From positions 1-38,757 of the forward strand of contig CANGRP010000002.1 of the NCBI GenBank assembly GCA_947456005.1: a stretch of DNA of 38,757 nt. Direction: 5' to 3'. This DNA comes from Caulobacteraceae bacterium. GTDB lineage: Bacteria > Pseudomonadota > Alphaproteobacteria > Caulobacterales > Caulobacteraceae. This document shows, piece after piece, positions 1 to 38,757 of the stretch; positions within the stretch are counted from its first letter, which is position 1; every line of letters begins with the position of its first letter. The notes under the pieces are model-generated. The model saw only the letters and a program-made list of their open reading frames with translations, was not told the DNA's origin and ran no database searches. The position numbers and the translations under genes are program-made.

Positions 1-168
1 GCTCCCCATCAGGGGGAGCTCCCGGCGAAGCCGGGTGAGGGGGTCAATCCTCGTCTCAGCTGACCCCCTCCGTCGCGCATTCGCGCGCCACCTCCCCCTT
101 GGGGGAGGAATGACTCAGCCATTGCTCCCCATCAGGGGGAGCTGTCAGCGAAGCTGGGTGAGGGGGTC
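1..168. repeat. Dispersed palindromic intergenic element cluster (GCTCCCC..GGGGGAGCT-GCGAAGC-TGAGGGGGTC units)
   Basis: Two 45-bp near-identical units at 1-45 and 124-168 (gctccccatcagggggagct...gcgaagc.gggtgagggggtc), with an inverted related segment between them (tgaccccctccgtcgcgcattcgcgcgccacctccccct, about 61-100). A third copy is at 20474-20517. Confidence 0.85.
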
Positions 169-261
169 AGCGGCGCCTCAGCCGCCCCTCCCCCCAACTT
201 CCCATTTGCCACCCCGCCCCGCGGCGCGCAATCTTCCGCCAACGACCGGAGGAGACCCGCC

Positions 262-1518
262 ATGGCCGAAGGCGACAGCGCCCTGATGCAGTCCGCCCGG
301 GAGCGGGCCGCCGCCACCCCGCTTGACCAGTTCCACGTCGCGGATGTCAGCCACTTCACCACCGACACCTGGGCGCCCTGGTTCGAGCGGCTGCGGCGGG
401 AGGATCCGGTCCACTCCTGCGCCGACAGCGAGTACGGGCCCTACTGGTCGGTGACCCGCTTCAACGACATCGTCGCGGTGGACTCCAACCACGAGGCCTT
501 CTCCTCGTCCTCGGAGCGGGGCGGCATCGCGATCCAGGACGGCTACCTGCAGGAGCTCTCCAGCTTCATCGCCCTGGACCCGCCGGACCACGACGCCCAG
601 CGGCGGGTGGTCATGCCCATGTTCTCGACCCAGGGCATGGCCGAGCTGGAGCCCCTGATCCGCAGCCGGGCGGCGGCCATCCTGGATGAGCTGCCGGTGG
701 GCGAGACCTTCGACTTTGTCGACAAGGTCTCGGTGGAGCTGACCAGCCAGATGCTGGCGACCCTGTTCGACTTTCCCTTCGAGGCCCGCCGCCTGTTGCC
801 CGAGGCTTCGGACATCATCCTCGCCCCGACGGGGGAAGGCGCGGTCTTCAAGAGCAATGAGGACCGCCAGGCGGCCCTGAGGCCCTATATCGAGACCTTC
901 GATGGCCTTTGGGAGGCCCGCAAGACCGCGCCGGGGAATGACCTGTTGTCCCTGCTGGCGGGCGATCCCATCACGCGCAAGGACGGCCAGATGTTCGCCT
1001 ACCTGGGCAATGTGATCCTCTTGACCGTGGCCGGCAGCGACACGACCCGGCACTCGATCACTGGCGCCCTGCTGGCCTTCCAGGACAATCCCGACGCCTA
1101 TGACCGGCTGCGCGCCGACCCCTCCCTGCTGGACTCCGCCGTGCCGGAGATCATCCGCTGGCAGAGCCCCGTGGCCCACATGCGCCGCACCGCCACGCGG
1201 GACGTGGAGCTGGGCGGCAAGACCATCCGCAAGGGGGACAAGGTCATCATGTGGTACGTCTCGGGCAACCGGGACGGCGAGGTCATCCCGCAGGCGGACC
1301 GCTTCCTCATCGACCGGGTGCGGCCGCGCCAGCACGTGGCCTTCGGCTTCGGCATCCACCGCTGCGTCGGCAACCGGCTGGCCGAGATGCAGCTGAAGGT
1401 GGTGTGGGAGGAGATCCTCAAACGCTTCCGGCGCATCGAGGTCGTGGCCCCGCCGCGCCGGCTGAACTCCAACTTCGTGAAGGGCTACGAGACCCTGCCG
1501 GTGCGCATCTCAGACTGA
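262..1518 (+). CDS. Cytochrome P450
   Basis: 418 aa. I-helix AGSDTTR, ExxR region (EIIRWQSP), heme-binding loop FGFGIHRCVGNRLAEMQ. GGAGGAGA-type RBS upstream. Confidence 0.95.
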   Translation: MAEGDSALMQSARERAAATPLDQFHVADVSHFTTDTWAPWFERLRREDPVHSCADSEYGPYWSVTRFNDIVAVDSNHEAFSSSSERGGIAIQDGYLQELSSFIALDPPDHDAQRRVVMPMFSTQGMAELEPLIRSRAAAILDELPVGETFDFVDKVSVELTSQMLATLFDFPFEARRLLPEASDIILAPTGEGAVFKSNEDRQAALRPYIETFDGLWEARKTAPGNDLLSLLAGDPITRKDGQMFAYLGNVILLTVAGSDTTRHSITGALLAFQDNPDAYDRLRADPSLLDSAVPEIIRWQSPVAHMRRTATRDVELGGKTIRKGDKVIMWYVSGNRDGEVIPQADRFLIDRVRPRQHVAFGFGIHRCVGNRLAEMQLKVVWEEILKRFRRIEVVAPPRRLNSNFVKGYETLPVRISD

Positions 1519-1685
1519 GCGGCCGGGATCACGGCGCCAGATCCCCGCAAGCGACGTCACGAAATCGTTTTTCACACAAATCGCATGATCCCGTCTCGGG
1601 ATTGACTTGCCTTCCGCTGTCAGCCAGCGTGGCCGGATGCACAGGCAATAGCCCTGGCAGATTCATAATGGGGAGCGAAATCCAG

Positions 1686-4418
1686 ATGCAGTCCAAGGCC
1701 ATACTGTTGGCTACGAGCATTCTCGCCGCGAGCGCGGTGGGTCTCTCGGCCCAAGCCCAGACCGCCATGAACACCATCGACGAGTTGGTGGTGACCGCCG
1801 AAAAGCGCGAGCAAAGCCTGCAGGATGTTCCTGTCGCGATCTCGGCCTTCACCAGTCGCCAGCGCGACCTGGTCGGCATCTCGACTGTGCAGGACCTGAC
1901 CAACTTTACGCCAGGCTTCGTCTATCAGTCGTCCAACGACCGCGCATCCATGCGCGGCATCGGCCGACTCACCAACGTGCACGCCGTGGACGGCGCGGTG
2001 TCGATCTATAACGATGGACTGTTCACCACCTCGACCATCCTGGCCGGCAGCCCGCCGCTGGATGTGGAGCGGGTGGAAATCCTCCGGGGTCCGCAGGGCA
2101 CGCTTTACGGTCGTAACGCCATCGGCGGCACGGTCAATACGATCTCGGTGCGGCCGACCAAGGAGCCCTATGCCGAAGTCCGCGGGATCATCGAGAGTTT
2201 CAACTTCACGAATCTGCAGGTGGCCATCTCCGGTCCCATAGCCGAGGGTCTGAGAATGCGGTTCTCGGGCTACAAGCTCGACCAGAGGGACGGCTACTTC
2301 AAGAATGTCACTCCCGGCCTGCCCGATGAGGGCGCCCTGCGTGACGAGTATCAGTTTCAGGTCCAGTTCGAGGCTGATCTGGGCGAGAACGCCGAGTTTT
2401 GGGCAGCCTACAGGAAGCTGGCCTGGCACAACCGCGGCGGCCCCGGCGCGCGTTCAGGCTATCGCGGGGACGAGTTCTCTAACGGGCGCCTGGATCCGAA
2501 CTATTCCATCGTTTACTCGTCAGCTCATGGACTCACCAGGGAGACTGGCCTGAACGGAATCGTTCCAGGCAGCCTGAAGCAGTTCAACGGCGCAACCTCC
2601 ACCTCCAACCCGGCGCTGGTGGACAACCGGACGTTCAGCACAAACATCCCGCAGCGGGTTCGCCTGAGCGGCGTGAATCTCTTCACCACCAACTTTGTCT
2701 ATCACATGCCAACCTTCGACGTGAAATATGTCGGAGGATACCAAGAGTATAAGTATAATCTATACGGCGACTCAGATTTTACGGCCGTCGAATCCTATCA
2801 GATTCCTCTGGCGCCAGGTTCGATCTGCGGTACTGTTGGTGGATTGTTCTCGGCTGGCCTGTCACCAGTCAATTGCACACCGCTGAAAGTTAACGCCAAC
2901 AACGGGTATCATTATTTCGAATATCAGAAGTGGTACAGTCACGAAGTTAACATTTCTTCGACAGATGATGGTCCGTTGCAATGGATTGTTGGGGGATTTT
3001 ACTACAATCAACAATATTTCGGAACTGGAAGTACGGCGGACTTCTATCTGGTCGGCCCGTCGACCCTGCAGACCCCCATCCTGGGCGCCGCTGCCAACCC
3101 CCAGGGCTTCTGGTCGACAGGGCAGTACGCCCTGACCACAGAAAGCAAGGCGGTGTTCGGTCAGATCGACTACCAGATGACGGATTCGCTGAAGTTCACC
3201 GCCGGCCTGCGCTATACGGACGACAGGAAGTTCGGTACGGAGTACCGGCGCATCGTCTGTAACTCGGACGCTTGTTACCCGAGCCTCTACCCCGCTCTGG
3301 GCCTCGGCGCCTTCGGGCCCGGTACGGCCGCAAACTGGGGCAGCCTGCTCGGCGACCTGAACTCCCTGGCGCGTTTGGCTCCGGTGTTTGGGATCCCGGG
3401 GCTCGCCGGCCTCAACGGCCTGGGCAACGGGGCCATGGACCTCACCGATGCCCTCGCGCCGAAGAGCAATGCGGGTCTGATTCCGGGGGTCAGCTCGCCG
3501 GCCATCACCACCAACGGGGTGGTGCGTCAGTACACGATCGACCCGGCCACGGGCGTCGCCAGCCGGAACCTAGACGGCTCGTCCGACGCCATCACCGGCA
3601 CCCTCGGCGTCCAGTGGGAACCGGACAGCGACACCATGGCCTACGCCCGCTACAGCCGCGGCTACAAGGCCTTCGGTTTCTCGGCCGGCGGGTTCCTCGA
3701 ACGCCCCAAGGCGGATGAAGAGACCGTCAACTCCTACGAGATCGGCTTCAAGAAGGACTTCGAGAGGTTCCAGGTCAACCTGGCCGCCTTCTTCCTCGAC
3801 TATCGCGACCTGCAGGCGCCCGTGTCCGTGCGGGTGGGCGCGACCAACGTCACCCAGTTCGTGAACATCGCGAGGTCGGAGTCCTACGGGGTGGAGTTCA
3901 GCGGTATCTGGCGGCCGGTGGACGCCCTCCGCCTGACTCTGGACTATGGCTGGAACCCGACCGAGATCACCGAGAGCGCCAAGCTGGTGGACGTGAACGA
4001 CAATGTGAACACCGGCTCCGTCAGCATCGTCGGACGCAGCCTGCCCCAGGCGCCGGAGCACAAGGTGGCGGTGAACGGCACTTATACGTTCGCTCTGGAT
4101 AGCGGGAACCTCGTCGCCGGCGCCACCTACGCCCGTCGGTCGAAGTCCTACGCGACGATTTTCGCCAGGGAGTATGACTCAGCACCCGCCTGGGATCAGG
4201 TGGATCTGAGGGCGCTGTGGATGCCCACGGGCGGCAAGTACACCATCATCGCCTACGTCAAGAACGTCTTTGATGAAGACGGCTACGCCGCCGCGGTCGC
4301 AGCGGCGCAGCGGAACAACAACGCCGCGGTGGCGTCAGACCGGTTTGCCAACGGGGCCCGGAACTACGAGCTGACGCCTCCGCGCATCGTCGGCGTGGAA
4401 GTGCAGTATCGCTTCTGA
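1686..4418 (+). CDS. TonB-dependent receptor
   Basis: Signal peptide MQSKAILLATSILAASAVGLSAQAQT, TonB-box-like IDELVVTAEKREQSLQDVPVAISAF, plug motif VERVEILRGPQGTLYGRNAIGGTVN, C-terminal ...VEVQYRF. The listed ORF starts at 1251 only because the frame stays open; the start is 1686 (or 1668). Confidence 0.94.
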   Translation: MQSKAILLATSILAASAVGLSAQAQTAMNTIDELVVTAEKREQSLQDVPVAISAFTSRQRDLVGISTVQDLTNFTPGFVYQSSNDRASMRGIGRLTNVHAVDGAVSIYNDGLFTTSTILAGSPPLDVERVEILRGPQGTLYGRNAIGGTVNTISVRPTKEPYAEVRGIIESFNFTNLQVAISGPIAEGLRMRFSGYKLDQRDGYFKNVTPGLPDEGALRDEYQFQVQFEADLGENAEFWAAYRKLAWHNRGGPGARSGYRGDEFSNGRLDPNYSIVYSSAHGLTRETGLNGIVPGSLKQFNGATSTSNPALVDNRTFSTNIPQRVRLSGVNLFTTNFVYHMPTFDVKYVGGYQEYKYNLYGDSDFTAVESYQIPLAPGSICGTVGGLFSAGLSPVNCTPLKVNANNGYHYFEYQKWYSHEVNISSTDDGPLQWIVGGFYYNQQYFGTGSTADFYLVGPSTLQTPILGAAANPQGFWSTGQYALTTESKAVFGQIDYQMTDSLKFTAGLRYTDDRKFGTEYRRIVCNSDACYPSLYPALGLGAFGPGTAANWGSLLGDLNSLARLAPVFGIPGLAGLNGLGNGAMDLTDALAPKSNAGLIPGVSSPAITTNGVVRQYTIDPATGVASRNLDGSSDAITGTLGVQWEPDSDTMAYARYSRGYKAFGFSAGGFLERPKADEETVNSYEIGFKKDFERFQVNLAAFFLDYRDLQAPVSVRVGATNVTQFVNIARSESYGVEFSGIWRPVDALRLTLDYGWNPTEITESAKLVDVNDNVNTGSVSIVGRSLPQAPEHKVAVNGTYTFALDSGNLVAGATYARRSKSYATIFAREYDSAPAWDQVDLRALWMPTGGKYTIIAYVKNVFDEDGYAAAVAAAQRNNNAAVASDRFANGARNYELTPPRIVGVEVQYRF

Positions 4419-4450
4419 TCCGATCCGCCCACCACCGGCGGTCAGGTGAA

Positions 4451-4480
4451 GGGTCCCCGGCGCGCCGGGGACCCTTTTTC
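4451..4480 (+). terminator. Rho-independent terminator after the TonB-dependent receptor gene
   Basis: Perfect stem GGGTCCCCGGCG/CGCCGGGGACCC followed by TTTTTC. Confidence 0.85.
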
Positions 4481-4670
4481 TTTGCCGCCGGCGCCCGGCC
4501 CAGCAGCCCCGGAGAGGCGCGCAGCCGCGGGCGTGGCTCATAGGGACAGGCCATTTGCGGGCACGCGGGAAGTCGGTCTGGCCAAGGCGCTCAGGCCGCC
4601 GCCTTGCTGGCCCTCAGGACCGATGCTATCCGGCCACGACGTGGCCTCCCAGGTGAGCAAAGGGCGCAAA

Positions 4671-5516
4671 ATGATCCGACGCGGTCGCCCCTATCTTGAA
4701 TTTCGCACCGAGCCTGCGAGCGCGGAAACCGCCCAGCTCGAGCGCGAAGGCTACACGATCATCCGGGGCCTGCTGGGTGCGGACGAGCTCTCCGAGCTCA
4801 GACGCGAGATCAGCGAGATCTTCGAGCGCGATCCCCCGGACTATGGTCGCCGGAGGGCGGAAGATGACGCCGCCATGTTCCGGTACGCCATGCTGAACCG
4901 CAGCGCCGCTGCGCAGCGCGCCTGCGCCCATCCGCGCCTGCTGGCGGTGATTGAGCCCCTGCTGGGCGAGGATTGCCACGTGATCGCCAACACCGCCTGG
5001 CGCAATCCCGCCGGCGATCCCGGTGCGCATGGCGGTCAGAACTGGCACGTTGACGCTGGTCCGCACATCCCCCTGCCAGAGGGCGTGCGCTGGCCGGAAA
5101 ACATCCCGCATCCCGTGTTCGCCATCGGCGTCCACATCTACCTCCAGGACTGCGCCCTCGAGGATGGCCCCACCGGCGTCCTGCCGCGCAGCCACCTCTC
5201 GGGCCGGCCGCCGCCGCCGGGCCGGCATCTGGATGATGACCTCGACTATGAAGGCGCCCGCGTCACGCCGCTCATCACCCAGGCCGGAGATGCGGGGCTG
5301 TTTGTCTCTGATGTCTGGCACCGTCGCATGCCGACCCTGGACGGCGATCATGGTCGCTTCTTCCTGCAGATCCACTACGGGCGGCGGGACATCGCCCAGC
5401 GACTGCTGCCGACCTCGGAGAGCAACCCGCTCTCCGACGAGGCCATCGCCCGGGCGACCACGGATCGGGAACGCCGGCTGATCGGCCTGCACCCGAAACT
5501 ATTCTACGACGGCTGA
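4671..5516 (+). CDS. Phytanoyl-CoA dioxygenase (PhyH) family Fe(II)/2-oxoglutarate oxygenase
   Basis: EREGYTIIRGLLGADELSELRREI, NWHVDAG (HxD), and SHLSGRP...GDAGLFVSDVWHRRMP...GRFFLQIHYGRR. Start at 4671 or 4623. Confidence 0.85.
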   Translation: MIRRGRPYLEFRTEPASAETAQLEREGYTIIRGLLGADELSELRREISEIFERDPPDYGRRRAEDDAAMFRYAMLNRSAAAQRACAHPRLLAVIEPLLGEDCHVIANTAWRNPAGDPGAHGGQNWHVDAGPHIPLPEGVRWPENIPHPVFAIGVHIYLQDCALEDGPTGVLPRSHLSGRPPPPGRHLDDDLDYEGARVTPLITQAGDAGLFVSDVWHRRMPTLDGDHGRFFLQIHYGRRDIAQRLLPTSESNPLSDEAIARATTDRERRLIGLHPKLFYDG

Positions 5517-5521
5517 CCGCC

Positions 5522-6256
5522 TCACACCGTGCGCCGCACCCCGCGCCAGAGGAACAGCAGGCCGAGGGCCATGAACCAGAGCTGGATTCCGGTCGTCGAG
5601 AGCACGATCGAGACCGGCGGCGCGATCCCGAAGAGTTCGAGACCGGGAAGGGCGACAAGAACGCCTGCCGCAAGGCCCGCAAGACCCGCCCATGCCGGAA
5701 GCTGGCGGTCGCGCAGGATCAGCAGGCTGACCGCGATAGCCCAGATCGCCGCAAAGCCCGCAACTCCCAGCGCCTCGCCGATGGCGCCGCCCCAGGAATT
5801 GATGGCGCCCTGCGTCGCCTCGATCGCCGTGCGCGCATCCGCCGACAGACCCGGGACGGAATAGGCTTCCGCAAGGGCTGTACTTCCGGTGAGCCAGCGA
5901 ATGATGCCGATCGCCCGGGCGAGCGTCGAAACCGCCGCGGCCCCCAGGGCGATCAGTCCGAGTGTTCCGAGTGGACCCGGCCGGGACGCCAGTCGAATGG
6001 TCAGGGCGCCGGTCACAAGGAAGAGCAGCGAGTAGCCGAGATAGAGCCCGTAGCCCAGCCGCACGGCGTCGATCTGTTCCAGGAGCAGGGGCAGCATCTG
6101 GGCGGGCGGGTAATCGAGGCTATCCGGCCACTGGATCGCCCCGCCGAGCACGACCATGGGTGCGAAGATGCTGAATCCCTGGAGGAGCAGGACGATCCCG
6201 GCGACGAGCCAGAGGGTGCGCGAGGGCGGCGTGGTGAGCGTATCGGACGATGTCAT
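5522..6256 (-). CDS. Multi-pass membrane protein of unknown function
   Basis: 244 aa with about six hydrophobic segments (LVAGIVLLLQGFSIFAPMVVLGG, YGLYLGYSLLFLVTGALTIRLA, IWAIAVSLLILR). No convincing family assignment by eye; DUF4386-like architecture is possible. Confidence 0.75.
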   Translation of the reverse strand: MTSSDTLTTPPSRTLWLVAGIVLLLQGFSIFAPMVVLGGAIQWPDSLDYPPAQMLPLLLEQIDAVRLGYGLYLGYSLLFLVTGALTIRLASRPGPLGTLGLIALGAAAVSTLARAIGIIRWLTGSTALAEAYSVPGLSADARTAIEATQGAINSWGGAIGEALGVAGFAAIWAIAVSLLILRDRQLPAWAGLAGLAAGVLVALPGLELFGIAPPVSIVLSTTGIQLWFMALGLLFLWRGVRRTV

Positions 6257-6302
6257 GGGGCATTGCCTTCTGTGAGGGACTGTCAGGGAGCGGGCGGAGT
6301 GG

Positions 6303-7283
6303 TCAGTGCGCCGAGGCGAGGTCGCCGAAGCCGAGGTCGCGGAGGGCCTGGGCCAGGGCCTGGCGCGGCGGGGTGGTGGGCAGCCCTGCCACCCGGGTCG
6401 CCAGGCGGGCGCCGTCCAGGGCGTGGGGGACCCGCCAGAGGTAGCTCATCTCGGCCACCGCCTTGAGGGTCGGGACAAAGAGGCCCATCAACCGGATCAG
6501 GGCCCAGGGCATGCCGCCCCGCCGAAAGCGGCCTGCGGGGGCTGCGCCGATGTCGGTGGCGGCGGCCTCAAGGAGGTCCAGGAACTGGCCCCCGGTCAGG
6601 GTGTGGCCGGCGAAGTGCAGGGTCTCGAAGGCCGGCGCCCCATCCCGGGCCGACCGCTCGGCCACCGCCACGAAGGCCTGGGCGAGGTCGGGCAGGTAGG
6701 CCCAGGCGTGCGGCAGGTTCAGGGGACCGGGATAGACCAGCCGCCCCTTGGCCAGGTCCTTGGCGATCGACAGGTCAAGCCAGGAGCCTTCGCCGCAGCC
6801 GTAAAAGTCCCCGGCGCGCAGGACGACGGCGCGGAGGCGACCTGCCTTGGCGCGGGCGCGCATCTCGGCTTCGAGGGCGGCGCGCAGGCGGCCCTTGGCG
6901 TTGGTGGGGCGCTCGGGAGTATCCTCCGCCAGCAGGGCGGGCATGGCCTCGCCGTAGGCATAGACATTGCCCGGCAGCATGAAGAGGGCGCCGAGGCGCT
7001 CAGCCACATCCATGCCCTGGCGACCCAGGGGCATCAACTGGGTCTCCCAGTCCGTGTAGGGCGGGTTCACCGCGTGAACGACGACCTCGGCGCCCGCGGC
7101 GGCGGCGGCCAGGGCCTCCGTCTCGCCCAGGGCGAGGGTCAGGGCCTCGGCGCCCGGCGGAAGCGCGGCCTGAGGGCGACGGGCCTGGGCCAGGACCCGC
7201 CATCCAGCGTCGGCGAAGGCCTTCACGGCGGCAGCGCCGAAGCGGCCGTTGGCGCCCAGGATGAGGACGGTGCGGCGGGTCAT
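6303..7283 (-). CDS. NAD-dependent epimerase/dehydratase family (SDR-type) protein
   Basis: 326 aa, N-terminal Rossmann motif VLILGANGRFGAAAVKAF, extended-SDR-like layout. Confidence 0.85.
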   Translation of the reverse strand: MTRRTVLILGANGRFGAAAVKAFADAGWRVLAQARRPQAALPPGAEALTLALGETEALAAAAAGAEVVVHAVNPPYTDWETQLMPLGRQGMDVAERLGALFMLPGNVYAYGEAMPALLAEDTPERPTNAKGRLRAALEAEMRARAKAGRLRAVVLRAGDFYGCGEGSWLDLSIAKDLAKGRLVYPGPLNLPHAWAYLPDLAQAFVAVAERSARDGAPAFETLHFAGHTLTGGQFLDLLEAAATDIGAAPAGRFRRGGMPWALIRLMGLFVPTLKAVAEMSYLWRVPHALDGARLATRVAGLPTTPPRQALAQALRDLGFGDLASAH

Positions 7284-7378
7284 GGGAAACTCCTGTTGCG
7301 GGCCGATGGGGACCAGACTGCGCCCGTCCTGGCTATCCGTCTATTGGTGATGTGAGTAAGTGAGGTATATGAATCTGT

Positions 7379-8317
7379 ATGGCATCGACCCTGAACGATC
7401 CCCGCCTCGATGGCTTTGACTGGACTCTGGTCCGGAGCTTCCTGGCCGTTCTGGACGCCGGCAGCATGAGCGCTGCGGCCAAGCGGCTGGGGGCGCACCA
7501 GCCCACCTTGTCCCGTCAGGTGGCCATGCTGGAGGCCCAGCTGGGCGCCCCCCTGTTCGAGCGCACCGGGCGCGGGACGGCGCCCACCGCCATGGCTCTG
7601 GCGATCGCCGACGACGCCCGGGCCATGCAGGAGGGGGCCGAGCGTCTGCGCCATCGCCTGACCCGGGCGCGCGCCGAGACGAGCGGAGATGTCCGCATCA
7701 CCACCAGCCAGGTGGCGGCCAGCTACCTCCTGCCACCCGTCCTGGCGGCCCTGCAGGCGGCGGAGCCCGGCATCCGGGTCGAACTGGTGTCGTCCAACCA
7801 GATCACCAACCTCCTGCGGCGGGAGGCCGACATCGCCGTACGCATGGCGCGCCCGGCCCAGGCGTCCCTGGTGGCGCGAAAGCTGGCGGACCTTCCCATC
7901 GTCGCCTGCGCGCACGTCGACTATCTCGCCCGGGCGGGGACGCCGCATACGCCGGCCGACCTGATTCACCACCGCCTCGTCGGCTACGATCGGGATGATG
8001 CTCTGGTGAGGGGATTCGCGTCGGCGGGTCTGCCGATCGGCCGGGAGCAGTTCTTCGTGCGTACCGACGACCAGGTCGCCTATGGCCGGCTGGTGGCGGC
8101 CGGCGCCGGCGTCGGCTTCGTCGTCGCCTACAACCTGCCCTGGCTGCCCGGGGTGGTCCCGGTCCTGCCGGGGATGCGGATCCCGCCCCTGCCCTGCTGG
8201 CTGGCCGTGCACCGCGAGATCCGCGGCAATCCCCTGGTCCGCCGCACCTTCGACATCCTCGCCGAGCAGATTCCGCGGGTGCTGGCGGGGTCTCCGGAAG
8301 TCAGTCTTCAGGATTGA
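7379..8317 (+). CDS. LysR family transcriptional regulator
   Basis: DWTLVRSFLAVLDAGSMSAAAKRLGAHQPTLSRQVAMLEAQLGAPLFERTGRG wHTH followed by an effector domain. Divergent from the SDR gene. Confidence 0.94.
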   Translation: MASTLNDPRLDGFDWTLVRSFLAVLDAGSMSAAAKRLGAHQPTLSRQVAMLEAQLGAPLFERTGRGTAPTAMALAIADDARAMQEGAERLRHRLTRARAETSGDVRITTSQVAASYLLPPVLAALQAAEPGIRVELVSSNQITNLLRREADIAVRMARPAQASLVARKLADLPIVACAHVDYLARAGTPHTPADLIHHRLVGYDRDDALVRGFASAGLPIGREQFFVRTDDQVAYGRLVAAGAGVGFVVAYNLPWLPGVVPVLPGMRIPPLPCWLAVHREIRGNPLVRRTFDILAEQIPRVLAGSPEVSLQD

Positions 8318-8323
8318 ACCGGA

Positions 8324-9040
8324 TCAGTACTCGATCTTCACGGGGGCGTCGAAGGACAGCACGTCGGCGTCGGCGCCGTAGGTCGCCCGCACTCGGGCCC
8401 GCCAGGCGGGGCTGAACCAGGCGTCGGCCTTGGCCTTGTCGGCGAAGACGTAGACGCCGCCAAACCGGCCGTCCTCAGCGATGGAGCACCACTTGTGGAC
8501 GAGGCCCGGCGTCGCGGCGTAGGTCGGCGCCGCCTGCTCGAACCCGGCGAGGATGGCGCTCCGTGGCGTTCCGGCCGGGGGCGTGATGCGGACGATGCGG
8601 ATCACCTCGCCGCCCTTGCGCAGATCCGCGGTCCCTGCGGCGGGCCCGTTGATCGCCAGAGGGATCTCGAACCGGGTGACGGAGCGCTCACCCGCCGCCC
8701 CTGCGCTGATCTCCGCCAGAAGGGGACTGGCCAGATAGGCGTCGGCGGCGGCCTTGTCGGTCCAGAGGTAGACACCGCCATACGTCCTCCTGTCCGAGAT
8801 CACGAAGTACTTCGCCCGGAGGCCCGGCGCTTCGGCGTACCTTGGGATCAAGGCCTTGAATCGACCGATGACGATGGGCCGCGGGGCAAAGCCGGGCAGG
8901 TCACGCTCAAGGACCAGGGCGTACAGGTTCCGGCCTGTGCCGAGCTGAGGCGGCGCCGGTTCGGTGCAGGCTGCCGTAGCGCCGAGAATAGTGAAAGCGG
9001 CGAGGGGAAGCAGAACCTTCTCAAGTGTCTTGGTCAGCAT
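8324..9040 (-). CDS. Putative lipoprotein with two tandem ferredoxin-like/antibiotic monooxygenase-type (YdhR-like) domains
   Basis: Start MLTKTLEKVLLPLAAFTILGATAACTE with a lipobox-like region. Two homologous halves: RRTYGGVYLWTDKAAADAYLASP and DGRFGGVYVFADKAKADAWFSPA. Confidence 0.7.
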   Translation of the reverse strand: MLTKTLEKVLLPLAAFTILGATAACTEPAPPQLGTGRNLYALVLERDLPGFAPRPIVIGRFKALIPRYAEAPGLRAKYFVISDRRTYGGVYLWTDKAAADAYLASPLLAEISAGAAGERSVTRFEIPLAINGPAAGTADLRKGGEVIRIVRITPPAGTPRSAILAGFEQAAPTYAATPGLVHKWCSIAEDGRFGGVYVFADKAKADAWFSPAWRARVRATYGADADVLSFDAPVKIEY

Positions 9041-9276
9041 GGTCAAGTCTCCAGAGAGTTGGGAAACGGGGTTGTCCGAGGAGAAGACGCTCTCACCTTC
9101 CGCCCGCGCCGACACCGGAGAAGGGTCACTTACGGATGAACTGGATTCATCCGTTCATGCCTCGGCGGGATCGGGACAGGTGAGTCTGGTTCAACCAAGA
9201 GTAACGAAACTCAAGACTGTGGTCTCGCTGGCGCCGGTTACGCTTGGCTCGCTCCGCTCACCCCAGGGACTTCAAG

Positions 9277-10314
9277 ATGCGCCAGTTGACCTTCATTTCC
9301 CCCGGAAGACTGGAGTGGCGAGAGGTCCCAGCCCCCCGGCTCGAGGCCGACACAGACGCCCTCGTCAAGCCGCTCGTCGTCGCGCGCTGCGACCTGGATC
9401 TCTACATCGCCGCAGGGGTGGTCAACTATCCGGGTCCCTTCGCCTTTGGCCACGAGACCGTGGCCCGGGTCGTAGAGGCTGGACCCCGGTCGGGGGTCGC
9501 GCCCGGCGACATTGTGGTGGTCCCCTTCCAGCTGTCCTGCGGTCGGTGCGGCGCCTGCCGCCGTGGCTGGACCAATAGCTGCGAGGCCTATCCGTTCGGC
9601 GCCGCCTACGGTCTCAAGCCGACCTCCGGCACGGAGTTCGGAGGGGCCCTTTCGGACCTCATGCGCGTGCCATTCGCCGACCACATGCTGGTCCCCCTGC
9701 CCGCGGGGGTGGATCCCGTCGATGCCGCCAGTGTCTCCGACAACATCGCCGACGGCTGGCGCGCCGTAGGCCCGCAACTGGAGGCGCACCCCGGCGCCAG
9801 CGTCCTGGTGGTCGGCGGCCTCGCCCAGAGCGTGGGCCTGTACGCCGCTGGCGCCGCCGTCGCCCTGGGCGCCGGGCGCGTGCTTTACCTGGACGACAAT
9901 CCGGACCGGCGGGCGCGAGCCGAGGCCATGGGGGCCCTGGCAGAACCCCTGGCCCTGGCGGAAGGTCGCCAGCCCGAGGCGCAGTTCGAGATCGTCGTCG
10001 AGGCGGCCGGAGACGCCGACGCCCTGGGTTTCGCCGTAAAGTCCTGCGCGGCGAACGGCTCGCTGACCAGCGTCGCCATCCATCTCGGGGCGACGACCCC
10101 GGTGCCTCTCACCCGAGCCTACTACAAGGGCCTGACACTCCAGACCGGTCGCGTCCATTCCCGACCGACCTTCCCCCTGGCCCTGGCCTGCATGGCTTGC
10201 GGGGATTTCCACCCGGAGCGGGTAACTCACAGAATTCTTCCCTTCTCCCTGGCGGCGGAGGCCATGACGGACCCGGGACCGAAGGTGGTCTTCACCTGCG
10301 ACGACATCCCGTGA
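9277..10314 (+). CDS. Zinc-dependent alcohol dehydrogenase (MDR superfamily)
   Basis: GHETVARVVEAGPRSGVAPGDIVVVPFQLSCGRCGACRRGWTNSC structural-zinc region; cofactor-binding segment VLVVGGLAQSVGLYAAGAAVALGA. Confidence 0.9.
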   Translation: MRQLTFISPGRLEWREVPAPRLEADTDALVKPLVVARCDLDLYIAAGVVNYPGPFAFGHETVARVVEAGPRSGVAPGDIVVVPFQLSCGRCGACRRGWTNSCEAYPFGAAYGLKPTSGTEFGGALSDLMRVPFADHMLVPLPAGVDPVDAASVSDNIADGWRAVGPQLEAHPGASVLVVGGLAQSVGLYAAGAAVALGAGRVLYLDDNPDRRARAEAMGALAEPLALAEGRQPEAQFEIVVEAAGDADALGFAVKSCAANGSLTSVAIHLGATTPVPLTRAYYKGLTLQTGRVHSRPTFPLALACMACGDFHPERVTHRILPFSLAAEAMTDPGPKVVFTCDDIP

Positions 10315-10371
10315 CCAGGCCGGTCACGAAGCCGCGCTTGCAAGATCGGCCCGATCCCCTAGCTTTTCGAG

Positions 10372-11292
10372 ATGACCGGGAAGCCCCCTCCGTCCCTGGC
10401 TGCGCTCCGCGCCTTCGCCGCCGCCGGACGGCTGCAGAGCCTTCGGGACGCCGCCCGGGAGCTGAACGTCACGGCTTCGGCGGTCAGTCACCATGTGCGC
10501 GCGCTGGAGGACTGGCTCAACGCCCCCCTGTTCCTCAGGTCGACCCGACAGGTCCGGCTCACCGAGCAGGGTCGTCGTTTGTCGGACCGGCTCAACCGGG
10601 TTTTCACCGAGATCGACCTGGCCCTGACCGAGGCGAAGGGCGCTGCAGGGCCCTCGGTGATCCGGGTCAGCGCCCTGCCCCTCTTCACGTCGGCCTACCT
10701 GATCCCCCGGCTGGCCCGGTTCGAGACCCGGTTCCCAGATGTCTCGATCGAGATCGAGACCAGCCACCGGGTGGTGGACTTCGATTTCGAGGCCGTGGAC
10801 GTGGCGATCCGCAATACCGGGCGACCCACACCGGGTCTGACGGCTCACAAGCTCATGGACCTGCGCACAGTCCCCCTATGTGCGCCCGCCCTGGCTGCGG
10901 AGCTCCGGTCTCCGAAGGACCTGGAACGCGCCACCCTGATCCATATCGCCAGTCGCCCGCGGGGCTGGTCGGAATGGATGGCGGCGCAAGGCCTGTCCGG
11001 CCAGGAGGGACGGTCTGGCGTGATGGTGGACACCCTGCCGGCGGCCCTCGACCTCGCGGCCCATGGCCGCGGGGTGGCCCTGGGCATGACCCCAATCGTC
11101 TGGGACGCCCCGCAGATGCAGGGGCTGATTGTTCCTTTTCCGTCGGTCCCGGTCAGCGCCGGCGCTTACTTTCTTGTGCACAGGCGGCAGGACCGGACCC
11201 ACGAGACCATACAGGCCTTCGTCCGCTGGCTTCGTCAGGAGGTGCGCTCCGACGCCACACGCTTCGCCCGGCAGGGGATGGCCGCCCGCTGA
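10372..11292 (+). CDS. LysR family transcriptional regulator (GcvA-like)
   Basis: PPSLAALRAFAAAGRLQSLRDAARELNVTASAVSHHVRALEDWLNAPLFLRSTRQVRLTEQGRRL. Confidence 0.93.
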   Translation: MTGKPPPSLAALRAFAAAGRLQSLRDAARELNVTASAVSHHVRALEDWLNAPLFLRSTRQVRLTEQGRRLSDRLNRVFTEIDLALTEAKGAAGPSVIRVSALPLFTSAYLIPRLARFETRFPDVSIEIETSHRVVDFDFEAVDVAIRNTGRPTPGLTAHKLMDLRTVPLCAPALAAELRSPKDLERATLIHIASRPRGWSEWMAAQGLSGQEGRSGVMVDTLPAALDLAAHGRGVALGMTPIVWDAPQMQGLIVPFPSVPVSAGAYFLVHRRQDRTHETIQAFVRWLRQEVRSDATRFARQGMAAR

Positions 11293-11329
11293 CCTTAGCC
11301 GGCGCGCGCCAGTGAGGAAGGAGCTGAAG

Positions 11330-11755
11330 ATGGGCTCAATGACAGACGAGATCCCCGAGGGCTTTGGCCCGATCCTGCGCAGCAGCCCGGTGCTGGAGGC
11401 GCTCGGCGGCTTTATGAGCCGGGGCGAGGGCCCCGACCTGGAGGTCGGTCTGATGGTCGGCCCCCACCACCTCAATGCCCGGGGCGGCCTGCATGGCGGG
11501 GTGATCGCCACCCTGCTGGACGTCGCGACGGGCTACATGCTGGTCGCCCGGTCCGGCGGGAAGCGCCGGGTCACCGCGCGCCTGACCGTCGACTACAGGT
11601 CGGGCGCAGCGCCGGGCGAGTGGCTCCAGGTCTATCTCGACCGGGCGGAGGAGGACGGCCGGAAGACCCTGGCGCACGCCCGCCTCATGTCAGGCGAGCG
11701 TCTGGTGGCCGAGGCGAACGTCCTCTTCATCGACGCGGCGCCTGCACGAGATTGA
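11330..11755 (+). CDS. PaaI family (hotdog fold) thioesterase
   Basis: NARGGLHGGVIATLLDVATGYMLVARSGGKRRVTARLTVDYRSGAAPGEW is a typical PaaI hotdog core. Start chosen after GGAAGGAG at 11315-11322. Confidence 0.9.
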   Translation: MGSMTDEIPEGFGPILRSSPVLEALGGFMSRGEGPDLEVGLMVGPHHLNARGGLHGGVIATLLDVATGYMLVARSGGKRRVTARLTVDYRSGAAPGEWLQVYLDRAEEDGRKTLAHARLMSGERLVAEANVLFIDAAPARD

Positions 11756-11778
11756 GGGCGCCGCGCCCACTGGACCGG

Positions 11779-13227
11779 TCAGGCGTCTGAAGGGGCCCAG
11801 TTGCCGTGGAAGCCCGGGGGAATCCGGTGGGGGATTCGGATGGAGGCCTGGGGCGGTCCTTCGAAGTCGTCGGCGTTGAGGATGACGAAGTCGGTCGCCT
11901 CGTTGGGGAGATCCACCACATAGCCCATCAGCCAGCCGTCATCCTCGGTCCGGGCGGTCGGGCGCGGAACAAAGACAAACTCCCCGGGCATGCGGCCCGG
12001 CCCGAAGTCATGAACCTGCCGGGTCAATGTCTCCAGGTCATGCTTGAACAGTCTGGTCTGGCTGGGCGCGGCGGCGTCGAACCCCGCCGGGAGGGCCATG
12101 GTGTAGGCATAGCGATAGGACTTGCCGAGCCGGGTCTCGTTGGGCCGCGGGAACTCCTGGCCATCCGGGTCCATCACCTGCCGGTGCACGGAGCGGGCGA
12201 CGGGGTCGAGGGTCCAGCGTTCGAAGGGCGTGGAGCTCGATGCGGGCCCTTCGACCCGGTCGCCGTCGAACATGGTGTCATGGGCGCAGACATCCAGGAT
12301 GACCTTGCCGTCGTCGGTCTCGTAGCCGTTGCAGGGGTGGAAGACATAGCACGGGGCGACATTGCACCAGATGACATCGTCTGCGGTCCCCGTCTTCGGC
12401 AGCAGCCCCACCCGGGCCTGATGACCCGGGTTCCAGCGATAGGGGAAGCGGTCACCCGCCAGGAGGGTTTTCATGGAAAAGGTCACGGGCAGGTCGAGGA
12501 TGATCACATAGTTCCGGGTGATCATGCAGTCGTGGATCGAGGGGCCATTGCGGACCGGGATGGACAGCTCCCGCGTCACCCGGCCCTCCGGGCTGAGCAC
12601 CACGTGGCGAACGGCGTTCGGGTTGTTGCCTTCATAGCAGATGGCGTGCATCTCCCCCGTATCGGGGTCGCGATGCGGGTGGGCCGTGAACCCGCCCTGG
12701 AGCGTCCCGCCAAACGGGTCATGAGCCAGGGTCTGGAGATTGTCGTCCAGGCGAACGGGATAGGCCCCGGCCTCCACAAGCGCCCAGATAGCGCCGGCAT
12801 GGCCCAGGACATTGGTGTTCACCGTATCACCCAGTCCGTTGCGGGGGCCGGGCGCCTCAGGCTCGCCCAGGGCCTGGGAGACGCCCCGCGAGCGGATCCA
12901 GCGGTTCCGGTACCAAAGGGCCTTGCCATCCTTCAGGCGCACGCCGTGCACCATGCCGTCGCCTGTGAACCAGTGATAGGTGGCCGGGCTGGCCGGGCTG
13001 GCCGGGTTGGGTCCGATCCGCATGTAGCGGCCATCCAGCTCCGGCGGGATGGATCCGGTGACCTCCAGGGTCTCCAGGGTCAGCTCGGCCTCCATCGGTT
13101 TATGGACGCCCTCAAGGTAGGGATTGGAGACCTTCCGGCTCGCCAGGCGTGATCGATTGAAGCCAGCGACGGCGACGATGCCCTTGGTGACCGTGGCGCG
13201 GATCGCGGTTTCGATGGGACTGGACAT
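11779..13227 (-). CDS. Carotenoid oxygenase / lignostilbene dioxygenase family protein
   Basis: 482 aa. RYMRIGPNPASPASPATYHWFTGDGMVHGVRLKDGKALWYRNRW, TAHPHRDPDTGEMHAICYE, SIHDCMITRNYVIILDLP. Confidence 0.94.
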   Translation of the reverse strand: MSSPIETAIRATVTKGIVAVAGFNRSRLASRKVSNPYLEGVHKPMEAELTLETLEVTGSIPPELDGRYMRIGPNPASPASPATYHWFTGDGMVHGVRLKDGKALWYRNRWIRSRGVSQALGEPEAPGPRNGLGDTVNTNVLGHAGAIWALVEAGAYPVRLDDNLQTLAHDPFGGTLQGGFTAHPHRDPDTGEMHAICYEGNNPNAVRHVVLSPEGRVTRELSIPVRNGPSIHDCMITRNYVIILDLPVTFSMKTLLAGDRFPYRWNPGHQARVGLLPKTGTADDVIWCNVAPCYVFHPCNGYETDDGKVILDVCAHDTMFDGDRVEGPASSSTPFERWTLDPVARSVHRQVMDPDGQEFPRPNETRLGKSYRYAYTMALPAGFDAAAPSQTRLFKHDLETLTRQVHDFGPGRMPGEFVFVPRPTARTEDDGWLMGYVVDLPNEATDFVILNADDFEGPPQASIRIPHRIPPGFHGNWAPSDA

Positions 13228-13269
13228 GACGGGCGGCTCCTGCGGTGTGGAGGTTAGAAATCTTACTTT

Positions 13270-13279
13270 GTAAATTTAC
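13270..13279. promoter_or_regulatory. Candidate operator palindrome upstream of the carotenoid oxygenase gene
   Basis: Perfect 10-bp palindrome GTAAATTTAC in the locally AT-rich tract CTTACTTTGTAAATTTACGATTG, about 45 bp upstream of the start at 13227. Confidence 0.4.
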
Positions 13280-13568
13280 GATTGCCTCGCCGTGCTGTCA
13301 AGCGGAGCCTCATCGTTCTGGGGGAAGGACGACGGCCCTTCCGGGTCTACCCCCGGCAGGATCGCCTGCACCCTGGAGGCCACAGCCGGCGCAAGGGCGC
13401 GAAGTCGCAGCGCACTCTGTGCTCACCTTCATAGATTCGAGCGAAGACGCAGGGACGAGGCCCGGTAACGCCGGATGGGACGAACCCGAACGTCGAGTGA
13501 ACAAACAGCTCTTATTCCAGGCGCGCTGTCTGCCCCCTAGATAAGGGGCCAGGCACGGGAGATCGGCT

Positions 13569-14078
13569 ATGGCGAAACGGAAATCGGCCCTGGAACACCT
13601 CGCAGGCGGAAGGACGCCGCACATCATTCACCACATCCCCCCCGGGGCCCCCGGCTACCGTGAGGCCAACGGCGGGGCCATGGTGGTGTCCAGTCCCGCG
13701 GAAGTGGATTCACTGGTCCGACGCTTACAACCGGGCGAACTGATCACCCTGTCGGACCTTCGCTCGGCGCTCGCGCGCCGCCATCAGGTCGCCGTCGCCT
13801 GCCCGGTCTCAACAGCGATCTTCCTGAACATGGCCGCCAGAGCGGCTGAAGAGAGGCGCCATCACGGGGAGGACCTGGCGCAACTCACCCCCTGGTGGCG
13901 CGTGCTGAAGACGGGCGGCTTCCTTAATCCGAAGTTTCCTGGGGGCGTGGAGTTCCAGGCGGCCCGGCTGGCGTCCGAAGGCGTCACGGCCTCGCCCTTG
14001 CGCCGGAGCCTCGCTGTCTTTGACTTCGAGACCCGACGACCTGAGGATGGGCTTGAGACTCGCCTTCCCGTCGACTGA
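13569..14078 (+). CDS. MGMT-like (O6-alkylguanine-DNA alkyltransferase C-terminal domain-like) protein lacking the catalytic Cys motif
   Basis: 169 aa. PGELITLSDLRSALARRHQ resembles the MGMT helix-turn-helix (G.ITTYGDLA.AL). TPWWRVLKTGGFLNPKFPGGVEFQAARLASEGV resembles P(C/W)HRVV..G.L......Q...L..EGV. Confidence 0.65.
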   Translation: MAKRKSALEHLAGGRTPHIIHHIPPGAPGYREANGGAMVVSSPAEVDSLVRRLQPGELITLSDLRSALARRHQVAVACPVSTAIFLNMAARAAEERRHHGEDLAQLTPWWRVLKTGGFLNPKFPGGVEFQAARLASEGVTASPLRRSLAVFDFETRRPEDGLETRLPVD

Positions 14079-14113
14079 CGCCCGGAACCAGCCCGCCTGA
14101 GCGGGCCGGATGA

Positions 14114-14494
14114 TCAGCCCGCCTCCGCCGACAACCCCATGCGATTGCCCTCGCTGTCCTCGATCTCGGCGATGAAGCCCGCCTCTCCGGCATGGGTCTT
14201 CGGGTAGAGGATCCGTCCGCCCGCAGCCTCGGCCCGGGCCAGCACGGCGTCGATGTCAGCGACATCCAGATAGAGGATCGGGCCCGACTTTCCAGGGACG
14301 TAGACGTCACCGCAGGCAAGGGCGAGGCTGGCGCCGGTCGCGCCCGCCCACCGGGTCGCAAAGGCCATGTCATAGCCATCCACCTTCCGCCGTTCGAACT
14401 CCAGCCCCAGGACCCCGGAGTAGAACCTGAGGGCCCGGTCCATGTTGGTCACCGGGATCTCTGCATGCACGACTGGATTGGCGGGAACGACCAT
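14114..14494 (-). CDS. VOC family (glyoxalase/bleomycin resistance-like) protein
   Basis: VVPANPVVHAEIPVTNMDRALRFYSGVLGLEFERR...ILYLDVADIDAVLARAEAAGGRILYPKTHAGEAGFIAEIEDSEGNRMGLSA. The listed 335-aa ORF is extended antisense into the MFS gene. Confidence 0.92.
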   Translation of the reverse strand: MVVPANPVVHAEIPVTNMDRALRFYSGVLGLEFERRKVDGYDMAFATRWAGATGASLALACGDVYVPGKSGPILYLDVADIDAVLARAEAAGGRILYPKTHAGEAGFIAEIEDSEGNRMGLSAEAG

Positions 14495-14583
14495 GAAGGG
14501 CAAATGGGCCCCTCCCCCGGGCCCTGCAACCCCGTGGACCTGGTGACGAGGCCGATCCGGAGGACCGGCTCGGCCCGCGGACC

Positions 14584-16287
14584 TCAGTCGACCAGGGCCC
14601 GGTGTCGCGTTTCGGGCAGCAGCAGAAGCGTCAGCACCAGCGCGACCGCCGTCACGATGAAGGGGAACCACAGGCCCGCATAGATGTCTCCGACCGCCGT
14701 GACGATGGCGAAGGAGATCGCCGGCTGCAGCCCGCCGAACCACCCGGTGCCGACGTGATAGGGAACGCTCATGGCGGTGTAGCGAATGCGCGTCGGGAAG
14801 AGCTCGACCAGGCAGGCGGCCAGCGGGCCGTACAGGGCGGTGGCGGCGACGATGAAGGTGACCATCACCGCAAAGAGGACCGGCCAGTCGATCTCGGCCT
14901 CGGCCGCCGTCGTCGGATAGCCCTGGGCGGCGAGGACAGCTTTCAGGCGCGTCTCCAGCTCGGCCCGCGCGGCTTTGACCTCGCTCGGCGCGGCGCCCGA
15001 GGCGTCCACACCCTGGACCACCTGATCGCCGACCCGCACCGAGGCGAGGGTTCCGGGGGGGGCCGCCTCGTTGCGATAGTTGACCCCGTTGTTGGCCAGG
15101 ACGCCCTTCAGGATGTCGCACGCGCGTCCGAACTGGGCGGCGCCGCCGGTCAGGTCGAGCTGCAGGCTGCAGGAGGCAGGGTCGGCCACCACGACCACCG
15201 GCGCGGCCTGCTGGGCGCGGGCGAGCTGGGGGTTGGCCGACTGGGTCAGCAGATGGAAGCCCGGGAAGTAGGCGACCAGCATCAGGCCCATGCCGAAGGC
15301 CATCACGGGCTTGCGGCCGACCTTGTCGCTGAGCCAGCCGAAGAACACGTAGAGGACCGCCGACACGCTTGTGACGCCGATCATCAGGATGTTCACGTCG
15401 ATGGCGGGCAGCTTGAGCAGCCGCTCAAGGAAGAACTGGGTGTAGAAGTTCCCCGTATACCAGACGACGCCCTGGGCCATCATGATCGAAAAGAGGGCGA
15501 GGAGCACGATCTTGAGCGTGTTCCAGCGCATGAAGCTTTCCACGTAGATCGCCTTGGACGCCTTGCCTTCGGACTGCATCCGCTTGAACGCCGGGCTCTC
15601 CTCCAGGGACAAACGGATCCAGAGCGAGACGACCAGCAGCCCGAAGGACACCAGGAAAGGCACCCGCCATCCCCAGTCCCGGAACGCCTCCTCGCCCATC
15701 AGGGAGCGCGTGAGGAGGGTCACGCCCAGCGCCGCAAGCAGGCCGAGCGCGGCGGAGGTCTGGATCCAGCTCGTGTGATAGCCGCGCTTCGAGGCGGGCG
15801 CATGCTCGGCGACGTAGATCACCGCCCCGCCGTACTCGCCCCCCAGCGCGAAGCCCTGCAGGATCCGGCACAGCACGAGGAGGATGGGCGCGATGACTCC
15901 GGCGCCGGGGCCGACGTTTGTCTCAAGCCAGGCGTAGTCCGGGAGCAGTCCGATGGCGACTGTCGCCAGGCCCATCATCGTGATGGTGATCAGGAAGGTG
16001 CCTTTGCGCCCCTTCGTATCCCCCATCTTGCCGAAGATCAGGGCCCCGAGCGGTCGCACAACGAAGCCGACCGCAAAGGTCAGAAGGGTGAAGATGAACG
16101 CCTGGGCGTCCGGCAGGCCGGCGTAGAAGTGGCGCGAGATGATCGAGGTCAGGATCGCGAAGATGAAAAAGTCGTACCATTCGAACACGGTGCCGGCCGC
16201 CGAGGCGGCGACCACCGACCGCATCCGCTTGGGATCGACCTCGGGCTCGACAGACGCCGCAGGCTGAGATCCGGAACTGTCGCTCAT
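14584..16287 (-). CDS. MFS transporter, metabolite:H+ symporter (MHS/ProP-like) family, with a large internal soluble insert
   Basis: ASAAGTVFEWYDFFIFAILTSIISRHF, FVVRPLGALIFGKMGDTKGRKGTFL, LCRILQGFALGGEYGGAVIYVAEHAP. About 110-aa non-membrane insert between NPQLARAQ and EIDWPVLFAVMV. Confidence 0.93.
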   Translation of the reverse strand: MSDSSGSQPAASVEPEVDPKRMRSVVAASAAGTVFEWYDFFIFAILTSIISRHFYAGLPDAQAFIFTLLTFAVGFVVRPLGALIFGKMGDTKGRKGTFLITITMMGLATVAIGLLPDYAWLETNVGPGAGVIAPILLVLCRILQGFALGGEYGGAVIYVAEHAPASKRGYHTSWIQTSAALGLLAALGVTLLTRSLMGEEAFRDWGWRVPFLVSFGLLVVSLWIRLSLEESPAFKRMQSEGKASKAIYVESFMRWNTLKIVLLALFSIMMAQGVVWYTGNFYTQFFLERLLKLPAIDVNILMIGVTSVSAVLYVFFGWLSDKVGRKPVMAFGMGLMLVAYFPGFHLLTQSANPQLARAQQAAPVVVVADPASCSLQLDLTGGAAQFGRACDILKGVLANNGVNYRNEAAPPGTLASVRVGDQVVQGVDASGAAPSEVKAARAELETRLKAVLAAQGYPTTAAEAEIDWPVLFAVMVTFIVAATALYGPLAACLVELFPTRIRYTAMSVPYHVGTGWFGGLQPAISFAIVTAVGDIYAGLWFPFIVTAVALVLTLLLLPETRHRALVD

Positions 16288-17576
16288 GTCGCATCCTCAG
16301 AGATCACGGGGGCTCGATTGGCGAGATAGGCGTCCTCGTCGAGTTCACCCTCCCACTTCGCCACCGCGACAGCCGCCACCGCGTCGCCCACTACGTTCAC
16401 CACCGTCCGCATCATGTCCATGAGCCGGTCAACCCCAAGCACGATGCCAATGACCTCCAGCGGCACGCCGGCGATCCCCAGCACCGCCGGAATGAACACC
16501 AACGATCCGCCCGGAATGCCGGCCAGCCCCATCGCCCCGATCGAAGAGGTGACAACGATGGAGATCATCTGAGGCGTTGTGAGCTCCACGCCGAAGAGCT
16601 GGGCCCCGAATACGGTCAGGATCACCATGTACATGGCCGACCCGTCCATGTTCACGGTCGCGCCCAGAGAGGCGACGAAGGCCGACATGCGCCGGGAGAT
16701 TCCGAGCTTATCGACCATGGCGCGCATGGTGACCGGCAGGGTCGCGGCCGAGGACGAGGTCGAATAGGCCACCGCCATCGCCTCGCTCATCCCACGATAG
16801 AAGGGCAGGACCGGAAGGCCGAGACCAAAGCGTACGAACCCCCCGTAGACAATCACGCCGTAGATGAGACAGCCGAAATAGAGGACCGCGACAAGTGCGC
16901 CCAGGCGCACCAGCGCCTCCACACCCATCAGAGCCACCACCCAGGCCATCAGTGCGAAGGCGCCAAGAGGCGCAAGCTCCATCACGTAACCCACAAGCTT
17001 GATGAAGACGTGGGACGCACCCTCGATGGCGTCGGCGACCGGCTTGGCCGCAGCGCCGGCGCCAAGGATGCCGACCCCGAACAGGATGGCGAAGACGATG
17101 ACGCTCAGCATGTCGCCGTTGGCCAGCGCCTGCACCGGGTTGGCCGGAATGAACTGGAAGAGCAGTTCCTGCGCAGTGGGCGGGGCGCGCGGTTCCGGCG
17201 GAATGATGCCCGCCGGCGGCGCCGATCCGACCCCTGGCTTCAGCCAGAGGGCGAGCCCAAGGCCAAGCGTGGCGGCCATGAGACCTGAGGGAATGTAGAG
17301 GGCTGCAACCCGGGCGCCGCTCTTGCCGAGTTTGGAGAGGTCGGCGATCGAGACCACCGCCGCCGTCACCGAAACGAAGATCAGGGGCACGGCGAGCATC
17401 CGGATCAGTCGGATGAAGGCGTCGCCGATCAGCTTGAGACCGGCGTCCACAGCCTGCACATCGACGCCCGCGGCCATGGCGAGACCGCCGGGCCGGAGCA
17501 CGAAACCCACCGCGACGCCGAGAGCCATGCCGAACAGGATGCGCATCCACAGCGCGGATCCGAACCACCACTTCAT
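16284..17576 (-). CDS. Dicarboxylate/amino acid:cation symporter (DAACS family)
   Basis: YSTSSSAATLPVTMRAM serine-rich motif, GATVNMDGSAMYMVILTVFGAQLFG, GIPGGSLVFIPAVL. Confidence 0.93.
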   Translation of the reverse strand: MKWWFGSALWMRILFGMALGVAVGFVLRPGGLAMAAGVDVQAVDAGLKLIGDAFIRLIRMLAVPLIFVSVTAAVVSIADLSKLGKSGARVAALYIPSGLMAATLGLGLALWLKPGVGSAPPAGIIPPEPRAPPTAQELLFQFIPANPVQALANGDMLSVIVFAILFGVGILGAGAAAKPVADAIEGASHVFIKLVGYVMELAPLGAFALMAWVVALMGVEALVRLGALVAVLYFGCLIYGVIVYGGFVRFGLGLPVLPFYRGMSEAMAVAYSTSSSAATLPVTMRAMVDKLGISRRMSAFVASLGATVNMDGSAMYMVILTVFGAQLFGVELTTPQMISIVVTSSIGAMGLAGIPGGSLVFIPAVLGIAGVPLEVIGIVLGVDRLMDMMRTVVNVVGDAVAAVAVAKWEGELDEDAYLANRAPVISEDAT

Positions 17577-17689
17577 CAGGCCACCCCGCTCATCGCCCTT
17601 CGCGGCATAGACGCGAACAGGTCAGGAAGTCCAGCGCCCGTTGTCGGATCCGTCCTAGGAGACAGTCGCGCGGCACCCTCCGGGCTCAC

Positions 17690-18739
17690 CTAGGCGGAGG
17701 CCTCCACGCCCTTGCGCGTCTTCCAAAGGGAGAACAGCACCCCGCCCGAGATGAGGCCCAAGGTGATGCTGAGGGACCAGGCGGGCGGGAATTTCCCGCC
17801 AGGGAAGATGTCGCCAAGGAAGATCTTGGCTCCGATGAAGACCAGCGTCATAGCGAGGGCGTACTTCAGGTAGCGGAACCGGTGAACCATCGCCGCGAGT
17901 GCGAAGAATAGAGCCCGCAGGCCCAGGATGGCGAAGATGTTGGAGGTGTAGACGATGTAGGCGTCCGACGTGATGGCGAAGATGGCTGGCACACTGTCGA
18001 TGGCGAACACGAGGTCCACGATCTCCACGAACATCAGCGCGAGCAGGAGCGGGGTGGCGAACCAGCGCATCTTGCCGGTCTTGGGATCGGGCAGTTTGAC
18101 GCTGAATTTGTTGCCATGCAGCTCAGGCGTCACATTCATCCGCTCCTTCAGCCATAGCAGGATCTTACTGTCCGCCATCTCGAGCTCCTCGCCGCCCTTG
18201 CGGAACATCAAGATCCCGGTGCCGATCAGGAAGACGGCGAAGATGTAGAGGATCCAGGAGAACTGGCTGACAAGGGCGGCGCCGAGTCCAATCATCAACG
18301 CCCGCAGCACGATCACGCCGATAATGCCCCAGAACAGCACCCGGTGCTGATACATGCGGGGAATGGCGAGGTAGGTGAACACCATCGAGATGACGAAGAC
18401 ATTGTCCATCGCCAGCGTCTTCTCGATCGCGAAACCCGTGAGGTAGAGTTGAACCGCGGTCCAGGCGCGTTCAGCCCCGGTGACCTCAAGGAGTTGAGGG
18501 TCGATGGAAACGCCCGGATAGCTATTGTTGTAAAGTAACCAGATGACCCCGGAGAAGGCGAGCCCAATGCCGATGTAGAACCCGCTCATGGTCAGCGACT
18601 CGCGCACGCCGATTTCTCTGCCGGCCTTGTTGACGACCCCCAGATCGAAGGTGAGCAGCGCCACGACGGCGAGAATGAAGGCGTACCAAATCCAGGCCGC
18701 CTGGCCGAGAAACTCGGCAAAGAAAAGGGTTTCCAACAT
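17690..18739 (-). CDS. TerC family integral membrane protein (Alx-like)
   Basis: ALTFDLGVVNKAG-like N terminus, EKTLAMDNVFVISMVFTYLAIP, FVEIVDLVFAIDSVPAIFAIT, YTSNIFAILGLRALFFAL. Confidence 0.94.
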   Translation of the reverse strand: MLETLFFAEFLGQAAWIWYAFILAVVALLTFDLGVVNKAGREIGVRESLTMSGFYIGIGLAFSGVIWLLYNNSYPGVSIDPQLLEVTGAERAWTAVQLYLTGFAIEKTLAMDNVFVISMVFTYLAIPRMYQHRVLFWGIIGVIVLRALMIGLGAALVSQFSWILYIFAVFLIGTGILMFRKGGEELEMADSKILLWLKERMNVTPELHGNKFSVKLPDPKTGKMRWFATPLLLALMFVEIVDLVFAIDSVPAIFAITSDAYIVYTSNIFAILGLRALFFALAAMVHRFRYLKYALAMTLVFIGAKIFLGDIFPGGKFPPAWSLSITLGLISGGVLFSLWKTRKGVEASA

Positions 18740-18897
18740 GTACCAGACACTCCGGGCGTATCAGATGGATTGAAACTCCACCGACATCGCTGCACGTCGA
18801 ACCGCATGCAGCCAGAGGGACCCGGGGACCCCGGTCTAGGTGGTGGTCGAACACGCCGACGTCAACCGTCTCGAACAGGGTCGGACTCGACGCCCGC

Positions 18898-20328
18898 TCA
18901 GGCCCGTCCGAACGTCCCCAGCTCCGCGCGGCGACCGAAGACCCAGCGGTTCACGGCCAGGCCCAAGCCGAGGCAGGCGATCAGGGTCACCAGCATCAGG
19001 TGGATGTAGTGGACCGGCGTCCAGACGAAGGTGAAGACGGCGTAGAGGCCAACGCCGAACACCACGGCGGTCATGGCGGCGCGGGCGTCCACGTTGCGGA
19101 AGACCAGCCCCAGGATGAAGGCGGACAGGATGGGCATCGAGAGCAGACCATTCAGCTGCTGCACCAGGTTGATGATCGAGACGGCGCCTGAATAGACCGG
19201 GACCAGGGCGATCGACACCGCCATGAACACCAGCGAGATCATGGTGTTCAGCCGCTTCACGTCCGGCTTCGGGGCGATGTAGGGCTCGTGCAGGTCGCAG
19301 ACATAGAGGGTGACCGACGAGTTCAGAACCGAGGTGTAGCTGGTCAGGACGGCGGCGGCCATGAAGGCGGCGAAGGCGCCCGACAGCCAGGAGGGCATGA
19401 CCTCGGCCACCACACGGCCATAGGTGGCGTCGCCGATGTCGCCGAACAGCTTGTAGGCGCAGACCCCGGGCACCACGACGATGGCTGGCACGAAGAGCAG
19501 GCGGATGACCATGGCCGCAATCACCCCCTTCTGGCCCTCGCGCAGGGTCGGAGCCGCCATGGCCCTCTGGGTGATGGTCTGGTTGGTGGACCAGTAGAAC
19601 ATCTGGATGAAGAGCATTCCGGTCAGCAGGGTCGGCCAGGGAATGGGGCTCTCCGGCCCGCCGATCATGGTGAGCCGCTCGGGCGGTATGCCGGAGAAGT
19701 CGAAGTTGATGGCCGCCAGGGCCAGCACCGTCACCGCCGCCGCCATGCCCAGGACGCCCACGCCGGCGAGGGTGTCATAGACCGCCACGGCCCGAAGGCC
19801 CCCCAGGACGGTGTAGGCCGCCCCCACCGCTGCAATGCCGCCGGCCAGCACCATCAGGGGCGGGCTGTTCGCGATCATGGTCGAGAGGAAGAGGGCCCCC
19901 GTATAGGTCATGATCGGCAGGTAGATGAAGACATTCCCCAGCAGGAACAGCAGCGAGACGGTCGCCCTCAGCCCCTTGGACCCGTACTTCCGCTCAAGCA
20001 GCTCGGTCGTGGTGGTGCAGTTGTTACGGTAGTAGATGGGCAGGAAGACGAAGGCCAGGATCGCCAGGCCCGCAACGGCCGCCAGCTCCCACCAGGCGAG
20101 CAGCAGCATCTGGTTGCCGTTCATGCCCACCAGCTGGTCTGTGGACAGGTTGGTCAGGGTGATGGAGCCGGCCACGAATGGCCAGGACAGGTTCCGCCCC
20201 GCCAGGAAGAACTCGCTGTTGCTGTCCGTGGAGCGCCCGCCCATGCGGCGCACCTGCCACCAGGTCGCCAGGGCCATCAGCCCGGTCAGGACGGCGAAGA
20301 CGCCCCACTGGATCGCATTGGTCGTCAT
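18898..20328 (-). CDS. Sodium:solute symporter (SSS family)
   Basis: 476 aa. SNSEFFLAGRNLSWPFVAGSITLTNLSTDQLVGMNG; YWSTNQTITQRAMAA. Confidence 0.93.
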   Translation of the reverse strand: MTTNAIQWGVFAVLTGLMALATWWQVRRMGGRSTDSNSEFFLAGRNLSWPFVAGSITLTNLSTDQLVGMNGNQMLLLAWWELAAVAGLAILAFVFLPIYYRNNCTTTTELLERKYGSKGLRATVSLLFLLGNVFIYLPIMTYTGALFLSTMIANSPPLMVLAGGIAAVGAAYTVLGGLRAVAVYDTLAGVGVLGMAAAVTVLALAAINFDFSGIPPERLTMIGGPESPIPWPTLLTGMLFIQMFYWSTNQTITQRAMAAPTLREGQKGVIAAMVIRLLFVPAIVVVPGVCAYKLFGDIGDATYGRVVAEVMPSWLSGAFAAFMAAAVLTSYTSVLNSSVTLYVCDLHEPYIAPKPDVKRLNTMISLVFMAVSIALVPVYSGAVSIINLVQQLNGLLSMPILSAFILGLVFRNVDARAAMTAVVFGVGLYAVFTFVWTPVHYIHLMLVTLIACLGLGLAVNRWVFGRRAELGTFGRA

Positions 20329-20436
20329 GATCGGCCGCCCCCCAACAGCGGCGCCAGTCTAGGCGCAAACCTCCGCCGCCGCATACAGATACTGGAGGAG
20401 GCGCCGCACCCCTCCGGCCCGGGGCTGCACCCGGTC

Positions 20437-20517
20437 CACCTCCCCCTGGGGGGAGGAATGAGAGCGCTCAATTGCTCCCCCAAGGGGGAGCTGGCGGCGA
20501 AGCCGACTGAGGGGGTC
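20437..20517. repeat. Dispersed compound palindromic intergenic element (second locus)
   Basis: cacctccccctggggggaggaatgagagcgctcaattgctcccccaagggggagctggcggcgaagccgactgagggggtc. Same order and motifs as 90-168. Confidence 0.85.
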
Positions 20518-20526
20518 TGCGACCCT

Positions 20527-21612
20527 TCAGTCGCCGGGGCGCCGAGCTGGGGGCATGCTGGAGATCCAGGCCTGGACCAGCTCGACCCCCTCCTCGTGGA
20601 CCAGGGTGCGTCCCAGTTCAGGCATCATGACGCCGGGCTCGCCGGAGGCCATGCGGAAGGCCAGGATGGAGCGCTCGGGGTGGCCGGGGTCGATGGCCAC
20701 CGAGAGGCCGCCCGAGCCCCGGCCGGCGGCCACCGGCGGCTTGCCAACGCCCAGGGCGGCGGGCCGGGTCTCGTCCGCCGTCAGGAAGAGGCCTGAATTG
20801 CTCGCCGAGCCCGCCGGGCTGTGACAGTGGCCACAGTTGACGTCGAGGTAGGCCCGGGCGCGGGCCTCCAGGGGCTGGGCTGCATCGTTCCAGGCGGCGA
20901 GGCGGGGCAGGGCCTCCGGGGCAGGCGCGCCCTCCAGAAGGCCAGCCCGGCTCCAAAGGGCGAGCAGATTGGCGCGGCCGCCGCCGGCCTGGGCCACCTC
21001 GTGGTTCAGGTTCCAGGCCTTGGGGCCAATAGGGGAGACCGCGCCTTCGACCTGATGGCAGGTCTTGCACTGGTTCTGGTTAGGCACGGCGTAGTCGAGG
21101 GCGACCTCCCGGCCCCCAGGGTCGGTGAATCGGACCGGCACGCGGGCTCCGGCGCGCTTCAGGACGGCCTCGGTCCCCTCCGCATTCCAGACATAGGTCT
21201 GGGCCGTCCAGCCCAAGGCCTTCCGGATCAGAAGGCGGGTCTCGACCTTGCGCACGTCGTGGTCAGGGCGCCGCAGGTCGGCGGGATAGGCGAAGGTCTT
21301 CACCAGGACGGCGCCCGCCGGGAAGTCGAGGACGCCCGTCGCCGTGTAGCCGATCCGCCGGCCGTGCGGGGTGAAAACGAAGCGGTCCTTTTCCGCATGG
21401 TCGGTGAACAGGGGCGTGACCAGGTCGTAGGGCGCCACCCGGCCGTTGGGCCGGTCGGCGCCGGCGTCCAGGAAGAGGCGATAGTCAGACAGGCGCGGGG
21501 CGGGTGCGTCGGCCAGCACGAGGTCGAGGTTCACCCCGGGCTGGGGGGCGGCGGCGCCCAGGCCCGCCAGAGTGGCGAGCAGGATGGCCGGCGGGAGCAG
21601 GCCTCGCCTCAC
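20527..21612 (-). CDS. Diheme c-type cytochrome-like exported protein (HNE_0200/SO_2930-type family)
   Basis: Signal peptide MRRGLLPPAILLATLAGLGAAA and two CxxCH motifs (NQNQCKTCHQVEGAVSPIGPKAWNLN; DVNCGHCHSPAGSASNSGLFL). ATGA overlap with the upstream beta-helix gene. Confidence 0.85.
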   Translation of the reverse strand: MRRGLLPPAILLATLAGLGAAAPQPGVNLDLVLADAPAPRLSDYRLFLDAGADRPNGRVAPYDLVTPLFTDHAEKDRFVFTPHGRRIGYTATGVLDFPAGAVLVKTFAYPADLRRPDHDVRKVETRLLIRKALGWTAQTYVWNAEGTEAVLKRAGARVPVRFTDPGGREVALDYAVPNQNQCKTCHQVEGAVSPIGPKAWNLNHEVAQAGGGRANLLALWSRAGLLEGAPAPEALPRLAAWNDAAQPLEARARAYLDVNCGHCHSPAGSASNSGLFLTADETRPAALGVGKPPVAAGRGSGGLSVAIDPGHPERSILAFRMASGEPGVMMPELGRTLVHEEGVELVQAWISSMPPARRPGD

Positions 21613-22817
21613 GGGCGGGCGGGCTCAAGGCTGACCGCAGGGGGCTCGGCGAAGGTGGCGTCGATGACGCTGGCGCTCACGGTCGGGGCGGCGGCGTCGA
21701 CCTGGCCCGGGCCCGGGAGGTTCAGGTTCAGGACCGGTCCGTCGGCCAGGCGCACCTTTACCTCTGCGGGCTTGCCGCCGGCGGCGCGCACGCCGTCCCA
21801 GACCAGGGGCGGCAGGGGCCCGCCCAGGGCCTTGGCGATCTCCGGGCCGCCGGGGAACTTCGGATCCCAGCCGTTGCGACCCAATCGGTTGTCGCGGACG
21901 ACGATGTCGCGCGGCAGAGGATTGTACGTCGGGTCATTGAAGGCCTGGGTGTAACTCACCAGCATGACCCCGGCGCTCTGGTTGCCGGAAATCGCGTTGT
22001 CGAAGACATGGACGTTACGGTTGGCCATGACCATCACCCCCGTCCCGTTGGGCACGCTGGCGACGATGTTGCCCTTGGGGGCGAAGTTGGGCGTGTCGTT
22101 GTCCGCAATCCGGTTGCGGAAGACCCGGGTCGAGTGCCCGCCCATCTGCGGCAGGTTGGGCAGGTCGAACACCAGGATCCCGGCGGTGTTGCGGGTGGCG
22201 ACGTTGTCGTGGACGTCGGCGAACATGGAGTTCTCGATCTCGATCCCGGCGACGTTGAACTCCGCCCGGCTGTTGCGGACGATGATGTACCTGGACTGAC
22301 CGACATAGACGCCGGCGTCGGAGGCGCCGCGCACCAGCACTCCGTCAATCAGCACCCTCTGGGAGGAGACCGGATAGACCCCGTAGGCGCCGTTGGTCTC
22401 CTTCGGACCGCCGGTCCACTCGACCCGCAGGTTGAGGTAGCGGATGTCGTCGGCGCCCTTGGACTTGATCCCGTCGCCGCGGGTGTCCTCCACCGCCAGG
22501 TCCTTCACCGTGACCCGGTCGGAGGTGATGAGAAGGCCCTCGCCCGCCCCCTTCTGGCCCTTGAAGGACAGGACGGTGGCGTCCGGTCCGGCGCCGGCGA
22601 CCGTGACCCCGTCTACGTCTAGGGACAGGCCGTCGGTCAGGTCAAAGCGGCCGGCGGCGATCTGCACGGTGTCGCCAGGCCTGGCATCGAGGAGGGCGGT
22701 CTGGAGACGTTCCTGGGCGTCGGGGCCGGGCGTCACCACCAGGGTGGCGGCCTCTACGGCCCCGGAGGCCGACGCAAGCACGGCGGCGACGGCGAGACAG
22801 ACGGTGATCCTGGACAT
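21609..22817 (-). CDS. Exported right-handed parallel beta-helix repeat protein
   Basis: Signal peptide MSRITVCLAVAAVLASASGAVEA. LQTALLDARPGDTVQIAAGRFDLTDGLSLDVDGVTVAGAGPDATVLSF, then repeated turns (VYVGQSRYIIVRNSRAEFNVAGIEIENSMFADVHDNVATRNTAGILVFD...). Confidence 0.88.
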   Translation of the reverse strand: MSRITVCLAVAAVLASASGAVEAATLVVTPGPDAQERLQTALLDARPGDTVQIAAGRFDLTDGLSLDVDGVTVAGAGPDATVLSFKGQKGAGEGLLITSDRVTVKDLAVEDTRGDGIKSKGADDIRYLNLRVEWTGGPKETNGAYGVYPVSSQRVLIDGVLVRGASDAGVYVGQSRYIIVRNSRAEFNVAGIEIENSMFADVHDNVATRNTAGILVFDLPNLPQMGGHSTRVFRNRIADNDTPNFAPKGNIVASVPNGTGVMVMANRNVHVFDNAISGNQSAGVMLVSYTQAFNDPTYNPLPRDIVVRDNRLGRNGWDPKFPGGPEIAKALGGPLPPLVWDGVRAAGGKPAEVKVRLADGPVLNLNLPGPGQVDAAAPTVSASVIDATFAEPPAVSLEPARP

Positions 22818-22976
22818 GGCTTCCCCCTGGCGGACCCCTGGCGACGCGGACGCCAAAACCCTCAGGGCCCCATGTTACGGCCTGTCGCCGGCCTGTCCAG
22901 AAGGCGGGGCGGCGCGCTTGTCCACCCCGTCGGGATCACTTACGGTGTACGGGAAAACCTCCACGGGAGAACCGAC

Positions 22977-23837
22977 ATGAGCCGCAATCCCCAATCCGAG
23001 GCCCTTCAGGACCGCTATGCCGAGAACGGCGGGGTGAAGATCCACTACGTGGTCGGGGGCGAGGGCCCGCTGGTGGTGATGATCCATGGGTTCCCGGATT
23101 ACTGGGCCACATGGAAGCCCCTGATGGGCGCCCTGCAGGCGGCGGGCTACCGCACCGCCGCCCTCGACGGGCGCGGCTACAACCTCTCGGACAAGCCGGA
23201 GGGGGTGGACGCCTACGCCATGCCCCACCTGATCGGCGACGTGGCCGCCGTCATCGCCGCAGAGGGGGTAGTGGACGCCATCGTGGTGGGCCACGACTGG
23301 GGCGCAGCCATCGCCTGGCAGGTGGCCATTCACCGGCCCGACCTGGTCAGCCGGCTGGTCATCATGAGCGTGCCCCATCCCACCGGCTTCGGCCGGGAGA
23401 TGGCCGGCAACACCGAGCAGCAGAAGAACAGCCAGTACGCACGCGACTTCCAGACCCCGGGGTTCGAGAAACACCTCACCGCCGAGGGCCTGGCCGGCTG
23501 GGTGAAGGAACCGGCGGAGCGGAGCGGGTATGTCGAGGCCTTCCGGCGCTCCAGCCTGGCGGGGATGCTGAACTATTACCGGGCCAACTACCCTTCGGGA
23601 GGGGATGGCGCGCCGGCCGTCACCGCGCAGGACCTCCCTCCCATCCAGGCGCCGGTCCTGGTCATCCACGGGATGCAGGACAAGGCCCTGGCGGCGGCCG
23701 GCCACGCCGGGACCTGGGACCACGTGGCCCGGGATACGACCCTGCTGATGATCCCCGACGCCGACCACTTCGTGCAGCACGACGCCGAGGCCCTGGTGAA
23801 CCGCACCGTCCACAGCTGGTTGGCGGATCGCCGCTGA
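22977..23837 (+). CDS. Alpha/beta hydrolase (epoxide hydrolase-like)
   Basis: LVVMIHGFPDYWATWKPLMGAL (HGxP), VVGHDWGAAIAWQVA nucleophile elbow with Asp, C-terminal DADHFVQHD. Confidence 0.92.
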   Translation: MSRNPQSEALQDRYAENGGVKIHYVVGGEGPLVVMIHGFPDYWATWKPLMGALQAAGYRTAALDGRGYNLSDKPEGVDAYAMPHLIGDVAAVIAAEGVVDAIVVGHDWGAAIAWQVAIHRPDLVSRLVIMSVPHPTGFGREMAGNTEQQKNSQYARDFQTPGFEKHLTAEGLAGWVKEPAERSGYVEAFRRSSLAGMLNYYRANYPSGGDGAPAVTAQDLPPIQAPVLVIHGMQDKALAAAGHAGTWDHVARDTTLLMIPDADHFVQHDAEALVNRTVHSWLADRR

Positions 23838-23844
23838 GGCGGGA

Positions 23845-24789
23845 TCAGGCGGTGTTGACGGTATTGGACCGGATGGCGGAGCTGCCGTCGTTTGCAAGGT
23901 CCCTGCGTGTCGCCTCCAGGCTGAGCGGCCCCTTCAGCTGCGCATTGACAAGGTCGATCCCGGCCCGGCGGCTTCCGCGGGCGAGCAGGTAGCGAAGGGA
24001 AATGCGCTCGTGGTCCGCAGCGTCCGGCTGGGTCCCGTGCAGGGTGCAGGCATGCCACATGGCGGCGAAGCCGGCGTCGCCTGTCAGGATGATCTGCCGG
24101 GCGGTCATCTCCTGATCTCGCCCGTCGCCATAGGTCCAAAGACCGCCTTCCCTGCGGACCAGTTGGTGAGGAAAGATCGTCCCGCCGAACCTGTGGGTCC
24201 CTTCGAGCAGGAAGAGCGGCGCGTCCACCTCCGTGACCTTGTGAAGGTAGATGTAGAGGGTCAGGAAATCCGCAGGGCGGTCTGGGTAGTCGATCAGGTC
24301 CTGGTGGAAGTCGATCCCGTAGAAGTAGGTGACATCCCTGTACTCCGGCCGGACATAGGGACCCAGGTTATTGACGGGGTTTCCAAGGATTCGCTTCCTG
24401 AGCCACTCGGGGACAGAGCTCTGCGGAACGCCACAGACAATCTTGCGGTTGAGGATCACGAAGTCCTCACCCAGCACGGCGCCGACGGCCTCGCGGATGG
24501 CCGGAGAGTCTTCCACGAATCCGACCTGGTCGCTGAACCGGTCCAGCAGGTTACGACCGGGCCGGGGACTGACCCCGGTGTACAGGGGATTGGCGTCGAA
24601 CTCCGCTTCACTGAGGAAGAGACGGTGATCGAAGTCCCGATCGTCCCGTATGCTCTGCAGCAGGCGTTGCGCGGCCACGGGGTCCAGCGCCTCGGGAAAC
24701 AGATAGGCGCCCCCGGCCTCGAGGGCCGCGATTGCGGGATTCAGGGGTTCTGTCGGCGAGGACCGGAGGGCGGGTGTGCTCAGAGACAT
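23845..24789 (-). CDS. Phytanoyl-CoA dioxygenase-like Fe(II)/2OG oxygenase
   Basis: DFHQDLIDYPDRPADFLTLYIYLHKVTEVDAPLFLLEGTHRFGG, with distal TGDAGFAAMWHACTLHGTQPD...RISLRYLLARG. Confidence 0.82.
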   Translation of the reverse strand: MSLSTPALRSSPTEPLNPAIAALEAGGAYLFPEALDPVAAQRLLQSIRDDRDFDHRLFLSEAEFDANPLYTGVSPRPGRNLLDRFSDQVGFVEDSPAIREAVGAVLGEDFVILNRKIVCGVPQSSVPEWLRKRILGNPVNNLGPYVRPEYRDVTYFYGIDFHQDLIDYPDRPADFLTLYIYLHKVTEVDAPLFLLEGTHRFGGTIFPHQLVRREGGLWTYGDGRDQEMTARQIILTGDAGFAAMWHACTLHGTQPDAADHERISLRYLLARGSRRAGIDLVNAQLKGPLSLEATRRDLANDGSSAIRSNTVNTA

Positions 24790-25913
24790 GTGATGATCCT
24801 CCTCAGGCCGCCGCAAACCCGGTCTACCTCGTGGTCATCCATATCGGATGCAAAGGGTAATCCGAGGCTGGAGCGAGCGAGATCTTCGGTATGGGACAGG
24901 TCCCCCCTGGGACAGTCGCGGAAGGCGTCCGAGGCGTGACAGCCGCGCCCCCACCACGCCCGGGTTTCGATTCCAAGCGTTTCGAGGGCTTCCGCTGCAG
25001 GCGCCGCCCAGGGACCTGGAAGCTGGACGACGCAGACACTGGTCACCCACTGTAAACTCCAGCCCCGCTGGAAGAGGATCCCCGGCTCGAGGGCGAGGCT
25101 GAGGCGCATGCGCTGGCCGACCCTCTGGAAGCTGCGCCGGTCGGCCTCCCATGCGTCCAGAGCGGCGTGTCCGACCGCTGCGGAATACTCGGAAAGCTTC
25201 GCGTTGGTTGCGAGGCCCCGGGCGTTCCGGTCTCCCCGGAAACCGTAGGTCGTGAGTTCCCGGACCCGGTCCGCCAATGCGCCGTCTTCCGTGGCGAGGA
25301 AGCCGCCCTCTCCGATGCCGAGGGCCTTGGTCGCATGGAGGCTCACCACGAGGGGCAGTCTCGCATCCCTCGCCTGATCAAAGGCCGCCGCCGCGTCGAT
25401 CAGGACAGGGACGCCCGTCTCCGCCTGGAACGCCAGCCAGGCGTCGACGTCTGGCATTTGACCGAACGGAGCAACCAGGAGGACGGCCTCAACGGCGCCG
25501 GGCGCGCGGCGAAGCTCCGCCTTGACCCTTTCCGGATCGAGCATCGAGGTCTCCGGGTCGACATCCAGGAACCATGGGGTGAGCCCTGCCTCTGTCACCG
25601 CATGGGCGCTGGCGACAAAGGTCCAGGCGGGCATGGCGCAAAGCCCGCCCTCCCCTGCACCCAGCGCCCGCAGGGTCAGGCTCAGGCCCTGGGTGGCGTT
25701 GACCATTGTGACAACCCGGGTAGGCCCAGCGAACCTGCCGGCGAGGCGATCTTCGAAGCCCCGGAGAAGGGGCCCGAAATTCGAGTACCAACGATTGGCG
25801 TCGATTTGCGAGAGCCAGGGCAGGAGAGCCTGAACTGCGGGCAGCCGGGGGCGGGAGACGGGAAGGCGCGACGCCGTCGGAGCCAGGTTGGTCAAAGTTG
25901 CGGCAAGAACCAA
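24780..25913 (-). CDS. DegT/DnrJ/EryC1/StrS family PLP-dependent aminotransferase
   Basis: MVNATQGLSLTLRALGAGEGGLCAMPAWTFVASAHAVTEAGLTPWFLDVDPETSMLDPE; SLHATKALGIGEGGFLATED (PLP lysine region). Confidence 0.9.
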   Translation of the reverse strand: MVLAATLTNLAPTASRLPVSRPRLPAVQALLPWLSQIDANRWYSNFGPLLRGFEDRLAGRFAGPTRVVTMVNATQGLSLTLRALGAGEGGLCAMPAWTFVASAHAVTEAGLTPWFLDVDPETSMLDPERVKAELRRAPGAVEAVLLVAPFGQMPDVDAWLAFQAETGVPVLIDAAAAFDQARDARLPLVVSLHATKALGIGEGGFLATEDGALADRVRELTTYGFRGDRNARGLATNAKLSEYSAAVGHAALDAWEADRRSFQRVGQRMRLSLALEPGILFQRGWSLQWVTSVCVVQLPGPWAAPAAEALETLGIETRAWWGRGCHASDAFRDCPRGDLSHTEDLARSSLGLPFASDMDDHEVDRVCGGLRRIITCL

Positions 25914-25965
25914 TTCGGCCTCTCGGTGCCCGCGTGAATTCCAGCATCACTGTCCAGCGACAGGG

Positions 25966-25973
25966 TTAACCAA
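25966..25973. promoter_or_regulatory. Candidate CtrA half-site (TTAACCAA)
   Basis: TTAACC motif about 50 bp upstream of the aminotransferase start (25913). Confidence 0.3.
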
Positions 25974-26028
25974 ATATGAAACCGAGGTCGCGCGGCGGGG
26001 CTGCAGAGCGGCGAATGCGGGCGGGGGT

Positions 26029-27708
26029 TCAGCCGGAAGCTGCGTTGGCCCACTGTTCGAACATGCGACGATACTCCGCTTCCAGCCTGCGGGTGAAGCC
26101 GGCCTCGTCCCGGTAGGGTGAAGCCTCAAAGCCGGGCCTGACGCGCTGCCGAAGGGCGTCGAGCGCCTGGTAGTCCGAGGTCAGCTCGAGCGCCCGCACG
26201 ACATAGTCCGGCCAGCTATCCGCCACCAACTCCGGCAATCCACAGGGAAGGACGGCGTAGATTCCGATCCGGGCGTAGAAGTCCGCACCCCGGAGCGTCA
26301 GGACCGGAACGCCATTGGAGATGGCGTCCAGGGAAGTGGTCCCGCCGGGACACGGCGACGGGTCGAGCGCCAGGTCGATGTCCTGGAACTCCTGAAGGTA
26401 TTGTGGGCCCGTACTGTGCGCCCGGAATTCGAGCTGGCCAGGGTCCACGCCAAAAGCGGCGAACCGGGCCTGGGTGGCCCGGCGCAGGGCCGGATCCTCG
26501 AAGTACTTGTACTTGAGCACCAGCCGGTCGGCCGGCCTCTCAAAAAGGATCGCCGACCATGCGGCGATGGTCTCATCGGAAAGCTTGATGGGATTGTTGA
26601 AGCACCCGTAGGTCACATAGCCCTTCTGCAGGGCGGGGGTTGTCGCCACTTCAGGCCTGGCCGGGAGCGGACGGAAGGGGGCCGTGATCGGGCCGATTTC
26701 CCAGATCTTCTCGACGTAAAGATCCTGCTCCTCTCCTGAGACAAGGCCATCCGGATGGAGAACGAAATCAACCTCCCTTATTCCAGTGGTAAATACAAAA
26801 TTGATCCATTGGCACTGTATTGGCGCCGGCTTGAACAGAAGCGCCTCGATCCGGCTTCCGGCTGTGTGTCCCCAAAGTTCAATAATGATATCTATCTTAT
26901 CTTTATTAATTCTCTCCGCCATTTCAAATGAATCGAATTGGCTACAATCGATCATGTTCACATGATTGATTGTGTTCGAGTCTGAATTTATGCCTTGAAC
27001 ATAAACGAAGATCTCGAATTTATCCTGATCGTGAGACTCGAGGACGGGAAGAAAGAACTGGGCCAGCTGTATTCCGGAGATCGCAGGGGCGACGTAACCG
27101 ATCCGGATCTTCCGGTCAGTCTCGCGAGAGTTGCCGAGGGAGAACGGCCGAGCCTTGAGAATGCCCGCCGTGCGGCGCGCCCAGTCGCTGGTCTGTCGCT
27201 TCACGAGCTCGCCACGACCTGGGGCGTGAAAGGTGGGAAACAGAAGGAACTGGGAGATGTTCGGATCGTCGAACAGGTCGCCGCACAGACGGAAGACGTC
27301 CAGCGCCTCCGGGACACGGCCCTGATGCTGCAGGGACAGGCCATACTGGATCAGGGGGCGGACTTTCGGATCATCCAGGTCAATCGCGAAACTGTAGGCG
27401 AGCGTCGCAGCCGACATGACATTTGCCGAGTAGAAGAGATTGCCGGTCTCGAACGCGTAGACCCTGTCCTGCTTCAGTTTAGGGATGTCGACGCCGTTGT
27501 GTTCCAGGATCCGTAAGGCGTGAAGGTTCCTGGCATCCGTCAGGGCCAGCCGGTGCTCGGCCAGCCGTCCTGACCCGAGGAGGGCGGAGGCCAGCCAGTA
27601 GCGCGGCTCGAGGTCCGGAGTGGCCGACGCGACGATATCCGAGAGAATGGGGACAGCCGCCTCCGGATTCCGGCCCCGGATCAGCGAAACGGCCAGATCG
27701 AGAGTCAT
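26029..27708 (-). CDS. SPINDLY/OGT-like (GT41-type) protein glycosyltransferase with N-terminal TPR-like region
   Basis: KIDIIIELWGHTAGSRIEALLFKPAPIQCQWINFVFTTGIREVDFVL; TYGCFNNPIKLSDETIAAWSAIL; IDLALDPSPCPGGTTSLDAISNGVPVLTLRGADFYARIG. Confidence 0.9.
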   Translation of the reverse strand: MTLDLAVSLIRGRNPEAAVPILSDIVASATPDLEPRYWLASALLGSGRLAEHRLALTDARNLHALRILEHNGVDIPKLKQDRVYAFETGNLFYSANVMSAATLAYSFAIDLDDPKVRPLIQYGLSLQHQGRVPEALDVFRLCGDLFDDPNISQFLLFPTFHAPGRGELVKRQTSDWARRTAGILKARPFSLGNSRETDRKIRIGYVAPAISGIQLAQFFLPVLESHDQDKFEIFVYVQGINSDSNTINHVNMIDCSQFDSFEMAERINKDKIDIIIELWGHTAGSRIEALLFKPAPIQCQWINFVFTTGIREVDFVLHPDGLVSGEEQDLYVEKIWEIGPITAPFRPLPARPEVATTPALQKGYVTYGCFNNPIKLSDETIAAWSAILFERPADRLVLKYKYFEDPALRRATQARFAAFGVDPGQLEFRAHSTGPQYLQEFQDIDLALDPSPCPGGTTSLDAISNGVPVLTLRGADFYARIGIYAVLPCGLPELVADSWPDYVVRALELTSDYQALDALRQRVRPGFEASPYRDEAGFTRRLEAEYRRMFEQWANAASG

Positions 27709-27786
27709 TGGAGCCCCCTCCTTCCGAGCAACGGAGACCTTGGGTCCCGAGGGGGCTCAGTCGTCGTCGAATCCCCTAAACATGCG

Positions 27787-27794
27787 TTAACCAT
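27787..27794. promoter_or_regulatory. Candidate CtrA half-site (TTAACCAT)
   Basis: Exact TTAACCAT in the divergent intergenic region 27709-27839. Confidence 0.35.
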
Positions 27795-27839
27795 AGTCTT
27801 GCGACTGTCAGGCTGGCTATCTCCAACTGCGGTGACCTC

Positions 27840-28976
27840 GTGTCGACATCCGAACTCCTGCCCGGCCGCGTGGACGACTCGCCCGAAAACGGCCTGACCC
27901 TGGTCTTCCCATCAGGCATGGCGGAAGCCCTGCGGTTCGCCCGGCAGACCGCCGCTTCAGGCGGCGCCCTCCTTGGCGCTTCGTCTCTGTCCTATGATCC
28001 CAGTGCCGGAGCCTACTCAGACTGGATCCAGCTCCCTTATGTTCATGAGGACGGGTTCGGACTCGCGCTCGCCGAGGTGATTTCCGCCCGGGGCGTCTCC
28101 CGGATCTGGACTTGCCACCCTGCCGTCGGAAGAGTCCTGCGTGACCTTCTGCCAGGTCTGGCGCCAGGTGTGGACCTGATCGAAGCCCAGGCGGATCAGG
28201 AGGTGATCGCGGACTATCGAAAGCGCCTCGAAGACGCCCGCATGGCGGAGGGGCAGGACTGGTTCCGCCTCGAATTCGGTCGACCCCGCATCAGCGCCAT
28301 TCACAGGGCCGGGCTTGTCCGCCTCGTCGAGAACGTCCCCGGCATGACGGATCTCGACAAGATAGAGGCCCTTATCGAAGTGATGCGGCATGCGCCCAAG
28401 GGCGACATTGTCGAGATCGGCAGTTGGTGGGGCCGCAGCGCGGCCCTGCTCCTGCTGCTCGGACGCCTGTATGGCGTCGGGCCTGTCCTCTGCATTGATC
28501 CTTGGGCGGCCGAGAACTGGGTTCAGGGGGTCCCGGTCCTCGACGGCGCCATCCCCACGGTCGACCCTGACTCCATGGTGAGGATCTTCGAGGCCAACCT
28601 GGCGCCCCTGGCCATGGGCGACCTTAACTACATCCGCGCACCGTCCGGCAAGGCCTTCAGCCTCTACACCCCCGGTTTCCAAACCCAGACGGAGACCTTC
28701 GGCGCGACCCGCTACGAGGGATCGATCGCCCTCCTGCACATCGATGGCAATCACGCCTATGAGGCCGTCGACCTGGACGCCCGACTCTGGATTCCCAAGG
28801 TCCGGGCCGGCGGCTGGATCCTCTTTGACGACTACCTCTGGCCCTTCGGCGATGGACCGCGCCGGGTCGGAGACGCCTTCCTGGATACAGATGCCGCACG
28901 GATCGAGATGTCCTTTGTGATGGGCAAGACACTCTTTGTGAAGTTGAAGGACGATCAGGACGAAGCGGTCGCCTGA
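27840..28976 (+). CDS. Class I SAM-dependent methyltransferase (Methyltransf_24-like)
   Basis: GTG start. APKGDIVEIGSWWGRSAALLLLLGRLYGVGPVLCIDPWAAENW; IALLHIDGNHAYEAVDLDARLWIPKVRAGGWILFDDYLWP. Confidence 0.85.
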   Translation: MSTSELLPGRVDDSPENGLTLVFPSGMAEALRFARQTAASGGALLGASSLSYDPSAGAYSDWIQLPYVHEDGFGLALAEVISARGVSRIWTCHPAVGRVLRDLLPGLAPGVDLIEAQADQEVIADYRKRLEDARMAEGQDWFRLEFGRPRISAIHRAGLVRLVENVPGMTDLDKIEALIEVMRHAPKGDIVEIGSWWGRSAALLLLLGRLYGVGPVLCIDPWAAENWVQGVPVLDGAIPTVDPDSMVRIFEANLAPLAMGDLNYIRAPSGKAFSLYTPGFQTQTETFGATRYEGSIALLHIDGNHAYEAVDLDARLWIPKVRAGGWILFDDYLWPFGDGPRRVGDAFLDTDAARIEMSFVMGKTLFVKLKDDQDEAVA

Positions 28977-28998
28977 GGCTCGGCTTTCCCGGGCCGGG

Positions 28999-29409
28999 TC
29001 AGGCGGGGTCCGATCGCCGGGACTCCAGGAAGAGGCATCGGGACAGCATCAGGTAGAGGCCGATGCAACCCGTGGTCGCTACGGCGATGAGCCAGGGAAC
29101 CGGACGCATCCCTGCGCGTTGGATGCGGGGCAGAAGAAGGCCCCAGGCCAGACCGACGGCCATGAGAAGGTCGAACCAGACCTGGTTGCCCCAGGCGCTC
29201 CGGACATGAGCGTCCCAGACGCCGGCCAGCCCGCCGGCGGCCACGGCGTGCAGGGTCCAGCCCAGGAACAGGACTGACGCCGCCAGCGGCAGGGGCCAGA
29301 GGCGGGCCGGATCGACAACCCGGCGAGGCGCAAGGACCGGCGCGGCGATGGCGGCCAGGAAGAGGGCGGCGGCCACGATGGGAAGCACCGGATAGAGCTG
29401 GGCGAACAT
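28999..29409 (-). CDS. Small multi-pass membrane protein of unknown function
   Basis: 136 aa with four hydrophobic segments. Start at MFAQLYPVLPIVAAALFLAAI; an upstream ATG at 29421 would fall inside a palindrome. Confidence 0.75.
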   Translation of the reverse strand: MFAQLYPVLPIVAAALFLAAIAAPVLAPRRVVDPARLWPLPLAASVLFLGWTLHAVAAGGLAGVWDAHVRSAWGNQVWFDLLMAVGLAWGLLLPRIQRAGMRPVPWLIAVATTGCIGLYLMLSRCLFLESRRSDPA

Positions 29410-29419
29410 CGACACCTCC

Positions 29420-29463
29420 ATGTAGCGCTCGCTACATGATTGGGATTGTAGGGACCGCTACAA
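29420..29463. promoter_or_regulatory. Two tandem TGTAG-N6-CTACA operator-like palindromes
   Basis: ATGTAGCG-CT-CGCTACAT (29420-29437) and TTGTAG-GGACCG-CTACAA (29446-29463), 26 bp apart start to start, immediately upstream of the minus-strand gene. Confidence 0.6.
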
Positions 29464-29478
29464 GCCAGACCTGCGGGT

Positions 29479-29553
29479 ATGTCAGGTTCACTTGACATGG
29501 TCAGGTTAGGGTGACATTATGTCAGGGCAACCTGACATCAGATAGGGTGACAT
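29479..29553. promoter_or_regulatory. Operator array of ATGTCAGG/TGACAT half-sites upstream of a small XRE regulator
   Basis: ATGTCAGGTTCACTTGACAT (29479-29498), GGTCAGGTTAGGGTGACAT (29499-29517), ATGTCAGGGCAACCTGACAT (29519-29538), TAGGGTGACAT (29543-29553, overlapping the start codon). Confidence 0.65.
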
Positions 29554-29752
29554 GCACAATCGATTGAGACTCCTCAGGGCGGAGCGCGGCTGGAGCCAGG
29601 CCGAACTGGCCGGCCGCCTCGACGTCTCCCGGCAGGCGGTCAACGCCATCGAGACCGGGAAACACGACCCCTCGCTCAGCCTCGCCTTCCGTATTGCGCG
29701 CCTCTTCGACCTCTCGGTCGAGCAGGTGTTCGCCGATCCACCCCGGGACTGA
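29552..29752 (+). CDS. Small XRE-family helix-turn-helix regulator
   Basis: 66 aa MHNRLRLLRAERGWSQAELAGRLDVSRQAVNAIETGKHDPSLSLAFRIARLFDLSVEQVF. Confidence 0.94.
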   Translation: MHNRLRLLRAERGWSQAELAGRLDVSRQAVNAIETGKHDPSLSLAFRIARLFDLSVEQVFADPPRD

Positions 29753-29772
29753 GGTCCCCCGGAGACAAAGCC

Positions 29773-30216
29773 ATGAACGCCACCGAAACCCCTTTGAGCC
29801 CTGAGGCCGGCCGCCCCGCCGGCGAGGCGCGCGCCCTCCGCCGCCGGCGGATCTACGCCGCCATATTCGTCTTCAGCCTTCTGCTTGGCGTCGCGGTCGG
29901 CGTGAGCATGGGAATGGCCGAGGAAGGCGTGCTGAAGCTCACGCTTGAGAGCGCCTGGGGGCTGGCGGCGGCAGGGGCCCTGCTGATCGCCGGCTTCTCC
30001 GTCTGGTTCTACCGCTGGGTCGACGAGGTCGAGGTTCAGGACAACCTCTGGGCCAACACCGTCGGCCTGCACGTCGGACTCGTCGTCGGCGTTCCCTGGG
30101 CCTTCCTGGCCCACCTTGGCCATGCGCCTCAGGTGAACCTGTCGATCCTGTTCCTGTTCATCGTGGGCTCGACCGCCCTCTACTATACCGCCGTCAAGCT
30201 CTGGCGGCTGTTCTGA
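29773..30216 (+). CDS. Small membrane protein, probably co-transcribed with the XRE regulator
   Basis: 147 aa with four hydrophobic segments, RBS GGAGACAAAGCC, 20 bp after the XRE stop. Confidence 0.8.
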   Translation: MNATETPLSPEAGRPAGEARALRRRRIYAAIFVFSLLLGVAVGVSMGMAEEGVLKLTLESAWGLAAAGALLIAGFSVWFYRWVDEVEVQDNLWANTVGLHVGLVVGVPWAFLAHLGHAPQVNLSILFLFIVGSTALYYTAVKLWRLF

Positions 30217-30242
30217 TCCCCCCTTCCCCCGGAGACACGTCC

Positions 30243-31136
30243 ATGAAGACCCGCCGCCTCGGGCGACTCGCCGCCCTCGCCGCCGCCCTCAGCCTCGCCG
30301 CGGCGCCCGCCCTCGCCAAGCCGCGCGACGCCGATCCCGCCCTGTGGGTGGTTCGCGACGCCGACACCACGATCTACCTGTTCGGCACCGTCCACCTTCT
30401 GCCCGGAGGCCTCGAATGGTTCGACGAGGCCGTCGCCGACGCCTTCAAGGCGTCGGACGAACTGAAGATGGAGTTGCTGCCGGTTGACGACCCGGCCCAG
30501 CTGGCCCCCCTCATCATGCAGCTCGCGGTCGATCCGAACGGCCGGACCATGTCCCAGCGGCTCTCGCCGGAGGATCACGCGGCCTATGTGAAGGCCCTGA
30601 AGAGCCTGGGCCTGCCGGCGGAGCAGCTGGAGCCCCTGGAGCCCTGGTTCATCGGCGTCCAGGCCTCTGTCCTGATGTCCGTCCAGGCGGGCCTCGATCC
30701 CAAGGCGGGTGCAGAGGAAGTCCTCACCAAGGCCGCCCGCAAGGCCCGCAAGACCATCACCGCCTTCGAGACCCCGAAGGAGCAGTTCACCATCCTGGAC
30801 TCGATTCCGGAGGCCGAGCAGATGGCTGGGATCCACGACATCATCCATCGCCGCGAAGAGGGGATCGCGGTCATGTCGCAGATGATCGATCACTGGGCCC
30901 GCGGAGACGCCGACGGCGCCGGCAGGCTGATGAACGCCGAGATGAAGGACACTCCGGAAACGATCCGGCTCCTGCTGACCGAGCGCAACATCCGCTGGGC
31001 GGCCGAGCTGAAGTCCCGGATGGACCGCCCCGGCGTCGTGTTCGTCGCCGTCGGCGCAGGCCATCTGGCGGGCGAGAACAGCGTCCAGGACCTGCTTGAG
31101 AAGGAGGGCCTCAAGGTCGAGAGGATCGCCTACTGA
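30243..31136 (+). CDS. TraB/GumN family protein
   Basis: Signal peptide. WVVRDADTTIYLFGTVHLLPGGLEWFDEAVADAFKASDELKMELLPVDDP; C-terminal VVFVAVGAGHLAGENSVQDLLEKEGLKVERI. Confidence 0.92.
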   Translation: MKTRRLGRLAALAAALSLAAAPALAKPRDADPALWVVRDADTTIYLFGTVHLLPGGLEWFDEAVADAFKASDELKMELLPVDDPAQLAPLIMQLAVDPNGRTMSQRLSPEDHAAYVKALKSLGLPAEQLEPLEPWFIGVQASVLMSVQAGLDPKAGAEEVLTKAARKARKTITAFETPKEQFTILDSIPEAEQMAGIHDIIHRREEGIAVMSQMIDHWARGDADGAGRLMNAEMKDTPETIRLLLTERNIRWAAELKSRMDRPGVVFVAVGAGHLAGENSVQDLLEKEGLKVERIAY

Positions 31137-31237
31137 GCGCGCCTTGCCCCTTGCTGCGGCGGCGATGGGCCTTAGACTTGAACCGGATGACCTGAGCCGG
31201 CGATCCAAGACCGGCGGGCATCCGGGGAGAGAAGGCC

Positions 31238-32748
31238 ATGTCGGACGGGAATGTGAGCGAGCGCGCCAGTGGCGCGGCAAGAGAGGTCAGGGACGGAGCC
31301 CATTTCGATGTCCTGATCGTCGGGGCCGGCATCTCCGGCATCGGCGCGGCCTGGCACCTCCAGACCCAGGCGCCCGGCAAGACCTACCGCATCGTCGAGA
31401 CCCAGGCCGGCTTCGGCGGCACCTGGCGGACGCACACCTACCCCGGGGTCCGGTCCGACAGCGACCTCCACACCTTCGGCTACCGCTTCAAGGCCTGGCG
31501 GGGCCCGCCCATCGCCACGGCCCAAGAGATCCTGGCCTACATGGGCGAGGTGATCGACGAGAACGACATCGCGCGCCACATCCGCTACCGCACCCGGGTG
31601 CTCACCGCCGACTGGTCCGAGACTGGCTGCCGGTGGGTGGTGGAGATGGAGGACGTCGACACCGGCGAGCGCTTCCGCCACACGGCTTCCTCTGGATGTG
31701 CCAGGGCTACTACCGGCACAGCGAGGGCTACACCCCGGAGTGGCCGGGCATGGACGACTTCGCCGGGCGCCTCGTCCACCCGCAGACCTGGCCGGAAGAC
31801 CTGGACTACGCCGGAAAGCCCATCGTGGTCATCGGTTCGGGCGCCACGGCCGCGACACTGATCCCGGCCCTGGCGGAGGCGGCGGGGCATGTCACCATGC
31901 TCCAGCGCTCGCCCACCTACTTCACCCCCGGGCGGAACCGGAACGAGCTGGCCGAGACCCTGCGCGAGCTGGAGATCGACCCGGCCTGGACCCATGAGAT
32001 CGTCCGCCGGGCGATGCTCAAGACCGGCGCCCAGATGACCAGGCGCGCCCTGGAACAGCCCGCCGAAGTGCGCGAGGAGCTGCTGGGCGTGCTGCGCGGC
32101 CTCCTGGGCGACGACTATGTCGCCGAGCACTTTACGCCCCGCTATGACCCCTGGCGCCAGCGCATCGCCTTCGTCCCGAACGGCGACTTCTTCCAGGCGG
32201 TGAAGGCCGGCAAGGCCGGAGTGGTGACGGACGAGATCGACCGCTTCGTTCCCGAAGGGATCCGACTGAAGTCCGGCAAGGTGCTGGAGGCCGACATCAT
32301 CATCACCGCCACGGGCTTCAACCTGAACGTCCTGGGGGACATCGCCTTCTCGGTGGACGGACGGCCCGTGGACCTGTCCCAGTCGGTCACCTACCGCGGC
32401 ATGATGTTCACCGGACTGCCCAACCTGGCCTGGGTGTTCGGCTACTTCCGGGCCAGCTGGACCCTGCGCGCCGACCTGATGGGTGACTTCGTCACCCGCC
32501 TGCTGAAGCACATGGACGAGAAGGGTCTGCGCCGGGTCGAGCCCGCCCTCCGGCCTGAGGACGCCGGCATGAAGCTGGGACCCTGGATCGACGAGACGGA
32601 GTTCAATCCCGGCTACCTGATGCGCGGCGTCCACCTCATGCCGAAGGCCGGCGACAAGCCGGAATGGCGCCATACCCAGGACTACTGGAGCGAGAAGGAC
32701 CTCCTGCCGAACCTCGACCTCGAGGACGCGGTCTTCCGGTACCGCTGA
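31238..32748 (+). pseudogene. Flavin-containing (Baeyer-Villiger/EthA-like) monooxygenase split by an internal frameshift
   Basis: Frame 1 (31238 to about 31686) encodes FDVLIVGAGISGIGAAWHLQTQAPGKTYRIVETQAGFGGTWRTHTYPGVRSDSDLHTFGYRFKAW...DTGERFRHTA. Homology continues in another frame from about 31687: FLWMCQGYYRHSEGYTPEWPGMDDFAGRLVHPQTWPEDLDYAGKPIVVIGSGATAATLIPAL. Confidence 0.88.
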
Positions 32749-32819
32749 GGCCGGCGGGCTTGCCTGTCCGGACACCATGTGACACCTCGTGTGTCAATTG
32801 ATGGCTGCAGGAGGGTGGG

Positions 32820-34625
32820 ATGGCGCGCAAGACACCGAGGCGGAGGCAGGCCCTGTGGGCGGGCGCCGCCTCTGGCGCCCTGTCGATCCTGGGAGCTCAG
32901 GGCGCGCTGGCGGCGCCAGCGCTCACGCCCCCCAAGGCCGCCCGGCCCAACATCGTCGTCATCCTGTTCGATGACGTCGCCCTGATGGATCTCGGGGCCT
33001 ATGGCGGAGAGGCGCGGACCCCCAACATCGACCGCCTGGCGCGGCAGGGCGCGCGGTTCACCGGCTACCGGACCTCGCCCCTCTGCACGCCCTCACGGGC
33101 CATGCTGCTGACCGGACTGGACAACCATCGGGCCGGAGCGGCGACCATCGAGGAAATCCTGCCGCCGGAGATGCGGAACCAGCCCGGCTACCGCCTGAGG
33201 ATCGAGCCCGAAGTGCTGACCATCGCCGAGCGGCTGCGGGCCGAGGGCTACCGGACCCTGATGGCCGGTAAGTGGCACCTGGGCCACGGGCCAGGCGAAC
33301 TTCCTGACGGCCAGGGCTTCGACCGCTCCCTCGCCCTGGACGCCTCGGGCGCCGACAACTGGGCCCCGCGCTCCTACATGCCCTATTACACCGATGCGCC
33401 CTGGTACGAGGATGGCCGCCCGACGAAGATGCCGGGGTCCTTCTACTCGTCGGACATGCTGGTGGACCGGCTGACCCGCTACATCGATGAAGCCCCCGCC
33501 GGACGGGCGCCCTTCTTCGCCTACCTCGCCCTGCAGGCGGTGCACATCCCGGTCCAGGCGCCCGCCCGCTATTCCGACGGCTATCGCGGCCGGTTCGATG
33601 GCGGCTGGGAGGCCCTCCGCCAGGCTCGGACCGAGAGGGCCCGGCAACTCGGTCTCCTGCCAGAGGGCGCCGCCATCGATGGTTTCTCGCCGGACGCCCG
33701 GGACTGGGACGCCCTGCCGGCGGACGAACGCCGGATGGCGGCCCGCTCCATGGAGGTCTACGCCGGGATGATCGAGGCGGCGGACGCCGCCATCGGCCGG
33801 CTGATGCAGCGTCTGGAGGCCCGGGGCGAGCTCGACAACACCCTCTTCGTGGTGACTTCCGACAATGGCCCCGAGCCAAGCGACCCGGTCCACCAGACAG
33901 GCATGGGGCTGTGGATGCGGCTCAATGGCTACTCCTGGCGGCTTGAGGACCTGGGCGGCCCCGGCAGCCTGAACTACATCGGTCGCGAATGGGCCGAGGC
34001 CCTGGCCGCGCCCGGGCGACGCTACAAGTTCTATGTCTCCGAAGGCGGGATCCGCGCGCCCCTCATTGTCTCCGGACCGGGGGTGGCGCCCGGCCGGCGC
34101 ATTGACGGCCTGACCTTCGTGACCGATGTGACGCCAACCCTTGCGGACTTCGCCGGCGCACGACCGACCCCGGAGTCGCCCGCCATGGACGGGGTCAGCC
34201 TGCGGGCCGTTCTGGAGGGCGGAGGCGGCCCGGTCCGAGGACCGGACTCGCCTCTGGGGATCGAGGTTTCGGGCAACTCGGCCCTGTACCGTGGCGACTT
34301 CAAGATCGTCCGCGACATGCCTCCCCTCGGCGACGGCCGCTGGCGGCTCTATGACATCGTCCACGATCCGGGTGAAACGCGCGACCTCTCGGGCGCCGAG
34401 CCCGGGCGACTTAAGGCCATGCTGGCGGACTATGCGGACTATGAGGCGAGGGTCGGCGTGGCCCCCTTGCCCCCCGGATACAACACTCAGAAGCAGCTCA
34501 CGGCCAACGTCCTCGTCCGGCAATTGCCGACCCTGGCCGGGGCAATCGGCGCCCTGGCCCTGGTCCTCGGCGGCGCAGGGTTCCTGGCCTGGCGCTGGCG
34601 GCGGCGGCGTGGCGGGCGGGCGTGA
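32820..34625 (+). CDS. Sulfatase family protein (arylsulfatase), exported with a C-terminal membrane anchor
   Basis: PNIVVILFDDVALMDLGAYGGEARTPNIDRLARQGARFTGYRTSPLCTPSRAMLLTG (C-x-P-S-R formylglycine motif). C-terminal LAGAIGALALVLGGAGFLAWRWRRRRGGRA. Confidence 0.95.
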   Translation: MARKTPRRRQALWAGAASGALSILGAQGALAAPALTPPKAARPNIVVILFDDVALMDLGAYGGEARTPNIDRLARQGARFTGYRTSPLCTPSRAMLLTGLDNHRAGAATIEEILPPEMRNQPGYRLRIEPEVLTIAERLRAEGYRTLMAGKWHLGHGPGELPDGQGFDRSLALDASGADNWAPRSYMPYYTDAPWYEDGRPTKMPGSFYSSDMLVDRLTRYIDEAPAGRAPFFAYLALQAVHIPVQAPARYSDGYRGRFDGGWEALRQARTERARQLGLLPEGAAIDGFSPDARDWDALPADERRMAARSMEVYAGMIEAADAAIGRLMQRLEARGELDNTLFVVTSDNGPEPSDPVHQTGMGLWMRLNGYSWRLEDLGGPGSLNYIGREWAEALAAPGRRYKFYVSEGGIRAPLIVSGPGVAPGRRIDGLTFVTDVTPTLADFAGARPTPESPAMDGVSLRAVLEGGGGPVRGPDSPLGIEVSGNSALYRGDFKIVRDMPPLGDGRWRLYDIVHDPGETRDLSGAEPGRLKAMLADYADYEARVGVAPLPPGYNTQKQLTANVLVRQLPTLAGAIGALALVLGGAGFLAWRWRRRRGGRA

Positions 34626-35683
34626 GCGACGGGACCTGGGAACTTCATGGCCTGAAGCTGTCCTACTTCACGGGCAAGCTCGAAGCTTGGCTCCGTGTCC
34701 GCGGACTTCCCTTCCGGTTCGTCGAGATGGACATGGCCGGCTTCCGCGCCTGCGCAGGGGCCACGGGTGTCGCGCAGATGCCGGCCCTCCGGTCGCCGGA
34801 GGGGATATGGCTGACGGACACCACGGCCATCCTGCGGCGCCTGGAGGCCGAGACGCCTGGCCCGGCCCTGCAGCCGACCGACCCCCTCGCCGCCTTCCTC
34901 AGCCTGTTCCTGGAAGACGCCTTCGACGAGTGGCTCTGGCGGCCGGCTCTCTACTATCGCTGGGCCTTCACCGATGACGCCCAGCTGATGGGACGCCGCA
35001 TCGCCGCCACCCTGATGCGGGACCTCCCGCTTCCCCTGGCCCTGAAGGCGGCCGTCGTGCGCCGCCGCCAGCAGGGGGTCTACCTGCGTCAGGACGGGGT
35101 CACCCGGACGACGGCGCCGTCGATCGAGAGGCTCTACCTCGAGGTGCTCGACCTCCTTGAACCCCTCCTCGCCCGGCGGCCCTTCCTGTTCGGTGAACGG
35201 CCCGTCGCGGCTGACTTCGGCCTCTTCGGGCCCATGTTCAGGCACTTCGCCAGCGACCCGACGCCGTCGGCCCTGATGCGTGAGCGGGCGCCCTCGGTCC
35301 TGGCCTGGACCGCCCGGCTCTGGAACGCCCGGCCGGAATCGACCGGGTCGGTTCCCCTGCCAGAGACTGCGCCCCAGGACCTGGACCCCCTCATTCGGCT
35401 CGCGGCCCGGGACCACCTGACCGAGCTGGACGCCAACGCCTCGGCGGCGGCCTCGGGCCTGAAGGTCGCCCGCTTCCGCCGGGCTGACGCGGAATGGCGA
35501 CTGCCGGTCTCGCCTTACCGGGTGCAGTGCCTCGCCGACCTCCAGGCCGGCTTTAACGCCCTGGACGACGCCGACCGCATTCAGGTGCAGGAGCGCCTGG
35601 GTCCGCAGGCCGATGTCCTGGCGAGGCCCATCCGCCCGGCGCCCCTTCCAGCCCGGAAGATCCGCAACCGGCTCTGGACCTGA
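34622..35683 (+). CDS. Glutathione S-transferase family protein
   Basis: GTG start overlapping the sulfatase stop. ELHGLKLSYFTGKLEAWLRVRGLPFRFVEMDM...VAQMPALRSPEGIWLTDTTAILRRLE; RRPFLFGERPVAADFGLFGPMFRHF. Confidence 0.87.
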   Translation: MSDGTWELHGLKLSYFTGKLEAWLRVRGLPFRFVEMDMAGFRACAGATGVAQMPALRSPEGIWLTDTTAILRRLEAETPGPALQPTDPLAAFLSLFLEDAFDEWLWRPALYYRWAFTDDAQLMGRRIAATLMRDLPLPLALKAAVVRRRQQGVYLRQDGVTRTTAPSIERLYLEVLDLLEPLLARRPFLFGERPVAADFGLFGPMFRHFASDPTPSALMRERAPSVLAWTARLWNARPESTGSVPLPETAPQDLDPLIRLAARDHLTELDANASAAASGLKVARFRRADAEWRLPVSPYRVQCLADLQAGFNALDDADRIQVQERLGPQADVLARPIRPAPLPARKIRNRLWT

Positions 35684-35767
35684 GACGGGCCGGACCCGCA
35701 ACGGGCTTGCAACTGCGCCGGTCCCGGGACAAGACCGGGTGCTGGCAAACCGTCAGGAGGCGGTGCG

Positions 35768-36217
35768 ATGATCTCGGGCGACTCCTCGGGCGGCGCAGGC
35801 CCCATCCCCCGCCCTGTCCTGGCCTGGGGTCTGGCGGGCCTCATCCCCTTCCTGGGCCTTCCCATGCTGTCCTTGGCCGCACCGGACCTGTCGGGTTGGG
35901 GTGACCGAACCCTCGGTCTCTATGCGGCGGTGATCCTGTCCTTCCTGGGCGGCGCGCGGTGGGGCCGGGCCGTCAGCGACCCTGAACCGTCCCCGCGGAC
36001 CCTCGCCTTCAGCATGGCGCCCAGCGTCGCCGCCTGGGGGCTGGTTATCCTGCCGGCGGGACACTCCGATCTCCAATTGGCGGGCCTGGCGGGCGCCCTT
36101 GTCCTGCACCTCTACTGGGACCTGCGCTCGCAAGGACTTCCCGGCTGGTATCCGCGCCTTCGCCTGATCCTGACCGCCGGGGCCGTCGCAGGCCTGGCGG
36201 CGGGCGCCCTCGTCTGA
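35768..36217 (+). CDS. DUF3429 (TMEM69-like) membrane protein
   Basis: LAGLIPFLGLPMLSL...LYAAVILSFLGGARWGRA...MAPSVAAWGLVIL...LHLYWDLRS...LPGWYPRLRLILT. Confidence 0.85.
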   Translation: MISGDSSGGAGPIPRPVLAWGLAGLIPFLGLPMLSLAAPDLSGWGDRTLGLYAAVILSFLGGARWGRAVSDPEPSPRTLAFSMAPSVAAWGLVILPAGHSDLQLAGLAGALVLHLYWDLRSQGLPGWYPRLRLILTAGAVAGLAAGALV

Positions 36218-36267
36218 GTCCGGCGAGGCGCCCGGCCCACGACCTTCACCCCCCACCCGGAGCTTCC

Positions 36268-36684
36268 ATGAAAAACCCGTTGGACCCGCTGCTCGACCGG
36301 CTCAGCCGGCCCATGGACCTCACCGGACGCGTCCTGCTGGGGCTCTACTTCGTGGTTCCCGGCTTGATGAAGGTCACCGGATTCGCCGGCACGCTGGCCT
36401 ACATGGAACTCCATCGGGTGCCCTTGGCCCTGCCGCTGCTTTGGCTGACCATTCCCCTGCAGGTCGGTGGCGGACTGGCGCTGATGGCGAACTGGAATGC
36501 ACGCACCGCCGCCTTCCTGCTCGCCGGACTGACCCTGCTGATCAACGTCTTCATGCACGACTTCTGGAACGACTACCCCGGCGGGGACCCGCAGCACGAG
36601 ATGCAGAACTTCATCAAGAACCTCGGCATCTTCGCCGGGCTTCTGCTTCTGGCCGGCAGGAGGCCCGCCGCCGGCGACCGCTAG
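36268..36684 (+). CDS. DoxX family membrane protein
   Basis: DLTGRVLLGLYFVVPGLMKVTGFAGTLAYMELHRVPLALPLLWLTIPLQVGGGLALMANWNARTAAFLLAGLTLLINVFMHDFW. Confidence 0.9.
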   Translation: MKNPLDPLLDRLSRPMDLTGRVLLGLYFVVPGLMKVTGFAGTLAYMELHRVPLALPLLWLTIPLQVGGGLALMANWNARTAAFLLAGLTLLINVFMHDFWNDYPGGDPQHEMQNFIKNLGIFAGLLLLAGRRPAAGDR

Positions 36685-37676
36685 ACCGAGGGGTCGATCA
36701 CCACCCGGCCGCGGACCCTGCCGTCGAGGATCTCGACAGCCAGGCGCGGCAGGTCGGACAGGCCGGCGACCTCGGTCATGGCGTCCAGGCGGGCGAGGTC
36801 CAGGTCAGTTCCCAGCCGGCGCCAGGCCTCGATCCGGTCGGGCATGGGCCGCAGGACGCTGTCCACCCCAGCCAGGACGACGCTGCGCAGGATGAAGGGG
36901 GCGACCGACCCGGGCAGGTCCATGCCCTGGGCCAGGCCGCAGGCCGCCACCGCGCCGCCGTAACGGGTCTGCGAGAGGGCGTTGGCCAGGGTGTGGCTGC
37001 CGACCGAGTCCACCACCCCGGCCCAGCGCTCCTTGCCGACCGGGCGGGCGGGACCCGAGAACTCCGCGGCGTCGATGACCTCCGCAGCGCCCAGGGCCCG
37101 AAGATAGTCGCCCTCTGACCCGGCGCGCCGGGAGGAGGCCACGACCCTGTGGCCAAGGGCTGACAGGAGGGTGATCGCCACGCTTCCTACCCCACCGGCG
37201 GCGCCGGTGACGAGGATGTCGCCGGACCCGGGCGTCACCCCCTGGCGCTCCAGGGCCATGACGCACAGCATGGCGGTGTAGCCGGCTGTCCCGATGGCCA
37301 TGGCCCTTGTGGTGGAGAGACTGTCCGGAAGGCGGACCAGCCAGTCGCCCTTGACCCGCGCCCTCTGGGCGTAGCCGCCGGGCCAGGTCTCGCCGACGCC
37401 CCAGCCGTTCAGGACGACACGGTCGCCCGGGGCGAACCCGGCGTGGGCGGAGGCCTCAACCACGCCGGCGAAGTCGATACCGGGGATGATGGGAAAGGTC
37501 CTCAGGATGGGCGAACGGCCGGTCAGGGCCAGGCCATCCTTGAAGTTGATTGTCGAGGCCTCGACCCGGACCGTCACGTCGCCGTCCATCAGGTCGGCGT
37601 CGGTCAGGGTCTCCAGCCGGGTCTCGACCCCGGCTTCGGTCTTGTGGGCGCGAAGGGCGCGGAAGGTGTCGGACAC
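36681..37676 (-). CDS. acuI: YhdH/AcuI-type quinone oxidoreductase (acrylyl-CoA reductase-like)
   Basis: VRVEASTINFKDGLALTGRSPILRTFPIIPGIDFAGVV; DILVTGAAGGVGSVAITLLSALGHRVVASSRR; ERWAGVVDSVGSHTLANALSQTRYGGAVAACGLAQGMDLPGSVAPFILR. Confidence 0.9.
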   Translation of the reverse strand: MSDTFRALRAHKTEAGVETRLETLTDADLMDGDVTVRVEASTINFKDGLALTGRSPILRTFPIIPGIDFAGVVEASAHAGFAPGDRVVLNGWGVGETWPGGYAQRARVKGDWLVRLPDSLSTTRAMAIGTAGYTAMLCVMALERQGVTPGSGDILVTGAAGGVGSVAITLLSALGHRVVASSRRAGSEGDYLRALGAAEVIDAAEFSGPARPVGKERWAGVVDSVGSHTLANALSQTRYGGAVAACGLAQGMDLPGSVAPFILRSVVLAGVDSVLRPMPDRIEAWRRLGTDLDLARLDAMTEVAGLSDLPRLAVEILDGRVRGRVVIDPSV

Positions 37677-37732
37677 GGGGATCTCCAGGATTATTGGGGT
37701 TTCAGGCCGTCCTTGCCGCCCGCCTGCGAAGG

Positions 37733-38554
37733 TCAGGCCTCCTTCAGGGCGAAGTCCAGCATGGGATTGATCGCGGGCCAGACGACGCTGGAATGGGTCT
37801 CGCCCTCGAACACCCGGGAAGCGAACCGCCAGCCCGGCGGACCCGAAAGGGCGGAGAACCTGGCGGAGAGCTCGACGGCGTTATCAACCATCCGGGCGGG
37901 CGAGCCCGCCGGTTGCTCCAGGGCGCCGACGCCGACGAACAGCCGCGGCGCCGCCGCCAGGGCGGGCAGAGCGGCGGTGAAGCCCGCTTCGCCCTGGAGA
38001 ACCGTCCGTTCATCCCACCAGATGGAAGGACTGAGGGCCAGCCAGGCCGAGAAGGCGTCCGGCCGGCGAAACAGGCTGTAGAGGACGAAGAGGCCGCCGA
38101 GGGAATGTCCGAATACGGCCTGCCGCGAGAGGTCGATCGGCAGGATGTCGCCGATCCGGGGCCGGACCTCCTCGGTCAGGATCTCCAGGAAGTCATCCGC
38201 GCCGGCATAGGCGAGGTCGCCCGAGGCGAAGGTGTGGCTGGCCTTCTCCGCCTCGTCGGGCTCGGTCGGGGTCAGGTCCAGGAAGCGCCTCCCCAGGGCG
38301 GCGGAAAGATCGCCGCCCGGATACCCCACACCCACGACGGCGGCGTGTGGAAGCTCGGCCCCAAGGGCCGCCCTCATCCGGGCGGCGTCGGCGAACGAAC
38401 CGAAATAGCCATCTCCGTCGAGGACGTAGAGGACCGGATAGCCCGTCTCCGGCGGCGGGCCGTAGGGCGTCGCGACCCTTACGCGGTAGACGCGGCCGTT
38501 GACGCGGGAGGTGAAGTCCTGCTCGCGGGCGAGGGGATAGCTGGCGGCCTTCAT
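37733..38554 (-). CDS. Alpha/beta hydrolase-fold esterase (IroE/Fes-like serine esterase)
   Basis: YPVLYVLDGDGYFGSF, AVFGHSLGGLFVLYSLFRRPDAFSAWLALSPSIWWDER, C-terminal EGETHSSVVWPAINPML. Confidence 0.9.
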   Translation of the reverse strand: MKAASYPLAREQDFTSRVNGRVYRVRVATPYGPPPETGYPVLYVLDGDGYFGSFADAARMRAALGAELPHAAVVGVGYPGGDLSAALGRRFLDLTPTEPDEAEKASHTFASGDLAYAGADDFLEILTEEVRPRIGDILPIDLSRQAVFGHSLGGLFVLYSLFRRPDAFSAWLALSPSIWWDERTVLQGEAGFTAALPALAAAPRLFVGVGALEQPAGSPARMVDNAVELSARFSALSGPPGWRFASRVFEGETHSSVVWPAINPMLDFALKEA

Positions 38555-38567
38555 GGCGGGGCCCGGT

Positions 38568-38757
38568 TCAGGGCGCGTAGCTGGACCGGCCCTGGACGCC
38601 CCAGCGGCCGTCCTGAAGGGTCACGATGTAGATCGAGTCGAAGGCGCTGATCAGGCTCCCGTCCGGCCGGAAGCGGGCGAAGCGGGTGTCGAGCTGGACC
38701 TTGTCGGCGCCTGCGTGGATGACCTCTCTCCGGAGCCAGGCCGACCGTCCCCACTCC
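38568..38757 (-). CDS. NTF2/SnoaL-like protein, 5'-truncated by the window edge
   Basis: Reverse-strand translation in the frame not listed in the track: EWGRSAWLRREVIHAGADKVQLDTRFARFRPDGSLISAFDSIYIVTLQDGRWGVQGRSSYAP*. Confidence 0.75.
   Translation of the reverse strand, partial: EWGRSAWLRREVIHAGADKVQLDTRFARFRPDGSLISAFDSIYIVTLQDGRWGVQGRSSYAP

Follow-up and report, generated by a model that had tools for sequence, protein, structure and literature searches.

The two genes described here, which encode an exported right-handed parallel beta-helix protein (P0002) and an exported diheme c-type cytochrome (P0001), are a further member of the already known TIGR03805/TIGR03806 pair, which has no assigned function, and the linkage of the beta-helix and the cytochrome is effectively obligate in the Pseudomonadota sampled. 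That the two proteins work together is close to certain. Regarding their role, we tentatively favor, at somewhat below an even chance, a periplasmic or outer-membrane redox module where the beta-helix would bind or convert the substrate and the cytochrome would exchange electrons with it. Moreover, the comparison of relatives makes the pair testable, providing named invariant residues for mutation, an obligate and sometimes fused linkage, and a MauG-linked sister subfamily.

The features of the pair in the window, which is the whole stretch of DNA analyzed (38,757 nucleotides from a Caulobacteraceae bacterium), are collected in Table 1. For P0002, a TTG codon 39 bases further out is a possible alternative start. 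The overlap between the genes, given as ATGA in the first-pass annotation, does span four bases but reads GTGA, the downstream start being GTG. Judging from the sequence, this overlap likely leads to translational coupling, and it is the most frequent arrangement of this type of gene pair among the relatives (45 loci). As that annotation also stated, two CxxCH motifs are present in one protein, P0001, and the signal peptides ascribed to both proteins agree with their hydrophobic N-termini and A-x-A-like cleavage sites, recognized by inspection. Directly 3' of the cytochrome stop codon, at positions 20448-20521, there is a GC-rich palindromic intergenic repeat, with 65 matches in the draft genome of the host and a second copy at positions 139-168 of the window. 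A scan of the pair region for promoters and terminators gave nothing useful. The neighbors of the pair in the window are an SSF symporter, TerC, an SDF symporter, an alpha/beta hydrolase, PhyH, and DegT, and no functional clue was found among them.

Table 1. Coordinates of the beta-helix/cytochrome gene pair and its motifs in the window
Feature	Position	Strand	Description
Beta-helix gene P0002	21609..22817	-	Exported right-handed parallel beta-helix, 402 aa, TIGR03805; ATG at 22817; first of the pair
Cytochrome gene P0001	20527..21612	-	Exported diheme c-type cytochrome, 361 aa, TIGR03806/SO2930 family; GTG at 21612; second of the pair
Four-base stop/start overlap GTGA	21609..21612	-	Joins P0002 and P0001; basis, sequence
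E193-I194-E195-N196 codons	22230..22241	-	Invariant acidic motif, PB1 sheet of P0002
First heme motif CKTCH	21055..21069	-	P0001 residues 182-186
Second heme motif CGHCH	20821..20835	-	P0001 residues 260-264

The search with the corresponding hidden Markov models confirms the assignment to both families made in the first-pass annotation, as both scores lie above the curated cut-offs. P0002 matches TIGR03805 (beta_helix_1) with 423.1 bits (E = 5.9e-127, residues 38-343 on model positions 1-314; cut-off 141.5 bits) and also PF13229 Beta_helix in Pfam, and P0001 matches TIGR03806 (HNE_0200/SO2930) with 396.5 bits (E = 7.8e-119, residues 38-353 on model positions 2-314; cut-off 313.3 bits). These E-values, the confident structure model of the beta-helix (see below), and the presence of the pair in many other loci speak against a chance resemblance. 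The right-handed beta-helix proposed at first reading is maintained as well, but its turns are mainly N-x-x-G-I (NVAGI, NTAGI) and not N-x-x-x-G-I. Among the matches listed, the closest relatives of the window pair come from Phenylobacterium and other Caulobacteraceae.

TIGR03806 is present above its cut-off in 44 of 398 Pseudomonadota genomes, and a pair-by-pair comparison of coordinates places TIGR03805 immediately adjacent or in the same frame in all of them (44/44). The remaining nine genomes with TIGR03805 carry either fusions with TIGR03806 domains below the cut-off (three genomes) or a solo subfamily (six genomes). Also, in a set of 60 related genomes, TIGR03805 accompanies above-cut-off TIGR03806 in 31/31 cases, with one extra TIGR03805 located where a 5.5-kb contig ends, and a further gammaproteobacterial sample gives the same picture of linkage. 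The association is stronger than the recurring two-gene pair that the first-pass annotation had claimed: the co-occurrence survey that it called for gives adjacency or fusion in every sampled genome with above-cut-off TIGR03806, and each gene regularly occurring alone was not found in Pseudomonadota. The pair is accessory, being present in about half of the genomes of the same genus, it is conserved in more than 100 other loci, and it is retained in a genome of 1.3 Mb (G678, L192). The pair is widespread, one genome scan giving at least 565 beta-helix relatives, and the 80 named loci are those with the best scores, mainly from alphaproteobacteria. The exceptions to this scenario are a TIGR03805 protein from Hymenobacter (Bacteroidota, L111), with no heme gene within 12 kb, and a TIGR03806-like protein from a myxobacterial plasmid (L214), located beside another cytochrome, of the c553 type; phyla other than Pseudomonadota were sampled through plasmids only.

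Gene fusions and a matching lipobox status also back the coupling of the partners. The fusions are single-frame, with the beta-helix first and the cytochrome second as in the gene order (L069-L074, L197, and L198), having 881 residues in Shewanella-like genomes and 909-1044 residues in other gammaproteobacterial lineages, and the tree indicates one or two origins for them. Concerning the anchoring, a simple scan assigned a lipobox to both partners in 18 cases and to neither in 79, with a mixed status in nine (Fisher p = 2e-12, with kinship not corrected for). In L197, a gene for a DUF6351 tannase-like lipoprotein (10820-13702) is found 68 bases upstream of the fusion, and in L074 a gene for a FadL/Toluene_X outer-membrane transporter (7298-8593) precedes it by 27 bases. 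TIGR03806-like domains also occur without TIGR03805, in large proteins where they are joined to domains of the GSDH (glucose/sorbosone dehydrogenase) type. Two very large proteins (L077, 6379-13488; L078, 6719-13192) combine CBM26 (starch-binding), GSDH, a TIGR03806-like diheme region, and DUF1592/1588.

A third conserved partner was sought around the pairs and none is common to all, with pntAB-like, Asp/Glu racemase-like, and other genes recurring only through lineage synteny; likewise, no glycan-utilization or degradation locus recurs around the proteobacterial pairs. Some neighbors recur but are limited to certain lineages: an alpha/beta hydrolase is the next gene downstream in 10 loci, a TetR regulator is divergently oriented in 12, and DUF2147 is at no more than two genes from the pair in 16, these counts being obtained with our own gene caller, which uses a GC3 criterion against antisense shadow ORFs, and including close relatives. 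The order and orientation of the DUF2147 genes vary (L176, 9012-9431; L192, 12691-13176; and 14 other loci).

The AF2 model of P0002 (mean pLDDT 93.4) has as neighbors among the solved structures 8jaz (TM 0.56), AlgE4 (TM 0.52-0.53), the RbmB lyase, which gives the lowest E-value, and other alginate epimerases and lyases, although such TM values (0.3-0.56) are in part what any beta-helix would give. Since these neighbors are glycan-active beta-helices, a glycan or uronate substrate is plausible for the pair, as a guess. The oxidative glycan processing proposed in the first-pass annotation thus has indirect support, from these folds and from the GSDH fusions of TIGR03806-like domains, but the neighborhoods of the proteobacterial pairs and the residues of the site, which include no invariant match to the catalytic Lys/Arg of the PL6 lyases, do not add to it. 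Also, a family-wide profile finds AlgE4 (E = 2.2e-6), with the site region aligning at a mere 0.6 bits. A single-sequence search of P0002 against solved structures returned WD40-type matches, which were discarded as chance only.

Across 131 loci of three architectures, eight residues of the beta-helix are invariant (Y145, P149, D167, Y171, G173, E193, E195, and N196). The secondary structure assigned to the model puts E193 and E195 on the PB1 strand 190-195, and PB1 is the sheet that bears the active sites in alginate epimerases and PL6 lyases. In the model, the groove site of P0002 is placed like the active sites of these enzymes, and which PB1 side chains face outward is a reading of the strand register. 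A comparison with a distant beta-helix from Persicobacter (outgroup L212), with no heme gene nearby, reveals the loss of D167, Y171, E193, and E195, together with the conservation of N196, N205, N210, N235, N240, and much of the Asn ladder. Moreover, the Hymenobacter relative mentioned above retains D167, Y171, E193, E195, and N196. Taken together, this loss and this retention indicate that the invariant residues are neither needed for the fold nor strictly tied to a heme partner, and the acidic site kept in Hymenobacter suggests that the site may not be redox-linked.

Beta-helices often act as binding scaffolds, and P0002 could be a non-catalytic scaffold, or a platform that binds the wall or LPS, anchoring a diheme peroxidase or redox sensor in the envelope. 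In agreement with this, a classical catalytic set is not recognizable, and the paired partners are alike in their type of anchoring. However, the invariant Y-D-Y-E-E-N cluster exceeds what a scaffold needs, and the Persicobacter outgroup illustrates that much of the ladder can be kept without the cluster. We consider a scaffold role rather unlikely.

For P0001, the AF2 model (pLDDT 87.6) comprises an N-terminal, mostly beta region (residues ~59-176) and a C-terminal heme region. The fold search with this model gave no match in the PDB (best E 0.057) or among viral structures (best E 0.042), and the single-sequence search against solved structures gave nothing. Beyond the CxxCH motifs, M330 is the sole invariant candidate for a distal-type ligand in the relatives of P0001, and none of their other His or Met residues is fully conserved. 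With M330 alone invariant, one heme is probably His/Met-ligated and the other open or unusually ligated, as far as residue conservation tells, and the ligand-poor heme may be the reactive one.

The solo TIGR03805 proteins (~460-525 residues), which occur without TIGR03806, form one clade in the tree (support 98/98), and both members scanned with Pfam have a C-terminal cytochrome c domain. A MauG/MbnH-like diheme gene is present at no more than two genes upstream in 9/9 of the solo loci versus 0/122 of the other loci. A cytochrome c4-like gene is also found in five of the nine, and in four of these five cases it follows a TonB-dependent receptor and one more gene (an AraC-type regulator in L105). 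Then, a heme partner is always kept in the proteobacteria sampled, although it is not always the same one. The locus L105 (8606-15855) presents an operon-like array of a TonB-dependent receptor, an AraC-type regulator, a c4-like gene, a MauG/MbnH-like gene, and the beta-helix with C-terminal cytochrome c, and similar arrays are observed in L108, L210, and L211. This array has the appearance of a redox operon linked to uptake, and no description of it was found.

The MauG-linked solo clade suggests the main alternative newly weighted in this work, namely that the diheme partner matures the beta-helix. In this case, P0001 would be a MauG-like cytochrome whose ligand-poor heme oxidizes at least one aromatic side chain of the beta-helix into a protein-derived cofactor, the beta-helix being the mature enzyme. 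The upstream MauG/MbnH-like gene of every solo locus and the heme of P0001 with no conserved His/Met distal ligand are consistent with this, as are Tyr145 and Tyr171, invariant in all loci, and Trp134 and Tyr148, which come close to invariance in the pairs and fusions. Nonetheless, P0001 has no bCCP/MauG family similarity, with no match to PF03150 CCP_MauG in Pfam or NCBIfam and no MauG-like fold match. Also, Trp134 is mostly replaced by D and Tyr148 by F in the solo subfamily, which leaves only the Tyr residues as potential shared targets of oxidation. We regard such maturation as distinctly doubtful.

The nearest named relative of the diheme partner of the solo subfamily is MbnH, which belongs to copper acquisition. 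This would fit a NosD-like metal (copper) module, where the beta-helix would load or reduce the metal for uptake by a TonB-dependent receptor, and also in line with it are a weak NosD likeness of P0002 (TIGR04247, 33.6 bits; PF05048, 46 bits) and the presence, in several lineages, of one subclass of TonB-dependent receptors close to the pair or to the solo form (12/509 near versus 10/1100 far positions). However, the TIGR04247 score is far under the cut-off of 300, the 131-locus alignment has no conserved His/Met/Cys set on the beta-helix, and the receptor enrichment is modest, such receptors being abundant in the host lineages. We hold a metal-loading role to be highly improbable.

In the redox module that we prefer, the two genes would give a single exported unit, with the beta-helix facing the substrate. 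Its PB1 groove, with Y145, D167, Y171, E193, E195, and N196, probably accommodates a substrate that is anionic or polyhydroxylated, and a metal ion may mediate the binding. The cytochrome would dock on the beta-helix and electrons would pass between the substrate and the periplasmic cytochrome pool, the His/Met heme of P0001 being the one predicted to serve electron transfer. From this picture, we infer the physical complex, the catalysis by the beta-helix, and the direction of electron flow. Speaking against it are the gene neighborhoods, which point to no substrate, the acidic site kept in Hymenobacter, and the failure to find invariant residues that match the catalytic Lys/Arg of PL6 or the His of AlgE. 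A more specific version, in which dehydrogenase or oxidase activity resides in the beta-helix itself, with a glycan- or uronate-type site and a dedicated diheme acceptor, as a so far undescribed enzyme class, is unlikely. If true, this enzyme would be wired in a second way in the MauG-linked subfamily, and the fold of the diheme acceptor would be new among solved structures.

In L069 (9622-13565), the Shewanella-like beta-helix/diheme fusion, a lipoprotein of 881 residues, is followed by a second TIGR03806 gene, which is found downstream of the fusion in two of three such genomes. The fusion-bearing Shewanella-like genomes also have MtrC/OmcA decaheme homologues and a DUF3083 gene upstream of the fusion. 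From gene order and gene content, the fusion and the second cytochrome are probably SO_2931 and SO_2930, respectively. The literature counts SO_2931 as the fifth of the outer-membrane cytochromes (PMC12175506, PMC5357785, PMC10986466), and a cathode study deleted it along with six further genes (PMC5829830); the mutant loses seven genes at once and so says nothing on SO_2931 alone. No paper assigning a function to the pair was found, SO_2930 and SO_2931 appearing only in cytochrome lists and tables.

Following the classification of its probable homologue SO_2931, the pair could be an outer-membrane terminal for extracellular electron transfer, that is, a metal or mineral reductase, and the Shewanella-like genomes with the lipoprotein fusion and the second TIGR03806 gene would agree with it. 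P0001 has no NCBIfam match to the MtrC/OmcA-type decaheme family TIGR03507. Moreover, the cytochrome has two hemes only, a conduit porin is not linked, and the carriers sampled are mostly alphaproteobacteria whose neighboring genes do not hint at mineral respiration. Considering also that the cathode mutant combines seven deletions, we judge this role very unlikely. For the Shewanella protein itself, counted as an outer-membrane electron-transfer cytochrome, the comparison suggests that it is really a beta-helix/cytochrome fusion.

When the window pair is compared with the TIGR03805/TIGR03806 pair as known, gene order and overlap are alike and nothing essential differs. The window copy is of the soluble type, without a lipobox, whereas many gammaproteobacterial copies are lipoproteins. 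The form like SO_2931/SO_2930, the latter being in Shewanella oneidensis the namesake of the cytochrome family of P0001, is a lipid-anchored fusion with a second cytochrome behind it, whereas the window genes are separate. Regarding the MauG/MbnH diheme enzymes, such a partner adjoins the beta-helix in the solo subfamily, but P0001 itself is no member. NosD is an exported beta-helix with a weak profile likeness to P0002, but no nos genes were seen nearby. AlgE4 is a right-handed beta-helix like P0002, and the invariant residues of P0002 are on the same sheet, whereas P0002 has a heme partner. The catalytic residues of AlgE are Tyr149, Asp152, His154, and Asp178, located in the beta-helix cleft (PMC7385640). 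D178 of AlgE4 falls at the position of E195 in a weak alignment, whereas Asp152 and His154 have no evident counterpart, no His being conserved in P0002. Finally, in the PL6 lyases, the Brønsted base and acid of ChSase B6 are Lys248 and Arg269 (PMC9103228), and no invariant Lys/Arg follows E193-x-E195 in P0002. Nonetheless, the active cleft of PL6 enzymes contains a Glu-x-Glu motif (Glu241 and Glu243; PMC9103228), and in these lyases (chondroitinase B and alginate lyases) it is placed like E193-I194-E195 on the PB1 strand of the P0002 model.
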